Below are positions 1-64,000 of a stretch of 64,000 nt of DNA, one piece after another. Every line of letters starts with the position of its first letter. Within the stretch, counting starts at the first letter, position 1. The DNA is from Synechococcus sp. Nb3U1 (lineage in GTDB: Bacteria; Cyanobacteriota; Cyanobacteriia; Thermostichales; Thermostichaceae). Location: assembly GCF_021533835.1 (NCBI RefSeq), contig NZ_JAKFYQ010000001.1, positions 716,079-780,078 on the forward strand, in the 5' to 3' direction. Made by a program: the position numbers and the translations under genes. The notes beneath the pieces were generated by a model, which saw only the letters and a list, made by a program, of their open reading frames with translations, made no database searches and was not told where the DNA came from.

Positions 1-1
1 C

Positions 2-202
2 CTCTGGCGGGATACGGGCACCCCGCTGGTGCGCATCGGCTACCCGATCTTCGATCGGCATCACCTGCACCGCTACCCCACCTACGGCTACCAGGGGGCG
101 CTCAACCTGCTCAACTGGCTCGTCAACACCGTTTTGGATGAGGCTGACCGGCGCAGCTTTATCCCCGGCAAAACGGACATTTCCTTTGACTTGATCCGCT
201 AA
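2..202 (+). CDS. nifK: Nitrogenase MoFe protein beta chain, C-terminal end (partial)
   Basis: An open frame entering from the left edge encodes the last 66 residues of a protein and stops with TAA. It contains DRHHLHRYPTYGYQGALN and ends KTDISFDLIR, which I recognise as the C-terminus of the nitrogenase molybdenum-iron protein beta subunit. NifK pairs with NifD and carries the P-cluster shared between the chains. The N-terminal part lies outside the window. A 189-bp spacer separates it from nifV, so nifV may have its own promoter or be read through. The assignment rests on the C-terminal tail and on the nif neighbours downstream. Confidence 0.85.
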   Translation, partial: LWRDTGTPLVRIGYPIFDRHHLHRYPTYGYQGALNLLNWLVNTVLDEADRRSFIPGKTDISFDLIR

Positions 203-391
203 GCCAGCCCCAGAAGGGATCCTCCGACCCAACCCGACGGGATCCCTTGGCTCTCCCACTGCCTCATTCCACAGCTCCCAAATCCCAGTGAATTGGGATA
301 AATGAATCGAATCTGTGGATTTTGGATGGCTTCGGGTTGGCTCACCTAGCCTGAAGACTGAGACCAACGTTCTCCCCTCGGAGGATAAATT

Positions 392-1558
392 GTGATGAAA
401 CCCTCCATCATTCTCAACGACACCACCCTGCGGGATGGCGAGCAAGCGGCGGGTGTGGCGTTTCAAATTCCCGAGAAAATCTCTATTGCTGCCCTTCTAG
501 ATGCCCTTGGTGTGCCCGAGATCGAAGTGGGGATCCCGGCCATGGGTGCTGTGGAAACTGAAGCCATCCGCGCCATCGTCAGCCTGGGGCTGCGGGCCCA
601 GTTGCTGGGCTGGAACCGGGCGGTGCCCACCGATATTTTGGCCTCCATTCGCTGCGGCCTGAAGCGGGTTCACATTTCAGTGCCTGTGTCGGATCTCCAG
701 ATCGCTGTCAAGTTTGGTGGAGATCGCTCGCGGCTGCTCAACCAACTGCGCCAATCTGTGCAGATGGCCACCGGGCAGGGGCTGTGGGTATCGGTCGGGG
801 CGGAAGATGCCAGTCGAGCCACCCTTGAGCAAGTGATCGAGCTGGCTCGTCAGTCCCAAGCTTGGGGGGCGCAACGCTTTCGCTACTGCGACACAGTGGG
901 CATTTTGGATCCCTTTAGCACTTACGACCAGATCAGCCGTCTGGTACAAGCCATCGACATTCCCGTCGAGATGCACACCCACGATGATCTGGGTATGGCC
1001 ACCGCCAACGCCCTGGCCGGGATCCGCGCCGGAGCTACCGCCGTCAACACTACCGTCAACGGCCTGGGGGAACGGGCCGGGAATGCCCCCCTCGAAGAAG
1101 TGGTGATGGCCCTGCGCCACAGCGCCGGAATTGATGTAGGCATTGATACCTGTCGCCTGCGGGAGCTATCTCAACAGGTGATCCGGGCCACGGGTACCCC
1201 CCTACCCCCCTGGAAGGCCATCGTGGGCGACAATGCCTTTGCCCACGAATCCGGGATCCACGCGGCAGGTGTCCTACGGGATCCGCAAACCTACGAGCCT
1301 TTTCCCCCCGAAGTGGTGGGCAGCCAGCGCCGCCTAGTGTTGGGCAAACACTCGGGTCGACATCTGCTATTGCAGGTGCTTCAGGAGCAAGGGATCCCGC
1401 TGGCGCAAATCCCAGCGGGGCATCTGGAAGCGCTTTTGGAACAGGTACGCCAGCACGTCACCCAGTCCAAGCAGCCCATCCCAATCGCCGAACTGGTTCA
1501 GTGGGTTCAGCACACCCTACAGCACACTTTCAAGGAGCCTCACTCCGATGTCTTCTAA
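392..1558 (+). CDS. nifV: Homocitrate synthase NifV
   Basis: Condenses acetyl-CoA with 2-oxoglutarate to give homocitrate, the organic ligand of the nitrogenase iron-molybdenum cofactor. The protein has 388 residues, normal for the family. The isopropylmalate/homocitrate synthase signature [11 protein letters not shown] is at residues 8-18, and the second signature region [14 protein letters not shown] with [14 protein letters not shown] is at about residues 195-235. A GGAGG ribosome binding site at 380-384 serves either GTG 392 or ATG 395. The stop codon overlaps the start of a small downstream ORF, which in turn overlaps nifZ, indicating coupled translation. Leucine-pathway LeuA is the closest alternative, but the nif context and length favour NifV. 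Confidence 0.95.
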
Positions 1559-1691
1559 CCCGTTACCCTTGGATCCCAAGTCCCAGCGAATTTTGGCGGC
1601 TGTGTATCAGCGAGCCCGCCAGGTGCGTCGGGGTCTGACTCGCCAGGAGCTTTGTCAACTGCTCACCAAAGCCAGAGGAGGTACCTCATGA
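1548..1691 (+). CDS. Small ORF between nifV and nifZ, 47 residues, unknown function
   Basis: ATG at 1548 follows AAGGAG (1532-1537) with a 10-nt spacer, a better ribosome site than many genes here. The frame overlaps the nifV end by 11 nt and its TGA overlaps the nifZ ATG in an ATGA junction. The predicted product starts [20 protein letters not shown] and continues with a basic helical stretch (QRARQVRRGLTRQELCQLL) that could be a small helical or helix-turn-helix-like protein. I do not recognise the family. Its placement, spacing and two-sided overlap argue that it is translated as part of the nif operon. It could alternatively act only as a translational relay between nifV and nifZ. Confidence 0.6.
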   Translation: MSSNPLPLDPKSQRILAAVYQRARQVRRGLTRQELCQLLTKARGGTS

Positions 1692-1951
1692 GCGACGAAC
1701 AGGAATTGGATCAGCGGCCTCGATTCGAACTGGGGGATAAGGTTCGCATTTGCCAGCCCATTCGCAATGATGGTACCTTTGTCGGCCAGCCGATGGGGAA
1801 AATTTTAGCCCTCCCCGGCGACGAAGGCTATGTGGTCTACATCAGCACCTTTCTGCAACGGTTTTATATCTACGCTGTCCATTGTCTGACGAAGGGTTTT
1901 GTGGTGGGGTGCCGCGCCAAAGAACTCGAGCTTGTGGAGAAAAACCCATGA
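1688..1951 (+). CDS. nifZ: NifZ protein
   Basis: NifZ is a small nitrogenase accessory protein implicated in maturation of the P-cluster pair in the MoFe protein. The 87-residue product contains the SH3-like NifZ core: FELGDKVRICQPIRNDGTF, then GKILALPGDEGYVVY and FLQRFYIYAVHCL. ATG 1688 is chosen because AGAGGAGGT lies directly upstream and the family begins close to this residue. An in-frame start 36 nt upstream has no comparable ribosome site. It overlaps both the small ORF upstream and nifT downstream by 4 nt. Confidence 0.9.
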   Translation: MSDEQELDQRPRFELGDKVRICQPIRNDGTFVGQPMGKILALPGDEGYVVYISTFLQRFYIYAVHCLTKGFVVGCRAKELELVEKNP

Positions 1952-2154
1952 AAGTCATTCTGCACCAAAGTGCCTACGGACATCTGATGGTCTATGTTCC
2001 CAAAAAAGATCTAGAAGAATCGGTTGTTGCCAAACGTTTGGAAGCAGAACAAACCATTTTTACTCTGGCTAATGGCTGGGAATTATCCATCAACAATCTG
2101 CCGGATCCCCTGCCCTTGCCCAAGACCGTAGAAGCTAAGCACGTTCGACCCTAG
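1948..2154 (+). CDS. nifT: NifT/FixU family protein
   Basis: A 68-residue product beginning MKVILHQSAYGHLMVYVPKK, with EESVV and LANGWELSI following, matches the NifT/FixU family. These are small proteins of uncertain role, generally encoded beside nif structural or assembly genes. ATG 1948 overlaps the nifZ stop as ATGA, so translation is probably coupled. It is the last recognisable nif gene on this side; the next gene is a transporter with no obvious ribosome site in the short gap. Confidence 0.9.
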   Translation: MKVILHQSAYGHLMVYVPKKDLEESVVAKRLEAEQTIFTLANGWELSINNLPDPLPLPKTVEAKHVRP

Positions 2155-2195
2155 GAGTCTCTAGGTTCCCTTTGCCATCACGTTTGATATCAGGT

Positions 2196-3476
2196 ATGTC
2201 CGCCGGATCTCTAGGGAAAGCAACGTCGATATCTCCCATGACAAAGGGTGATGCTGAAGTCAGCCTTGCCCTATTTGGACGACCGGCTCGACAGGGCAGA
2301 TGGCTCTTCATTCCCCTCGGGCTGATCGTGCTGCTGTGCCTAGGAACGGTCTATTCCTGGAGCATCTTCCGAAAGCCCCTTGAAGCAGAATTGGGGATCC
2401 CTGCCGCGGAGAGCCTGCTGCCCTACACCTTTGCCCTAGTCTTCTACGCCGCCCTGATGCCGATTACAGGGTTTGTGATCCCCCGTTGGGGATCCCGGCG
2501 GGTGCTGGCTTTGGGGGGCAGCATTGTTGGCCTGGGCTATATCCTGGCTAGCTTTGCCAACACGATTGGCTGGGTCACCCTTAGCTATGGCGCCGTTGCG
2601 GGGGCAGGGGTGGGGATCGCCTATGGGGTTCCGATGGCCGTGGTGGCCCACTGGCTGCCGGATCGCAAAGGGCTAGCGGTGGGGTTGACGATCATCGGCT
2701 TTGGCTTGTCGCCTTTGATCACCGCTCCCCTGGCCAATCATTGGATTGCAGAGGTTGGCGTTCGCTCAACCTTACGGATGCTTGGGATCCTCTTTGGGGC
2801 AGTGATTGTTGCCATATCCACCCAACTCAAGTTGCCCCCAACCCACTGGATCCCCGCTCGGGCCGGATCAATCCCCGCTCATATTTCCGGCCATTCCCCT
2901 ATTCTGTTCAAAAGTCAGTCTTTTTACGGGCTGTGGATCTGCTATGCCATCGGCACCTTGATTGGGCTCAGCGCGATCGGCATCTCCAGCCCGGTTGGAG
3001 AAGAACTGATCGGCTTGGATCCCACGTTGGCCGCTAGCAGCGTGGCTCTGTTCGCCATTTTCAATGGGCTAAGTCGTCCTCTGTTCGGTTGGTTGGCGGA
3101 CCGATTTCAGCCGCATCAGGTGGCCACGGGATCCTACAGCTTGATTATTCTGGCCTGTGGGCTGATGATTTTCTCGCCTGAGGGATCCCTGTTGTCTTAT
3201 TGGGTGGCGTTTTCGTTGTTTTGGTTTTGTCTGGGGGGTTGGCTGGCAATGGCACCTACTCTAACCCTGCGCCTGTTTAACCCGGATCACTATGCCCAAA
3301 ACTATGGGGTTGTCTTTACAGCTTATGGGGTTGGGGCGTTGACCGGGACAATGCTCACAGGCCAGCTCCGCGATTGGCTGGGCAGCTATAGTTATATCTT
3401 CTACGGGATGGCGGTCTTGGCAGCGTTCGGGATCCTGGTGGCCAACGTCTTTTTGAAGGGGAAGCTAAATAGCTAG
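2196..3476 (+). CDS. MFS transporter, oxalate/formate-antiporter-like (OFA) family
   Basis: A polytopic membrane protein with about 12 hydrophobic segments and the MFS loop motif (WGSRRVLALGG after TM2; WLADRFQPHQ after TM8). The start of TM1 (GTVYSWSIFRKPLEAELG) and AGAGVGIAYGVPMAVVAHW with PDRKGLAVGLTIIGFGLSP are typical of the OFA branch, which includes oxalate/formate and monocarboxylate transporters. The substrate cannot be read from sequence. Start choice is uncertain: TTG 2172, ATG 2196 and ATG 2238 are in frame and none has a convincing ribosome site. It follows nifT by less than 50 bp, so cotranscription is possible without implying a nitrogen-fixation role. Confidence 0.75.
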   Translation: MSAGSLGKATSISPMTKGDAEVSLALFGRPARQGRWLFIPLGLIVLLCLGTVYSWSIFRKPLEAELGIPAAESLLPYTFALVFYAALMPITGFVIPRWGSRRVLALGGSIVGLGYILASFANTIGWVTLSYGAVAGAGVGIAYGVPMAVVAHWLPDRKGLAVGLTIIGFGLSPLITAPLANHWIAEVGVRSTLRMLGILFGAVIVAISTQLKLPPTHWIPARAGSIPAHISGHSPILFKSQSFYGLWICYAIGTLIGLSAIGISSPVGEELIGLDPTLAASSVALFAIFNGLSRPLFGWLADRFQPHQVATGSYSLIILACGLMIFSPEGSLLSYWVAFSLFWFCLGGWLAMAPTLTLRLFNPDHYAQNYGVVFTAYGVGALTGTMLTGQLRDWLGSYSYIFYGMAVLAAFGILVANVFLKGKLNS

Positions 3477-3484
3477 GTATAGCT

Positions 3485-3508
3485 AACCCACGGCTCTTGC
3501 GCGGGTTT
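3485..3508 (+). terminator. Weak hairpin after the MFS gene
   Basis: AACCCACG and CGCGGGTT can pair with one mismatch around a 7-nt loop, followed by a short T-containing stretch. It lies between two convergent genes. This is suggestive only, since the T-tract is poor. Confidence 0.3.
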
Positions 3509-3540
3509 CCTGTTCGTGGCTAACTATTTGTGGCCAATTA

Positions 3541-4473
3541 TTAGTAGCCGAAATCTCCTTTGAAGAAGAACCGGGCTGTATGGAAAAAGAGCGGGCTAAC
3601 CCAAAGCAGACTATCCACCCGATCCAAAATGCCACCGTGCCCGGGCAACAACTCACCGAAATCTTTAATGCCCAAATCTCGTTTGAACGCACTCATCACC
3701 AAATCCCCCACTTGCCCACCGATTCCCACCAACAATCCGGTGATCCCCACCAGCCAAACTGGAAAATGGGGAAAGGCGATGGGCCAGTTCAAATAGGCCA
3801 GTGCCAAACTGGAAACCAAGGCCATCAGGGATCCCTCGATCGTCTTTTTGGGGGAAAGGCGTGTCCAAGGGGTTTTACCCAACAACTTACCCCATAAGAA
3901 AGCCAACGCATCATTAAATTGGGTAGCCAGCACCACATAGAGCACATAGCCCACCCCGTAGTGAGACTGGCTGAGGTAGCCGAGATGGGCCAAAAACCAA
4001 CCAAAGTAAACGAGGCCAATAATGGTGAGAGCCACCCGCTGAATCGACTCCTCATAACGGTTGGTGAATACGGGTAGGGCTGTGGCCATGGCCGCTCCCC
4101 AAACTGGCAAAGCCATGAACAAGCCATAATTGCCGGAAGCAGCACACAGAGCCAGGCCAATAATAACGACATAAACCAATGCCACATAGATTCGGTGGAC
4201 ATAGAGGCCCGTCCCACGGGCAAATTCCTTGAAGCCGTATACGGAGATCAGAGCCACTAGGGCAATCCAAGCGTTAGCACCGATCCACAACGGTAGAAAG
4301 ATCAGCGGCAGTAACACCGACCAAGTTAGGTAGGGTTTCTTAGCCACAGGCAAGGGTTTTAGCCAGATCAATGCCCCCAAACCTAGGTAGACAACTACCG
4401 CCAAGCCTGTATAAAACCCCAGCACCACCAGCCGAGGGGAGACTTCTAATCTCTCTACCCAAAACTCCAACAT
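3541..4473 (-). CDS. cdsA: Phosphatidate cytidylyltransferase (CDP-diglyceride synthase)
   Basis: Makes CDP-diacylglycerol from phosphatidate and CTP, the precursor of phosphatidylglycerol, in the membrane. The 310-residue protein has about eight hydrophobic segments and the CdsA signature near its C-terminus: SAFKRDLGIKDFGELLPGHG followed by GILDRVDS. The upstream region KTPWTRLSPKKTIEGSLMAL is also typical of the family. ATG 4473 is preferred over TTG 4482 because AGGAG sits 9 nt upstream. The gene is convergent with the MFS gene at 2196-3476. Confidence 0.92.
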   Translation of the reverse strand: MLEFWVERLEVSPRLVVLGFYTGLAVVVYLGLGALIWLKPLPVAKKPYLTWSVLLPLIFLPLWIGANAWIALVALISVYGFKEFARGTGLYVHRIYVALVYVVIIGLALCAASGNYGLFMALPVWGAAMATALPVFTNRYEESIQRVALTIIGLVYFGWFLAHLGYLSQSHYGVGYVLYVVLATQFNDALAFLWGKLLGKTPWTRLSPKKTIEGSLMALVSSLALAYLNWPIAFPHFPVWLVGITGLLVGIGGQVGDLVMSAFKRDLGIKDFGELLPGHGGILDRVDSLLWVSPLFFHTARFFFKGDFGY

Positions 4474-4708
4474 CTTGTGCAACTCCTGTCGCTAACCCTA
4501 CTGTAGTTAGCCTCCGCTAAATTACCCATTGGCTGAATCCAGGTCAGGAGATGACCCCGTTGGGGAAGTGCGGAAAACCGTGGTCTTCGGGATGATTGAT
4601 CCAGATCACAGACAAATCTTGTAGAATAAAAGTTTACGAAGGTATCGACTCCGTCAGCGCGGATCCCCTATCTCCTACAACCCAGAGACCTGACCCAAGG
4701 ATTAACCT
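4474..4708. other. Intergenic region between cdsA and the 24-residue peptide gene
   Basis: This region lies between divergent reading directions and must hold promoters for cdsA (minus) and the tiny plus-strand gene. A TAGAAT -10-like hexamer sits at 4622-4627 but no -35 with normal spacing was found. No RNA gene was recognised. Confidence 0.4.
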
Positions 4709-4783
4709 ATGACGCTGGTTGCACTGTTTATTTTCGTGATGTATTTGATCGTCTCCAACTTGAATGCTCAAGCGGAGCGATAG
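4709..4783 (+). CDS. 24-residue single-span membrane peptide
   Basis: ATG 4709 follows AAGG (4697-4700) by 8 nt and opens a 24-codon frame: MTLVALFIFVMYLIVSNLNA then QAER and TAG. The first 16 residues form one uninterrupted hydrophobic helix followed by a short polar, charged tail. This architecture resembles the very small subunits of photosystems and the cytochrome b6f complex, but the sequence matches none that I can name (not PetL, PetN, PetM, PsbM, PsbT, PsaM or PsbN). It stands alone, with 144 nt before the next gene. A chance ORF is possible, but the ribosome site plus a perfect transmembrane profile make translation plausible. Confidence 0.5.
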   Translation: MTLVALFIFVMYLIVSNLNAQAER

Positions 4784-4926
4784 GGTCTCTAGCTAATCTC
4801 TACCCACTGATCTCTACCCAAGAGGGATCCGGCTAGGCCCTGAGAGACCGGGGACATTGCTTACTCGGGTACACGGCCTGGATTAGGATAGGCTTCTAGT
4901 GGCCCAACCTACGGAACAGGGGAAGC

Positions 4927-6117
4927 ATGGAAGCCCGGGATCCCAGCTCGATTTTGTGGGCGCAGGTGTTTGGCTTGGCCGCTATCCAGGGAGCCATCGC
5001 GCTGACCTGGGTAATTTATAACCTTTACTTGCCCAACCTGTTGGTGGACATGGGCTTGGCGGCAGGTTTGGCCACGGGCCTGTTGATTATTGAGAATCTG
5101 CTGGGGGCGGTGATGGAGCCCCTGATGGGCAGTTTTTCCGACCAAACCCAACGCTGGTTGGGCAGTCGTTTTCCCTTCGTATCGGTGGGGGTGATCCTCT
5201 CAGCGGCTTGTTTTATCGCCATCCCAGCGGTGGCTTTTTTGGGGGCCGATGCAGCGGATTGGATGCGATCTCTGCTCGTCTTTTTTTTGGTGGCCTGGGC
5301 CGTGTGCATGACGATCTTCCGCAGCCCGGCACTGTCCCTGTTGGGACGTTATGCTTTTTCGTCGGGGTTGCCTCAGGCAGCCAGTATTTTGACCTTAGTG
5401 GGTGGTGTAGCGGGAGCGATGGGGCCATTGGCTAGTGGGTTCATTTTGGATCTGGGGCCTTGGGTAGCCTTCGGGGTAGGCTCAGCGGTGTTGCTCTTGG
5501 CGGCTCTGGCGTTGCGCCTCGCCAATCCTGGCCAAACGGTTCATGACAAAGACTCGGATGCGGGCGAAGCAGCTCCTTTTGTCTGGTGGGGGTTGATCTG
5601 GGTGTTCGGGGCCGGGGTAGGGGTAGGGCTGGGCTTTCGCATGTTGATGACGGCTTTCCCGCAGGTGTTGGCCGCACAAGCACCGCAAGCGAATGTAGGC
5701 TGGGTGCTGGGATCCATCTTCCTAAGCCTGGCATTGACGGCGGTACCGATGGGTTCTTTGGCCAGTCGCTGGGGTAACCAACGGGCAATGGCCATTGGGT
5801 TGGGTTTGATGGGTGGGTTGTTGGCCTTGACGTTGCTCAGTGGGAGTACACTACTGGCGGTTATCATTGCCCTTTGCATTGGGGCTACCTTTAGTTTGGT
5901 TTCCAATGGCAGCATTCCCTTTGCCCTGTCGATGGTACCTGCGGCGCGGGCGGGGTTGGGCACTGGCATCTATTTCAGTGGGGGGGCAGTAGCCTCTAGC
6001 CTGTTTGGCCTACTGTTTGCCCAGGCCAAGTTTGAACCTACGGTTTTGGCTTTAATCGGCGTAGTGGCCTTTCTTGCGGCGGGGTTTTGTGTAATTTGTA
6101 GCCGTCCGCTCCATTAG
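4927..6117 (+). CDS. MFS / sugar-cation-symporter-like transporter
   Basis: A 396-residue integral membrane protein with about 12 predicted spans. The N-terminus (IYNLYLPNLLVDMG, ENLLGAVMEPLMGSFSD) resembles the GPH/SLC45-like branch of the major facilitator superfamily, and the loop RWLGSRFPFV matches the family's first cytoplasmic loop. A soluble linker around DKDSDAGEAA separates the two six-helix halves. AGGGGAAGC precedes the ATG. The substrate is unknown. It is transcribed alone and converges on the minus-strand GAF-protein gene. Two 12-bp direct repeats (6115-6126, 6128-6139) span its stop codon. Confidence 0.75.
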   Translation: MEARDPSSILWAQVFGLAAIQGAIALTWVIYNLYLPNLLVDMGLAAGLATGLLIIENLLGAVMEPLMGSFSDQTQRWLGSRFPFVSVGVILSAACFIAIPAVAFLGADAADWMRSLLVFFLVAWAVCMTIFRSPALSLLGRYAFSSGLPQAASILTLVGGVAGAMGPLASGFILDLGPWVAFGVGSAVLLLAALALRLANPGQTVHDKDSDAGEAAPFVWWGLIWVFGAGVGVGLGFRMLMTAFPQVLAAQAPQANVGWVLGSIFLSLALTAVPMGSLASRWGNQRAMAIGLGLMGGLLALTLLSGSTLLAVIIALCIGATFSLVSNGSIPFALSMVPAARAGLGTGIYFSGGAVASSLFGLLFAQAKFEPTVLALIGVVAFLAAGFCVICSRPLH

Positions 6118-6193
6118 TCTGCGATTGTAGTCTGCGATTCAATTTTTCCTGCCCGAAAAGCACAGGGACTCCACAAGGGAACCACAAGGAAAC

Positions 6194-9040
6194 TCAGCTT
6201 ACTGGGCTGATCTCCTCACTGCCCACCGGCAAGAGAAGGCGAGAGACGTAACGCCCATCGGAAGATTGATAAAAGGAGAGCTGCCCCCCCATCCGCTGTA
6301 CCACCCGTTGACACAGTCCCAGCTCCAGACCCGGACTGACAGTGAGGGGAGACTTGAGTAAGGGATCCGCGTAGATTACCATTTCCGGATCTAACTGTAG
6401 TGCCGCCATCAGGTTGGGATCAAAGCTGCCCTGATCCACCACCAACAGTTCTACATAGCCATCGCTAGTTTGGCTCCACAGATCTAGCCGCCCCCCTTCC
6501 GGGCTGCGCAGAGCTGCTGCTGCCAATACCTCCCAGAGGATCATCTCCAACCGTCCTGGATCCCCCTGGACAGCGATACCCATATCCCCATGGGCCCGCG
6601 GCCACAGCTTGCGTTTCTGGGTGAGGCCCTCTAGTCGGCGCAACCCTTTGCGAACCAAAGCCGCCAGGGGCACCGTCATCGACTCCGGCTGCACCTGCCA
6701 AGACTCTGACTGCAACAGCGGCCCCGTGTGGGTGGTCAAATCCCGTAAGCCTCTGCCGATCTCCACCACCTTCTGCCAGCGCGTGGCTTCGTCACCAGGA
6801 GTTTCCGGCACCTGACCAAGGCGACGCAGGTTCTCCAAGAGGGTATTTTGCATATCCAGCAGACGGCGATGCTTATACCAGTTCAATTCATTCAGCACCT
6901 CCTGCCGCTCCTGTAGAGTGTGGATCCAAAGCAAGCGCCGTAGCGTCCAGCAGCAGGTTTGGGCGATCAACATCACTGCCGCCCGCTCATAGGGATCCCA
7001 AACTTTGCCCCCTTCTGCCCCCAAGATCAAAACCCCCAAAGGAGCCAACAAATCCGCCCCAGAGCCCAAAGGCATGAGCAGCCAGGATCCCAAGCCAACG
7101 GAATTTAACCAGGTGCGGCTGGTGGGGGGGATCTGCTCGTGGGTTAGGGGCAGGGGCTCTACCGATTGCAGCGCGTAAGCCAGTAAGGGATCCTGCAGAT
7201 CAATCTCGGTGGGGCCGGTGGGGCGAATCTCGGAAGCCGTGGCAAAGGGAGGTTGCAATTGGCCGTGGCTGGCTCCTGGCCGCCAACTGACCACCAGGGC
7301 CAAAGGGATCCCCAGCAATTGGGCGGTTTGTTGAGCAGTGGTGTTGTAGATCTCCGGCAGGGTGGATAGATTTTGTAGAGTTAAGCAGGTGGTGCTTAGC
7401 CCGTTCAGCAGTTGCGCTTGTCGCTGCCGGGATTCCTCCAATTGGCTTTGGCGCAAAACCACTCCCAGTTGTTGGGCGATCCCCCGCAGCAGTTGCCGTT
7501 CTTCGCGGCTCCAAGCCCGCAACTGTTGGTGCATGACCAGGATCAGCCCTTCGATGGGGGCAGCATGGGTTTCGCCGACATGGCCGGTGTAGGTGAGCAT
7601 CAGGGAACGGGTGCCTAAGGCCGCAAATTCCTGCCGCCAAGAAAGCAGGCGCAGATCTTGGTCGTAGTTTTCCGCCACCAGTACCTCGTTGCGCAGCAGA
7701 TCCCCCCAGTCTTGTTCGCTCAAGGGGTTGAATTGCTTGGGCAGGGGCTGTTTGCCCTCGCTGCGATACTCGTAAAACAGGCGTGGGGTTTGTGTGCTGG
7801 GATCCAGCATCAACACGACCACGGCACTAGCTTTCAAGCGTTGACCTAAGCCGATGACGGCCTGCTGTAGAGCCTGTTGCAGATCCGCCTGACTGTAAAC
7901 GGAGCGGGCCACTTGTTGCACAAACTCTTGGTCGTTGGCTAACTGTCGCACCATGCGATCTAGCCCTTCCAGAGGAGTAGCCAAGGCCAACCAGTTCCCG
8001 GCGGCTGCCACCAATTGCCGCTCGATGTCTTGCCAGGTACGGGGCACATCTGACTCAACACAGATAAACCCGAGCAGGTCTTTTTGCAGCAAAATCGGGG
8101 CCGCTAAGACCGCCTGGGCCCGTAGCTGCTGCATCAACTTGGGGGTGATCTCAGAGCGAGTCGTCCCTGTGGCATCGTTGGCCACCACCACCTGCCCATC
8201 GGCGAGGGTGTAGTACATATCCCCCAGTTCCCGCAGGGGCAGGCTGCCATCACGAGCCGGGGTTGCCGCAGTTTTGGCTCCTTTCGCGGGTGGGCTGGCT
8301 TTGGAGGCTGTGACATGGGGACTAAACTGCCCTTGGCCGCGCTCGTGCCAATACACCTGAACGCGCACAGCACCGATGAAAGACTGCAACTCCTGCATCA
8401 CTAGGCTGACCCGCTCCTGCAGGGATCCCGCCTGGCGCATGGCGATTCCGAGGGCAAGGAGGGGATCCTCAAGGCGCTTTTCCGTCTGCTGTTTCCAGGC
8501 GCTCTCCAACTGTTGCAACGAGGCCGCCAACTGCCCCAGCAGGATGCCCAGGAGGGCTTTTTCTTCTTCGCTGGTGGTAATGCCCCACACTTGGGATCCC
8601 AGCATCAGTACCCCCAGGCACCGCCGTTGGCTGCGAATCGGGTGGATCAAACAGCCCTGGATCCCGCCCAATCGCTTCGCCTCCCGCTGCCAGATGCCCA
8701 TGCGCGGCTCCTGCGACATATCCGGCAGACTGATTGGGCGCTGCTCAATCACCACCTGCTCCATAATCTCCCCCGGCTGTAGGGGATGCACCGCTCGCAA
8801 CAGGGTCTGATCTTCGAGGAGGGTGACCCCACCCTGGCCCACCAACTGGTGATTTTGGTAGTCGTAAAGAGCCAGCCAAATCAGCGGTGCCACAAACACA
8901 GCCCCGACGTAATCGAGGGTGAGCTGAATCAACAGCTTGGCGTCTGTCTGCTCCCGCATCTGCTGCAACGTGGTTTGCAGGGCTACCAGGGGCACTGTTG
9001 CCTCAGAGCCATCCGAATAGTGGGGAACAGACTGAACCAT
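6194..9040 (-). CDS. Multi-GAF-domain protein with degenerate histidine-kinase-type ATPase region
   Basis: A 948-residue soluble protein made of about four consecutive GAF-like domains (roughly residues 20-190, 210-365, 375-545 and 555-700) and a C-terminal region resembling HATPase_c (about 800-940, with LLVVDQGS and LELGLCQRVVQRMGGQLSFY). The N box is not recognisable: where NxxxNA is expected the sequence reads EMILWEVLAAAALRS. No H-box with adjoining E/D-L-R-T-P is visible. It therefore looks like a sensory protein that has lost kinase activity or binds a ligand or partner instead. ATG 9040 is chosen because GGGAG lies upstream; the frame extends to 9109 without a good ribosome site. No cognate regulator is adjacent. 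Confidence 0.75.
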   Translation of the reverse strand: MVQSVPHYSDGSEATVPLVALQTTLQQMREQTDAKLLIQLTLDYVGAVFVAPLIWLALYDYQNHQLVGQGGVTLLEDQTLLRAVHPLQPGEIMEQVVIEQRPISLPDMSQEPRMGIWQREAKRLGGIQGCLIHPIRSQRRCLGVLMLGSQVWGITTSEEEKALLGILLGQLAASLQQLESAWKQQTEKRLEDPLLALGIAMRQAGSLQERVSLVMQELQSFIGAVRVQVYWHERGQGQFSPHVTASKASPPAKGAKTAATPARDGSLPLRELGDMYYTLADGQVVVANDATGTTRSEITPKLMQQLRAQAVLAAPILLQKDLLGFICVESDVPRTWQDIERQLVAAAGNWLALATPLEGLDRMVRQLANDQEFVQQVARSVYSQADLQQALQQAVIGLGQRLKASAVVVLMLDPSTQTPRLFYEYRSEGKQPLPKQFNPLSEQDWGDLLRNEVLVAENYDQDLRLLSWRQEFAALGTRSLMLTYTGHVGETHAAPIEGLILVMHQQLRAWSREERQLLRGIAQQLGVVLRQSQLEESRQRQAQLLNGLSTTCLTLQNLSTLPEIYNTTAQQTAQLLGIPLALVVSWRPGASHGQLQPPFATASEIRPTGPTEIDLQDPLLAYALQSVEPLPLTHEQIPPTSRTWLNSVGLGSWLLMPLGSGADLLAPLGVLILGAEGGKVWDPYERAAVMLIAQTCCWTLRRLLWIHTLQERQEVLNELNWYKHRRLLDMQNTLLENLRRLGQVPETPGDEATRWQKVVEIGRGLRDLTTHTGPLLQSESWQVQPESMTVPLAALVRKGLRRLEGLTQKRKLWPRAHGDMGIAVQGDPGRLEMILWEVLAAAALRSPEGGRLDLWSQTSDGYVELLVVDQGSFDPNLMAALQLDPEMVIYADPLLKSPLTVSPGLELGLCQRVVQRMGGQLSFYQSSDGRYVSRLLLPVGSEEISPVS

Positions 9041-9167
9041 GTGCAAGTTCTCCCGCAAACAAAAGGCTGTGTCAGCCAGGTTTTGGCTCACCTTGAGCTT
9101 AGCCCCCAAATCGGAGGCTGGGTAGCGCCGCGGCTGGGGAAAACCCCAGGGAGAGGGGTGCCGTTCT

Positions 9168-9788
9168 TTAATGCTCTCGAACCGCGATGCCGCACAACTT
9201 GTAGGTGTTGGTCACCAAGCTCTGGGCAAAGCGTTGAAAGCGTTGTTGCAGGTTTTCATCCTTGAGGTTGCCCTGCTCATCAAAAGCGCTCCAAGCTCGA
9301 CCAATAGCAATTTGATCCGGGATCACCCAGCCGCGTACCCACCGCACGATCAGACGCATTTGGTTGAGAGTATTGCTGTTGGTTTCACCACCCAAAACGC
9401 TGATCAACCCGAAGACTTTGCCCTCCAGTTGGTCGAAGCTCAACAGATCCAGGGCGTTTTTCAAGCTGCCGCTGATGCTGCCGTGGTATTCGGGACTAGC
9501 CAGAATAATCCCATCCGCCTGCCGCATGGTTTCCTGCAAAACCGCTACATCGGGATACTCTTCATAAGATTCTGAGCCATCCACAAAGGGCAGGTTCATC
9601 TGCCGCAGATCAAGAATGTGCAGTCGGATCCCTAGCTTTTCGAACTCGCGCCGCGCCACCTCCAAAGCCCGATAGGTGGAGGAATTGGGCCGCATGCTGC
9701 CCCCAATCGCCACAAAACGCGCCGAAGAAGCTTCTGCCACTCTAGTTTGTGAATCGACAGTAAGGGGCTGAAGAGTTGATGTAGACAT
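9168..9788 (-). CDS. NADPH-dependent FMN reductase
   Basis: A 206-residue flavodoxin-like protein with the phosphate-binding loop GSMRPNSSTYRAL and the family motif SPEYHGSISGSLKNALDLLS. Members reduce FMN, quinones, azo dyes or chromate with NAD(P)H; the physiological substrate is not predictable. An N-terminal extension of about 25 polar residues precedes the Rossmann start. ATG 9788 has AGGAA upstream at suitable distance. It sits downstream of, and on the same strand as, the membrane/spermidine-synthase gene but 43 bp away, and is followed by the GAF protein. Confidence 0.9.
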   Translation of the reverse strand: MSTSTLQPLTVDSQTRVAEASSARFVAIGGSMRPNSSTYRALEVARREFEKLGIRLHILDLRQMNLPFVDGSESYEEYPDVAVLQETMRQADGIILASPEYHGSISGSLKNALDLLSFDQLEGKVFGLISVLGGETNSNTLNQMRLIVRWVRGWVIPDQIAIGRAWSAFDEQGNLKDENLQQRFQRFAQSLVTNTYKLCGIAVREH

Positions 9789-9831
9789 GGGTCGAGTTCC
9801 TAAACATGTTTACGAACTATCATAACTCATA

Positions 9832-12183
9832 CTAACTTCGGACTGTAAGGATCTCTTTAGGTTTCTTGTCCTGTACTACCTTCAGCGCAGGGATCCTCGG
9901 CCAGCGGATCACCTGCAATAGGTTAGAGAAATCATCGCGCCAGATTGGGTCACTGGGTTGGGGCAGAAGGGGTTGCCAGGGATCCCGTCCCTTGAACTCC
10001 GCCAGATCCTTGGCCATGAGTACCCAATGGGAAGGGGCCAGCCCTGCTTGTCGCTGTGCCTCGGACAGATCTCTCTGGGCCTGCTGCCAAGCCTGTAGGT
10101 GCAACTGCCCCGCCAACCCCGCCAACACGGGAGCCAAATCGAGATGGCGATTGGTGATATTGAACAGCAGCCAGCCCTGGGGCTTGAGCTTTGCCAAGTA
10201 CAGGGCCAGAGCCTCTTGGGTGAGCAAATGCACCGGCACCGCATCGGAGCTGAAGGCATCCATCACCATCAGGTCGTAGCGACTATCTGGGATCCGCCCT
10301 AAGGACAGCCTGGCATCCCCCAAAATCACGGTGGGCTCAGCCTCACCAAGATACCCATCAAGGTAGGAGAAATAAGTTCGGGCCAGCTGCTCGACCGCCG
10401 GATCCAGCTCGAAAAACGTCCAGCGATCCCCTGCTTGAGCATAGGCGGCCAACGTGCCGATCCCCAGCCCCAACACAGCGATTTCGGGAGCGGGATCCGT
10501 CACCTGGGTTCTAAAGGCCGTGAACACCTGCCCAACCGGCCCAGAGCGGGCGAAATAGGTGAGAGGCTCTGCCGGTTCTGTGTCCAACTGTTCGGTGCCG
10601 TGGAGGGTGGTGCCATGCAAAAGGCTGCGAAAGGATCCCACCTCATTTTGATGCTCCACGATGCGGTTAAGGCCCAAGGCATTGCGCTCGGCGTGAATCA
10701 CCTCTAACCCTAGCTTGAGCCACGGTTGCCCCAGCAGCAAAACCAACCCCGCTGTTGTCCCCACCCCCATGGCTCCGGTTCGCCAACGGGATCCCTTGCC
10801 GTTCCCTGACCCAATCACTGTCAGCCACCCCAGACCCAAGCCCAAGCCCACCAGGGATCCCACCTGAAGCACTTCCTGGAGTTGGAAGCGCAGCATCAAC
10901 AGGGGCAAGATCAGCCCCAACCCCAGCCACAGGCCCACCCCGGCCCCCTGAGCCGCCAGCACCCCAACTGACAATCCCAACAACAGGGGATATTCCAGCA
11001 CCGTCTCAAACACCTGTGGAGCCAAAAGGGCGCTGAACATCCCTCCCAACCCTCCCCCCAAGGCCAGCCACAGATAAAACTGCGTCAACCGCTGCGCCTG
11101 CGGGCGACGACGGGCCAACTCGCTATGGCAAGCCCAAGCAACCCCACCAAAAGCCGCCAAATGCAAAGGCAGCAACAGAATCAACGGCTTCACCAAGCCC
11201 AATGCCTGCACCCCCACCGCCAAACAGGCCCAGAGCGCCGTCAGCCCCAAACCCAGACGGTTCGGGAAAATGCCCCCAAAGGCCAGCATGAAGGTGATCA
11301 AATAAATCCCCAGAGGGATAGCCCACAGCAAAGGTACCGCTGCCACATCCGTGGTTAACAGGGTGGTGACCGCCACCAACAGACCCGAGGGCAAAAAGGC
11401 CAGCCCCGCCCAGCGCCAGGGATCCCGCCCATGAGTCGTCACAGCCAAGGGCTCAGAAGAGTCCGGATCCTGTCGTGCTGCCTGGGGATCCCTCTGAATT
11501 AGCAGCCAGCCCCCACACAACAGCACCAGCCCCGCCACCAGCGCGTAGGATCCCATCCACAGGCGGGTTTGCCAGACCAAGGGCAGCCAAGGCTCCAGCA
11601 GCAAGGGGTAGCCGAGCAGCCCCGCCAAACTGCCAGCATTACTGGCCACATAAAGAAAGTAGGGATCCTGAGCCCAGCGACTTCCATCTCCTGCCGCCGC
11701 AAACCCCTGTTGCAACAAAGGCGTCGTGCCAGAGAGCAGCAGCATCGGCATCCCTACCGCCAGCGTCAGTTGCACCCACAAAGCCAGCAGCGGCGATTGC
11801 CCCCCCAACAGTTCGGGGATCCCAGCCGTGAGCCTAAAGCGAAAGGGCAGCAGCCACAACCCCGCCAGCAGGAAAACCCCATGAAGCAGTACGCCAGATC
11901 TGGGGTTCAACCACCGCTGCACCCGATCCGCCCACAGGTAGCCCAGCAACAACGCCACCTGAAAAAAAGCCAAACAGGTATTCCACACTAGCGGGGATCC
12001 CCCCCAGAAGGGCAACAGCAACTTGCCCACCAACAGCTGCCCCCAAAAGAGGCAAAAGGCACTGCTAAACAAGCACAGGGAAAACAGCACAACCAAAGCC
12101 GAGCCACCCCAAACCTTTGCCTGACAGTATGGCCCAGCCCCGATGTGAGGGCAGCCGGATTGAGCCCCCAGGCACAGATTCAA
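9832..12183 (-). CDS. Fused membrane domain / spermidine-synthase-like protein
   Basis: A 783-residue two-part protein. The N-terminal ~500 residues contain many hydrophobic spans (MFS/SpeE-associated membrane module). The C-terminal ~280 residues form a Rossmann-type aminopropyltransferase-like domain with VLGLGIGTLAAYA (SAM-site glycine motif), FFELDPAVEQLA, LGDARLSL and MVMDAFSSDAVPVHLLT. Such fusions are widespread, but their reaction is unproven; simple spermidine synthesis should not be assumed. The only start found is TTG 12183, 6 bp after the upstream gene's stop, so translation is probably coupled with that secreted protein. Confidence 0.85.
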   Translation of the reverse strand: MNLCLGAQSGCPHIGAGPYCQAKVWGGSALVVLFSLCLFSSAFCLFWGQLLVGKLLLPFWGGSPLVWNTCLAFFQVALLLGYLWADRVQRWLNPRSGVLLHGVFLLAGLWLLPFRFRLTAGIPELLGGQSPLLALWVQLTLAVGMPMLLLSGTTPLLQQGFAAAGDGSRWAQDPYFLYVASNAGSLAGLLGYPLLLEPWLPLVWQTRLWMGSYALVAGLVLLCGGWLLIQRDPQAARQDPDSSEPLAVTTHGRDPWRWAGLAFLPSGLLVAVTTLLTTDVAAVPLLWAIPLGIYLITFMLAFGGIFPNRLGLGLTALWACLAVGVQALGLVKPLILLLPLHLAAFGGVAWACHSELARRRPQAQRLTQFYLWLALGGGLGGMFSALLAPQVFETVLEYPLLLGLSVGVLAAQGAGVGLWLGLGLILPLLMLRFQLQEVLQVGSLVGLGLGLGWLTVIGSGNGKGSRWRTGAMGVGTTAGLVLLLGQPWLKLGLEVIHAERNALGLNRIVEHQNEVGSFRSLLHGTTLHGTEQLDTEPAEPLTYFARSGPVGQVFTAFRTQVTDPAPEIAVLGLGIGTLAAYAQAGDRWTFFELDPAVEQLARTYFSYLDGYLGEAEPTVILGDARLSLGRIPDSRYDLMVMDAFSSDAVPVHLLTQEALALYLAKLKPQGWLLFNITNRHLDLAPVLAGLAGQLHLQAWQQAQRDLSEAQRQAGLAPSHWVLMAKDLAEFKGRDPWQPLLPQPSDPIWRDDFSNLLQVIRWPRIPALKVVQDKKPKEILTVRS

Positions 12184-12189
12184 CCTCGA

Positions 12190-12840
12190 TCAACGGGTCA
12201 TCACCTGCAACGGGTAGCGCTCGGCTAGCTCTGCTTCCACCTTGGGCAACCATTCCTCTTGAAACACCCAAACTTGCCCCTGCTGCACACGGCCATCCGG
12301 GTTTTGCGTCAATTCCAGCCAGTACACCAGTTGATTGCCCCGCAGCACCACCCCTTGAATGGCGCGGGAGAGGCTATAGGTTTGATTACTTGCCAAGGCT
12401 TCTGGGGTAGGATAGCGAATCACCTCCACTGCCTGATCCAAATCCGCAGCGATCTCCGGCCCATAGACCTCCCGAATGGCTTGAAACAAATCCTCTGGAG
12501 TCAGTCCCTGCGGGCGGAAGAAAGTCATGCGCTCCGAGCGAATCGTCTCCCGATCGAGGGGATTAATAATCCGTCCTGGCGGAGCTACCGAGGCTAAAAA
12601 CGTAAACCGGGATCCATCCGGCTCCACACGGTTGATGTTCAGGGTTTCCCCTGGACGAGGCCGCAAAACAGGGTTGTCTCGCACCCAGGCTGCTGCTTGA
12701 TCCGGAGACTGCCCCGGGATCCCCCAAGCCACCGGCTGAAGACCCAACACCGCCAAAGAGGCCAGTCCCAAACCCATCCAACTGGACTGTCCCATGCGCT
12801 TGACTGCCTGCTTGAAGACGGGCCACTTGTCGCAAAGCAC
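12190..12840 (-). CDS. Secreted/lumenal protein of unknown function
   Basis: A 216-residue protein whose N-terminus has a basic n-region (DKWPVFKQAVKR), a hydrophobic stretch (SWMGLGLASLAVLGLQP) and a likely cleavage site after VAWG, so it is probably exported to periplasm or thylakoid lumen. I do not recognise the family. The body is rich in polar residues, with no cysteines in the mature part and no obvious catalytic motif. GTG 12840 is chosen because GGGAGGAA sits about 10 nt upstream; a longer frame from TTG 12861 has none. It directly precedes the membrane/spermidine-synthase gene by 6 bp, suggesting an operon and possibly a shared envelope role. Confidence 0.65.
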   Translation of the reverse strand: MLCDKWPVFKQAVKRMGQSSWMGLGLASLAVLGLQPVAWGIPGQSPDQAAAWVRDNPVLRPRPGETLNINRVEPDGSRFTFLASVAPPGRIINPLDRETIRSERMTFFRPQGLTPEDLFQAIREVYGPEIAADLDQAVEVIRYPTPEALASNQTYSLSRAIQGVVLRGNQLVYWLELTQNPDGRVQQGQVWVFQEEWLPKVEAELAERYPLQVMTR

Positions 12841-13149
12841 GTTCTTGATTCCTCCCGGCAAACACTGTGTTACTGAACGTCACTAATCATGGGTTGAAAG
12901 CGGGCCCTGCTTCTCAATGGCTGACTGAGGGTCTAGGCCGCCTTTCCCTTCCCTACTGTATCTGGACAGGTCGGGGTGCCGATTGCGCCTCAACGCGACC
13001 ATTACGGCCACTTACGGCAAGGACAGCAGGGATCCCTTGGCAAGACACCCAGATCCCCAGGCAGCTTATCCCGAAAACGTGAAAAGTATCTTAAGATCAA
13101 CGGTAAGCAAATCTCACATGCATTAAGTCAGCACCTCAGGAGGTAACCG

Positions 13150-14229
13150 ATGGCTCTCGTTGCAATGCGGACGCTGCTGGATCATGCCGCTGAACACGGC
13201 TACGGCATTCCTGCTTTCAATGTCAACAACATGGAGCAGATCCAGTCGATCATGCAAGCAGCCCATGAAACCAACAGCCCTGTCATTCTGCAAGCCTCCC
13301 GGGGGGCACGCAAATATGCCGGCGAGAACTTCCTGCGGCACCTGATCTTGGCGGCTGTGGAAACCTATCCGCACATTCCCATCGCCATGCACCAAGACCA
13401 TGGCAATAGCCCTGCCACCTGCTATTCCGCCATCCGCAACGGTTTCACCAGCGTCATGATGGATGGATCCCTGAAGGCAGATGCCAAGACCCCCGCCAGC
13501 TACGAGTACAACGTGGAAGTCACCTCCGAAGTGGTGAAGGTGGCCCACTCGATTGGGGTGAGTGTAGAAGGGGAACTGGGCTGCTTAGGATCCTTGGAAA
13601 CCGGCCAAGGGGAAGCCGAAGACGGCCACGGCGCGGAAGGGGTGCTCAGCCACGACCAACTGCTCACCGACCCCGACCAAGCGGTGGATTTTGTGGAGCA
13701 AACCCAAGTGGATGCTCTGGCGGTGGCCATCGGTACCAGCCATGGGGCCTACAAGTTCTCCCGCAAACCCACTGGCGACATCCTGGATATGGAGCGCATT
13801 GCCGAGATTCACCGCCGTCTGCCCAACACCCACTTGGTGATGCACGGGTCTTCTTCGGTGCCCAAAGAATTGATCGACATCATCAACGAGTTCGGGGGCT
13901 CAATCCCGGAAACCTACGGGGTACCTGTGGAAGAGATCCAGCGGGGCATCAAAAACGGGGTGCGCAAAGTGAACATCGATACCGATAACCGGTTGGCCAT
14001 CAGTGCTGCGGTGCGTCGGGCTCTGGCTGCGGATCCCAGCAACTTCGATCCCCGTCATTTCCTCAAGCCTTCCATCACCGAAATGCAGAAGGTGTGTGCC
14101 GACCGCTATATCGCCTTCGGGTGCGCCGGCCATGGCACCAAGATTCCGGTGGTAACTTTGGATGAAATGGCTGCCAAGTATGCCTCGGGTGCTTTGGCTG
14201 CTCAGGTGAAAAAGACCGTGTCGGTTTAG
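13150..14229 (+). CDS. fba: Fructose-bisphosphate aldolase class II
   Basis: Zinc-dependent aldolase of glycolysis and the Calvin cycle; cyanobacterial enzymes also act on sedoheptulose bisphosphate. The 359-residue product carries [12 protein letters not shown] (residues 18-29), the metal-binding AMHQDHGNS with catalytic neighbourhood around residue 80, and later HGSSSVP and [12 protein letters not shown], all hallmarks of class II aldolases. CAGGAGGTAACCG precedes the ATG. The gene is monocistronic: 288 bp of upstream sequence and a strong terminator at 14258-14286. Symbol fba (cbbA/fbaA) follows usual cyanobacterial use. Confidence 0.96.
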
Positions 14230-14257
14230 GTTGGAGCCACTCGATCAATAGCTAGCT

Positions 14258-14286
14258 AAGGGATCCGCAGGGATCCCTTCTTTTTT
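14258..14286 (+). terminator. Rho-independent terminator of the aldolase gene
   Basis: AAGGGATCC (14258-14266) pairs with GGATCCCTT (14271-14279) across a 4-nt loop, followed by CTTTTTT. The stem is built from two GGATCC elements, the palindrome that is iterated throughout this window. Confidence 0.85.
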
Positions 14287-14343
14287 GCTGGTCTAGCTAG
14301 AAATTGAGAAGAGACCAACACCCAGCCCAATTTTTTACGATCC

Positions 14344-14766
14344 CTAATCCTCTTTCGGAGGCGGGGTTTCCTCTTCAGCCAAACGCCTTTCGATATCTTG
14401 AAACGTATCTAACAGCAAACGGCGGGCCTCCAATTTCCAGCCCCAGCGCTGTACCCCAATCGCAGCACATCCCCCGACAACGGCCGCCCCCCAACCCAGC
14501 GGCTGACCCAAAAAGCCTTCCAACAACCCTAGCCCGGCAACTCCCCAAAATGGTAGAGCAACCGTCTGTCTCTGGCCCTCGATCAGGCGCTCCAGCCAAC
14601 CACCACTGGCAGCCTCGGCTTCCAAGACCTGGCGGATTTCTCGTTGCTCAACCGATGGAACTGAAAGACTTATTTTGCGGCGCAGTTTCTCAATTTTGCG
14701 GGCCGGTGTGCTGTATTCGGTTAGCTCATCCTCGGCCATCATGAGCAGCCGTTTCAATTGGGACAT
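14344..14766 (-). CDS. Small membrane-associated protein of unknown function
   Basis: A 140-residue protein with a charged N-terminal half (about residues 1-65, helical, with KIEKLRRKISLS), a central hydrophobic region with two likely spans (about 70-110, PFWGVAGLGLLEGFLG and GAAVVGGCAAIGV) and an acidic tail (DIERRLAEEETPPPKED). AGAGG precedes ATG 14766 by 6 nt. No family was recognised. A domain of this layout is common in cyanobacterial thylakoid-associated unknowns, but that is only analogy. It is convergent with the aldolase. Confidence 0.65.
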   Translation of the reverse strand: MSQLKRLLMMAEDELTEYSTPARKIEKLRRKISLSVPSVEQREIRQVLEAEAASGGWLERLIEGQRQTVALPFWGVAGLGLLEGFLGQPLGWGAAVVGGCAAIGVQRWGWKLEARRLLLDTFQDIERRLAEEETPPPKED

Positions 14767-14836
14767 GGGATCCTCTGGCTTTGGCGTTGGTCTGGATCCC
14801 AGTATGGAGCAGGAGGGAGATGAACAGGTGGGTCAA

Positions 14837-14884
14837 CGGGATCCCTAACTCACCCACCTCAACACCCCCTTCCTAGGGATCCCG
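14837..14884. repeat. Paired 11-bp inverted repeats built on GGGATCCC
   Basis: CGGGATCCCTA (14837-14847) and TAGGGATCCCG (14874-14884) are exact inverse complements 26 nt apart. Each arm contains the 8-bp palindrome. They lie in the spacer between two minus-strand genes and could fold in RNA, but no T-tract follows. Confidence 0.5.
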
Positions 14885-14904
14885 CCAACTCTGGGGAGGG
14901 GAGA

Positions 14905-15180
14905 TTAAGCCGTTGCCCTGTGGGCCACCTGGGGCGAACAGGAACAGGCTGGGGCAATGGAGACCTTTTCCGTCACAATGTCATGGTTGAGCAAAGCTAA
15001 GCTGAGGCGATCCAACATCTCTAGATCAGCTTCCGAGTAACGGCGTTGAAAGAGTAAGTCACTGATCAAGCTCTCTTGGCTCAAGCTCAGGAATCCACTG
15101 CGAAATACCTGTTCCACAATCTCTTGAATATTCAAGACGGAGAGCGAAACTGTGTTGGAGGGATAAATGGAGGTATTCAT
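14905..15180 (-). CDS. Small cyanobacterial protein, unknown function
   Basis: A 91-residue product starting MNTSIYPSN. The central part (NIQEIVEQVFRSGFLSLSQE, then SLISDLLFQRRYSEADLEML) resembles a family of small helical cyanobacterial proteins that pair an 'EIxEQVFxSG' helix with a second helix after a short loop; the resemblance is from memory and the function is not known to me. The C-terminal tail has two cysteines (PACSCSP). ATG 15180 lies 2 nt after the stop of the upstream small gene, so the pair is probably translationally coupled. Confidence 0.65.
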   Translation of the reverse strand: MNTSIYPSNTVSLSVLNIQEIVEQVFRSGFLSLSQESLISDLLFQRRYSEADLEMLDRLSLALLNHDIVTEKVSIAPACSCSPQVAHRATA

Positions 15181-15182
15181 GG

Positions 15183-15386
15183 CTACTTTTGACGAAGGGT
15201 AAGATAGCGCTGTTCGATTTGCTGCAATGAAAGACAGGGTGAGGAAACCCCAGTGGGTTCGGGAGAGGTAGCGGTTTGCCACATCAGGGAAATTCCCCGG
15301 AGCTCCCCCAATTCCAGATGTTCGTTCAGCAGGGCGGCCAGACGATAGGCACGGTAGTCTAAAGTTGGATCTACGGCAGTTTTCAT
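15183..15386 (-). CDS. Small protein coupled to the preceding cyanobacterial family gene
   Basis: A 67-residue product (MKTAVDPTLDYRAYRLAALL...) ending YLTLRQK. GAGG lies 8 nt before ATG 15386, which is preferred over the in-frame start at 15416. No domain recognised; the first half looks helical and leucine-rich, the middle contains a proline/serine segment. It ends 2 nt before the next small gene, so both are probably one two-gene unit. Confidence 0.55.
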   Translation of the reverse strand: MKTAVDPTLDYRAYRLAALLNEHLELGELRGISLMWQTATSPEPTGVSSPCLSLQQIEQRYLTLRQK

Positions 15387-15607
15387 CCGTATTTCCTCGC
15401 TATTTCCAAGATTCATGCCCCCATCCTAGCCATCAACTGGAGAAAAATCGGGGAAACACCGAAAATATACGTAAGCTGTTTATACGTGTTCTCTACGCGA
15501 TTTGGCGGAAAACAGGTGAGATCCCTACAATTCTTCAGGTTCTGCTCAGATTGTGGGGGAATGCTAAGTTGTACTGATTGTATTGACTTAAGGATGAGAG
15601 TTAGGGG

Positions 15608-15988
15608 TTATTTCGGATCCCAACCCACCAAGGCAGCGATTTCCGAAGCTAGGGTGGCCGCATTAAAGGGTTTGCTGAGGATCCCATCCACCCCTAAGTG
15701 AGCAAAGGCGCTATCCTGATTGTTCTTCACCTTGGCAGAGAGCAAAAGGACAGGGATCCCTCGGGTTTCTGGCAGGGCGCGCAAGTGGGCTAAGGTGGTT
15801 GGGCCATCCATGCCTGGCATCATCACATCCAGCAGGATCGCCTCTGGCTGCTCTTGGACGGCCTTTTGGATCCCCTCTGGGCCGGATCCCGCTGTCAACA
15901 CCTCCCACCCCGCTAAGTTTTCTAGGATGAGCTGAGTCATTTCCCAGATATCAGGCTCATCGTCGATGATCAACAGGCGATGGGTCAT
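15608..15988 (-). CDS. Stand-alone response regulator (CheY-like receiver)
   Basis: A 126-residue single receiver domain. It shows LLIIDDEPD (acidic pair), LLDVMMPGMDG with the phospho-acceptor Asp, LLLSAK (switch Ser) and the conserved Lys in ILSKPF. No output domain, so it presumably signals by protein interaction. Its ATG overlaps the stop of the upstream receiver gene in an ATGA junction, so two lone receivers are made together. No kinase is adjacent; the nearest in the window is at 47972-51052. Confidence 0.92.
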   Translation of the reverse strand: MTHRLLIIDDEPDIWEMTQLILENLAGWEVLTAGSGPEGIQKAVQEQPEAILLDVMMPGMDGPTTLAHLRALPETRGIPVLLLSAKVKNNQDSAFAHLGVDGILSKPFNAATLASEIAALVGWDPK

Positions 15989-16362
15989 GAGGCTTGGGCT
16001 AGCAGTTGGTGTACCCGTTCTTGAAATTCCATCGGACTAATGCGCCCCTTAGTGAAAACCTGGGTGAAATGGGATTCTAGGCGGAGGCGCTCCTGATACT
16101 CCACATCGCAGGCGGTATAGATCAGAACTGGAATCGGTTTGGCAGGGGGATGCTGATCCAACCACTCCAGGAGCGCAAAGCCCTCATCTCCTGCCAGCTC
16201 CAAGTCTAGAATGATCAAATCGGGCCGAGAAATTTGGCAATGGCTAATTGCATTACGGGCAGAAGTCACCGCCACAAACTCAGTATTTTCCTGCTGCAAC
16301 AGCAGACTCAGGATGTAACAGAGATTGGGATCATCTTCAACGAGTAAAACTTGCTGTGACAT
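15985..16362 (-). CDS. Stand-alone response regulator, divergent
   Basis: A 125-residue receiver with LLVEDDPN and LIILDLELAGDEG containing the acceptor Asp. It is less canonical than its partner: the expected switch Thr is in LIYTACD, and the conserved lysine is displaced into QVFTKGR, without the usual KP. It lies 5' of the 15608-15988 receiver and overlaps it by 4 nt. GAGAGGGACG precedes ATG 16362. A tandem 14-bp repeat (16378-16405) lies just upstream and may be an operator. Confidence 0.88.
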   Translation of the reverse strand: MSQQVLLVEDDPNLCYILSLLLQQENTEFVAVTSARNAISHCQISRPDLIILDLELAGDEGFALLEWLDQHPPAKPIPVLIYTACDVEYQERLRLESHFTQVFTKGRISPMEFQERVHQLLAQAS

Positions 16363-16377
16363 CGTCCCTCTCAGCCA

Positions 16378-16405
16378 GAACTGTAAATCTTGAACCGTAA
16401 ATCTT
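16378..16405. repeat. Tandem 14-bp direct repeat upstream of the receiver pair
   Basis: GAACTGTAAATCTT and GAACCGTAAATCTT abut exactly, differing at one base. They sit 16-43 nt upstream of the first receiver's ATG on the minus strand, a position suited to a regulator-binding site or promoter element. Confidence 0.5.
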
Positions 16406-16463
16406 GGGAGTCTTTACTAGCTAGCTCAGCTTAGCAAGCGAGTGGGGCAAAATCGGGGAAAAG

Positions 16464-16940
16464 TTAGTCGGTGCTTTCGTTGCTCACGAAGGTCGCTGCA
16501 TTCAGTTCGGTTGATTCCAGCGCATACTTCAGGGTATGCCAGGCCAAGTTGGCACATTTGATCCGCACCGGAAACTGGGCCACCCCTTTCATGGCATTCA
16601 AAGCCCGCTGCTCCCGGGGAAATTCGTCTCCTCCCCGCATCATGACCTGAAATCGCTCGATCAACTGCAGCGCCTCTGGCACCGTCAGCCCTCGTAGGGC
16701 ATCTGCCATCAAATCCGCGGAAGCCAGGGCGATCGCACAACCTTCTCCCTCAAATTTCACATCTGCGATCCGCTCTTGGTCAGGATCCAGTTGCAGGGTG
16801 AGATCGATGGTATCGCCGCAGGAGGGATTATGCCCCCGTTGGTGACGATGAACGGGATCCACTTTGCCACGGTTGCGGGGCTTTTTGTATCGCTCCAGAA
16901 TGACTTGCTGATAGAGTCCGCGCAGGTTATCTAGAGGCAT
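16464..16940 (-). CDS. sufU: SufU-type iron-sulfur cluster assembly protein
   Basis: A 158-residue IscU/NifU-N-family protein. Three conserved cysteines are visible in NPSCGD, GEGCAIALASADLM and RIKCANLAW, with the Asp after the first. The segment FPREQRALNAMKGVAQFP before the third cysteine is the insertion that distinguishes SufU from IscU. SufU proteins accept persulfide sulfur from the cysteine desulfurase, or act as zinc-dependent sulfurtransferases for SufS. AGGAG precedes ATG 16940. It is a single gene here, with no suf neighbours. Confidence 0.88.
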   Translation of the reverse strand: MPLDNLRGLYQQVILERYKKPRNRGKVDPVHRHQRGHNPSCGDTIDLTLQLDPDQERIADVKFEGEGCAIALASADLMADALRGLTVPEALQLIERFQVMMRGGDEFPREQRALNAMKGVAQFPVRIKCANLAWHTLKYALESTELNAATFVSNESTD

Positions 16941-17047
16941 TCTTGCTCCTGGTGTATCGCCGTGGAGAAAGCCCGGCTGGTCGATGAAAGAAAAGGGATC
17001 TGTACTTGTCTGTACTTGATCTTAACCCCGTTCTTGGAGGGCATGGG

Positions 17048-18244
17048 CTAGTAGAAAAACTCCCGCCAGCGCACGGGTTTGAGTTTGCGCATGTAAAGCC
17101 AATCGAACAGGTTTTTCAGGACTGTGGCCGAGTAACCCCGCCAGATCAACCCCCCCTTTTTGGCCACAGCAACTCGGTTGCCCACCGTCACGCAGACAAA
17201 AGCCGTGGCTTGTGGTCGGTAGGAGATCAAGGGTTGTTCACGGATCAGCCGCAGCAGGTTTTGGGCGGCAATCGGCCCCTGGCGCACCGCGTACACCCCA
17301 ATCTTGGGCAATAGTCGAGTTGGGTCTCCCCAGGCAAAATCGGCACAGTCCCCCATGGCCAAGATCCGTTCTGCCCCTTTCACTCGCAGGCATTCATCCA
17401 CGAGCAGGGATCCCGCCGGCCCCACCGGCAATCCACATTCAGAGAGCCAATTCGGTACCTGCAACCCACCTGCCCACAAACGAGTCTGGGCCACCCATTC
17501 GGTGCCATCTGTAAGCCAAACTTGTTCTGGCCCAAAGGCTTTTACCTGACGTTCTGCCCAGATTTCCACCCCCAAGCGACGGATCCCAGCTTCGATGGAG
17601 CGGCTGAAGCGGTTGTCTTCTCCCACAGTAACGCCCGCGGCCAGATATCGGTTGCGGTTGATCAGCACCAATCGGGCTTGAGTCAGAGGGATCCCGGTTT
17701 CGGCGCTCATCTCTCGGCAGAGGTCGTAGAGTTCTCCCATCAGCTCGGTGCCCGTACAGCCTCCCCCTGCCACCACAAAAGTCAGTAGGCCCGGTGTCGG
17801 ATCCCCTTGGGCGGCCCGTTGCCAGCACTGTCGGATCCAGGTTTGGGCGGCCAACAGTTGTTCTGCGGGGCGAATGGTAAAAGCGTGTTGGATCCCCTCG
17901 ATGCTACGCAGCTCGCGGCCCACATTCACCAGCAGATAGTCGTAGGCAAGCCTTTGCAGGCCCATTTCAGTTTGAACCGTGAGGGTTTGAGCCTGTGGCT
18001 GAATTTGGGTAACTCGACCCTGGACATACTCTGCCCCATTGACCTGGATATGCTCCAACAGCGGGATCTGTACCAAGTCCAGCGAAAAGCGGCCACTCAA
18101 AAGCCGTGTGGACATCCCGGAATTGACAATATGAGGGTATGGATTGATGGCGATGACCCGTGCCTGACCCCTAAGCGCCCGCAGGGCATCAACGGCCCCA
18201 TAGCCACATCCGGCCAAGATCACTGTGGGTAGGGATCCCGTCAT
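17048..18244 (-). CDS. FAD-dependent NAD(P)H oxidoreductase, NDH-2-like
   Basis: A 398-residue two-dinucleotide-binding flavoprotein. N-terminal FAD site VILAGCGYGAVDALRAL, central NAD(P) site FVVAGGGCTGTELMGEL, and the C-terminal FAD contact ILAMGDCADF. The C-terminal YMRKLKPVRWREFFY segment recalls type II NADH dehydrogenases, which feed electrons from NADH to the quinone pool without proton pumping. Cyanobacteria have several such paralogues, some thought to be redox sensors. ATG 18244 places the Rossmann motif at the usual distance; upstream codons in frame look untranslated. It is divergent from yidC, with 70 bp between starts. Confidence 0.88.
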   Translation of the reverse strand: MTGSLPTVILAGCGYGAVDALRALRGQARVIAINPYPHIVNSGMSTRLLSGRFSLDLVQIPLLEHIQVNGAEYVQGRVTQIQPQAQTLTVQTEMGLQRLAYDYLLVNVGRELRSIEGIQHAFTIRPAEQLLAAQTWIRQCWQRAAQGDPTPGLLTFVVAGGGCTGTELMGELYDLCREMSAETGIPLTQARLVLINRNRYLAAGVTVGEDNRFSRSIEAGIRRLGVEIWAERQVKAFGPEQVWLTDGTEWVAQTRLWAGGLQVPNWLSECGLPVGPAGSLLVDECLRVKGAERILAMGDCADFAWGDPTRLLPKIGVYAVRQGPIAAQNLLRLIREQPLISYRPQATAFVCVTVGNRVAVAKKGGLIWRGYSATVLKNLFDWLYMRKLKPVRWREFFY

Positions 18245-18314
18245 TGTTCTAAACGCCCTCGTCAACCGGACGGAAGCCATTACAATAGGTTACGGACATT
18301 CGCCAGTACCCCTC

Positions 18315-19505
18315 ATGGATTTCGGAGTCGGATTTCTCTCCAACAACGTCATGTTGCCAATCCTAGATTTTTTCTACGGGATCGTGCCTAGCTACGGACT
18401 GGCCATCATCTTCCTGACGTTGGTGATCCGCTTTGCCCTTTATCCCCTCAACGTGGGCTCCATCCGCAACATGCGGCGCATGAAGGTGATCAACCCAGTG
18501 ATGCAGCGGCGGATGCGGGAAATTCAGGAGAAATACCGCGACGATCCCCAGAAGCTGCGGGAAGCCCAGTCTAATCTCTACAGCGAATTGGGAGCTAATC
18601 CTCTTGGGGGCTGTTTGCCGCTGTTGGTGCAGATGCCGGTGCTGTTTGCTTTGTTTGCTACATTGCGGGGATCCCCATTTGCGGCGGTCACCTACGATGT
18701 GAACCTGCAAATCTTGCCTGCAGAGGTGGCGGCTGAGGTGGTGCCTGCTCCCTATGTCAGTCCTAGCAAAAATATTTTTGTGACCGATTCCCTGCACAAG
18801 CCAGTGGTGCTGGTGGAGCCGAAGGGCACCAAGATCGGCGTCGGGGAAGAGGTGGAGTTTCTGCTGCAGGGGGCGGGCGGCAAGGCCTTCGAGCAGCTGG
18901 TAACGGAAGCGGGTGGGGATCCCAGCCGGTTACAGCCCATCTGGAAACTAACCAAAGGGGAAGATCGCGCCCAAATCAAGCCCGATGGCACCCTGCTGGC
19001 TCTGGAGCCGGGGGATATAACTGTGCAGGTGTCGATTCCGGGCCTGGCTTCTGATACAGGGTTCCTCTTCATTGACAAACTGGGTCGGGTGGGAGCCTTT
19101 GACGAAGACGGCACCATCCACTGGGACATCATCGCCATGATCGTCATCTTTGGAGTGTCGATTTACCTAAACCAATCTTTAACGACCGCCGGACAGGATA
19201 CAGGTAAGGAGGATCCCAGCCAAAGTTCTATGGCGCGCATCACCCCTGTGTTGTTTTCGGCAATGTTTTTGTTTTTCCCCTTACCTGCCGGTGTACTGCT
19301 CTACATCCTGATTTCCAACATCTTCCAAACCGTGCAAACAGCTTTGCTCTCCCGCGAGCCTCTGCCGGAGAATCTGCAACAGTTGGTGGAAGAAGAACGG
19401 CGGCGGGCGGCTGAAGTGGTAACTGTGGAGGCGGAGGTGGTAGAAAAGTCCGCTAAGCCCAAAGCGGGTGGAGAAGGACGGGAATCGTTGCCTTTTGAGC
19501 CTTAA
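18315..19505 (+). CDS. yidC: Membrane protein insertase YidC/Oxa1
   Basis: Inserts proteins into plasma and thylakoid membranes. 396 residues: TM1 near the start (LPILDFFYGIVPSYGLAII), the conserved positively charged hairpin with IRNMRRMKVINPVMQRRM, TM2 (LGGCLPLLVQMPVLFALF), and TM3-5 at the C-terminus (WDIIAMIVIFGVSIYL; PVLFSAMFLFFPLPAGVLLY). Between the second and third spans is an insertion of about 100 residues (about 150-255) that looks like a bacterial Ig-like beta domain. ATG 18315 fits the cyanobacterial family start MDFGVGFLSNN. Followed by jag/khpB-like and DUF177 genes, a common grouping. Confidence 0.95.
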   Translation: MDFGVGFLSNNVMLPILDFFYGIVPSYGLAIIFLTLVIRFALYPLNVGSIRNMRRMKVINPVMQRRMREIQEKYRDDPQKLREAQSNLYSELGANPLGGCLPLLVQMPVLFALFATLRGSPFAAVTYDVNLQILPAEVAAEVVPAPYVSPSKNIFVTDSLHKPVVLVEPKGTKIGVGEEVEFLLQGAGGKAFEQLVTEAGGDPSRLQPIWKLTKGEDRAQIKPDGTLLALEPGDITVQVSIPGLASDTGFLFIDKLGRVGAFDEDGTIHWDIIAMIVIFGVSIYLNQSLTTAGQDTGKEDPSQSSMARITPVLFSAMFLFFPLPAGVLLYILISNIFQTVQTALLSREPLPENLQQLVEEERRRAAEVVTVEAEVVEKSAKPKAGGEGRESLPFEP

Positions 19506-19576
19506 GGAATCCCCTGCTGCTAAGCTGAATCCTTAAATAAGCTCGTCAGCCCCTTTTGGATTGGGAGTTGCCCAGG

Positions 19577-20167
19577 ATGAGTCCCCCTGAGTCTTCTAAG
19601 GGAACCGCAGCATCCACCCTGAACGAATCAGCTTTGGCTGAAAACCAAGAACGTGCCAAACAGTGGCTGCAACAGGTACTCTCCGCCATGGGGATCCCGG
19701 CCTCGGTACGGGTGGTGGGAGAAGCGGTGGAGATCGAGGCTGCTTCGCTCACGGCGGCACAAAAGCAACTTCTGCTGAGCAAAGCTCCCGCATCGCCAAG
19801 GGAGTTGGGCCATGAAGAGGATCGCTCTCCGGTGGTACTGGATGCGCTGCAATATCTGGCCAATACCCTTCTGAACCTGAATCAACCGGAAGACCAGCAG
19901 CAAGCCTATACCTTAGAGCTGGATGGCTACCGCCAGCGCCGGTTACAAGAACTGCAGGATATGGCAACTTCGGCAGTGGAACAGGTACGAGCTAGCGGCC
20001 AGGAATATGAGTTTCAAGCCCTTTCGGCTGCCGAGCGGCGGCAAATTCATACCCTGTTGAGCGACCCCGCCTATGCGGATCTAGAAACCTTTAGCCGAGG
20101 TAAAGAGCCTGAACGGCGCCTGGTGATTCGTCCGGTGCCTAAAGGAGCTAAGTTGAACATGGAGTGA
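19577..20167 (+). CDS. R3H/Jag (KhpB-like) RNA-binding protein
   Basis: A 196-residue protein. The middle shows a KH-like fold region (QWLQQVLSAMGIPASVRV, VEIEAASLT) and the C-terminal half a R3H-type domain (ALQYLANTLLNLNQ, LELDGYRQRRLQELQDMA, ALSAAERRQIHTLLSDP). These proteins bind RNA and are nearly always encoded next to yidC. ATG 19577 is chosen since GGGAG is 9 nt upstream. About 40 N-terminal residues are polar and poorly conserved-looking. It lies 71 bp after yidC and 57 bp before the DUF177 gene. Confidence 0.88.
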   Translation: MSPPESSKGTAASTLNESALAENQERAKQWLQQVLSAMGIPASVRVVGEAVEIEAASLTAAQKQLLLSKAPASPRELGHEEDRSPVVLDALQYLANTLLNLNQPEDQQQAYTLELDGYRQRRLQELQDMATSAVEQVRASGQEYEFQALSAAERRQIHTLLSDPAYADLETFSRGKEPERRLVIRPVPKGAKLNME

Positions 20168-20224
20168 GCATTGTGTCTTTGGCTGGGTCGGCGAGAGCCC
20201 TGCTAGCGACAAAAGAGAGTAGGA

Positions 20225-20740
20225 ATGTTGAAGCCCATTCGTCTATCCGATCTACGACAGCTTCCCCAACAAACGCAGGAGTTGGAGTTTAAGCAGTTTT
20301 TCCAGGGCTTCGAAAGCCTGACTCCCGTGGAGGGATCCCTTCAGGCCAGCCATCGGGGCCATTTTCTCGAAGTCAGTGCCGAGGCGCACACAATCGTCAC
20401 CCTCACCTGTCACCGTTGCCTACAGCAGTTTAACCATCGGCTGAATGTGGAGTTTGAGGAGATTATCCTGATTCGGGATCCCAGTCCCGAGCCTCTGCCC
20501 TTGGAGCTGGAACTGCAAGATGAGGAACTGCTGGAGAGTTTGCCCCCTAGTGGTGAGTTGGATGTGGAGGACTGGATTTACCAACATCTGCATTTGGAGA
20601 TGCCTCGCCAGTTGCCCTGCCGCCCCGACTGTGAGGGCATTGTGGTAAAAAATCCGCAGGAGCGGGTGGATCCCCGCTGGGCCGCTCTGGCATCTTTAGC
20701 GGCTAGGCTTCAGCAGTCCCCGCTCAAGGATTCCCCTTAG
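20225..20740 (+). CDS. DUF177 (YceD family) protein
   Basis: 171 residues with the YceD hallmark: two cysteine pairs, TCHRCLQQF and CRPDCEG, probably binding zinc, flanking an acidic middle. Family members are linked to 23S rRNA accumulation in plants and E. coli, and in most bacteria sit beside rpmF; here the neighbour is the R3H protein instead. AGTAGGA precedes the ATG. Ends 25 bp before the phytyltransferase gene, so it belongs to the yidC transcription unit. Confidence 0.88.
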   Translation: MLKPIRLSDLRQLPQQTQELEFKQFFQGFESLTPVEGSLQASHRGHFLEVSAEAHTIVTLTCHRCLQQFNHRLNVEFEEIILIRDPSPEPLPLELELQDEELLESLPPSGELDVEDWIYQHLHLEMPRQLPCRPDCEGIVVKNPQERVDPRWAALASLAARLQQSPLKDSP

Positions 20741-20765
20741 GTTTGTTTTATATTCTTAATATTTG

Positions 20766-21668
20766 ATGTTGAACTTGCCGGTACTCTGGCGTTTTGCCCG
20801 ACCTCACACCCTCTATGGCACCAGTGCAAGCGTGCTGGGCCTTTACCTGTTGGCGGGGTTTGTGGCTGAGGGATCCTGGGGATCCCTGCTATCCAGTCTG
20901 CCTTCGTTGCTCCTGGCTTGGGGGGCTTGTTTGGCGGCTAATGTCTACATTGTCGGCCTCAACCAGCTTACAGATATTGAGATTGACCGCATCAACAAAC
21001 CCCATCTGCCCTTGGCTGCCGGATCCCTGACCTGGGCACAGGCGGTGGGAATTGTCTCGGTGTGCGGAGTGGGATCTGTGCTGTTAGCGGCGATGGGGAT
21101 CCCCTATTTGGTACTGACGGTGCTCCTGAGCAATGGGATTGGTACGGCCTATTCATTGCCCCCATTCCGGTTGAAGCGCTTTCCGCTGGCGGCCTCGGCT
21201 TGTATCTATTGTGTGCGGGGGTTAATCGTCAATTTGGGCCTTTACAGCTATTTTCAGCAGCTACTCCAGGCAAGGGTGGAGCTATCAGCACCGATTGTGT
21301 TGCTAACGGGGTTTATGTCCATTTTTGGCTTGGTGATCGCCCTTTACAAAGATATTCCCGACATGGAAGGGGATCGTAAGTTTGCCATCGCCACCTTTTC
21401 TTTACAGTTTGGGCAAGAGCGTATTTCAACCTTTTGTATTGGAATTTTGGCCTGTTGCTATCTGGGGTTGATTGGATTGGGGAGTGGGCTTTTGCCGGTG
21501 CAAAACGGTATTTGGCTGTTGGTAGGACATGTGCTGGGGTTGGGGATCCTCTTGGGCTATGGGATCCGTCTAGATACAACGCGACGGGAAGCGATCGTGA
21601 ATTATTATCAACTGATCTGGAAGCTGTTTTACCTGGAGTATCTGCTCTATCCTTGGGCATTTTTCTGA
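20766..21668 (+). CDS. hpt: Homogentisate phytyltransferase
   Basis: Prenylates homogentisate with phytyl diphosphate, the committed step of tocopherol (vitamin E) synthesis, in the membrane. The UbiA-family protein has about nine spans and both prenyl-diphosphate/Mg motifs: NQLTDIEIDRINKPHLPLAA (residues ~58-77) and DIPDMEGDRKFAIATF (~197-212). The second motif with KFAIATF is typical of homogentisate transferases rather than of UbiA or chlorophyll synthase. ATG 20766 (or TTG 20763) lacks a clear ribosome site. It follows the DUF177 gene by 25 bp. Confidence 0.92.
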   Translation: MLNLPVLWRFARPHTLYGTSASVLGLYLLAGFVAEGSWGSLLSSLPSLLLAWGACLAANVYIVGLNQLTDIEIDRINKPHLPLAAGSLTWAQAVGIVSVCGVGSVLLAAMGIPYLVLTVLLSNGIGTAYSLPPFRLKRFPLAASACIYCVRGLIVNLGLYSYFQQLLQARVELSAPIVLLTGFMSIFGLVIALYKDIPDMEGDRKFAIATFSLQFGQERISTFCIGILACCYLGLIGLGSGLLPVQNGIWLLVGHVLGLGILLGYGIRLDTTRREAIVNYYQLIWKLFYLEYLLYPWAFF

Positions 21669-21784
21669 TTTTCCCGAGTGTAGAGATCTCACGCAGACAC
21701 GCTGGTTTGTAGAGAAGGGTATCGATGGATGGGCATCCGTTGGCACAAATTTTAGACTAGATTATCTCTTTGGGGCGGTGGTTT

Positions 21785-22657
21785 ATGGCGCACTTGAAAC
21801 AACGGCGCTCCGAGAATGTGAGCGGTGAATTTTACGTCGATAGCACCTGTATCGATTGCTATACCTGCCGGTGGATGGCCCCGGAGGTGTTTAAGGAGAT
21901 CGACGACCAATCGGCGGTTTATCATCAGCCCAGCACCGCCAGCGAACGAGAACGGGCCTTACAGGCGCTACTGTCGTGTCCCACGGCTTCGATTGGCACC
22001 CTCAATCCACCCCCGGAGATCAAAACGATTCAAGCCAGCTTCCCGATCCCGGTCATAGACAATGTCTATCACTGTGGTTACCACTCCGAGCGCTCCTATG
22101 GGGCAGCTAGCTACCTCATTCAGCGACCCCAAGGGAATGTGTTGATCGATTCTCCCCGCTTTGTCGCCCCACTGGTGAAGCGCTTGGAAAGCCTGGGCGG
22201 GATCCGCTACCTCTACCTCACCCATCGGGATGATGTGGCGGATCATGAGAAGTTTCAGGCCCATTTCGGCTGCCAGCGGATTTTGCATGTAGACGACATT
22301 AGCCGCAGCACCGAGGCGGTAGAAATCCAACTGAGCGGACGGGATCCGGTTGAGTTGGCTCCTGATCTGCGCATTTTGCCGGTGCCGGGCCATACCAAAG
22401 GTCATACAGTTCTGATCTACCAGGAGGAATTTCTCTTCAGTGGCGATCACTTGGCGTGGTCGGAGCAATGGGGGCATTTGGTCGCTTTTCGCAATGCTTG
22501 CTGGTATTCTTGGGCGGAATTGCTAAAGTCGATGCGGCGCTTGGCGGAGTATTCCTTCACGTGGGTGCTGCCGGGCCATGGCCGCCGGTACCATGCGGAT
22601 CGGGAAACCATGCAACAGCAAATGCAGCGGTGCCTTGAGTGGATGAGCGGGCAGTGA
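21785..22657 (+). CDS. Ferredoxin-domain / metallo-beta-lactamase fusion protein
   Basis: A 290-residue two-domain protein. Residues ~10-75 form a 4Fe-4S ferredoxin-like module with STCIDCYTCRWMAPEVF and a later LSCPTASIG cysteine. Residues ~85-280 are a metallo-beta-lactamase fold with LTHRDDVADHEKF, PVPGHTKGHT, FSGDHLAW and LPGHGRRYH. The first metal motif reads HRDDVADH rather than HxHxDH, so metal ligation is altered. Such fusions are known in cyanobacteria but their reaction is unknown to me. ATG 21785 avoids an unusual five-residue extension. The stop is followed after 1 nt by the ABC permease start. Confidence 0.82.
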   Translation: MAHLKQRRSENVSGEFYVDSTCIDCYTCRWMAPEVFKEIDDQSAVYHQPSTASERERALQALLSCPTASIGTLNPPPEIKTIQASFPIPVIDNVYHCGYHSERSYGAASYLIQRPQGNVLIDSPRFVAPLVKRLESLGGIRYLYLTHRDDVADHEKFQAHFGCQRILHVDDISRSTEAVEIQLSGRDPVELAPDLRILPVPGHTKGHTVLIYQEEFLFSGDHLAWSEQWGHLVAFRNACWYSWAELLKSMRRLAEYSFTWVLPGHGRRYHADRETMQQQMQRCLEWMSGQ

Positions 22658-22658
22658 A

Positions 22659-23540
22659 ATGGGGATGCTAGCGGGTTGGGATCCTTTGGCTTGGCTCTCG
22701 GATCCCTTGGCCTACGGGTTCATGCAGCGGGGATTGTTAGCAGCTCTGTTGGTGGGGGTGCTCTGTGCCGTTTTGGGATGCTATGTGGTACTGCGGGGTA
22801 TGGCCTATCTGGGAGATGCCTTGGCCCATGCCATTTTGCCAGGAGTGGCCATCGCCTACTTGATGGGGGGCAATTTGACCCTCGGAGCCCTAATCGCGGC
22901 GGGGTTGGTGAGTGGTGGAATTGGGTTTCTCTCCCGTTCGGGACAGATTCGGGAAGATACCGCGATTGGCATTTTGTTTGCGGCTTCGTTGGCGCTGGGG
23001 GTAGCGCTGATTAGCTCTATCAAAACTTACGCTCAGGATTTGACCCATATTTTGTTTGGCAATGTGCTGGGGGTGAGCAACAGTGATTTGCTTTTGATGG
23101 CAGGGCTGAGTGTGGGGGTACTGGGGCTAATCCTGATGTTGTACCGGCAGTTTTTGCTGGTCAGCTTCGACCCGGTTTTTGCGGCCACTCAGGGCATTCG
23201 GGCAGAGTTGTTCCGGCAGTTGTTGTTGCTAATGTTGGCGGTGACGGTGGTGGTGTCGTTGCAGGTGGTGGGGGTGGGATTGGTGACAGCAATGTTGGTC
23301 ACACCGGGGGCGACGGCTTATCTGCTGACACGGCGCTTGCCGGCGATGATGGCTTTGGCGGCCTTGATCGGGGCCGGGGGAAATGTGCTAGGGCTGTACC
23401 TGAGTTACTACATCGACATTGCCTCGGGGGCGGCAATGGTTCTGACGGTGGCCTCAATCTTTTTGTTGGTATTTCTATTTGCTCCAGGCCGGGGTTATGT
23501 GTGGAGCTGCCGCAGAGCAAAAGGGATGGGCAAGTTTTAG
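22659..23540 (+). CDS. ABC-3 family metal permease (Mn/Zn type)
   Basis: A 293-residue polytopic protein with about eight spans. GCYVVLRGMAYLGDALAHAI and LPGVAIAYLMGG are the signature region of MntB/ZnuB-type permeases, as are QVVGVGLVTAMLVTPGATAY and the IDIASGAAMVLT end. It should form the membrane channel for manganese or zinc uptake with an ATPase and a binding protein, but neither is encoded here. ATG 22659 starts 1 nt after the preceding stop, so it is coupled to the ferredoxin/MBL gene. Confidence 0.9.
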   Translation: MGMLAGWDPLAWLSDPLAYGFMQRGLLAALLVGVLCAVLGCYVVLRGMAYLGDALAHAILPGVAIAYLMGGNLTLGALIAAGLVSGGIGFLSRSGQIREDTAIGILFAASLALGVALISSIKTYAQDLTHILFGNVLGVSNSDLLLMAGLSVGVLGLILMLYRQFLLVSFDPVFAATQGIRAELFRQLLLLMLAVTVVVSLQVVGVGLVTAMLVTPGATAYLLTRRLPAMMALAALIGAGGNVLGLYLSYYIDIASGAAMVLTVASIFLLVFLFAPGRGYVWSCRRAKGMGKF

Positions 23541-23565
23541 CTCTTCGGTCAGCGTCGGGAGGATG

Positions 23566-24009
23566 TTACGGATACCAAGCCACCGCTTCGATCTCCACCA
23601 AGGCATTGAGGGGTAGGCGGGCCACCTGTACACATGAGCGAGCCGGGGCGGGATCCGTCGAGAAAAACTCCTGGTAAACCTTGTTCATGGCGGCAAAGTC
23701 GTTCATGTCGGCCAGAAAGACTGTTGTTTTGACCACGTTGGACAGGTTCGTACCCCCAGCAGCCAACACTGCCTGCAAGTTCCGCAAGACCTGATAAGTT
23801 TGGGAGGTGATATCTTCTCCCACCAGTTTTCCCGTTTTGGGATCCAAGCCCACCTGTCCGGCGGTAAAAATAAATGGGCCAAGAGCCGCAATACCCTGGC
23901 TGTAGGGGCCTACTGGAGCCGGAGCAGCATCGGTTTGAACCGCACAACGACCAGGCCCCGGCTGACCGAGGTGGCCAATGGCTTGAACAGCCGGATTGAC
24001 TTCATTCAT
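23566..24009 (-). CDS. ridA: RidA family enamine/imine deaminase
   Basis: Hydrolyses reactive 2-aminoacrylate and other enamines/imines released by PLP enzymes. The RidA signature is complete: PVGPYSQGI, FTAGQVGLDPKTGKL, NLQAVLAAGGTNLSNVVKTT, and the C-terminal PARSCVQVARLP carrying the conserved arginine. The product has about 147 residues, some 20 longer at the N-terminus than usual. GGAGG lies 7 nt before ATG 24009 (4 nt before ATG 24012). Single gene. Confidence 0.92.
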   Translation of the reverse strand: MNEVNPAVQAIGHLGQPGPGRCAVQTDAAPAPVGPYSQGIAALGPFIFTAGQVGLDPKTGKLVGEDITSQTYQVLRNLQAVLAAGGTNLSNVVKTTVFLADMNDFAAMNKVYQEFFSTDPAPARSCVQVARLPLNALVEIEAVAWYP

Positions 24010-24158
24010 CATGAAACCTCCGAGAAACCCCCACCTCGCGTTAGCAGGTAGTTGTTTATCTTCAATGTTCTAACTCTTCTGTCACGCTACCACAGGCGGA
24101 TCCCGCCCAGAGAGAACTGGGAATGCGAAGATGAGCAAGTCGGGTTTGACTGTAGACG

Positions 24159-24509
24159 ATGCCATTGATCCAGCTGCAAACTTCCATCCAGCCAGAACCA
24201 GCCCGAGTGGAGGAACTGCTCAAGACGCTTTCTGCTGCTTTGTCCCAACAGTTAGGCAAGCCAGAGTCTTATGTGATGACGGCTTTTGAGGCTGGGATCC
24301 CGATGACCTTCGCCGGCAGTACGGATCCCTGTTGCTATGTGGAGATCAAGAGCGTTGGGCAGTTTTCCGCTAACCAAACCCAAGCTATGAGCGAGTTCTT
24401 TTGTGGCAAAATCGAGGCTGATTTGGGGATCTCCAAAAAGAGGATTTACATTGAGTTCGCCGAGGCCAAAGGCTATCTCTGGGGCTGGAATGGCACTACT
24501 TTTGGATAA
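24159..24509 (+). CDS. MIF-like tautomerase family protein
   Basis: 116 residues beginning MPLIQLQTS, where Pro2 becomes the catalytic N-terminal proline after Met removal. The body matches the macrophage migration inhibitory factor fold: PESYVMTAFEAGIPMTFAGS, PCCYVEIKSVG, and GISKKRIYIEF, as in other bacterial MIF homologues. Phenylpyruvate tautomerase activity is plausible; a cellular role is not known. Followed after 12 bp by a YjbQ-family gene. Confidence 0.9.
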   Translation: MPLIQLQTSIQPEPARVEELLKTLSAALSQQLGKPESYVMTAFEAGIPMTFAGSTDPCCYVEIKSVGQFSANQTQAMSEFFCGKIEADLGISKKRIYIEFAEAKGYLWGWNGTTFG

Positions 24510-24521
24510 GGGATCCCAACC

Positions 24522-24953
24522 ATGCAGGTAACGGTTCAACATCAACAACACACCCTTTCCATCCGGACAACCGGCAAATCTTTGCATTGCTTTACGGGGG
24601 AAGTTCAACAGTTGGTGCGCGCCTCGGGTATTCAAGTGGGGCTGTGTCACCTATTTGTCTGCCATACTTCTGCTAGTTTGTTGATTCAAGAAAATGCCGA
24701 CCCGGATGTATTGCGGGATCTGGAGAAATTTTTCTCAGAGTTAGTGCCAGAAGAGTTGAGCCGGTACCAGCACATCGCCGAAGGTGCCGATGACATGCCT
24801 GCTCACATTCGTTCTGCGCTTACCCATACCTCCGAAACCATCCCGATCCGTTCCGGTCAACTGGCTCTGGGAACTTGGCAGGGCATTTACCTGTGGGAAC
24901 ATCGACAACGGGGGCAACTGCGGCAGGTGGTGGCGCATCTGACCGGATGTTAG
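24522..24953 (+). CDS. YjbQ / UPF0047 family protein
   Basis: A 143-residue member of the YjbQ family, with the conserved CHLFVCHTSASLLIQENADP, DDMPAHIRSALT and QGIYLWEHR. The two histidines and the Glu of these motifs coordinate a metal in known structures. YjbQ proteins have weak thiamine-phosphate synthase activity, but the physiological role is unsettled. It lies 12 bp after the MIF-like gene. Confidence 0.92.
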   Translation: MQVTVQHQQHTLSIRTTGKSLHCFTGEVQQLVRASGIQVGLCHLFVCHTSASLLIQENADPDVLRDLEKFFSELVPEELSRYQHIAEGADDMPAHIRSALTHTSETIPIRSGQLALGTWQGIYLWEHRQRGQLRQVVAHLTGC

Positions 24954-24984
24954 GGATCCCGTTTGCGACTGGGGACAGCCAGAT

Positions 24985-25440
24985 CTAGAGCCACAAACCC
25001 ATGAAAACGCTATTGGGATCCTCTTTGTAATGGCCAAAGGGTGGGCAATAGTGAAACCCAAACTTTTGATACAACTGCCTGGCCGGCTCGAAGAAAGGCA
25101 TGGATCCTGTTTCCAAGCTGAGGCGGTCATAATTCCGAGCTTTTGCTTCTTCCAGAATATGTTGGAGCAACCTTGAGGCAACCCTTTTTCTACGGTATTG
25201 AGGAGCCACGCGCATAGACTTGATCTCGCCATGAAGGGGATCCCATTCTTTGAGCGCTCCACATCCGGACAATATTTGTTCATCCCAAATCGTCCAGAAG
25301 GTGATTTCCGGTTTTCTCAGCCCGTGAATGTCGAGGGCATGTTTGCTTTCTGGGGGCGAGACAGATCGCATCTCTTGGATGTGTTGATCGAGAAAGTCGG
25401 CGATTTCTTTCCCTGTGAGATCATCGACATTGATTTGCAT
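24985..25440 (-). CDS. GNAT family N-acetyltransferase
   Basis: 151 residues with the GNAT core: ILSGCGALKEWD (beta4), EIKSMRVAPQYRRKRVASRL (acetyl-CoA-binding R/Q-x-x-G/K-x-G/A loop, here QYRRKRVA), and RLSLETGSMPFFEPARQLYQ with the following KFGFHYCPPF. This resembles the YjgM/ElaA-type group of putative acetyltransferases; the acceptor is unknown. ATG 25440 gives a normal N-terminus; upstream in-frame codons are cysteine-rich and probably not translated. Confidence 0.85.
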   Translation of the reverse strand: MQINVDDLTGKEIADFLDQHIQEMRSVSPPESKHALDIHGLRKPEITFWTIWDEQILSGCGALKEWDPLHGEIKSMRVAPQYRRKRVASRLLQHILEEAKARNYDRLSLETGSMPFFEPARQLYQKFGFHYCPPFGHYKEDPNSVFMGLWL

Positions 25441-25543
25441 ACTTGATTTGCATAATGGGTGTGCTGTTTGAGAGCAAAAGGTGCAGCCTAGCATTGGGTA
25501 GTTTCATCTTGCAATCCACCCAACACGAGCCCGATAAACTTGA

Positions 25544-26986
25544 TCAACTGAGAGCGATCATCACATGCTTGGTGATCTGATAATCTTGTACTGCTTCTGC
25601 CGAGAGATCTTTACCGAATCCCGATTGCTTAAAGCCGCCGTGGGGTGTCTCTGAGGCGAGGGGAATGTGGTCATTAATCCAAACGGTGCCGAACTCCAAA
25701 TCTGCGGCAAACTTCATCGCCCGCCCGATGTCTTGAGTCCACACAGAAGCCGCCAAGCCGTATAGGACATCATTGCCCAGGCGTAGCGCTTCCGCTTCTT
25801 CGCGGAACGAACTGAGGGTGAGAACAGGCCCAAAGACCTCGCTTTGAATGATTTCTGCTTGTTGATCGACATTGGTAATCACCGTTGGTTCATAGTAGTA
25901 CCCCTGAGAAAAATCAGGTGGGATCCGACCTCCTGTTAACACCTTTGCCCCAGCCGCCTTGGCCCGCTCCACAAAACCCATGACCCGCTCCCGTTGGGCT
26001 GCCGAAACAAAGGGCCCCATTTCCACCCCAGATTGAAAAGGGGATCCCACGGTCACTTTACGCATTGCCTCGACAATGGCTTCTTGGGCTTGAGTCAGTC
26101 GGCTCTCTTGCACGTAGACACGGGTGGCGGCTGTACAGTCTTGTCCCGTGTTGACAGTGGCTGCGAAGGTGGCTTTGGTGGCAATGGTCTCTACATCTGC
26201 ATCCTCAAACACGATGAAAGGGGCTTTGCCACCCAGCTCCAAATGAACCCGCTTGAGGGTATCTGCCGCTGTACGCATCACCTTTTTACCCGTTGCAGTG
26301 GATCCCGTTAGGCTAACCATGCGCACATCCGGGTGTTCTACCAGAGCTTGGCCTGTTTCATTGCCCCCAGAAATGATATTCACCACACCTGCCGGGATCC
26401 CAGCTTCAGCAATGAGTTCCCCCAACATCAGGGTGGTCAGGGGTGTCGAGGGAGCCGGCTTGAGAATCACAGTGCAACCTGCAGCCAAGGCAGGGCCGAT
26501 CTTCCAAACCGCCATCATCAGCGGGTAATTCCAGGGGGCAATTTGGGCGCAGACCCCAACCGGCTCTTTGCGGAAGATCGAGGTGTAACCCTTGGCATAT
26601 TCCCCAGCGCTAGAGCCATGGGTATCGCGGGCGGCAGCAGCAAAGAAACGCAGGTTATCCACCGCAAACGGTAGATCTCCCCCCAAACTGACAAACTCGT
26701 AGGGCTTGCCGGTATTTTCCGATTCCAGCCGGGCCAGTTCTTCCGAGCGAGCCTCGAGCAGATCCGCCAGTTTCCAAAGGGCGAGGGAACGTTCGCTGGG
26801 GGTCAGTTTCGACCAGCGGCCATCGTAAAAGGCAGTATGGGCAGCCTGAACAGCTCGCTCCACATCTGCGGGGCTAGCATCCACTACTTCCGCCAGTTTT
26901 TCCCCTGTAGCTGGGTTCTCGATGGCCATGATGCCTCCCCCTTGGCTGTCGGCCCATTTGCCGTCGATCCAGAGTTTGTAGGTCAT
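25544..26986 (-). CDS. Aldehyde dehydrogenase, gamma-aminobutyraldehyde dehydrogenase-like
   Basis: A 480-residue NAD(P)-dependent aldehyde dehydrogenase. Visible are the cofactor region APWNYPLMMAVWKIGPALAA, the catalytic base in LELGGKAPFIV (Glu), the catalytic cysteine in NTGQDCTAATRVYV, and SEVFGPVLT. The sequence is of the aminoaldehyde/betaine-aldehyde branch, in which PatD-type enzymes oxidise 4-aminobutanal from putrescine breakdown to GABA. Substrate preference is inferred. GAGGATGTC precedes ATG 26986. It is divergent from the DUF3386 gene. Confidence 0.88.
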   Translation of the reverse strand: MTYKLWIDGKWADSQGGGIMAIENPATGEKLAEVVDASPADVERAVQAAHTAFYDGRWSKLTPSERSLALWKLADLLEARSEELARLESENTGKPYEFVSLGGDLPFAVDNLRFFAAAARDTHGSSAGEYAKGYTSIFRKEPVGVCAQIAPWNYPLMMAVWKIGPALAAGCTVILKPAPSTPLTTLMLGELIAEAGIPAGVVNIISGGNETGQALVEHPDVRMVSLTGSTATGKKVMRTAADTLKRVHLELGGKAPFIVFEDADVETIATKATFAATVNTGQDCTAATRVYVQESRLTQAQEAIVEAMRKVTVGSPFQSGVEMGPFVSAAQRERVMGFVERAKAAGAKVLTGGRIPPDFSQGYYYEPTVITNVDQQAEIIQSEVFGPVLTLSSFREEAEALRLGNDVLYGLAASVWTQDIGRAMKFAADLEFGTVWINDHIPLASETPHGGFKQSGFGKDLSAEAVQDYQITKHVMIALS

Positions 26987-27230
26987 AACGACATCCTCAG
27001 CAGCTCGGTAGAGGTGAAATGGTTCTCCCTATTGTGCCGAATCTTTTCCCAAATGGACTTCGTCCCGCTTACGCGAACGGACTGAATTGTAAGATTCATC
27101 AAAGGCCAACGGTTCACAAGGCTATCTTCAGTAGAGGTGGGATCCCGATACAGCCGATGGGGTTCAGCCCAGCGACAAGGAACGGTATGATGCCAATGAG
27201 AACCACTTGCAATAGGAAAGGAGAGCACCG

Positions 27231-27884
27231 ATGGTCGCTACCCAAGTCTCTGCCCAAGATCTCTTCCGGGCCGCTTACGAAAACCGCTACACCTGGGATC
27301 CCGACTTTCCGGGCTACAGCGCAGAAGTGACTTACTGGGATGGGGAGCGCACTTTCACGGGGCAGGTACGGGTGGGGGCCGATCTGAAGGCCACCGTTAC
27401 AGGTGTAGAAGATGAGGCAGCCCAGAAAGCCATCCACAACCAAATTTGGGAAATTGCCATTCACCGGGTACGCCGCAGCTTTGCCGATACCCACGGCCAG
27501 AACACCTTCCGCTATGGCGAAACCCTGCCTGATGGCGCTGTGGAAATTGTGATGGGGGGGAAAGCCGAGGGAGATCGCTACCACGTGCGCAACAACCAAG
27601 TGACGATGGTGCACCGGCATATTCATGGCGTGGTGGTAACCATCCACACCTTTAGCAGTCACGATACCGGCGCAGGCTACCTTTCCCACCGTTACGACTC
27701 CGTCTATCACGATCCCAAAACTGGCGAGCGAAAGGGCGGGTGCAGCCAGTTCGAGGATCTCTACGAAAAGGTTGGCAATTACTTTATCCTGTCAGAGCGG
27801 CGCATTCAAACGGAGACGGAAACGGGATCCGTCGAGAAGAAGTTCACCTTTTCCAACCTGACTTTGCTCAATTCTGGGGTCTGA
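27231..27884 (+). CDS. DUF3386 family protein
   Basis: A 217-residue soluble protein. AYENRYTWDPDFPGYSAEVT, RRSFADTHGQNTFRYG, HIHGVVVTIHTFSSHDTGAG and FTFSNLTLLNSGV correspond, as I recall, to a cyanobacterial and plant-plastid family (DUF3386) without assigned function. No signal peptide or membrane span. AAGGAGAGC precedes the ATG. Single gene, divergent from the aldehyde dehydrogenase across a 244-bp spacer. Confidence 0.8.
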   Translation: MVATQVSAQDLFRAAYENRYTWDPDFPGYSAEVTYWDGERTFTGQVRVGADLKATVTGVEDEAAQKAIHNQIWEIAIHRVRRSFADTHGQNTFRYGETLPDGAVEIVMGGKAEGDRYHVRNNQVTMVHRHIHGVVVTIHTFSSHDTGAGYLSHRYDSVYHDPKTGERKGGCSQFEDLYEKVGNYFILSERRIQTETETGSVEKKFTFSNLTLLNSGV

Positions 27885-28013
27885 TCCTAGGTGTTTTGGG
27901 ACAAGGGTCAACAAATGCTAACGTCAGAACAGGGATCTTAACGTTTTGCAATGGATCCCGTCTGCTGTGACTCTTGTTTGCGGCGCTCTCCCCAAGACCT
28001 CCCCAAGATCTAA

Positions 28014-29105
28014 ATGTTAAAAGCTGGTATTGTTGGCCTGCCCAATGTGGGCAAATCGACTCTGTTCAACGCTCTCTGTGAAAATGCCAAGGCAGAAGCG
28101 GCCAATTTCCCTTTCTGTACCATCGAGCCGAATGTAGGTCGGGTGGCGGTGCCGGACGAGCGCCTGCAGGTGCTGGGGAAGATTAGCAGTTCCGTCGAGA
28201 TTATCCCCAGCCAAATCGAGTTCGTGGATATTGCCGGTCTGGTGGAAGGGGCGAGCAAAGGGGAGGGGTTGGGCAACCAGTTCCTCTCGCATATTCGCCA
28301 GGTGGATGCGGTGGTGCATGTGGTGCGCTGCTTTGAAGACGAAAATATCGTGCATGTGGCGGGTTCAGTGGATCCCTTGCGGGATATCGGGGTGATTAAC
28401 CTGGAGCTGGCCCTGGCGGATCTGACCCAAATCGAGCGGCGTGTGGAGCGGGTACGCAAACAGGCGAAGTCGGATAAAACGGCGCAGGTGGAGCTAAAGG
28501 CCCTAGAACAACTACAAGCTGCTTTGGATGAAGGTAAGCCAGCCCGGCTTGTGTCCCTCAGCGAAGAGGAAGAGCTGCTGGTGAAAGGGTTGGGGTTGCT
28601 GACCCGGAAAAAAGTGATCTACGCTGCCAATGTGGCGGAAACAGACTTAGCCCATGGCAATGCCTGGGTGGAGCAGGTACGGCAGTTTGCCAAGGCTGAA
28701 GGTGCAGGTGTGGTGGTGGTTTCGGCCCAGGTGGAGTCGGAATTACTGGATCTGCCCGCAGAAGAACGGCAGAACTATCTAGACTCACTGGGGGTGAAAG
28801 AAGGTGGCTTAAAGTCTCTGATCCGCGCCACCTACGAGCTATTGGGCTTGCGCACCTACTTTACCTCCGGCCCCAAAGAAACCCGTGCTTGGACAATTCC
28901 AGTTGGGGCTACAGCGCCTCAGGCAGCCGGGGTGATTCACTCCGATTTTGAGCGCGGCTTCATCCGGGCGGAAACGGTGGCCTATCGAGATCTGGTGGCG
29001 GCGGGATCCCTGAATGCCGCCAAAGAAAAGGGCCTACTGCGCAGCGAGGGCAAGGAGTATGTGGTGCAGGAAGGGGATGTAATGCACTTCCGCTTCAATG
29101 TCTGA
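28014..29105 (+). CDS. ychF: Redox-responsive ATPase/GTPase YchF (OLA1)
   Basis: 363 residues, standard length. P-loop GLPNVGKSTLFNAL (residues 7-20), FCTIEPNVGRVAVPD, Switch II DIAGLVEGASKGEGLGNQFL, then a coiled-coil insertion (about 130-195) and the C-terminal TGS domain with TYELLGLRTYFTSGPKETRA and GFIRAETVAYRDL. YchF hydrolyses ATP more readily than GTP and associates with ribosomes during stress responses. It is monocistronic, converging on the trehalose synthase gene. Confidence 0.96.
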   Translation: MLKAGIVGLPNVGKSTLFNALCENAKAEAANFPFCTIEPNVGRVAVPDERLQVLGKISSSVEIIPSQIEFVDIAGLVEGASKGEGLGNQFLSHIRQVDAVVHVVRCFEDENIVHVAGSVDPLRDIGVINLELALADLTQIERRVERVRKQAKSDKTAQVELKALEQLQAALDEGKPARLVSLSEEEELLVKGLGLLTRKKVIYAANVAETDLAHGNAWVEQVRQFAKAEGAGVVVVSAQVESELLDLPAEERQNYLDSLGVKEGGLKSLIRATYELLGLRTYFTSGPKETRAWTIPVGATAPQAAGVIHSDFERGFIRAETVAYRDLVAAGSLNAAKEKGLLRSEGKEYVVQEGDVMHFRFNV

Positions 29106-29245
29106 GCGTCAGGATACATGGGCTCCCCGCGCTTGTCGATTCCCCCATGAGACAAGCATTTGCCAGTGGCCATAGCTCGTGGTATACCTTAGCCACGCTG
29201 AAGCCACGGACGCTGGCGAACGGAAACAGCCTGCCAAGTTGGTCT

Positions 29246-29261
29246 GTCGGAGGTCTCCGAC
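29246..29261. terminator. Short palindromic hairpin between ychF and treS
   Basis: GTCGGAGGTCTCCGAC forms a 6-bp stem with a 4-nt loop between convergent genes. No T-tract follows on either strand, so a terminator role is only possible. Confidence 0.3.
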
Positions 29262-29266
29262 CTAGA

Positions 29267-32200
29267 TCACACCTTGGTGGAAATGCCCAGCAATTGCAGG
29301 ATCCCTCGTAGCGGAATCTCTACCCAATCGGGGCGGTTGTTCAACTCATACCCCAATTCGTAAATCGCTTTTTCCAGCAAGTAGGCATCCAGCAATACTT
29401 CTAGCTCCCGCAAATTGCGGGGCAAAAAGGCCGATCGCACTGGCGGGACGGAGTCCTTTTGGGAGGCCACCTGCAAATATTCTGCCAAAAAGCCCGCACA
29501 TACCCAGCGGTGCCAGAACTGGGCCCATCGCATCATGGCAGCACGGTTGTCTTCATTGATCAGACCGCTCTCCAATTGTTGGCGTAGGGCCATACTCACC
29601 GCATAGTGAAAGGAGCGCAACATGCCTGCCACATCTCGCAAAGGGAAGCGTTTCAGCCGCCGTTCTCCTAAGGAGCGGGACGGTTCCCCTTCAAAATCGA
29701 TAATGACAAAATCCTTGCCAGTAAACAGCACTTGGCCGAGGTGGTAATCCCCATGGCAGCGGGTGCGCAGAGCTGTAATTTTTTGCTCGAGCACCAAGCG
29801 AAAACGGCTCATAATCTCATCTTCTTGCTCCTTGACCACACGGGCTAACTTGGCTTCGGTTTCCGGAAGTTTGCGTATTTGTTTGGTGAGCAAGGGAAAC
29901 ACCTGCCCGGCCAAATTGCGCATCGATTGATACACCGAGCGCTGATAAAGGCTGGAAAAAGGTTCGGGGGCAAAATCTTTGTCTTCGATATCCGCCGCCA
30001 GGGCAATGTGCAGCTCGGCAGTGCGCTTAGCCAAGATCCGCACCGATTCTAGGTAGCTGCCAATGGTGGCATAGGCCAGTTCTGGTAAAGCAGATTGGGA
30101 CAGCTGCAGTAGGGATCCCTGAGGCACCGGCACGGGGTCAACCTCTTGGTGGTGGATCAGCACCGTCTCGAAGTATTGCCCTAGGCTATCGAGGGTGTAG
30201 TGCCAGGCATCGCCCTCGTTGGGGATGTACTCCTGCAAAATTGCCAATGTAATTGACTTGTGGGCAGGCTCAAGACCGCGGGATCCCTGGCGGCGGCGAT
30301 ACTCCAGGGATCCGAGCACTTTCGGCACCTGCACCTGGGCGTGATGTTGGACTAGGTAGCGGCCAATCTCCAGTTCCGGGTTCACCCCTTCTGCAATCTT
30401 GCGGTAGAACTTGAGGATGTACTGGTTGCCGTAAACCACCGAGGTATTGCTTTGCTCCGCTTTAAGAATGCGCGGTTCCTGACTGGGGTCATACTCAAAC
30501 GGAGAAAGGGTAGCGGCCAACAGTTCCCCTGAGTTTTGCCGCAGACGGCCCTGCTGAGCGATGATCTGCAGCGGAATGTGCAGGAAGTTCTTGTCGGCTA
30601 GAGCGTCGAAGAGGATCCCTGGCGGATCACCCTGAACCTGCACCGGCGCAATCACAGCTTGGGGCATTTCCAGGCGCATTTGCAGAGCGGCTTCTTGGGT
30701 GGCATAGCCCACCGGCAGCAGATAGGTTTCTGCATCCCCTTCGGTGAACTCTGTTTGCAAGATCAAAATCTGGCCGCGAAAGGAGGGATCCGCCTCCCGG
30801 TTGCAGGGAATAGCATCCACAATTTGGGCAGATTGGATTTGTCGTGCCTTGGATCCAAACCAACGGCAGCGGTAGAGGTAGTCCGCCAACACGGCCTCCA
30901 CCAGCTTCTGGGCTTCCCCCTGAAAGAGGCTTTCCCAAGAGCCATTTTTGGTGGTCAGGGTGGGGATGCGCTCCAAATCTTCCGGCTTGCTATGGCTGAG
31001 GTGAAGCCGTTCCGGTTGCCGTTGCGGTTCGAGGGAAAACCAATAAAACGAATGGGGGCCCAACGTCAGGAAATAGGGCAACTGCCCAATCGGGGGAAAC
31101 TCAGTGCGCCCGAAGATCTCCACCGGAATGAGCCCTTCCCATTCCGCCAACTCCAGCTCCACACACTGCACATAGCGGGAGAGGTTGGCCATCACCAGGA
31201 TGCGCTCCTCTTCAAACACCCGCATAAAGCAGAGCACCTTGCGATTTTCTGGATGCAACAGCTCGAAGGATCCCTGGCCAAAAGCTTGAAAGCGCTTGCG
31301 CACCGCGATCAGCCGTTTCATCGCCCACCAGAGGGAATAGGGATTGTTCCGCTGGGCCTCAACGTTGACGGTTTCGTAGTGGTACTCGGCATCGATGACA
31401 ATCGGCAGGTAGAGCTTCTGGGGATTGGCCCGCGAGAAGCCAGCATTGCGATCAGCACTCCACTGCATCGGGGTGCGTACCCCGTTGCGATCCCCGAGGT
31501 AGATGTTGTCCCCCATGCCGATCTCGTCACCGTAGTAGAGCACGGGGGTACCCGGCAACGAAAACAGTAGGCTGTTCATCAATTCGATGCGCCGACGGCT
31601 ATTACCCAACAGTGGCGATAATCGGCGGCGAATGCCCAGGTTCACCCGTGCGCTCGGATCTTTGGCGTAAACCTGGTACATGTAGTCCCGCTCTTCATCG
31701 GTAACCATTTCCAAGGTGAGTTCGTCGTGGTTGCGCAAGAAGATGGCCCACTGGCAGTTGTCGGGGATGGGAGGGGTTTGTTGCAAAATATCGATAATCG
31801 GAAAGCGGTCTTCCATCTGAATGGCCATGAATAGGCGCGGCATTAGCGGGAAGTGAAAATCCATGTGGCATTCATCCCCGTCGCCAAAGTAGGCCACAGC
31901 ATCCTCCGGCCACTGGTTGGCCTCCGCCAGCAACATCCGATCTTGATATTTGCGGTCGATGTGTTTGCGCAGGGCCTTGAGTAGGGCGTGGGTTTCGGGC
32001 AGGTTCTCGCAGTTGGTGCCCTCCCGCTCGTACAGATAGGGCACTGCATCCAGGCGCAGGCCATCTACCCCCATATCCAGCCAAAAATCCACTACCTCAA
32101 AGACCGCTTTTTGTACGGCGGGGTTGTCGTAGTTCAAATCCGGTTGGTGGGAATAAAAACGGTGCCAGTAGTAGGCTTTGGCCACTGGATCCCAGCTCCA

Positions 32201-32692
32201 GTTGGAGGTTTCAAAATCTTGGAAAATGATGCGCGCTTCTTTGTATTTCTCAGGGGTATCACTCCAAACATAAAAATCTCGCTCTGGGGTACCGGGGGCG
32301 GCGCGTCTGGCCCGTTGAAACCAGGGGTGCTGGTCAGAGGTGTGGTTGAGGATCAGCTCGATAATGACGCGGATCCCCCGTTGGTGGGCCGCCTCGAGCA
32401 GGGCTTTGAAGTCTTCTAGGGTACCGAAGGTGGGGTTAACACTGGTGAAATCTGCTACGTCGTAGCCATCATCCCGCAGCGGTGAGGGGAAAAAGGGCAG
32501 CAACCAAATGGCCGTGACTCCGAGATCTTGCAGGTAATCGAGTTTTTCCGTCAGGCCCTGAAAATCTCCTACCCCATCACCATCGCTATCGGCAAAGGCT
32601 CGCACCGGCACCTCGTAGATCACTGCGTCTTTATACCAAAGGGGGTTTTGAATCAGGGTGGTGGAGGTGGAGCGCAGAGAGGTTCGAGTCAT
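29267..32692 (-). CDS. treS: Trehalose synthase / maltokinase fusion (TreS-Pep2)
   Basis: 1141 residues in two enzymes. Residues 1-~560 are a GH13 trehalose synthase that isomerises maltose and trehalose: PLWYKDAVIYEVPVRAF, the nucleophile in DGLRLDAVPYLYERE, the acid/base Glu in MLLAEANQWPE and FLRNHDELTLEM. Residues ~620-1141 are a maltokinase (Pep2) converting maltose to maltose-1-phosphate, with the kinase motifs CHGDYHLGQVL and IDFEGEP. Together they link trehalose to the GlgE alpha-glucan route, though no glgE is in the window. Start ATG 32692 or 32695; the frame extends further upstream but lacks family sequence. Tandem repeats at 32786-32830 lie upstream. Confidence 0.92.
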   Translation of the reverse strand: MTRTSLRSTSTTLIQNPLWYKDAVIYEVPVRAFADSDGDGVGDFQGLTEKLDYLQDLGVTAIWLLPFFPSPLRDDGYDVADFTSVNPTFGTLEDFKALLEAAHQRGIRVIIELILNHTSDQHPWFQRARRAAPGTPERDFYVWSDTPEKYKEARIIFQDFETSNWSWDPVAKAYYWHRFYSHQPDLNYDNPAVQKAVFEVVDFWLDMGVDGLRLDAVPYLYEREGTNCENLPETHALLKALRKHIDRKYQDRMLLAEANQWPEDAVAYFGDGDECHMDFHFPLMPRLFMAIQMEDRFPIIDILQQTPPIPDNCQWAIFLRNHDELTLEMVTDEERDYMYQVYAKDPSARVNLGIRRRLSPLLGNSRRRIELMNSLLFSLPGTPVLYYGDEIGMGDNIYLGDRNGVRTPMQWSADRNAGFSRANPQKLYLPIVIDAEYHYETVNVEAQRNNPYSLWWAMKRLIAVRKRFQAFGQGSFELLHPENRKVLCFMRVFEEERILVMANLSRYVQCVELELAEWEGLIPVEIFGRTEFPPIGQLPYFLTLGPHSFYWFSLEPQRQPERLHLSHSKPEDLERIPTLTTKNGSWESLFQGEAQKLVEAVLADYLYRCRWFGSKARQIQSAQIVDAIPCNREADPSFRGQILILQTEFTEGDAETYLLPVGYATQEAALQMRLEMPQAVIAPVQVQGDPPGILFDALADKNFLHIPLQIIAQQGRLRQNSGELLAATLSPFEYDPSQEPRILKAEQSNTSVVYGNQYILKFYRKIAEGVNPELEIGRYLVQHHAQVQVPKVLGSLEYRRRQGSRGLEPAHKSITLAILQEYIPNEGDAWHYTLDSLGQYFETVLIHHQEVDPVPVPQGSLLQLSQSALPELAYATIGSYLESVRILAKRTAELHIALAADIEDKDFAPEPFSSLYQRSVYQSMRNLAGQVFPLLTKQIRKLPETEAKLARVVKEQEDEIMSRFRLVLEQKITALRTRCHGDYHLGQVLFTGKDFVIIDFEGEPSRSLGERRLKRFPLRDVAGMLRSFHYAVSMALRQQLESGLINEDNRAAMMRWAQFWHRWVCAGFLAEYLQVASQKDSVPPVRSAFLPRNLRELEVLLDAYLLEKAIYELGYELNNRPDWVEIPLRGILQLLGISTKV

Positions 32693-33216
32693 CATTCCAA
32701 GACAAAAACAGCAGTGGGCAACTTCGCAACCATAGCTGCTGAGCAAGGATCCCCTCAAGGCATAGCCAGGTAGAAACCGTTTCAGGTTCACACCATGTTC
32801 ACACCATTAAGAATCAACAAGAGTCAACAAGTTGCGATCTTTAACTTTAAAACTTAAGATTTGCCTATCGTTTTAACCACTCAAGACTCTGGGGGAAGCC
32901 CCGCTCGATTTTGGATCCCTGACGGATTCAAGGAATTGATCCCGGAAGAGCATCGGTAGGCATACACCCAAACCGTTCTCTTCTGTATCTACGGATTGCC
33001 TTTAGAACAACAATGGGATACTATCCTGGCGAACACAGAAAGCTCTCTCACGGTTCTTTCGAGGCAATGCTTCCTGAGGCTTCAACCTAGCGATGAGTTC
33101 CTGCTCTGCGCAGGCCCATGGGGTAACTGATTGGCAGAGTTTGCTTTGCTTCGATGACTAGAGGTTGTCACTCAAAAAGATTCACGACAAGACTCGGCTC
33201 TTAGGAGTTGCCTCAG
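32693..33216. other. 524-bp divergent intergenic region
   Basis: Holds the promoters of treS (minus) and the surface-protein gene (plus). Its one clear feature is two adjacent pairs of direct repeats at 32786-32830, annotated separately. No ORF with a ribosome site or RNA gene was seen. Confidence 0.5.
32786..32830. repeat. Two tandem direct-repeat pairs upstream of treS
   Basis: GTTCACACCAT occurs twice in tandem (32786-32796, 32797-32807), followed after TAA by GAATCAACAA and GAGTCAACAA (32811-32820, 32821-32830). They lie about 95-140 nt upstream of the treS ATG and could be operator sites. Confidence 0.5.
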
Positions 33217-33705
33217 ATGAATCCAACTGCAAACCAACTGGCGCTGACCCACGGACATAGGTGGTGGAAAATGTTGCTCCTGCTTGGATCCCCGCTGGCG
33301 ACACTGGCACTGTGGGCAGGAGCAGCAGAGGCGGCAACGATTACGGTGAACAGCCTGGATCAAGGCTCTGTAGCCGGGCAGTGTACGCTGCGGGATGCCA
33401 TCGAAGCGGCCAATACCAATGCCGCAGTGCAAGGCTGCACAGCAGGGGATTCTCTTCCTACTGTTGACACCATCGATTTCAGCGTCACAGGAATCATTAC
33501 CCTGGTCACTGCCTTACCGACGATTACTGAAGATGTGGTGATTGACGGGCCAGGAGCAACCGACCTAGAGGTAAGTGGGAATAATTTAGTTCGGGTGTTT
33601 GATATTGGGAATAACCTCAGTGTAGAGATTGAGGGACTGACCATCAGCAATGGAAACACTGCTGGCGACGGTGGTGGCATCCGGGCAGGTAGCGGCACCA
33701 CCCTG

Positions 33706-34190
33706 ACGGTGAGCAACAGCACCCTGAGTGGCAATAGCGCAGGAGGCGTGGGCGGCGGGATCCGTGCCGTTACCACCGCAACGGTGAGCAACAGCACCCT
33801 GAGTGGCAATAGCGCAGGCAGTGATGGCGGCGGGATCTATGCCGTTAACACCGCAACGGTGAGCAACAGCACCCTGAGTGGCAATAGCGCAAACGAGGAT
33901 GGCGGCGGGATCTTTAGCCAGTATCACCGCAACGGTGAGCAACAGCACCCTGAGTGGCAATAGCGTAAACGATGAGGGCGGCGGGATCTTTGCCGATACC
34001 ACCGCGACGGTGAGCAACAGCACCCTGAGTGGCAATAGCGCAAACTTCGATGGCGGCGGGATCCGTGCCAATACCGCGACGGTGAGCAACAGCACCCTGA
34101 GTGGCAATAGCGCAGGAAACGATGGCGGCGGGATCCGTGCCGTTACCGCAGCAACGGTGAACAACAGTATTATCGCTGGCAACACGGGTT
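33706..34190 (+). repeat. 75-bp tandem coding repeats
   Basis: Units beginning ACGGTGAGCAACAGCACC start at 33706, 33781, 33856, 33932, 34007 and 34079, with a decayed seventh at 34154. Spacing is 75 bp except 76 (the +1 unit) and 72. Each encodes 25 residues of a predicted beta-helix coil. Confidence 0.9.
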
Positions 34191-34540
34191 CTGCCGGCAA
34201 TGAAGAATGTTCCGGCAGCATCAGCGGCAGCAAGAATGTCTTTGGCGTCAGTGGCAATGCTGGTGGTTGCCCCGTGGCAGGGAACATTGTGCCAACTGGG
34301 GCTATTTCCACGGTTCTGCAGACCACCCTAGCTGCCAATGGCACCACGATCTTTGCTGGGGTTCTGCCGGGAACACCGGTTCTGACCCTGGCCTTGGTAG
34401 CCAATAGCCCCGCCCTAGAGGCCGCAGACCCTGGTATCTGTGCAGCAGCCCCTATCAATAACCTCGACCAAAGAGGGGTGACTCGTCCCCAGCCGGCTAG
34501 CACCACCTGCGATATCGGGGCCTTTGAAAGTGCTCTGACA

Positions 34541-34726
34541 GAACCCGAGCCGACACCGACGCCCACAGCTACCCCGACCCCTGAACCAACTCCCACCCCG
34601 ACACCCGAGCCCACACCCACGCCAATCCCGACACCGACGCCCACAGCTACCCCGACCCCTGAACCAACTCCCACCCCGACACCCACAGCTACCCCGACCC
34701 CTGAACCAACTCCCACCCCGACCCCA
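34541..34726 (+). repeat. Pro-Thr linker repeats
   Basis: A low-complexity stretch encoding [16 protein letters not shown]. The block beginning CCCACAGCTACCCCGACC recurs at 34562, 34640 and 34682. It is a linker in the surface protein and is prone to length change by slippage. Confidence 0.9.
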
Positions 34727-35145
34727 GAATCCCCCAACCGTCCCCCGGCGGGTCGTTTGGTTTGGGATCCTGCCCGGTTGATTGTGCAAGAAACCCGGCA
34801 AGAGGGGATCCCGACTTTGGAGGTGCAGGCCAACCAGTTGCGGGGGGTAGTCTTTGATTTTCGCAACTTGGGTGGGCCAATTCGGGTTCCGGTGCAAGTG
34901 TGTGTGCTGGTGCCGGAGGGACTGGCCTTCAGCTCACCGCAACTGCCGCTGCAGGCGAGTACCCAAGTGATAATCGCTGGGGTGGCCAGCCGAGATTTCA
35001 CAACACAGTTCATCCCGGCTGGGCAACCCGTTCCTGCCGCTTGTCAGGGAACCAATCGCAACGGAGCGGTGGTGGTGACTCTGCCCGATGGGATCCCGGC
35101 GGGGGTGAGTGGGTCAATCGGTTTTCAAGTCGTGTTTTCAAGTCG

Positions 35146-36333
35146 TTAAGCAATCCCACCCCGCTTCTGGGCTTCTTTAGGTGACACCGCTACATTGCGC
35201 AGGCCGGCACGGATCAACTCCTGCTCGATCAGGGCAAAGAACCGCTGCCGATCCCCGCCCCTCACCACCGCCAGGTGATGGGCTTCTGCCAACGCAACCG
35301 GGTAGCCAAAGCCCTTTTGCACCTGGCTCAAGACTCCTGCCAAGGCCCGCTTTAGCAACTCCTCATCCGCAGCAACCCAGGCGGGAAACTCCAGTCGGGC
35401 AATCTCCGCTTCACCCACGGATCCCTCACTGACATTCAGATAACAACAGTGGATATGGTGCTCCCCGAAGGGATTCAACACCTTTGCCCCACTGCGCCAA
35501 ATCGGGCTGCGCTCTCCCGGTTGTAGCAGGGATCCCCAAAAGACCCGATCCGGCAACGGCGCAAACGTCTGGCAAGGCGGAGCCTGATCTGAGTTGCAGT
35601 AGCGGTAACATTCACAACTCAAGAACGGGCACAACCCCAGGCGCAGATAATTTACCGTCTCGCTGCTGCGGGAGACACTGATGTACCCCACCAATGGGAT
35701 TCGTGCTGCTCGTAACCGTTCCAGAGCTGCCAACAGGGGATTCAACCACAGGCGTTGCTCCTGCCCAGACAACGGCTCTAATCCCCAGGGGATCAACGAT
35801 CCATCTACCAGTGCCAAGGTGGTACGGCGACGGGGAACAGATAGAGCCAACTGGGCCAGCTCCTCCACTTCCGCCTGAGCCCGCCGCAAAGCCAAAACCT
35901 CTTCTGCGTCCAAACCGGAGTTTTGTTGCAGTTCCACCGAGGGGTAGAGCAACACCGGCAGGCTATCCAACAGCGGCCATTGCTGGGTGCCGTAGTGCAA
36001 CACCACCCGTCCGACATTGATCAAGGAGCAATAGGCGATCTCGTGATGGTTGGGCACAATCTGGGATCCATCCGTGGCCACCACCGTGTGTCGTCCTTTC
36101 AGAGGCTCGATTTTGGGTCGGGAGTTCTCCAGCGGCTCAGCCGGGCTGGCACAGGTAAAAGATAGATGGGATCCCCAATCGACATGACGAGATTGCCAAA
36201 CCTGCGGCTCCTGCTGTAAGCGTCCAAACACCTGCAAAGCCCGACGCAGACGCTCCTGGCTGGCTTTGGATTCCTGATGCAGATGCTGGGTGAGGCCGGG
36301 GATTTGGCCACTCAGTTTAACGAGATCCAACAT
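35146..36333 (-). CDS. NurA-domain DNA nuclease
   Basis: A 395-residue protein with the NurA domain: [19 protein letters not shown] near residues 85-103 and [15 protein letters not shown] near 170, each supplying a metal-binding Asp, plus [17 protein letters not shown]. NurA is a 5'-3' nuclease that acts with the HerA translocase in archaeal DNA-end resection; bacterial homologues also pair with HerA/SIR2-type ATPases in defence. No herA is in this window. A cysteine-rich patch ([17 protein letters not shown]) is unusual. Its start overlaps the PTPS gene by 17 nt, and its stop overlaps that of the surface-protein gene tail to tail. Confidence 0.85.
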
Positions 36334-37246
36334 ATGCCTCCACCCCGCTGTCGCGAGAGGCTGGCAGGGCTACAGGTTCTCCCTCGGGGATCCCTTCAGA
36401 AGCAGCGAGGAGCTCTTCGAGCGGAAACTCCCCGTATACCTCGCTGCTGTTGTTGGGGCTCTCTTGCAAATGCACCCGATGCAACCGTACCCCCAGCTCC
36501 CGCACCGGCAAAGTGAGCAACTGCTGGATGCGCAGGGCGATATTCTCAGCAGTGGGCACCACCCGGGCAAAGTATTCGATGTCTTTGTTCAAAAAGGTGT
36601 GGTCGAAGGGCTTCACCACCCAGTGGTCAATCACCTGCTGCAAGGCCACCAGATCCACGACCATGCCCGTGCGTGGGTCGATGGATCCCTTGACGGTAAT
36701 CTCTAGGCCGTAATTGTGGCCATGGCCGTGGGGACGCGCACACAGCCCGTAAATCTCGCTGTTCTCCTCTAGGCTGAGGTGATCCAACGCCAATCGATGG
36801 GCGGCGCTGAAATGGGTGGCCACAGTTAAATAGGCTTGCATCTCTTCTCCTTGATAGTCGGCCCAAAGCTCAGGATCTTCATACAAACGAATGCTCGTCA
36901 GGGGCAACGCATCGGCCAAACGCTGCCAAATCGCATAGGCGATAAACTCAGTGGTCGGCAGGGTTTGAGCAAACTCTGGCCACGCCTGGTTCAGATAGGC
37001 AAAGTTGAGATCTTGCAGCACCCGTTGTCGCAAAACCTGTTTCACATCCGATAGGTTCAAGACCATGCCATACGCATCGACTTCCCCCTGCAGGCCCACC
37101 TGCAACACATAATTGTGCCCGTGACCAGGAAAACGGGCATTTGGGCCAAATCGGGCAAAATTTTCAGCCTCTGAGAGCTCAGGCAGCCAGTAACGATGGC
37201 TAGCGGCAAATTGCGCACGGCGATAGATCGTACAGGTTCTAGGCAT
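36317..37246 (-). CDS. Double-domain 6-pyruvoyl-tetrahydropterin synthase / QueD-like protein
   Basis: 309 residues containing two PTPS-like domains. Domain 1 (~1-135) has FAASHRYWL and FPGHGHNYVL, giving the three zinc histidines, but lacks the catalytic Cys before the HGH motif and the Asp-His pair. Domain 2 (~137-280) has FSAAHRL, YGLCARPHGHGHNYGLEI with the Cys, PFDHTFLN with Asp-His, and the Glu in RVHLQES, so it looks active. Family reactions convert dihydroneopterin triphosphate to a tetrahydropterin or 6-carboxy-tetrahydropterin. Start at ATG 37246. Its 3' end overlaps the nurA start by 17 nt. Confidence 0.88.
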   Translation of the reverse strand: MPRTCTIYRRAQFAASHRYWLPELSEAENFARFGPNARFPGHGHNYVLQVGLQGEVDAYGMVLNLSDVKQVLRQRVLQDLNFAYLNQAWPEFAQTLPTTEFIAYAIWQRLADALPLTSIRLYEDPELWADYQGEEMQAYLTVATHFSAAHRLALDHLSLEENSEIYGLCARPHGHGHNYGLEITVKGSIDPRTGMVVDLVALQQVIDHWVVKPFDHTFLNKDIEYFARVVPTAENIALRIQQLLTLPVRELGVRLHRVHLQESPNNSSEVYGEFPLEELLAASEGIPEGEPVALPASRDSGVEAYVGSR

Positions 37247-37461
37247 GAGTTGATCATGATCAAAGGGATCCGCTCTTTTAGCATAAACCTCAGACTAAAA
37301 TCTTTGTTAAATCCGGTCGAGGGAACAAAAATCGGGTTGGATGGAACTTATGATCTGATCCCTCAGTCTAAAGAGCGACAGCAATGCCATTCCAGGGACT
37401 CCGCCCCTCTAATGTCAGCAGAAAGCCTCTCTTCTCCCTCAAGGGTGATACGCTATTGAGC

Positions 37462-37764
37462 ATGAGTGAGTCTTACCTGAATCACCCCACTTTTGGTCTG
37501 CTCTACAGCCTGTGTCAGGTCAATGAAAGCCAGGCTCTTTTCACGACCCTTTACGCCCAAAGGCTGTTTTTTCGGGTTTATTTTGGATCCCTTGAGAACG
37601 CCACAGACTCACAGAATGTGGGTGCAGAAGAGCTGGTCTTCGATCCAATTAGCCGCAACGAGGCCCGCCAGTTAATTGAAGAACAGATGCGCCTGATGCG
37701 CCGGGCCGCCCGCAAAGATGAGCTAGAGCAGCTACAGCTCATCTACAAGCAAACCTTTTCCTGA
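37462..37764 (+). CDS. pipX: PipX, NtcA coactivator / PII partner
   Basis: Shuttles between the nitrogen regulator NtcA (coactivation when 2-oxoglutarate is high) and the PII protein GlnB. The 100-residue product begins MSESYLNHPTFGLLYSLCQV and has LYAQRLFFRV and the basic helix GRNEAR-like SRNEARQLIEEQMRLMRR, ending LQLIYKQTFS, matching the Synechococcus protein as I recall it. It carries an insertion of about 11 residues (about 43-57) in the Tudor-like domain. ATG 37462 is the family start; the frame extends upstream without a ribosome site. Monocistronic here. Confidence 0.93.
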   Translation: MSESYLNHPTFGLLYSLCQVNESQALFTTLYAQRLFFRVYFGSLENATDSQNVGAEELVFDPISRNEARQLIEEQMRLMRRAARKDELEQLQLIYKQTFS

Positions 37765-37822
37765 ACAGAGGTTTTCTCGTGTTCCGGCTCAAGACTTTCC
37801 CCCCTTAGGCAACAGGCTAAAG

Positions 37823-38803
37823 CTAAAACTGGGAAAGAAAGCGCAGATCACTGGTGTAGAACAGGCGGATATCCTGAATGCCGTGTAGAAGCATGGCCAT
37901 GCGTTCGATACCGATCCCAGCGGCAAACCCGGTGTAGCGCTCTGGGTCGTAGCCCACCGCCTGAAACACGTTCGGATCCACCATGCCACAGCCAAAAATT
38001 TCCAGCCACTTCGAGCCAAAGCGCACGTCCATCTCTGCCGAAGGCTCCGTAAACGGAAAATAGCTGGGGCGAAAGCGGGTTTCCCGTTTACCCAACAGAC
38101 GGGTGATGAACTCGTTCAGGGTGCCTTTGAGGTCAGAGAAGGTGAGGTTTTCCCCCACCGCCAAAATTTCCATCTGGTGAAACACGGCGGAGTGGGTGGC
38201 ATCGACAGTATCGCGGCGCATCACTCGTCCGGCATGGACAATGCGCAGTGGCGGTTGGTGTCGCTCCATATAGCGCACCTGTACTGAAGAAGTCTGGGTG
38301 CGCATTAGGTAGCCGTTTTCCAGGTAAAGCGTATCCTGCATGTCCCGCGCTGGGTGATCGGAAGGGGTATTCAGGGCCTCGAAGTTGTAATACTCCGTCT
38401 CGATCTCGGGGCCATGCACCACCGTATAGCCCATGCCCACAAAGATATCCAGCATGCGGTCGATGGTGGCCTGTAAAGGGTGGATCCGCCCCAAGGGACG
38501 ACGGGATCCCGGCATGGTGACATCCAGCCGCTCCGCCTCTAAGCGCTCTAGCAGTTGGGCTTCGCTGAGGGCTTGTTTGCGCTGATCCAGACTGGCTTGC
38601 AAAGCCTCTTTGAAGGTGTTGGCCAATGCACCGATCACGGGTCGCTCTTCGGGGGGCAACTTCCCCATTCCCCCCAAAATTTTGGAGAGCTTGCCTTTCT
38701 TGCCCAGGTAATCAATGCGCAACTGTTCCAGGGCCTCGAGGTCAGTGGCTTGCTCCACTTGGGCGAGCGCTTCGCTTTGTAGGGCGAGAAGCTGATCTTG
38801 CAT
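37823..38803 (-). CDS. pheS: Phenylalanyl-tRNA synthetase alpha subunit
   Basis: 326 residues. Class II synthetase motifs are present: motif 1 around [20 protein letters not shown], motif 2 in [20 protein letters not shown] followed by FHQMEIL, and motif 3 in [18 protein letters not shown]. The N-terminal coiled coil (about residues 1-90) recognises tRNA. Pairs with PheT, which is not in the window. ATG 38803 is preferred; TTG 38812 is an alternative. Single gene. Confidence 0.96.
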
Positions 38804-38970
38804 ACAGTCCAATCCCGATAGTGCTACGCACCTCGCAACGCGAGAGCGCAGGACAGAATTCTCAGTCTCCAGCCAAGCTGGAAGCGACTTCTACAAAAGT
38901 ATCACAGGCCCTGACCGGATTTGGGACTCTTCCCTTTTCAGATGGGCCTGAGTGCAAAACAGGGATCCCT

Positions 38971-41289
38971 CTAACTTTGGGTTTGGGGAGCCGCTTCTGG
39001 CAACAGACAGCCCATGGCATCGCAGCCGGCTGGCCCTTCTGTATTCAAAAATCCACGGTCGTAGCGCATCAGCGCCCCGAAAAAGTCATTGGTTTGCCGA
39101 CGGCGTAAGACTGCTGCCGAGAGTTGCTCGTAGGTGGCTTTGTCGATCTTCTCGAAGGGTAGTCGGGGAAACGGAGCATCAAAGCGGGCCAACAGGGCGG
39201 CACTCATGTACCCCTCATCCTCCCAAATAGCCTCGAAAATACGGGATCCCAGAGCTTCCACCTCGTCTTCCCGCAGCTCGATGGTGGCGGAGGTGTTGTG
39301 GGTGGTGTAGTGCTTCTGCACTTGCATGTAAAAGTCAAATTGGGCTAGGGCAGAAAACTGCTCGATCTCGATTTGATCGGCACCGGGCAAATTGGCCCAG
39401 GGCACCTCCACCGGCAGCTCCACCAGCCACTCCGTACAGCGGGGGTCGAAGGGATCGTTGAGAAGATTGCCATTTTCATCTTTGTCCGATTGTGAAGGCA
39501 CGATCGAGTAGCCGTATTCCAGACAGGCCAGGGCCACCGGATCGTTTTTGCCAAAGGTAATCCGCCGGATATAGCGCTGCGCTTTGGGAGGATGCCAGCC
39601 AGGGGCTGCCCCTGTCAAGAGAGACTTGGTTCCCGCCGGTTGCACGGTGGTACAGCGGTTGGGTCGGCGCAGGCCGTGGCGATCGCAGTAGTCCCAGACG
39701 GTTTGGTGCACCACTTCTCGCCAACGGCTGAGGTATTCTTGCTCTTTCTGCTTGAAGGTGAGGCCGGTCATGGTTTCCGGTCGCCCCTCCTGCCACCAGC
39801 GCAACCAATCCACCCCAAAGGCTTTGACAAAGAAATCAAACAACCCAGTGAAGGACACCCCCACAATTGGATCCCATTCCCGCGAGCGCTGGTAACGGGG
39901 TTCTTGGAAGCGATGATTGAGTAGGGCCGCTACCGCCAATGCCCCAGCGGCGAAGGCTTCTTCTTGTTCTTTGGTGTTGTACGGATCGATCTGATTCAGA
40001 TGAATTTCAGACAAGTTACAATGATAATTAGATCCAATTATTTCCCCACAGGGATTCAACCCATAACGATTGATCCGATCTTCTAGCTCTTCCTCACTCA
40101 GAGAAGGATCCCGTTTTCGCAACCAATCTTTGGCAGATCCGGCCTCATAAGCCCTGAGAAAATCGGATTTTTGATCAGGAGGGATCAGATCACAATTGGC
40201 CCGTGCCACCGCTTCGCCCGCCCACTGAATGGCCCCTTCCCCGGAGTAGAACTGCTTGCGCACCGCCTCGATGGTTTCTTCTAGGGTTGGTTTGCGATGA
40301 AACACACGGGTATGATTGGCCATGCGCAGAGCATCTCGTTCTGGATCGATACGCCAATTGCCCTTTTCGTCCTGTTGCCAGAGGTTATCTTTGGCATTGG
40401 AGCCGAGCAAATCTTCCCCATCAAATTGACGCATACCGGCACTGCGCCTAATATTCCCGGCCACGATACAAGAAGCTGCCTCATCGATCAGCAAACAACA
40501 TTCGACGGAGTTCAGTTGTCGACCGACAGCTTTGTTCAGAATGGCCGCGCACCGCTCATATAAAGTAGGCAATTTAATCGGGTTAGCTACTCCCCCAAAC
40601 CCCTTGAGAACTTCACCAGCAGGCCGCACATCACTTAGATCGACCGTCAGTTGGATTTCACCACCAAAACTGGGATCCGAGGCTAATTCCATCAACACCT
40701 GATAAGAATCTACCCAGCCGCGGCGGCTATCCCCCACCTGGATGTGTACCTGGGATCCCTGCCGGTGAACACGGGTTTTGTCCTGACGTTCACTAGCAGG
40801 AGTAGTGCCGATTTCTCCGGTAATTTGAATGTGCAGACGATTAACAATGGCCGGCAGGCGATTGATGAACTTGGGTTCCAAAACAGCGCCGGTGCCACAG
40901 CCCATCATGGCCAGATCCATCATCAAACCAAAGGCTTGCCAGTCGATGACGTTGGTGCTGGTGCAGTTGTAGGCTCCCGAGAAGTTTTCCGGTTGGTGAA
41001 TCCAGTCGGTGCCCATCACCCACAGGGCACGGCCTGAGATCAAAGCCTTCAGTTGCCGCTGCATGCGGTTGATCAAATTCTGTTCTTCTGGGGTGAACTG
41101 GCCTAGCTCGGTGATGTCCGTCAGGGTGCGATCGCAAACCTCGTTCCAGGTTTCTCGGCCTTTGTCGGTTTGGCGACGACTGTAGGTGCGGTAAAAAACG
41201 GGGTTGGCCGCCGGGGCTGTTTCTGGAAAATCGCCATTGCTTAGGGATCCCAATACCTCAGCAGAATGCGCCTCTTTGCTCTGAACCAT
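38971..41289 (-). CDS. nrdJ: Adenosylcobalamin-dependent ribonucleoside-triphosphate reductase (class II)
   Basis: Reduces ribonucleoside triphosphates to deoxyribonucleotides with B12 and needs neither oxygen nor a second subunit. 772 residues of the Lactobacillus-type monomeric enzyme. Redox cysteines appear in YNCTSTN and further on, the thiyl-radical loop in LNPCGEII with Cys and Glu, and the C-terminal redox pair in GCDAMGCLLP. ATG 41289 has AGGAGG about 8 nt upstream; GTG 41295 is too close to it. A stable hairpin (41313-41331) lies just upstream in the leader. No NrdR-type neighbour. Confidence 0.95.
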   Translation of the reverse strand: MVQSKEAHSAEVLGSLSNGDFPETAPAANPVFYRTYSRRQTDKGRETWNEVCDRTLTDITELGQFTPEEQNLINRMQRQLKALISGRALWVMGTDWIHQPENFSGAYNCTSTNVIDWQAFGLMMDLAMMGCGTGAVLEPKFINRLPAIVNRLHIQITGEIGTTPASERQDKTRVHRQGSQVHIQVGDSRRGWVDSYQVLMELASDPSFGGEIQLTVDLSDVRPAGEVLKGFGGVANPIKLPTLYERCAAILNKAVGRQLNSVECCLLIDEAASCIVAGNIRRSAGMRQFDGEDLLGSNAKDNLWQQDEKGNWRIDPERDALRMANHTRVFHRKPTLEETIEAVRKQFYSGEGAIQWAGEAVARANCDLIPPDQKSDFLRAYEAGSAKDWLRKRDPSLSEEELEDRINRYGLNPCGEIIGSNYHCNLSEIHLNQIDPYNTKEQEEAFAAGALAVAALLNHRFQEPRYQRSREWDPIVGVSFTGLFDFFVKAFGVDWLRWWQEGRPETMTGLTFKQKEQEYLSRWREVVHQTVWDYCDRHGLRRPNRCTTVQPAGTKSLLTGAAPGWHPPKAQRYIRRITFGKNDPVALACLEYGYSIVPSQSDKDENGNLLNDPFDPRCTEWLVELPVEVPWANLPGADQIEIEQFSALAQFDFYMQVQKHYTTHNTSATIELREDEVEALGSRIFEAIWEDEGYMSAALLARFDAPFPRLPFEKIDKATYEQLSAAVLRRRQTNDFFGALMRYDRGFLNTEGPAGCDAMGCLLPEAAPQTQS

Positions 41290-41312
41290 ACTCACACCCC
41301 TCCTGCGATGAC

Positions 41313-41331
41313 GCTCCGCACCCTGCGGAGC
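41313..41331 (-). promoter_or_regulatory. Leader hairpin upstream of nrdJ
   Basis: GCTCCGCA and TGCGGAGC pair in an 8-bp stem with a 3-nt loop, ending 24 nt before the nrdJ ATG. There is no T-tract, so it is more likely an RNA leader structure than a terminator. Confidence 0.45.
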
Positions 41332-41821
41332 ACGATAGACTTAATCCTTTGCTTTTGACCATCCGTGAACCACCCCAGACCGAGAGGGCCGCTTGCAGGG
41401 ATTCACCCAACGCGATGCCCATCAGGCTATCACAATCCTCAAGCACCGGATGTCACGGGTAGTGTCGTTCTTTGTGCATTTATTCAAGATCCTCTAGGGA
41501 TAGAGCAAGCCAAATTCGCTCCCCGCCTTGATCGCATCTTTTCGAGCTAAATGCCCCACAGGGATCCCGAGTAGATTCTGCGATTCCCTCCAAAGGTTTG
41601 TAGATCCGGCAGAGTGAGCAGAGAAACAACAGGAGGGCTACAGTGGAAGAGAGATGCCACTGGGACTAAGTTCATTCGGCGGTGGAAATTGGCAGTGGAA
41701 GTTCGCAAATTCTGGGTCGGCCTCCTGCTGCCCCTCCGGGTTGTCCCGAGAAGCAGATTGGGCTGCCATTTGCCCATGATGCGATACCCCGTGTGCAGCA
41801 CAAGAAGGAGTTTTGATCACC
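41332..41821. other. Divergent intergenic region between nrdJ and the site-2 protease gene
   Basis: Holds promoters for both genes. A minus-strand frame (41258-41446) runs through the nrdJ leader but overlaps its start and has no ribosome site, so it is not called. No RNA family could be confirmed by eye. Confidence 0.45.
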
Positions 41822-43045
41822 ATGACCAGTCGCCTGCGCATCGGTAGCCTCTGGGGGATCCCGTTCTTCATTGATTACAGCTGGTTCCCGGCGGCCCTTT
41901 TGCTCATGCTCTCTTATGGGGTGCTGACCGCTTTGGGGCTGTTCCTCTCCATACTGGCTCACGAGCTGGCCCACAGCCTGGTGGCACGCGCCCACGGGAT
42001 CCGCGTCAACTCCATCACCCTGTTCCTTTTTGGGGGTATGGCTGCGATTGAGAAAGAAGTCCCGCATCCGCTAGGGGCTTTTCAGGTGGCGGTGGCTGGC
42101 CCTCTCCTCAACTTGAGTTTGTTTGCCATCCTCAGCTTGGCGCTGGCTTGGGCAACTCCAGAAACCCTGCTGTCCTCCACATTAGCCAGTTTGGCCGCCA
42201 TCAACCTGACGCTTGCCCTACTTAACCTGTTGCCGGGTCTACCGCTGGATGGAGGGCAAATGCTCAAAGCTGCCATTTGGGGTATGACTGGGGATCGACA
42301 ACGGGGCCTGATTTGGGCAGCTCGAGTCGGTCAGTGGATTGGTTTTGGCCTGCTGGGGTTAGGGTTGCTGGTGGTGTTTGCTGGCAGCCTGAATGGCCTG
42401 TGGCTGGGGTTGATTGGGTTGTTTATTTTGAACAATGCCCGCCGTTACAGCCAGTACGCTCAGCTGCAGCAGGTGTTGAGCCGGTTAAAAGCTGGGGATG
42501 TCATGACCCGCAACTTCCGGGTTTTGGATGCGGGTATGAGCTTGCGAGAGTTTGTGGATCGCTATGTGGTGCCCTCCTCCCTGAAAAGCGAGCCGGAAGG
42601 AGCCCAACCGGAACCTAAGATCTATTTTGCCGAAGAAGATGGCCGCTATCGGGGGTTGGTGAGACCAGAGTTGCTCAGCGATATCGAACGCAGCCAATGG
42701 GATCACCTCAGCCTCAAGGCGATCCTGAAGCCGATGGAGCAACTGCAGGGGGTGCGAGAAGAAACCCCCATCCCACAAGTGATTCAGATGATGCGCCAGT
42801 CGGAGCCGCGCCGAGTCTTGGTGTTGACCCCTACCGGAGCCATTGCTGGGCTGATCGATCGGGGGGATGTGGTGGCCATGGCCGCCCGACAGTTGGGGGT
42901 GATGCTGCCGCAGGAGGTGGTGCAACGCATTCGAGACAGCCCAGAGTGGCCCCCAGGCTTTCAAGCGGAAGAAGGACTAGTTAGCGAGGGATCCTCTCCC
43001 AGCTTGTCTTTGCAGGGATCTCCAGACCTCCAGAACAAGTCTTAA
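41822..43045 (+). CDS. Site-2-protease-like M50 metallopeptidase with CBS domains
   Basis: Intramembrane zinc protease, 407 residues. The HExxH motif is in ILAHELAHSLVARAHG (~residues 45-60), and the second metal site in NLLPGLPLDGGQ. About six spans occupy residues 10-220. The C-terminal ~200 residues form a CBS-pair (GDVMTRNFRVLDAGMSLREF; VLTPTGAIAGLIDRGDVV), which probably senses nucleotides and regulates cleavage. Similar proteins cleave anti-sigma factors or membrane regulators, but the substrate here is unknown. ATG 41822 is preferred over the ORF start at 41813. Followed by the M16 pair after 42 bp. Confidence 0.9.
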   Translation: MTSRLRIGSLWGIPFFIDYSWFPAALLLMLSYGVLTALGLFLSILAHELAHSLVARAHGIRVNSITLFLFGGMAAIEKEVPHPLGAFQVAVAGPLLNLSLFAILSLALAWATPETLLSSTLASLAAINLTLALLNLLPGLPLDGGQMLKAAIWGMTGDRQRGLIWAARVGQWIGFGLLGLGLLVVFAGSLNGLWLGLIGLFILNNARRYSQYAQLQQVLSRLKAGDVMTRNFRVLDAGMSLREFVDRYVVPSSLKSEPEGAQPEPKIYFAEEDGRYRGLVRPELLSDIERSQWDHLSLKAILKPMEQLQGVREETPIPQVIQMMRQSEPRRVLVLTPTGAIAGLIDRGDVVAMAARQLGVMLPQEVVQRIRDSPEWPPGFQAEEGLVSEGSSPSLSLQGSPDLQNKS

Positions 43046-43087
43046 CAAGTCTTAACTAGACACCAGACAGGGATCCTTAAACACTAG

Positions 43088-44470
43088 ATGAAAAGTGATC
43101 GCAAATACTGTCCTGTGGGAACCTCCCCTGACTACAATAAGAGAGTTCTACATCAATTAAGAATTTTGAATCGCTCCCTTCGCCTCCTGCCTGCCTACAC
43201 CCACCGTCTGAGCAATGGGTTAAGCGTTATTCTTCATCCCATCCCAATCACCGATTCTGTTACCGTCGACATTTGGGTGCAGACTGGGGGACGCAACGAA
43301 CCCCTTGAGTGGTTGGGCTTGTCTCACTTTTTAGAACACATGGTGTTCAAGGGTAGTGATCGGTTGGCTCCGGGCGAGCTGGATCGGGCGATCGAAGGGC
43401 GGGGAGGAGTTACCAATGCCGCCACCAGCCAAGATTACACCCACTACTACATCACGGTTGCCTCTGGCGATCTACCCGATAGCCTGCCCTATCTAGCGGA
43501 AGTGGTTCTCCGCGCCGGGATCCCTGCCGATGAGTTTGAGCGGGAGCGTCAGGTGGTTCTAGAAGAGATTCGCCGGGCAGCGGACAACCCTGACTACAAC
43601 GCCTATCAACAGTTGATGCAGGCTGCCTACGCGGATCATCCTTACGGGCGACCGGTGTTGGGTACTCCCGAAAGCTTGATGGAGCTGACCCCAGAACTGA
43701 TGCGCACCTACCATCAAGGCTGGTACCGACCTGAACAAATGACCCTGGTGGTGACGGGTGGTATCGATCCGGAGCGAGCCTTGGCTTTGGTGGAAGAGCA
43801 ATTTGGGGGTTCCCCCAGCGGTACAGCCTTGGGGATCCCCCACGCCCCGGCACAACCGCGTCCCCAAGGGATCCTGCGCCGAGAGAGCTCCCATCCTCGT
43901 TTGGAACAGGCACGGTTGCTGTTGGCTTGGCCCACCGTCAGTGCCCACCATTGGCAAGAAGCTTGTGGATTAGAAGTCTTGGCCTCTATCCTTGGGGATG
44001 GGCGTACCTCCCGCTTGGTTCATCTGCTGCGGGAACAGCGGGGTTGGGTGAGGGGTATTGGCTGCTCTTCGATGGTGCTGAAGGAAGGCGGTCTATTCTG
44101 CGTCAGCGCCCAAATGGATCCCGATCATTTATATCGGGTGGAAGCGACCATTCTGCACGAGATCGAAAAGCTACAACAGGATGGCATCGGCCAAGCGGAA
44201 TTGGATCGCACCCGGCGCATCCTTACCCATGAGTTCTTGTTCTCGGCAGAGTCCCCCGGCCAGTTGGCGGGCATCTACGGCTATTACGAAACCCTAGGGG
44301 GCGTGCAACGCATTCAAGAATATTTGGAGCTGCTGCAGTCTCTCACCCCAACCCAAGTGCGAGAGTTGGCCCAGCAGCACCTTTCTCCCGATGCCTACGT
44401 GGTCGCCACCCTCAAGCCCGCTGACCTTGATTCGGCCTCTTCGCCCCAGCTGCAACTGGCCTACCGTTAA
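43088..44470 (+). CDS. M16 zinc peptidase, catalytic subunit
   Basis: 460 residues with the inverted zinc motif HFLEHMVFKG (HxxEH) and the downstream conserved Glu region of the family (VVLEEIRRAADNPDYNAYQQ). The C-terminal half repeats the fold without the metal site. Such enzymes resemble mitochondrial processing peptidase and degrade or process small peptides, probably in the periplasm or cytoplasm. The N-terminus is uncertain: the first ~40 residues look non-conserved. The second M16 gene starts 41 bp downstream, so the two likely form a heterodimer. Confidence 0.9.
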   Translation: MKSDRKYCPVGTSPDYNKRVLHQLRILNRSLRLLPAYTHRLSNGLSVILHPIPITDSVTVDIWVQTGGRNEPLEWLGLSHFLEHMVFKGSDRLAPGELDRAIEGRGGVTNAATSQDYTHYYITVASGDLPDSLPYLAEVVLRAGIPADEFERERQVVLEEIRRAADNPDYNAYQQLMQAAYADHPYGRPVLGTPESLMELTPELMRTYHQGWYRPEQMTLVVTGGIDPERALALVEEQFGGSPSGTALGIPHAPAQPRPQGILRRESSHPRLEQARLLLAWPTVSAHHWQEACGLEVLASILGDGRTSRLVHLLREQRGWVRGIGCSSMVLKEGGLFCVSAQMDPDHLYRVEATILHEIEKLQQDGIGQAELDRTRRILTHEFLFSAESPGQLAGIYGYYETLGGVQRIQEYLELLQSLTPTQVRELAQQHLSPDAYVVATLKPADLDSASSPQLQLAYR

Positions 44471-44511
44471 GTCTTTTAAGTCTTTCCCAACGGGATCCCT
44501 TCTTAGCATTC

Positions 44512-45801
44512 ATGACCTCTACCCCCTTTGCTGCTCAGCGCGGCCATTTACAGCGTGTTGTCTTGGCCAATGGTGCCACTTTGCTGTTGGGACAAAATCC
44601 AACGGTGGATATCTTGGCGGCCCATTGTTTTTTTCGCGGGGGTAGCCGCGTGGAGCGACCGGAGCAGGCGGGGCTGACCAATTTGATGGCTGCTGTCCTC
44701 ACCAAAGGCACCCAGCAACGGGATTCTCAAGCGATCGCCGCTTGGGTGGAATCTTTGGGGGCTGCCCTTTCCATCGATAGTGCTGCCGATTACTTCGAGG
44801 TTAGCCTGCGGTGCGTGTCTGCGGATTTTCCCGAGCTGTTGGGGTTGCTCTCCGAGATTTTACAGGCTCCGACCTTCCCGGAAGCAGAGGTGGACCGGGA
44901 ACAGGCGCTGATGTTGCAGTCGATTCGCGCCCAGCAGGAGCGACCCTTCAGTTTGGCTTTTGATCAGGTGCGACAAGCCCTCTATGGCGATCATCCCTAT
45001 GCTCTGCCGGGGGTAGGACGGCTGGAAACAGTGGGATCCCTCTGTCGTGAGGATTTGGTCGCCCATCATGCCACCTATTGCCGTCCAGACCAGATGGTGA
45101 TGGTGGTGATCGGTCCCGAGTCCATCCAACAGATGGCCGCCCATATCGAAGCCGCTTTATCCGATTGGGTCGCCCCTCCCCGTGCAGGGTTGGATCCCGC
45201 CCTATCTTTATCTCCTCTCGAACACCCGAAACTCCTGCGGTTGCCCCAGCCCACCCAACAAACGACAATGATGATTGGCTTTCAGGGGTCCGCTGCTGGC
45301 TCCGCCGATTACGCCGCTCTGAAGCTGCTCTGTACCTACTTGGGCAATGGCCTTTCCAGCCGCCTGTTTGTGGAGTTGCGGGAGCGCTGTGGTTTAGCCT
45401 ACGAAGTCTCGGCTTTTTTTGCTACCCGCCGGGAGCCTGCCCCCTTTGTCACCTACATGGGCACCGCCTCTGAGAATACCGCGATGGCTCTAGACCGGCT
45501 GCAAGCAGAGATCCAACGCCTGCATGCCCACCCTCTCAGCCCAGCAGAAGTGGAAATGGCCCAGCGCAAACTCTTGGGCCAATACGCCCTCAGCAAACAA
45601 ACCAATGCTCAGGTGGCACAACTGGCAGGCTGGTACGAAATTTTGGGCTTGGGGATGGAGTTCGACCAACGGTATTTGCAGATGGTCAGACACCTCACCC
45701 CGGAATACCTGCTTCAAGCGGTACAAACCTATCTGGTCACTCCCGTGATTGCTCTGGTGGGGCCGGATCAGGCTCTTGAACAGGTTGAGCTGGTGCTTTG
45801 A
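44512..45801 (+). CDS. M16 peptidase family protein, non-catalytic partner
   Basis: A 429-residue M16 fold in which the zinc motif is lost: where HxxEH is expected the sequence reads LTNLMAAVLTKGT. It keeps the glycine-rich and substrate-loop regions (LCTYLGNGLSSRLFVELRER and CGLAYEVSAFFA). Active/inactive pairs like this form heterodimers, as in mitochondrial processing peptidase alpha/beta and bacterial PqqF-like systems. It follows the catalytic M16 gene by 41 bp. Convergent with the Hpt-REC-REC-GGDEF gene. Confidence 0.9.
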   Translation: MTSTPFAAQRGHLQRVVLANGATLLLGQNPTVDILAAHCFFRGGSRVERPEQAGLTNLMAAVLTKGTQQRDSQAIAAWVESLGAALSIDSAADYFEVSLRCVSADFPELLGLLSEILQAPTFPEAEVDREQALMLQSIRAQQERPFSLAFDQVRQALYGDHPYALPGVGRLETVGSLCREDLVAHHATYCRPDQMVMVVIGPESIQQMAAHIEAALSDWVAPPRAGLDPALSLSPLEHPKLLRLPQPTQQTTMMIGFQGSAAGSADYAALKLLCTYLGNGLSSRLFVELRERCGLAYEVSAFFATRREPAPFVTYMGTASENTAMALDRLQAEIQRLHAHPLSPAEVEMAQRKLLGQYALSKQTNAQVAQLAGWYEILGLGMEFDQRYLQMVRHLTPEYLLQAVQTYLVTPVIALVGPDQALEQVELVL

Positions 45802-45861
45802 TGTCTGCTTTGATGTCTTTGCTCAGAGCAATGAAACCCTTGCAGGGGATCCCTAAGTGGG

Positions 45862-47532
45862 CTACTGTTCCGCCAAAACCACCCGATTGCGCCCCCGATG
45901 TTTGGCCTGATAGAGAGCTTTATCCGCCGCCATCTTTAGGGATCCCACATCCGAAAAGGTGGGATATACGGCGATCCCACAACTGAAGGTGGCAGAGAAT
46001 TCTTCGTCTTCCGCCTGTTGCCGAATTTGAGCAAAGCGCTGGCGAATATCGTTCATAATTTTGCAGGCGGCGGCCCCATCGGTATCGGGAAGGATAACGG
46101 CAAACTCTTCTCCCCCATAGCGGCCAATCATATCAGTACGGCGCAAGCGCTGCTGCAACAGGCGAGACAGGCTCTTGATCACCCGATCTCCGGTGGCATG
46201 GCCGTAGGTATCATTCACGGATTTGAAATGATCCAAATCGAGCATCGCAAAGGCCAAACTGCTCTGGGAACGCTCCGCCCGCAGGGTTTCTTGCACCAAC
46301 TGTTCTTTGGTGGTGGTGTGGTTCAGGAGTCCTGTCAGGCTGTCGGTGGCCATCAGAGAACGCAGGGTTCTGGCCCGCTGAGCCCGCGAATAAACTGCCA
46401 TGATCAGGTGATCCGGCTGGATCGGCTTGGTGAGAAATTCATCACCCCCCCCAAGGCTCATGGCATCTAGCTGTTTGTTCAGGTCGGTTTCAGTAGAAAG
46501 AAAGACAATCGGGATCCCCACATAGGCTGGCTGCTGGCGGATCACCGTCCCCAGCTCCAGGCCACTGCAATGGGGCATATAGACATCCATCAGGATCAAA
46601 TCCGGGTTAAACTCCGATAACACCGGGATCAAATCAAAGGGATCGGTCACCACTTGGGTGACCATGCCAGTGCGTTGCAGAATCAGGGAATAGTAAACCG
46701 CCAGATGGGACTCATCATCCACGATCAAGACACGGTAGGCTTCCTGGGGGCGAGCCCGGGTCAGTTCATCCAGCTTATCCACCAAACTGGGCACACTAAC
46801 GGGCTTGGTAAAGTAGGCTTTGCCCCCAGCACGGGCAGCCTGTAGGCGGGCCATCAAATCCGTGTGTACCGACATGAACACCACCGGGGGCATGTTGGAT
46901 CCCAGTTGCTCGCGTAATGCTGAAATCATCTCAATACCGGCAGAATCCCCTTCTGGGAAGATGATGTCGGTCAGGATAGCGGCGGGAAGTTGTTGCAACA
47001 CCGCTGCTTTGAGGTCGGTACTGTTGTGGTAACGCACCACGTCATAGCCGAAATAGCCAATCTGTAGGGCCAAATCTTCCGCCAACTGAGGGTCGTCATC
47101 CACCAAATAAATCAGGTGACTATCGGCACTACTGAGGGATGAACTTGGGGACGGAATCAAGGCCGTCAGTTCCGGCAGGCTTTGCTCCGATTCGTGAATA
47201 GACTGACGCAGTGAGGCCAGCAGCGCATGCACCTGAATCCGTTGCAGGGCGATCGGGGGGTTACCGGTTTCTAGAATCGAGGTAAGCAAAATTTCTAGGG
47301 TACGAGCAATCGTGCCCAGGTAAGCAAAGCCGAAAGTGGCACCTGAGCCGGCCAAACTGTGCACCATGCGATGCAGCGTCCGCAGGGTTTCTAGGTTCCA
47401 GTCATCCCGCACCAACCGATCCCAAGACTGTTCGATTTGCCCCACCCGCTCGCCGATCTTCTCGGCATAAGCGGCCCGTAGTGCCTGCATCTGTTCTTGA
47501 ATTTGACTGGTGGTGGCCGGGGAGCTAGGCAT
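45862..47532 (-). CDS. Hpt - REC - REC - diguanylate cyclase protein
   Basis: A 556-residue signalling protein. N-terminal Hpt domain (about 10-110) with HSLAGSGATFGFA carrying the phospho-His; receiver 1 (about 140-260) with YLVDDDPQL and AILTDIIFPEG; receiver 2 (about 268-385) with LIVDDESHL, LILMDVYMP and FLTKPI; and a GGDEF domain (about 395-556) with DLDHFKSVNDTYGH and the active-site GGEEF. It can therefore make cyclic di-GMP, gated by phosphorelay. The start overlaps the upstream receiver gene by 8 nt, placing it third in an operon after the PAS kinase and lone receiver. Confidence 0.93.
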   Translation of the reverse strand: MPSSPATTSQIQEQMQALRAAYAEKIGERVGQIEQSWDRLVRDDWNLETLRTLHRMVHSLAGSGATFGFAYLGTIARTLEILLTSILETGNPPIALQRIQVHALLASLRQSIHESEQSLPELTALIPSPSSSLSSADSHLIYLVDDDPQLAEDLALQIGYFGYDVVRYHNSTDLKAAVLQQLPAAILTDIIFPEGDSAGIEMISALREQLGSNMPPVVFMSVHTDLMARLQAARAGGKAYFTKPVSVPSLVDKLDELTRARPQEAYRVLIVDDESHLAVYYSLILQRTGMVTQVVTDPFDLIPVLSEFNPDLILMDVYMPHCSGLELGTVIRQQPAYVGIPIVFLSTETDLNKQLDAMSLGGGDEFLTKPIQPDHLIMAVYSRAQRARTLRSLMATDSLTGLLNHTTTKEQLVQETLRAERSQSSLAFAMLDLDHFKSVNDTYGHATGDRVIKSLSRLLQQRLRRTDMIGRYGGEEFAVILPDTDGAAACKIMNDIRQRFAQIRQQAEDEEFSATFSCGIAVYPTFSDVGSLKMAADKALYQAKHRGRNRVVLAEQ

Positions 47533-47914
47533 GGTAAGTTGCCCAGATGGTGTGAATTGTGCTGGATAGGCTCATGGGGTCGAAGGGCTTGGAAATCACA
47601 TCCACAGCCCCCAGTTGCTTGTAGCTTTCTACCTCATGGGTTTGAACTTTCGCTGTCATAAAGATAACCGGGGTATCTCTTAGGGGAGATAACTCCCGCA
47701 ACGCCCTTAAGGTGGTCGGCCCATCCATGACCGGCATCATCACATCCAGCAAAATCAAGTCAGGCGCAAAGCTCACCGCCTGATCCAGAGCCTCTTTGCC
47801 GGAGCTACAGATCCCCACCGTAAAGCCCCCCACCGCCTCCAAGGCCAAGCGGGCCACCGCCTGAATATCGGGGTCATCCTCCACCAGAAGAATGCGTTGC
47901 AATGAGACTACCAT
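47525..47914 (-). CDS. Stand-alone response regulator
   Basis: A 129-residue receiver with LLVEDDPD, LILLDVMMPVMDGP carrying the acceptor Asp, FMTAK and VISKPFDPMS. It resembles the receiver at 15608-15988 (shared VMMPxMDGPTTL and SKPF) and so may be a paralogue. It lies between the six-PAS kinase and the Hpt-REC-REC-GGDEF gene, overlapping the latter by 8 nt. It is probably the phosphoryl shuttle from the kinase. Confidence 0.93.
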   Translation of the reverse strand: MVVSLQRILLVEDDPDIQAVARLALEAVGGFTVGICSSGKEALDQAVSFAPDLILLDVMMPVMDGPTTLRALRELSPLRDTPVIFMTAKVQTHEVESYKQLGAVDVISKPFDPMSLSSTIHTIWATYHA

Positions 47915-47971
47915 GGGGAGATTACGGAGAGGGGACAGGAAACTTCGGTAACTTTAGGTATTAATCCTAAC

Positions 47972-50900
47972 TTAGGATCCCTTAAAGGGAAAATCCTTCT
48001 CAGCGTCCTTTGCTGCAAGGGGATCCCCATCCAAAAACAGAGGAAAGTCTAGGTAGAAACAGGTGCCGGTTTCCCCGTCTCCCTCCTCTGCGGAGCAGGT
48101 GATGAAATCGATGTGCCCCCCTAGCTTATCGACAATCGCTTTGCTAATGCTCAGCCCCAATCCCGTCCCTCCCCGCAGGCGCGTGTCAGAGGCATCCGCC
48201 TGGGCAAACCGCTGAAAGATCTGGGAACGGAAGGAGCGGGGGATCCCGGGCCCGCGATCTTGAACGGTAAGACGAAGCCAGCCTTGTATCCGGATGACCC
48301 GCAGATCCACCCATTCTCCGGGGGGAGAAAACTTGATGGCATTGGAGAGCAAATTGGTCACCACCTGGGTGAGGCGGTGGCTATCGGCGCGGATCTGGCA
48401 ACCTTCACAGTCGGGATCCACCTGTAGACGCATCTGCACCCCGTAACTCTCAGCATAGGCTTGGTTCACCTGCAAAATCTGCTCCAGCAGCGGCCTCAGG
48501 AACAGGGGTCGAATCTCGAAGTTGATGCGCCCCGCTTCAATCTTCTCAATATCCAGGATGTCGTTGATCAAGACCAGCAGTCGCTCGCTGTTTTTCTGGG
48601 CAATGTCCAGCAGGTGGCGCAGCTGTTCGTTCAGGGGCCCCCCCACCCCTCCCAAGATCAACCCCAGGGATCCGCGGATCGAGGTGAGGGGGGTGCGCAA
48701 CTCGTGGCTGACCATGGAGACGAACTCGTTCTTCATCCGTTCGATTTTCTTGCTGTTGGTGATGTCTTGGAAGCTCCACACCCGCCCGGTGATGATCCCT
48801 CCAATCCAAAGGGGTTTGGTGACCAAGTGCAAAATGCGCTGATCCAGCAGATCCAGAACAGCACTATGACTGGTATCTGGGTGGGCCAGCAACTCGTCGA
48901 CCAGAGCAAGGAAGGCTTGGGGATCCTGCACCTGCTCCGCCATGTGGTGGGTACGCTCTGCCTCCGGCTTGAGATGGAAGGATTCCAACTGCCACATTTG
49001 TGCCAGCAGGCGATTGTGCACCAAAAGATGGCTCTGTAGGTCGGTTACCAAAATGCCGTTGGTGGTTGCCTCAAGGGTTGCCTGCAGAAGGGCCAAAGAG
49101 CGTTCTAAGTCGCGGGCCGCCTGCTTGCGCTCGGTAATATCCCGCGACACCGCCACCCGTTCCAGGGATCCATCTGGGCCAATCAACAGCCGACTGCTGG
49201 TTTCTAGCCAGACGAAATGCCCCTGCTGATGACGCACCCGGTAGATGACCCGCGGCTCATTTTCTACCCCCGACACCAGGTTGGGACGAAAGGCGGCCTG
49301 GAGATTGGCCAAATCTTCAGGATGCACCATGTCAAAGAGCAGTTTCCCCTTCAACTCCTCCGGTCGGTAGCCGAGAATGGCCAGACAGGCAGGGGAAGCA
49401 TCCAAAAAGCGCCCCAAGGGCCCGTGACGAGAGATCATATCGGTGGCATTTTCCGCCAGTAACCGGTAACGGGCCTCGCTCTCTTTCAAGGATTCCAACA
49501 CCACCAAGCGTTCTTGGTCGAGCCGTTTGGCCTGGGTAATGTCTTCGATAATGCTGATGATGTGGGTGGGGGTATGGGTGCTATCCCGCAGCAACGAAAC
49601 TGCTACCCGTGTCCAGATCACGTGCCCCTGCTTGTGGACAAAGCGCTTCTCGTAGCGGTAGCTTTCCCGGTGCCCTGTCAGCAACTCGTTGAGGATTCCT
49701 TCTGATAGGCCCTGATCTTCAGGATAGGTGTAGTCGGCAAAACGCAAGGCTTTTAGCTCCTGAAGTGTGTAGCCCAGCAAGTGGAGAGCGGCAGGGTTAC
49801 ATTCCAGAATGCGTCCGTCTAGGCTAAGGATATTGATGGCGTTGGGAGCGTTTTCCAGAATCGCCCTCAGGCGTTCCTCACTGTTACGCAGAGCGGTTTC
49901 TGCGCGTTTCTGGTCGGTAAACTCCCGCACCACCGCCAAGACTTTCTCTCCGCCGCTGGGCACCATGCGCACTTCGAAGTGCCGTTCTTCCCCTGCCAAA
50001 ATGAGCGGGTAGGTGTAAATCTGCTGTTGGCCGGTACGCAGGGCCTCCCGCAGATAAAACAGCTCCCGTTCTGCCAAATCTGGGGGCATGATATCGGGGA
50101 TACTCAGCCCCTGAATCTCGTCCATATTAGCCAACACTGGGAAGCCAACCGGCTGTCTTACCATGCTCAGATAGCGGCCTTCGGCGCTGATCCACAGCAT
50201 CAGGTCGGGAATAGCTTGGATGATCGCCTGTTTTTCCGCCTCGCTCTGGCGGAGGGCAGCTTCCGCCTGCTTAGCTTCCGAGATATCCTCCAACACTGAG
50301 ACGGCAAATTGGGGCTGCCCCTGGGGATCCCTTACCAAACTGATGGTGAGGCGACCCCAAAATTGGCTACCATCTTTGCGCAGGTAGCGTTTCTCCAGGC
50401 AATAGGAAGAGATTTCTCCGGCCACCAACTGTTGAAACAGCTCCTGGTCTTCTTGCAGATCATCGGGATGGGTGTAGTCCGCGAAGTTCATCTGCAGCAA
50501 CTCGTCCTGGCTGTAGCCGTGCATACGCTGAGCGGCAGGGTTGATGCTGAGCACACACCCTTTCAGATCTGTGAGACCAATGCCGACACTGACCTGCTCG
50601 ATCAAAGCTTGCAGATGATGATGATTGTCTCGTAGAACTTGGGCGGTCGGGGGATCCGCTCCCGTACTGGGGAGCTCCGGGTCAGCACTGCCACACAACC
50701 CGATCACCTCACCCTCCTGGAGGGGCAACAGAGAGGCCGTCCAGATGAATCGGTGACAGAGACCATCCTGAATCTGCAAGCGCCCGACAAAGGTGATGGT
50801 GTTCTGTACTCCAGAGAGCGAGAGCGTGGAGGATCCCTGGCCTTGCCAGAGTTTGTTCCATTCCGCTTGGATCCGGGGACGATCTTCGGGATGTAGGAGC

Positions 50901-51052
50901 TCCAGGAGAGGTTGCTTTTGCAAAACCTGCACAGAGTAGCCCAGATAGCGTTCCCAGGCCTTGTTCATGTGCAAAACCCGCCCTGCACCGTCAACCGCCC
51001 AAAGTAGGCGGGGGCAATGTTCAAAAAATTGCTCGAACGGGACGGGAGTCAT
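47972..51052 (-). CDS. Six-PAS sensor histidine kinase
   Basis: A 1026-residue soluble histidine kinase. About six PAS/PAC modules (roughly 5-130, 140-270, 275-385, 390-515, 520-645, 650-770) precede a HisKA domain with MVSHELRTPLTSIRGSLG (H box) and a HATPase_c domain with NLLSNAIKFSPP (N box), VQDRGPGI (G1) and GLGLSISKAIVDKLGG (G2). There is no transmembrane segment, so it senses cytoplasmic signals (redox, light or ligands by PAS analogy; none proven). Its partners are the downstream receiver and the Hpt-REC-REC-GGDEF protein. ATG 51052 gives the first PAS domain a normal start. Confidence 0.93.
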   Translation of the reverse strand: MTPVPFEQFFEHCPRLLWAVDGAGRVLHMNKAWERYLGYSVQVLQKQPLLELLHPEDRPRIQAEWNKLWQGQGSSTLSLSGVQNTITFVGRLQIQDGLCHRFIWTASLLPLQEGEVIGLCGSADPELPSTGADPPTAQVLRDNHHHLQALIEQVSVGIGLTDLKGCVLSINPAAQRMHGYSQDELLQMNFADYTHPDDLQEDQELFQQLVAGEISSYCLEKRYLRKDGSQFWGRLTISLVRDPQGQPQFAVSVLEDISEAKQAEAALRQSEAEKQAIIQAIPDLMLWISAEGRYLSMVRQPVGFPVLANMDEIQGLSIPDIMPPDLAERELFYLREALRTGQQQIYTYPLILAGEERHFEVRMVPSGGEKVLAVVREFTDQKRAETALRNSEERLRAILENAPNAINILSLDGRILECNPAALHLLGYTLQELKALRFADYTYPEDQGLSEGILNELLTGHRESYRYEKRFVHKQGHVIWTRVAVSLLRDSTHTPTHIISIIEDITQAKRLDQERLVVLESLKESEARYRLLAENATDMISRHGPLGRFLDASPACLAILGYRPEELKGKLLFDMVHPEDLANLQAAFRPNLVSGVENEPRVIYRVRHQQGHFVWLETSSRLLIGPDGSLERVAVSRDITERKQAARDLERSLALLQATLEATTNGILVTDLQSHLLVHNRLLAQMWQLESFHLKPEAERTHHMAEQVQDPQAFLALVDELLAHPDTSHSAVLDLLDQRILHLVTKPLWIGGIITGRVWSFQDITNSKKIERMKNEFVSMVSHELRTPLTSIRGSLGLILGGVGGPLNEQLRHLLDIAQKNSERLLVLINDILDIEKIEAGRINFEIRPLFLRPLLEQILQVNQAYAESYGVQMRLQVDPDCEGCQIRADSHRLTQVVTNLLSNAIKFSPPGEWVDLRVIRIQGWLRLTVQDRGPGIPRSFRSQIFQRFAQADASDTRLRGGTGLGLSISKAIVDKLGGHIDFITCSAEEGDGETGTCFYLDFPLFLDGDPLAAKDAEKDFPFKGS

Positions 51053-51159
51053 GCACGATCTCGCACTTTGTTTTCACTTTGTTTTATGGTAGCGACTCCC
51101 TTTTTCAACTTGCGGTTTGGGGCAAAAAGGGGTGCTGTGAACCGACGGATACAGGGTAG

Positions 51160-51777
51160 TCAGTCGAAATCGGTGGGCCAATCCGGGTGGCGGTAGTGTT
51201 CAAACAGGCGGGCGATCTGGGCGGGGGTCACTCGTGGCAAAGATAGGGCCGGTAGCTGGTCTTCTGGGAAAAACTCCACCCCATCGGTTTCTAGGCTGGT
51301 GCTGGGGGATCCCCCAATGAGCTGGCAGTGGAAAAACAACTTGTAAGAATAGTCTTGGTAGGTGGGGTGCTCATGGCGGCTTTTATCGTAAACCGCCAGT
51401 AACTTCACCGCTTTGGCCCGGTAGCCTGATTCTTCCCAAACTTCCCGTTCCACCGCTTCGCTAGGAGAGTCGCCCACATCTGCCCACCCCCCTGGCAGCG
51501 TCCAACAGCCATCGATACGCTCTTTGACCAGCAAGATTTGCTCATCCCGAAAGACCGCAGCCCGAACATCCACCTTCGGCGTAGCATAGCCCAGCTCTCG
51601 TTCAAAGCCTTTCAAGATGGCTCCCGCTTCCAAATCGGTGTGTTGGGCCAGGATCTGGGCCGCGATCTGTCGTAGTTTTTGATAACGCTCGATATCAAAG
51701 GGGTTTTGGCTGTAGGTAAGACCGTTCTGGGCAATTGCCTGAAGTTGTTGGGCCCAGGTCAACCAATGCAAACTCAT
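51160..51777 (-). CDS. Nudix hydrolase with N-terminal hydrolase domain
   Basis: 205 residues. The Nudix box GGWADVGDSPSEAVEREVWE followed by ESG fits the GX5EX7REUXEEXGU pattern. An N-terminal ~70-residue helical extension (WLTWAQQLQAIAQNGLTYS...) is the 'Nudix_N' domain found on putative ADP-ribose and nucleoside-diphosphate-linked hydrolases. The true substrate cannot be predicted. Single gene downstream of a 392-bp spacer. Confidence 0.92.
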   Translation of the reverse strand: MSLHWLTWAQQLQAIAQNGLTYSQNPFDIERYQKLRQIAAQILAQHTDLEAGAILKGFERELGYATPKVDVRAAVFRDEQILLVKERIDGCWTLPGGWADVGDSPSEAVEREVWEESGYRAKAVKLLAVYDKSRHEHPTYQDYSYKLFFHCQLIGGSPSTSLETDGVEFFPEDQLPALSLPRVTPAQIARLFEHYRHPDWPTDFD

Positions 51778-52169
51778 GCGGGATCCGACTCGATGTTTCT
51801 ACGATAGATCGGACATGGAACCAGATCTTAATCTAAGGTAGACACCTGCGTGACATAGTCCCGACGCTATGCCCAGGCTAGGCCAACAATACACTAATTA
51901 GGGAACCAACTAGGGACGGGGATGCCCCACCCCCCATACTCGAGCCTTTATTCGCTCTTTCGAGCTACGCTGTGAGCCGTTGTTCGGGCTAGAGCCTCAG
52001 ACAGAGTTCTACCTCCGCCTCTTTCAGTCTGGTACAGCCGACTTCTACAGAGATTCTGGGGCAACCCAAAAGCCCTGCCGAGCAGGCAGCCAGTCTGTCT
52101 AAGCTGCAACAGGTGTCGCTAGAAAAAGCTTGAATCCGAATGTGTAGCTTGAGTGCGCCAAGCAGTGGC
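51778..52169. other. 392-bp intergenic region
   Basis: Between two minus-strand genes. It contains GC-rich short repeats (for example GGGGATGCCCC near 51919-51929) but no stable long hairpin with a T-tract, no ribosome-bound ORF and no RNA gene that I can identify. Confidence 0.4.
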
Positions 52170-52655
52170 CTATTGGGTAATCGCCCCCTGCATGCGAGCA
52201 CCCCAGGTGCGAGTGAAGCGCAGGTCAGCCCCCACCAAATTGGCATCGCGCAAGTCAGCTCCGCGCAGATCCGCCCCGTACAAAGAAGCAGAAGACAGGT
52301 CAGCCCCACGCAGATCCGCCCCACGCAAATCCGCTCCCTCCAGGTAGGCACCACTCAGGTTGGCCTCACCCAACTTGGCCCGACGCAGGTTGGCGCCCAC
52401 CAAATAGGATTGGCTGAGATCAGCACCCGTCAGGGTGGTGCGCTCAAGGTTGGCTTCAATCATGTCGGAGCCGCTGAAATTGGCTTCTGTGAGATCCAGA
52501 TTGTTCAGCGTGATGGAGCCCATGCGGCAGTTGGCACAGGTTTTGGAAGCCATCAGATAGCGCATGAAGCAGGAGTTATAGGTGGTGGCTGCTGCCGTAG
52601 AGGTCACAGCCGCTGTGGTGAGCAGTGCCAGAATGGCGGGAACTTTTAGATTCAT
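52170..52655 (-). CDS. Exported pentapeptide-repeat protein
   Basis: A 161-residue protein with a signal peptide (hydrophobic AILALLTTAAVTSTAAA) and about 14 pentapeptide repeats of A(N/D)LxG type (EGADLRGADLRGADLSSASL), which fold as a right-handed quadrilateral beta-helix. Four cysteines lie before the repeats (NSCFM, KTCANCRM). Many cyanobacteria encode lumenal pentapeptide proteins, whose roles are mostly unknown. ATG 52655 is preferred over TTG 52664. Single gene. Confidence 0.88.
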   Translation of the reverse strand: MNLKVPAILALLTTAAVTSTAAATTYNSCFMRYLMASKTCANCRMGSITLNNLDLTEANFSGSDMIEANLERTTLTGADLSQSYLVGANLRRAKLGEANLSGAYLEGADLRGADLRGADLSSASLYGADLRGADLRDANLVGADLRFTRTWGARMQGAITQ

Positions 52656-52803
52656 AGTTGCCAAGCCCTAGAGTTTCGATGTTAAGGGTACGAGGATGCA
52701 GCAGACCGAAGTTCTCCTGCGTTGGTCAGTTGGTCATATGATAGTGGCATCTACTGACTTCGACCACTCTTTGATTGGGTTGCCTAATTTCTTCGACTGA
52801 TAT

Positions 52804-53154
52804 TCAATAAATTTTTTCTCGAAAGGTACGGGCGCGTTCATAGTCTCTCTGGCGCAAGGCTTTTGGATCGAACCCAAAAGTTGGGGGGGGAGGCTCCTCC
52901 AGCATTGGCTGTACCCAGTACCAAGACAGCTGCCCCAAACTCACCAAAACTCCCAAAACTGCCGTCAGGGTCAAGACGCGATCCCAGCGAATTTGCCCCC
53001 TACCTTTCCTCCTTTTTTTCATGCCCAGCGGGCGGTGGGATGGTGCCAGGGATCCCTTAGAAAAGTGGGGATGTCGGCGCAAAAGATACCCACAACGGCG
53101 ACAGTGGTAATCTGAGTCGAGATTAATCCAATGGCAGGCTGGGCAACGGAGCAT
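52804..53154 (-). CDS. Small zinc-ribbon membrane protein
   Basis: 116 residues. MLRCPACHWINLDSDYHCRR plus CGYLL gives an N-terminal CxxC...CxxC zinc ribbon; a basic stretch (MKKRRKGRGQIRWDR) precedes one transmembrane span (VLTLTAVLGVLVSLGQLSWYW); the C-terminus is proline-rich and charged. The function is unknown. Divergent from lptB across 242 bp. Confidence 0.7.
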   Translation of the reverse strand: MLRCPACHWINLDSDYHCRRCGYLLRRHPHFSKGSLAPSHRPLGMKKRRKGRGQIRWDRVLTLTAVLGVLVSLGQLSWYWVQPMLEEPPPPTFGFDPKALRQRDYERARTFREKIY

Positions 53155-53396
53155 GAAGACGGGATCCCATCCTGATGGGGGAGGTAAGGGGGCTGTGACA
53201 CGAAGCGATAATATCCAAGATTCCCTAGAGCAGCTTCAGAATGACCGATTCTGCTCGGATCCCCCTGGATTGCAAGCTGGGTTTGCTCCATCTTCATTGT
53301 GGAGGGATCCCTTGTATATCTGAGATGTGAAGTGGCCCTTCACCTTGTCCCTCCAGAAGCCCCCTTAGAATCGGTAAGCAACCCTGGTTCAGCCCT

Positions 53397-54125
53397 ATGC
53401 AGATTCACCTAGAAAATATCTGTAAGCGTTATGGTCGCCGTGAGGTGGTGAGCGATGTCAGCTTGAACATTCAGCAGGGGGAGATTGTGGGTTTGCTCGG
53501 GCCCAATGGAGCCGGTAAAACCACCACGTTCTACATCATGACGGGCTTGATCCAGCCGAATCGAGGTCATGTCTGGCTGGACGATCAAGATATCACTAAC
53601 CTACCCATGCATCGCCGTGCCCAACTGGGCATCGGCTATTTAGCCCAGGAGCCAAGCATTTTTCGGCGCCTTAGCATTCAAGACAACCTACTGTTGATCA
53701 TGGAGCAAACGGGGGTGCCCCGTCGTCTCTGGCAACAACGTTTGAACCAACTGCTGGAGGAGTTTCGTATTACCCATGTCGCCCGCAGCTTGGGCTTGCA
53801 AGTTTCGGGGGGAGAACGTCGCCGTGCTGAAATCGCCCGTGCTTTGGCCGCCGGGATTCAAGGGCCGAAATTTTTGCTGCTGGATGAGCCGTTTGCGGGG
53901 GTTGATCCGATCGCGGTGGCGGATATTCAAGAGGTGGTGGCCAAGTTGAAGCACCGGGGCATTGGCGTGTTGATCACTGATCACAATGTGCGGGAGACCC
54001 TAGAGATTACCGATCGCGCCTATATCCTCAACGATGGGGCGATCCTGGCCAAAGGCACTTCGGCTGAGTTGGCGGCGGATCCCTTGGTGCGCAAATACTA
54101 CCTGGGGGAGAAATTCCGGCTCTAG
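53397..54125 (+). CDS. lptB: LPS-export-type ABC transporter ATPase LptB
   Basis: 242 residues with Walker [13 protein letters not shown], signature [14 protein letters not shown], Walker [15 protein letters not shown] and H-loop [11 protein letters not shown]. The insertion [13 protein letters not shown] and [16 protein letters not shown] identify the LptB subfamily, which powers lipopolysaccharide transport from inner to outer membrane. The LptF/G-like permease follows 58 bp downstream, strengthening the call. Confidence 0.95.
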
Positions 54126-54183
54126 CTGCTGGGATCCCTGGCCTACGTTTATCTTGCCTGCCCCCTACCCTTTGCTTTTCATC

Positions 54184-55386
54184 GTGAAAGTGAGTTCTAC
54201 TCCACCTCCAACCCGTTCTCCTCAGGCTGCGTCTGTGGTTTCCCTATGGCGCTCGGTGGGCCTAATGGATCGCTACATCATTTCCGAGATGGCCCTGCCT
54301 TTTTTATTTGGGGTGGGGGCATTTACCGCGCTGGTGATGGCGGTGGGATCCCTGTTTGAGCTGGTGGGCCTGGTGGTAGAAGCAGGGTTATCGATCCCGG
54401 CAGCCTTGCAGGTGTTTGCTTTTCGGGCACCGGGGATCATTGTCCTCACCTTCCCGATGTCGATGTTGTTGGCGACGTTGCTGGCCTATGGGCGCTTGTC
54501 TTCGGATAGCGAGATCACAGCCATGCGGGGTTGTGGGGTGAGCCTCTATCGCCTGGTGGTGCCGGCCCTCACCCTGAGTTTGCTGGTGACCGGTTTGACT
54601 TTCCTGTTCAATGAGCTAGTGGTTCCCAATAGCAACCGCCAAGCGGCCATCACGTTGGATCGGGCCTTGAATCGGGATCCCGACTTTCGGCGAGAGAACA
54701 TTCTTTACCAAGAATTTGGCGAGATCCTTAGCCCCGAAGGCGATGGCAGCTTTTCCCGTCGGCAGGGGTTGACGCGCCAGTTTTATGCCCGTAGCTTCGA
54801 TGGAAACCTCATGCGCGGCATCGTTGTCCTGGATTTTTCCAACGAGGCTCTGAATCAAATTCTGCTGGCCCAGAGGGGAAGCTGGGATCCCCGCAATAAC
54901 CTGTGGGTATTTGAGGAGGGTACCAACTACATTGTTTCTCCCGATGGCACCTACAGCAACATTGCCACCTTTGGTCGCCAGGAGTTGCGCCTGTCCCGTG
55001 CACCGTTGGATTTGGCCCAAGAAGCCCGCAGCCCGGAGGAAATGAACATCCAAGAGCTGAGCCGCTATATCGAAGTGATTGCCAGTTCCGGCGATTTGCA
55101 GCGGGTACGGCGGCTCCAGGTCAGTCTTAACCAAAAATATGCCATTCCCTTTGTGTGTTTGGCTTTTACCCTGATCGGGGCACCCTTGGGGTTGCGCCCG
55201 CAGCGTACCAGTTCTTCCCTGGGACTGGGTATCAGTGTGCTGATTATTTTTGCCTTCTATGTGCTGCTGTTCATCACGCAGGCTTTGGGGCAAATTGGCA
55301 CCTTGGGCCCAGCAGTGGCAGCCTGGTTGCCCAACTTGATCTGTGCAGCGGTGGGGTTAGGGCTGCTCTACCGAGCCAATCGGTAG
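54184..55386 (+). CDS. LptF/LptG family permease (YjgP/YjgQ)
   Basis: About 400 residues: TM1 after MDRYIISEMALPFLFGVGAF, several further spans (PGIIVLTFPMSMLLATLLAYGRLSS), a periplasmic beta-jellyroll (about 150-285), and a C-terminal transmembrane block (FVCLAFTLIGAPLGLRPQRT). LptF and LptG are the paired permeases of LPS transport; cyanobacteria often have a single gene, possibly a homodimer. GTG 54184 or ATG 54265 could be the start; the family usually begins near MDRY. The ATPase partner is lptB upstream. Confidence 0.88.
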   Translation: MKVSSTPPPTRSPQAASVVSLWRSVGLMDRYIISEMALPFLFGVGAFTALVMAVGSLFELVGLVVEAGLSIPAALQVFAFRAPGIIVLTFPMSMLLATLLAYGRLSSDSEITAMRGCGVSLYRLVVPALTLSLLVTGLTFLFNELVVPNSNRQAAITLDRALNRDPDFRRENILYQEFGEILSPEGDGSFSRRQGLTRQFYARSFDGNLMRGIVVLDFSNEALNQILLAQRGSWDPRNNLWVFEEGTNYIVSPDGTYSNIATFGRQELRLSRAPLDLAQEARSPEEMNIQELSRYIEVIASSGDLQRVRRLQVSLNQKYAIPFVCLAFTLIGAPLGLRPQRTSSSLGLGISVLIIFAFYVLLFITQALGQIGTLGPAVAAWLPNLICAAVGLGLLYRANR

Positions 55387-55427
55387 GATGGGAGGGATCC
55401 CTCCAGCGGAGATCTAAGGAGATCTAA

Positions 55428-55580
55428 ATGGACCTCGAGGCACAAACCTGGATGAATGGGATAGTCGGAGGATTGGCCCTACTCATTTTGGGAGGAGGGA
55501 TGCTGATGATGTTCACCACGGTGTTTACCACCAAAGGGCCAAAACCCGATCCAACTCAGCCGGATCCCAAAAACCGATAG
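55428..55580 (+). CDS. 50-residue membrane protein, unknown function
   Basis: AAGGAG (55416-55421) lies 6 nt before ATG 55428. The product starts MDLEAQTWMNGIVGGLALLI, with one transmembrane span of about 25 residues to TTVFTTK, then a proline-rich tail (GPKPDPTQPDPKNR). I do not recognise the family. It is the next gene downstream of the LptF/G-like permease, 41 bp away, and converges on the TPR gene. The ribosome site, single-span topology and context support translation, though conservation is unchecked. Confidence 0.6.
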   Translation: MDLEAQTWMNGIVGGLALLILGGGMLMMFTTVFTTKGPKPDPTQPDPKNR

Positions 55581-55698
55581 GCTCCTCACCCTGGGCAGAG
55601 AACCGGCGGCAATTGAAAAATCAGATGAAAAACCAGGGCCCTCTAGGGGATCCCTGGCCTTCAACGCAGGGTCTCGATTGGGGCTGGGAGCGCCGGGA

Positions 55699-56409
55699 CT
55701 AGTTCAGCTCCCGCTGGCGCAACCGTTGCAGGGCTGAAAGAGGTTTCTCCTCCTCTGGCGATTCCGTTTCTGTTGCTGCTGGCAAAGCAGCCGTTTCGGT
55801 TTTACCGGGTTCGAGCAACAGTTTGGCGGCCTCAGACTCCACAGCAGGGGTACGGGCCAAGTTGTCACCTTTTTGGCTGGGCAGGGGAACCGACTCCAAA
55901 GTGGCCAGCAAAGACTGGATATGGCTGCGGGTTTCGGGATTGCCATTGGCGGCATCGGCCAGGAGGGTGAGCTGCTCCTTGGCTGCCCCTTGATTTCCCA
56001 GCTTGAGATCCACCAAGGCCAATTGGTAGCGAGCCTTAAAGCTGGTGGGATCCACGTCTACCGACCGTTGAAAGGCGGTACGAGCCTCCGGCAGGCTGCC
56101 CTGGCGAGCATAGATCAAGCCGAGATTAAACGGCACATCGGGATCCCGTTCACTGGGCAAAACCAACGTCTTTTCTTCTAGTTCAATCGCCCCCCGATAG
56201 GCATTGATGGCCAGGGTATGGAAGCCCATCTGCATGTATCGGGCCCCATCTTCCTTGAGCTGGGCCACGGTTTGTTCCCCAGTTAATAGGGTCATGGGCA
56301 CTTCAGCATACGCCGGAACCATGAGCGCCAGCCCAAGCAGACATCCCATTGCCCTCAGACCCAAGTGGGCCCCCTGCCGAAAGAGCTGTTTGTTATTCAT
56401 CATCACCAT
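55699..56409 (-). CDS. Exported TPR-repeat protein
   Basis: A 236-residue protein with signal peptide (LRAMGCLLGLALMVPAYAEV) and two to three tetratricopeptide repeats (DPDVPFNLGLIYARQGSLPE; DPTSFKARYQLALVDLKLGN). The C-terminal ~60 residues are acidic and disordered-looking. TPRs mediate protein binding; the partner is unknown. GGAGG precedes ATG 56409. The start overlaps the end of the HAD-like gene by 17 nt, indicating an operon. Confidence 0.82.
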   Translation of the reverse strand: MVMMNNKQLFRQGAHLGLRAMGCLLGLALMVPAYAEVPMTLLTGEQTVAQLKEDGARYMQMGFHTLAINAYRGAIELEEKTLVLPSERDPDVPFNLGLIYARQGSLPEARTAFQRSVDVDPTSFKARYQLALVDLKLGNQGAAKEQLTLLADAANGNPETRSHIQSLLATLESVPLPSQKGDNLARTPAVESEAAKLLLEPGKTETAALPAATETESPEEEKPLSALQRLRQRELN

Positions 56410-57283
56410 GATCTGTTTCCTCCAACCACATCAACACCACTTCATTCCACCCCTCTGGGCCAGGGAGCTGGGCCAACTGCCATTGGGGTTCGGCCTCACT
56501 CCAGAGGCTATCCGCAATTGGGCTTGGAAGCACCACCTTCCGTTCCATCCACCGCAAAAAAGCCGCATCCGCCGGAGAGCAGCCAATGCCCAGAGCCTTA
56601 ACGGTACCTAAATGCCGCTGGTAGCAGCCCAACAACAGTCGCACCGCCCGTTCCCCCGGCAAAAATCCGGGCTCTGTAGTCATCGCCGGCTGAGTCCAGC
56701 CGGTTAGGTACCACTTTTGTGGGGGGCTCGAGAGGTTGAGCTGGCGCAGTTGCAACAGATGCTGGGTCAGGTTGGATTCCTGATGAGCAAAGGCTTCCCT
56801 CAGGGTTTCCGGATTGCCAGAATAGCTGAAAATCTCGCTGTACTCTCGCTGTTGAGCCCGTTCCGCTTCCTCCACCGGGATCCCGGTGGCAGCAGCTAGC
56901 TCAGAAGCTGTCCAATCCCCAAACCCGACCAGATCCAAGTTGGACTCTTGACGCACCTGTTGCAAAATGCTGCGCAAGCGGGAATAGGGCAACCCTAAAG
57001 CCCGCACATAGTAGGGAGGCTGATATTGCCACTGCTCATCCAGAATGCCCGCTGGGAAGTAATGTTCAGGAACGTAGAGGGCAGAACCATCCTCGCAAAT
57101 AAACGGATGCTCCAGGCGCAATTGCTGGCGCACATGCTCCAGTTGAGCCCGAGTCCGCAGACTATAGAGCACCAAGGGAATCGAGCGCCGCTCTAGGGCA
57201 GCCAACGCTTGTCGGGCAGCACCATAGCTATTGGATTCCATATCCAACAGGCTGCCATCCAAACTGGTGAGGATAAGTCGCAT
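56393..57283 (-). CDS. HAD-superfamily protein, mannosyl-3-phosphoglycerate phosphatase-like, nucleophile lost
   Basis: A 296-residue HAD-IIB protein of the type that dephosphorylates mannosyl-3-phosphoglycerate. The order of motifs is recognisable, but motif I reads LILTSLDGSLLD, with Ser where the nucleophilic Asp of DxDGT should be; the second Asp is retained. Later motifs include PFICEDGSALY and IGCSPADAAFL. It is therefore predicted to lack normal phosphatase chemistry. ATG 57283 begins close to motif I. Its end overlaps the exported TPR gene. Confidence 0.78.
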   Translation of the reverse strand: MRLILTSLDGSLLDMESNSYGAARQALAALERRSIPLVLYSLRTRAQLEHVRQQLRLEHPFICEDGSALYVPEHYFPAGILDEQWQYQPPYYVRALGLPYSRLRSILQQVRQESNLDLVGFGDWTASELAAATGIPVEEAERAQQREYSEIFSYSGNPETLREAFAHQESNLTQHLLQLRQLNLSSPPQKWYLTGWTQPAMTTEPGFLPGERAVRLLLGCYQRHLGTVKALGIGCSPADAAFLRWMERKVVLPSPIADSLWSEAEPQWQLAQLPGPEGWNEVVLMWLEETDHGDDE

Positions 57284-57587
57284 AGGCGCAGGGAGAGGAA
57301 AGGCGCTGATACCATGGGAAGCCCACGAACCCCGCTCCACTGGGATCTCAAAAGCAGGCTCTGGGGCTAAAGCAGCCAACATTCCCATAATCCAACAGCT
57401 TGACCAACCAGAATGGGTTTAGTCCGAAATGCCCTCCTCGGGGCACCTGCTGAATGAGTGTAGCGCCAGGAGTCGCGAAAAGCTCGATCGATAGCTTCGA
57501 TAGCTAAGAAATGTGTGTTTTGCCGATCAGTTTGACTTGGTAACACTAGCGATAGAGAAGATAGATCTCATCCAATGGGTGAATGAG
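57284..57587. other. Intergenic region between the HAD and upp genes
   Basis: 304 bp between two minus-strand genes. It holds the HAD-gene promoter region and short local repeats (TCGATCGATAGCTTCGATAGC near 57483-57503) but no terminator, ORF or RNA gene was recognised. Confidence 0.4.
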
Positions 57588-58277
57588 CTAGCTCTCGGTA
57601 CCAAAGGCACGATCCCCTGCATCTCCTAGCCCTGGCATGATAAACCCTTGGTCGTTCAACCGCTCGTCAATCATGGCACAGAAGATTTGCACCATCGGGT
57701 AATGGGATCCCAGCCGCTGTAACCCCGGCGGCGCCGCCAGCACACTGACAATCCTGACCAAACTGGGATCCGCTCCCCGCCCCTTCAACTCATCCAACAC
57801 CTGTACCAACGTGCCCCCGGTCGCCAACATCGGTTCCGGAATGAGAATGCGCATTTGTTCCGGGATCCGCTCCGGCAGCCGATTCAGATAGCAACTGGCC
57901 TGCAGCGTTTCTTCATCCCGCACCATGCCCAAATGGAAGATCCGCGCCTGGGGCAACAGAGCCTGGCAACCCTCCAACATCGCCAAACCGGCTCGCAATA
58001 CAGGCACGATGCCCATCGGGGTATCGGGGGCAATCACTTCCGCTGGAGCAGGTTCCAGAGGGGTTTGTACCCGCACCGGTTGGGTGGGGATCCACTCCCG
58101 CATCGCCTCATAGGTGAGCCAACGGCCCAGCTCTGACATGGCGCTGCGAAACAAGGGCATCGGGGTTTCTGCATCCCGAGCCACTGTTAACCAGTGCTTG
58201 ATCAAGGGATGAGGGGGAACATAGACACGAAGCTGCTGACTGGCCACAGAAGAATGCCTCAATCTGGGCGGTAGCAT
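57588..58277 (-). CDS. upp: Uracil phosphoribosyltransferase
   Basis: Salvages uracil with PRPP to UMP. 229 residues. PRPP loop EPMLATGGTLVQVLDEL, IVSVLAAPPGLQRL and the C-terminal DERLNDQGFIMPGLGDAGDR are diagnostic; the short tail after this loop is typical of UPRT. ATG 58277 excludes a non-conserved extension to 58406 that overlaps the divergent TPR gene. Single gene. Confidence 0.95.
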   Translation of the reverse strand: MLPPRLRHSSVASQQLRVYVPPHPLIKHWLTVARDAETPMPLFRSAMSELGRWLTYEAMREWIPTQPVRVQTPLEPAPAEVIAPDTPMGIVPVLRAGLAMLEGCQALLPQARIFHLGMVRDEETLQASCYLNRLPERIPEQMRILIPEPMLATGGTLVQVLDELKGRGADPSLVRIVSVLAAPPGLQRLGSHYPMVQIFCAMIDERLNDQGFIMPGLGDAGDRAFGTES

Positions 58278-58421
58278 AACGGGTTGCCCTGGATGAAAGC
58301 AAGCACTCCCATGGGGATGGGAGGGGGTCTGCGGTTCAAGATTGGCCGCCAAAGAGCCAACGGATCCCTTGTGTGGGAGGCTTATGATGGGTGGGCAACC
58401 GAACAAAAATCCGGTAAGGCC

Positions 58422-59246
58422 ATGCAGATTGTGAAAGTCATCCCTGCTCTACTGCTGTTGGGGCTGCTGTTTTGGCTGGGGATCCCGGCTGCCGATGCGA
58501 TGGAGTCTCAGGGATCGCCCATAGTAAACCTACAGACGGTGAGCGCCGAGATTGATCACCTGTTTGACGAAGCCTTTGCTGCCACCAATCAGGGGGATTT
58601 CGCGCGGGCGGAAACCCTGTGGAGCCAACTATTGGAACGTCAACCAGATAACCCGGCTCTGTGGAGCAACCGAGGCAATGCCCGCGTCAGCCAGCACAAG
58701 TTGCAGCAAGCGCTCACGGATTATGCCGAAGCGATTCGTTTGGCCCCCAATGCACCGGATCCCTATCTGAATCGGGGGGCGGCTCTGGAAGGGTTGGGGC
58801 GGTGGCAAGAAGCGATCGCCGACTACGAGCGGGTTTTACAATTGGATCCCAACGATGCGGCAGCCTACAACAACCGGGGCAATGCGGAAGCCGGTTTGGG
58901 AGAATGGCAACAGGCGGTTGCGGATTACCGCCACGCCACGCAATTAGCCCCAGACTATGCGTTTGCCCAAGCCAACTATGCTCTCAGCCTGTACCAGGTG
59001 GGGGAAACCCAGTCAGCCTTGCGATTGATGCGGGCTTTGGTACGGAAGTACCCGAAGTTCCCCGATATGCGGGCTGCCCTCAGTGCCATTCTGTGGACAG
59101 AAAGCCGCCCGGGAGAAGCAGAAAGCCACTGGGTCGCGGTGCAGGGATTGGATCCGCGCTATGCCGATCTGGAGTGGGTCAAAACCATCCGCCGTTGGCC
59201 GCCTGCTGTTGTAGCTGCCCTGGAGCGCTTCCTCTCTCTCAGCTAG
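58422..59246 (+). CDS. Exported TPR-repeat protein
   Basis: A 274-residue protein starting MQIVKVIPALLLLGLLFWLG with a signal peptide ending near AADAM, so probably periplasmic or lumenal. At least four TPRs follow (NPALWSNRGNARVSQHKLQQ, APDPYLNRGAALEGLGRWQE, DAAAYNNRGNAEAGLGEWQQ, DYAFAQANYALSLYQVGETQ). The remaining C-terminal part is TPR-like. Such proteins serve as assembly scaffolds in cyanobacteria (photosystem and pilus assembly among known cases). The specific partner is unknown. Divergent from upp with 144 bp between starts. Confidence 0.85.
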   Translation: MQIVKVIPALLLLGLLFWLGIPAADAMESQGSPIVNLQTVSAEIDHLFDEAFAATNQGDFARAETLWSQLLERQPDNPALWSNRGNARVSQHKLQQALTDYAEAIRLAPNAPDPYLNRGAALEGLGRWQEAIADYERVLQLDPNDAAAYNNRGNAEAGLGEWQQAVADYRHATQLAPDYAFAQANYALSLYQVGETQSALRLMRALVRKYPKFPDMRAALSAILWTESRPGEAESHWVAVQGLDPRYADLEWVKTIRRWPPAVVAALERFLSLS

Positions 59247-59540
59247 GGTTTGCTCCCCGAGACGTCTATTTCAACTCAGCGCTACGCATTGGCGAAATGG
59301 CTAGTGGGGATCCCCGTAGCTAGAGACTCAGGTTGCATCCTGTCTGTGGGTCTGGGGATTGCCTAGATTGGGATCAGTCCAGCAGAGGATTCTGGCAGGA
59401 AGCTCAACAATAGGGATCTCTGCGGGCTTTCGGTAGACTGTGTAATGGGTTGTGTAAAGGAATGCTTCCTTCAACACCCTTATTCTTTCTCCCTCTCGTG
59501 TTTCAGTCCTATCGCGGCGTGTGGTATTAACGTGAGTGCA

Positions 59541-60041
59541 ATGGCTTTCTTCTCTCGAACTGCTTCCCCTCCTTCGGCTTGGATGGTACCGGCACGAAGT
59601 CGTTTGGGTTGGACAGGGCTGTTGCTGATGGCGCTCCAACTGGGGCAGCCAGCTCTGGCTCAAACCGAAACCCGCACCTGGAGCGGCACTGGCCAAATTC
59701 TGAGCGGACATGGGCAAGGAGCAACCGTGCAACTCATTGTGGAAACCGGTGGCGGTCGCATCTGGACACAATCAGGACCAGCTTTGAACGCTCCTTTTTC
59801 CGGTGGACATACCTCTGTCAACAGTGGCGATGGTACCTGGCAAATCCAAGCTCAAGGGGATCAACTGTTTGTCACCTTTTACCGGGGCGAGCAGATCATC
59901 CGTTGGCAACTGCGCCCGACCAGTGCAGCCCCTACCCCCTCTACTCCTACGGATGCCTCTACCAGTGTCACTGAAGAATCGACTGCCCTGCCCGTTCAGG
60001 AGTTGATTGTCCCGGTGCTCAGTTTGCCCACCAATCCTTGA
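59541..60041 (+). CDS. Secreted protein of unknown function
   Basis: 166 residues from ATG 59541. A signal peptide-like segment (LGWTGLLLMALQLGQPALA) is followed by a mature domain of beta-strand-forming sequence (TRTWSGTGQILSGHGQGATV, FSGGHTSVNSGDGTWQI, LFVTFYRGEQIIRWQL) and a threonine/serine/proline tail. I do not recognise the family. The upstream in-frame extension to 59445 is rich in cysteine and unlikely to be coding; GTG 59532 is an alternative start. Convergent with rbcS. Confidence 0.65.
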   Translation: MAFFSRTASPPSAWMVPARSRLGWTGLLLMALQLGQPALAQTETRTWSGTGQILSGHGQGATVQLIVETGGGRIWTQSGPALNAPFSGGHTSVNSGDGTWQIQAQGDQLFVTFYRGEQIIRWQLRPTSAAPTPSTPTDASTSVTEESTALPVQELIVPVLSLPTNP

Positions 60042-60088
60042 GGCATCCCAGCGCAGCTCCAGTCGTCTGCTGCTCTGCAAAAATCAAC

Positions 60089-60126
60089 AAAAAAAATCGA
60101 GAGAGATCCGACTCGGTGGATCCCTC
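60089..60126 (-). terminator. Terminator of the rbcLXS operon
   Basis: On the minus strand GAGGGATCC (60126-60118) pairs with GGATCTCTC (60109-60101), one G-U pair, followed after three bases by eight T residues (60096-60089). A second, smaller hairpin (60149-60165, AAGCCC/GGGCTT) sits directly after the rbcS stop. Confidence 0.85.
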
Positions 60127-60166
60127 CCAAACTGTTTTGGAACAATCAAAGCCCGCTCAGGGCTTC

Positions 60167-60499
60167 TTAACGCACACCACTGGGCTTGTGAACGAGGAAG
60201 CTAAGGATCTGGCACTGCTTGATGTTGTCGAAACCAACCACGCGAATGTAGCAATTGGGGTAAGCGCTGCGGCAGGATTGCACTTCGCTCAGCACCTCCT
60301 GGGTAGAGGTGGCGTTGAACAGGGGCAGCTTCCACATCGTCCAGTAGTACACCTTCGGGTCAGAAGACTCGTTGAATTCCACGGCGGGGATGTAGCCCTG
60401 ATCCAGGATGTACTGGAGTTGCTTGCTGATTTGCAGATCTGTCAAGGGGGGCAGATAGGACAGGGTTTCGTAACGACGCTCTTTCGGTAAGGTTTGCAT
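60167..60499 (-). CDS. rbcS: RubisCO small subunit
   Basis: 110 residues, beginning [20 protein letters not shown] and carrying the family core ([47 protein letters not shown]). Forms the L8S8 hexadecamer with RbcL. ATG 60499 is the family start and follows the rbcX stop by 7 nt, so the genes are coupled. The protein is the form I (cyanobacterial/green) type. Confidence 0.97.
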
Positions 60500-60506
60500 G
60501 GTGATG

Positions 60507-60920
60507 TTACTCCGTTTCGGGTATTGAGTCTTGTGCAGAGGAGGGGGATCCCGCTTCCGGGTGAGTAACGGGTAGGGATTCCGTGGCTGAGGTGATCCGT
60601 TCCAGGTGGTCGCGGCGGTGCTCCATGTTGGCCTGTTGGATGCCGGTTTTGGCCATCTCGGGCAGGTAATCGGCCACTTCCGCAGCAATGTGCTCTCGAA
60701 CGGTCATGATCCGATAGGCCAGCTCAGGGCGTTCCGCCAGCAAAGCCCGCAGATAGGCTTCCCCATCCTGAAGGTTTTGCCGAGCTGAGAACTGCTGCAA
60801 CCAAAAGGCTCTGGGGGGATCCGTTTCGCCAAGTTGGGCCAGCACCGTGCGCATCGCCTGATAGGTCAGGTAGCTAATCAGGGTTTTGGCGGTATCTTTG
60901 GCGATCTGTTTCAGATCCAT
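60507..60920 (-). CDS. rbcX: RubisCO chaperone RbcX
   Basis: Stabilises folded RbcL and promotes L8 assembly by binding its C-terminal peptide. 137 residues: [40 protein letters not shown] and LDDGEAYL-like [18 protein letters not shown] match the family. The C-terminal ~40 residues after [10 protein letters not shown] are a serine/proline/glutamate tail longer than usual. ATG 60920 is the family start; the frame continues upstream into the rbcL spacer without family sequence. Lies between rbcL (88 bp) and rbcS (7 bp). Confidence 0.96.
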
Positions 60921-61008
60921 TGCAGATCCAAGGGGTGGGCCGGAAAGGGGACAAAGGCCGGGTTGGTCGAGAAAAGCAACCTGTGGATCCCTTGCCCCCG
61001 GCGGATCT

Positions 61009-62433
61009 TTAGAGGGTATCGACGGCCTTGAACTCGAACTTAATTTCCTTCCACAGCTCACAAGCCGCCGCCAGCTCTGGCGACCACTTGGCCGCTTCGC
61101 GGATGACATCGTTGCCTTCGCGAGCCAGATCACGGCCTTCGTTGCGGGCCTGAATACAGGCTTCTAGAGCCACCCGGTTGGCAGTCGCGCCCGGAGCATT
61201 GCCCCAGGGGTGACCCAGGGTACCCCCACCAAACTGTAGGCAGGAATCGTCCCCGAAGATCTCCACCAGTGCCGGCATGTGCCAGATGTGGATCCCACCG
61301 GAGGCCACCGGCATCACACCGGGCATGGAAGCCCAGTCCTGGGTGAAGAAGTTACCCCGGGAGCGATCCGCTTCCACATAGTTTTCCCGCATTTGATCCA
61401 CGAAGCCGAGGGTGATGTTGCGCTCCCCTTCCAGTTTGCCGACCACGGTACCGGAGTGCAGGTGGTCCCCCCCGGACATGCGCAAACACTTGGCCAGCAC
61501 CCGGAAATGGATCCCGTGGTTTTTCTGCCGGTCGATCACGGCGTGCATGGCGCGGTGAATGTGGAGCAGGATGCCATTATCCCGACACCACTTGGCCAGG
61601 CTGGTGTTGGCGGTAAACCCCCCCGTCAGGTAGTCGTGCATGATGATCGGGGCTTTCAGCTCTTTGGCAAACTCGGCCCGTTTGAACATCTCTTCACAGG
61701 TGGGGGCGGTGACGTTCAGGTAGTGGCCTTTGATTTCGCCGGTTTCTGCCTGTGCCTTGTGGATGGCATCCATAACAAACAGATAGCGATCCCGCCAGCG
61801 CTGGAAGGGCTGCGAGTTAATGTTCTCGTCGTCTTTGGTGAAGTCCAAACCGCCTCGCAAGCACTCGTACACTGCCCGGCCATAGTTTTTGGCGGACAGG
61901 CCCAACTTGGGTTTGATGGTGCAACCCAAGAGCGGACGGCCATATTTGTTCAGTTTGTCCCGTTCCACCTGAATGCCGTGAGGAGGCCCCTGGAAGGTTT
62001 TCAAGTAGGCCACCGGGATCCGTAGATCTTCTAGCCGCAGAGCCATTAGGGCTTTGAAGCCGAAGACGTTGCCCACAATCGAGGTGAGCATGTTGGTGAC
62101 GGAGCCTTCCTCGAACAAGTCCAGGGGATAGGCCACAAAGCAAAAATACTGGTTGTCTTCGCCCGGAACCGGCTCGATGTCGTAGCAGCGGCCTTTGTAC
62201 CGATCCAGGTCGGTGAGCAAATCCGTCCACACCGTTGTCCAGGTGCCCGTCGAAGACTCAGCCGCCACAGCTGCCCCCGCTTCTTCGGGGGGAACACCGG
62301 GCTGGGGAGTGACCCGGAAACACGCCAGGATGTCGGTATCCTTGGGCGTGTAATCGGGAGTGTAGTAGGTGAGTTTGTAATCCTTCACCCCGGCTTGGTA
62401 GCCGCTTTTGGATTGGGTTGCTGAATAGGCCAC
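61009..62433 (-). CDS. rbcL: RubisCO large subunit (form IB)
   Basis: Carboxylates ribulose-1,5-bisphosphate. 474 residues. The carbamylated Lys is in [17 protein letters not shown]; the loop 6 region reads [31 protein letters not shown] and [19 protein letters not shown] are also typical of form IB. Translation starts at GTG 62433, giving (M)[20 protein letters not shown], with AGGGAGATC just upstream. A longer reading frame to 62523 starts with hydrophobic non-family sequence. The sequence between 62434 and 62974 is its leader and promoter region. Confidence 0.98.
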
Positions 62434-62929
62434 GTTGATCTCCCTCTGAACTGAATCACGAAATCCAAAACTACCATTCACGGACACAATAATAATAAGA
62501 AGGAAGCAAAAACCTAGGGCCAAAACCCCAGACTATTGAATTTCCGCGAATAAACCTGTCCCACAATCGTGAGACCCAATTCGGGTTCTAAGACATTCTT
62601 CACCCAGCGGATGAAAGTCTTAATCCCCTATCAATGCCCTGCGGATGATCCGAAGGACGATCGCTAGCTTGAACAGGTTGACCCATGAAAACCCAATTGA
62701 AAGATTGATACCTGTTGCTGAAGCTAGGATCCCTGTCAAACACAGGCTTACATTAGGTTTAATCCTAAGTTATCACCCACAATGATGGACCGATTATTAC
62801 TTTCTTTATGAGTTCGATTAGTTTAGTTAAAGCAAGCCGCGTCTCTTGGCGTTGAGAATATAGACTTCTTTGGCTTTCTTAATATCTCCCTGTATCTCCC
62901 TGGCAAGGGATCCCTGACAAAGCCCAAAA
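62434..62929 (-). promoter_or_regulatory. rbcL leader and promoter region
   Basis: About 500 bp upstream of rbcL on the same strand as clpP. It includes an imperfect palindrome TTAGG-N6-CCTAA at 62754-62769, resembling a LysR-type regulator site (RbcR/CmpR class), and A+T-rich stretches near 62490. No promoter hexamers with good spacing were settled on. No gene was seen in it. Confidence 0.4.
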
Positions 62930-62947
62930 CCCCCTTGAGCAAGGGGG
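62923..62947 (-). terminator. Terminator of clpP
   Basis: ACCCCCTT and AAGGGGG form a perfect stem (62930-62936 with 62941-62947) around a 4-nt loop, followed on the minus strand by TTTTGGG. It lies 28 nt past the clpP stop. Confidence 0.75.
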
Positions 62948-62974
62948 TATCGCCGACTATCTTCGGTCTGATGT

Positions 62975-63577
62975 TCAGGAAACTGCTGCTAGAGCTGGTT
63001 GGGGCCTTTTGCTGATCACCTGATCGATCAATCCATACTCCTTGGCTTGTTCTGGGGTCATGAAATTGTCGCGGTCGGTATCCCGTTCGATGCGCTCCAA
63101 GGGTTGGCCGGTGTGGTGAGCCAGCAGGCTATTCAGGCTTTGCTTGATGTAGAGGATCTCTTTGGCCTGAATTTCGATGTCGGTAGCTGGCCCCTGGGCC
63201 CCACCTAAGGGTTGGTGGATCATAATGCGAGCGTGGGGAAGGGCGATGCGCTTGCCTTTGGTGCCGCCCGCCAGCAGAAAGGCCCCCATACTGGCTGCCA
63301 ACCCGATGCAGATGGTGGATACATCCGGCTGAATGTGCTGCATCGTGTCGTAAATGGCCATACCGGCATAAACGGAGCCGCCGGGGGAGTTGATATAGAG
63401 ATAGATATCCTTTTCGGGATCCTCAGATTCCAGGTAGAGCATCTGAGCCACGATCAGGTTAGAAATGTCATCATCCACCTGGGTGCCCAAGAAGATAATC
63501 CGATCCCGCAGCAGACGCGAGTAGATGTCGAAGGCGCGTTCGCCCCGCGCAGATTGCTCGATAACGGTGGGAATCAT
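62975..63577 (-). CDS. clpP: ATP-dependent Clp protease proteolytic subunit
   Basis: 200 residues with the full catalytic triad: Ser in [14 protein letters not shown], His in [11 protein letters not shown], and Asp in [20 protein letters not shown]. The order and length are standard. Forms the double-heptamer barrel with Clp ATPases. Cyanobacteria have several clpP paralogues, so this could be ClpP1, ClpP2 or ClpP3. ATG 63577 is the family start. Single gene with terminator downstream. Confidence 0.95.
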
Positions 63578-63771
63578 GCCAGTCCAAGTGATGGGTCAAT
63601 TCTTCTAGTGTAAGCTGCCGACCGGATCCCTTGCTCAGGAGGGTTTACCGCCCACGATCCGTACCAGTCTAAGCAGCAAAGATCTGTACCTAGTCTATGG
63701 GGTAGGGGGGTCTGCTAAGATTCCGAAACTTATGGATCCTGTCATCCCCAGTCCGGGAAAGGAAGGCTGCT

Positions 63772-64000
63772 GTGGATCCCCGCTTGTCTCATTTGGGCCA
63801 ACGCATGTCTCGTCTATCGGGGGTGCGGGCTATCAACAAAGATATTGCCGAAACTCTGCAAAAAGAGGGATCCCATTGGATTGATTTGGGGGCGGGCAAC
63901 CCGGTGATTTTGTCGGAAGTGGAAGCGATGTGGCGCCGCTACACTCAAGAGCTGATGGCAGAGCCAGAATTTGGTCAAGTGCTCTGTCGCTATGGGGTGA
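63772..64000 (+). CDS. Valine-pyruvate aminotransferase-like protein, N-terminal part (partial)
   Basis: The frame runs off the right edge. GTG 63772 has AAGGAAGG upstream at about 6 nt; ATG 63805 is in frame. Residues MSRLSGVRAINKDIAETLQK, WIDLGAGNPVILSEVEAMWR and VLCRYGV match the fold type I PLP-dependent valine-pyruvate transaminase (AvtA) family. The C-terminal part with the PLP lysine is outside the window, so exact specificity is not determined. Confidence 0.75.
   Translation, partial: MDPRLSHLGQRMSRLSGVRAINKDIAETLQKEGSHWIDLGAGNPVILSEVEAMWRRYTQELMAEPEFGQVLCRYGV

Follow-up and report, generated by a model that had tools for sequence, protein, structure and literature searches.

A conserved, free-standing 24-codon frame in Synechococcus sp. 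Nb3U1 predicted to encode a single-helix membrane peptide

In cyanobacteria, tiny membrane proteins that are specific to one genus are already known, for example HliR1 of Synechocystis, which has 35 amino acids, is encoded upstream of sodB and is induced by high light (PMC5126843). The shortest annotated conserved cyanobacterial protein is PetN with 29 amino acids (PMC5126843). Among the type I toxins, MsoT1 of Microcystis has 63 amino acids and two predicted helices (PMC12390103). Here we describe an even shorter frame, found in a window of 64,000 nucleotides from Synechococcus sp. Nb3U1, a member of the genus that holds the JA-3-3Ab-like Synechococcus (Thermostichus). The gene lies at 4709-4783 on the forward strand and has 24 codons, beginning with an ATG at 4709 and followed by a stop codon TAG at 4781-4783; the product is MTLVALFIFVMYLIVSNLNAQAER.

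The original prediction had claimed a ribosome site, a short frame, a single hydrophobic helix and a QAER tail, and all of these are borne out. The ribosome binding site AAGGA (4697-4701, forward strand) is located 7 nt upstream of the ATG and is kept in three congeners; in all four loci, AAGGA and the ACCTATG that follows it are unchanged. Based on hydropathy, the peptide has one predicted transmembrane segment (L3-L18, 4715-4762), and its largest 15-residue Kyte-Doolittle mean is 2.81. The helix is followed by the polar C-terminal tail NAQAER (4763-4780), and LNAQA is invariant in the four species. To place these features in context, both strands of the window contain 340 ATG frames of 20-40 amino acids, of which two are strongly hydrophobic and 12 have a ribosome-site core; the peptide frame is the only one that combines a strong hydrophobic segment with such a core. 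A single copy of the gene was found in its own genome.

Upstream of the frame, a putative -10 element (TAGAAT, 4622-4627, forward strand) was recognised from conservation in the four-locus alignment. It reads TAGAAT in G001, TAAAAT in G005 and TAAGAT in G002, and is kept across the loci at roughly 80-100 bases 5' of the frame. As no consensus sigma-70 promoter at the locus passed the promoter scanner, we infer the promoter from this conservation. The corresponding 5' untranslated region would span 4635-4708; it has no unusual secondary structure, and the 5' region and mRNA fold no better than shuffled sequences.

To analyse whether the frame is conserved, we compared six genomes of the genus, namely that of the window (G000) and five congeners (G001-G005). 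The same frame, with its start and ribosome site, is present in three of the five: G005, G001 and G002, with 100%, 83% and 87% amino acid identity, respectively. The G005 peptide is thus identical to that of the window, whereas G001 encodes MALVALFLFVVYLIVSSLNAQAER and G002 encodes MALVALFIFVMYLIVSRLNAQAD. The stop codon is at the same position in two of these congeners, and the third reaches it one codon sooner. Across the 22 codons compared, there are 6, 1 and 12 variable columns at codon positions 1, 2 and 3, respectively (P=0.0017). Between G000 and G001, 12 base differences result in four residue changes, where about eight are expected by chance (P=0.004), and between G000 and G002, the same number of base differences results in two (about eight expected, P=5e-5). 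The pair G000-G005 has no amino acid replacement, and the other pairs have dN/dS values of about 0.05-0.1, with dS reaching about 0.6-1.2 in the more distant pairs. Pairwise identity is 80-94% inside the frame and 70-95% across the 20 bases before it, and falls to about the level of shuffled sequences 3' of the stop codon in most pairs. Conservation thus ends at the stop codon, which implies that the frame itself is what is kept. Together with the third-position bias and the deficit of replacements, this drop indicates purifying selection on the translated frame and hence translation of the peptide. Of the first 22 residues, 18 do not vary, Y12, S16, N19 and Q21 among them; this conservation is gauged over the short divergence of four homologues from a single genus.

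We next turn to the genomic context. The gene had been described as standing alone, and its surroundings agree with this. In the window, its upstream neighbour is cdsA, which runs on the opposite strand (3541-4482); downstream, an MFS transporter gene on the same strand (4927-6117) starts about 144 bp 3' of the peptide gene. The neighbours are different in the other genomes: a cdsA fragment and a HAD hydrolase gene in G005, an alpha/beta hydrolase and a beta-helix-like protein in G002, and radA and a Uma2-type gene on either side of the peptide gene in G001. The only flank shared among the four loci is the upstream cdsA side of G000 and G005, and the gene 3' of the peptide is convergent in G005 and G002. 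These differing neighbourhoods show a free-standing unit, which we consider to be a genuine monocistronic gene. No partner gene travels with the peptide across the four loci, and since the neighbours vary, the neighbourhood does not name one.

Two side observations concern these flanks. A combined-query search with the window cdsA yielded no match at E<=1e-30 in G001-G004 and a partial copy in G005; this cdsA may have diverged or been acquired, or the other copies may have escaped the combined query. In G005, a TnpB-like transposon gene seems to interrupt a HAD hydrolase gene (L093:1740-3751), close to a tandem repeat region that contains N runs.

The peptide was not detected in G003 and G004, nor elsewhere in the family and order, and a search for the ribosome-site pattern in G003, G004 and G006-G008 revealed no hydrophobic 24-mer among the readable frames. 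A two-gene tree places G001, G003 and G004 on one side and G002, G000 and G005 on the other (100% support), with only 53% support for the pairing of G003 and G004; the peptide is thus present on both sides. G004 is syntenic with the G001 locus; its spacer between radA and the Uma2-type gene (L096:2886-3143) is shorter, non-homologous and devoid of a peptide copy. The original prediction had named the lack of a conserved frame between syntenic flanks as evidence against the gene: three congeners keep the frame, but just this lack is observed in G004 when compared to G001. The simplest history suggested by the sequences is that of an ancestral gene of the genus that was lost in the line of G003 and G004, and its absence there implies that the peptide is dispensable in these two genomes. 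Beyond the genus, a sample of 386 genomes of the phylum contained no credible homologue. Matches such as those in G055 and G249 (E of about 0.002-0.01 per genome) are partial or do not have the matching start and tail, and were discounted because matches this weak would arise by chance among 386 genomes. Searches of phages, plasmids and viral contigs gave nothing above the threshold. The PHROG family phrog_27908 (function unknown) was rejected, as its match is weak (E 0.01) and the third homologue gives none. In the genome contig database, the sole match is the G002 record, a metagenome-assembled genome (MAG) of an uncultured cyanobacterium.

From these data, we consider it about evenly balanced (probability around 0.5) that the gene, a true monocistronic unit, encodes a single-pass peptide of 24 residues that inserts into the membrane and packs against a larger integral-membrane protein, which it would serve as accessory subunit or small regulator. 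Its basis in the sequence comparison is a ribosome site of its own, a frame under selection, inheritance across rearranged loci and absence from one sub-lineage. The peptide would insert as one helix, with the NAQAER tail probably in the cytoplasm, an orientation guessed from two charges. Since residues including polar ones are invariant despite high synonymous divergence, we infer that the helix packs specifically against a helix of a larger membrane protein; such a contact suits the pattern of invariance better than generic hydrophobicity does. Bound in this way, the peptide might stabilise or tune the partner complex. We class it as a lineage-specific micro-membrane protein, most likely one that serves a membrane complex as auxiliary helix. 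As candidate partners we would list thylakoid complexes first, especially cytochrome b6f; complexes of respiration or transport are just as conceivable.

The original prediction had likened the peptide to tiny subunits of photosynthetic complexes, which holds for size and shape but not for identity, as it matches none of the named subunits. That no named subunit could be matched was likewise claimed and is confirmed here: Pfam and NCBIfam contain no family above the cut-off, and PDB chains yielded only weak matches, to unrelated proteins. Most canonical small subunits are moreover encoded elsewhere in the same genome, where our query searches found PetG, PetN, PsaI, PsaJ, PsbI-PsbM, PsbT, PsbX and PsbZ, as well as a weak match to PsbY; Psb30 was found in all six congeners. 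For PsaM, matches were confined to G001 and G004, and PetM was seen only doubtfully, as the tail of a PetG match, in G004; misses with these queries carry little weight. A canonical small subunit is expected throughout the genus and the phylum. The peptide does not have this distribution: it is missing from two congeners and from the remainder of the phylum as sampled here, which speaks against a core subunit.

The peptide might nevertheless belong to a photosynthetic complex as a lineage-specific auxiliary subunit, a reading made more plausible by the failure to find PetL in the genus and by its reported absence from MAGs of Thermostichales. Neither the Pfam model nor three solved PetL sequences detected PetL in any of the six congeners, and a 2024 survey reports that none of its MAGs has petL and that many Thermostichales lack petM or petN (PMC11304991). 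The size and single helix of the peptide would agree with a shortened or replaced PetL, most plausibly at the PetL site of cytochrome b6f. Yet there is neither an alignment nor a profile similarity to PetL, and the peptide does not have the basic, KLI-like C-terminus of the three solved PetLs. G003 and G004 lack both the peptide and a detectable PetL, and the loci that we examined contain no PetL-like small frames. Furthermore, the 'missing' PetL is a weak argument, as the Pfam model is insensitive for cyanobacteria and scores the S. elongatus control below its cut-off. We thus regard this substitution as unlikely, and consider it similarly doubtful, if slightly more so, that a previously unseen Thermostichus-specific subunit of cytochrome b6f (or of another thylakoid complex) fills a site freed by the missing PetL.

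The peptide might also be a hydrophobic type I toxin repressed by an antisense RNA. It is short, free-standing and restricted to one lineage, has one helix, and a system of this kind has been described in Microcystis (PMC12390103). Opposite its 5' region, there is a terminator-like hairpin with a T-rich tail (4654-4636, reverse strand). This hairpin is weak, however, and although readable in G005, it is not kept in G001 or G002. The usual site of the antisense promoter, 3' of the stop codon, contains no conserved sequence, and the 5' region does not fold better than shuffles. Finally, one copy per genome and a near-invariant sequence that extends to polar positions speak against a toxin, which we judge improbable.

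The end NAQA-ER/D resembles an AxA motif, so that the helix could be cleaved after AQA to release a signal or pheromone, or could be the remnant of a secreted protein. This is hardly probable, as the peptide has no basic n-region and no receptor or exporter gene accompanies it; a decayed longer gene is excluded, since the stop codon is at the same place or one codon off in all four genomes. A chance open frame, retained through close relatedness, would account for so short a frame in so few genomes, but is very improbable given the codon-position bias, the replacement deficit, the sharp loss of identity at the stop and the survival in different loci. A leader peptide controlling the MFS gene, which follows on the same strand in the window, can be dismissed almost entirely: the four genomes have unrelated genes at this position, two of them in convergent orientation, which excludes this role, and no regulatory RNA family was matched.

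The accessory membrane peptide that we propose adds a well-supported and probably unannotated membrane protein gene of 24 codons to a deep-branching lineage, and the approach illustrates that frames of <30 codons can be validated by codon-level selection across rearranged loci. Should its partner be a thylakoid complex, the peptide would be relevant to how early-branching cyanobacteria cope with reduced sets of b6f and photosystem subunits, and as a true subunit of b6f or another thylakoid complex it would be among the smallest of any photosynthetic complex.

When comparing the peptide to known systems, type I toxins (the TisB/Ibs class and MsoT1) share its short hydrophobic helix and stand-alone gene, but no antisense element was found at the locus. 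The helix end of KdpF (about 29 amino acids), YL...NA.A, superficially resembles the peptide; this identity was rejected because kdpA is absent from all six congeners (G000-G005). PetL, PetN, PsbT and PsaM (29-32 amino acids) share the single helix and short tail, whereas they are conserved far past one genus and the 24-residue peptide has no sequence match to them. HliR1 differs in being longer, adjacent to sodB and induced by high light, and we claim no sequence relation; like the peptide, it is a very small protein of cyanobacteria in which a transmembrane region is likely, and it has no homologue found beyond its genus (PMC5126843).
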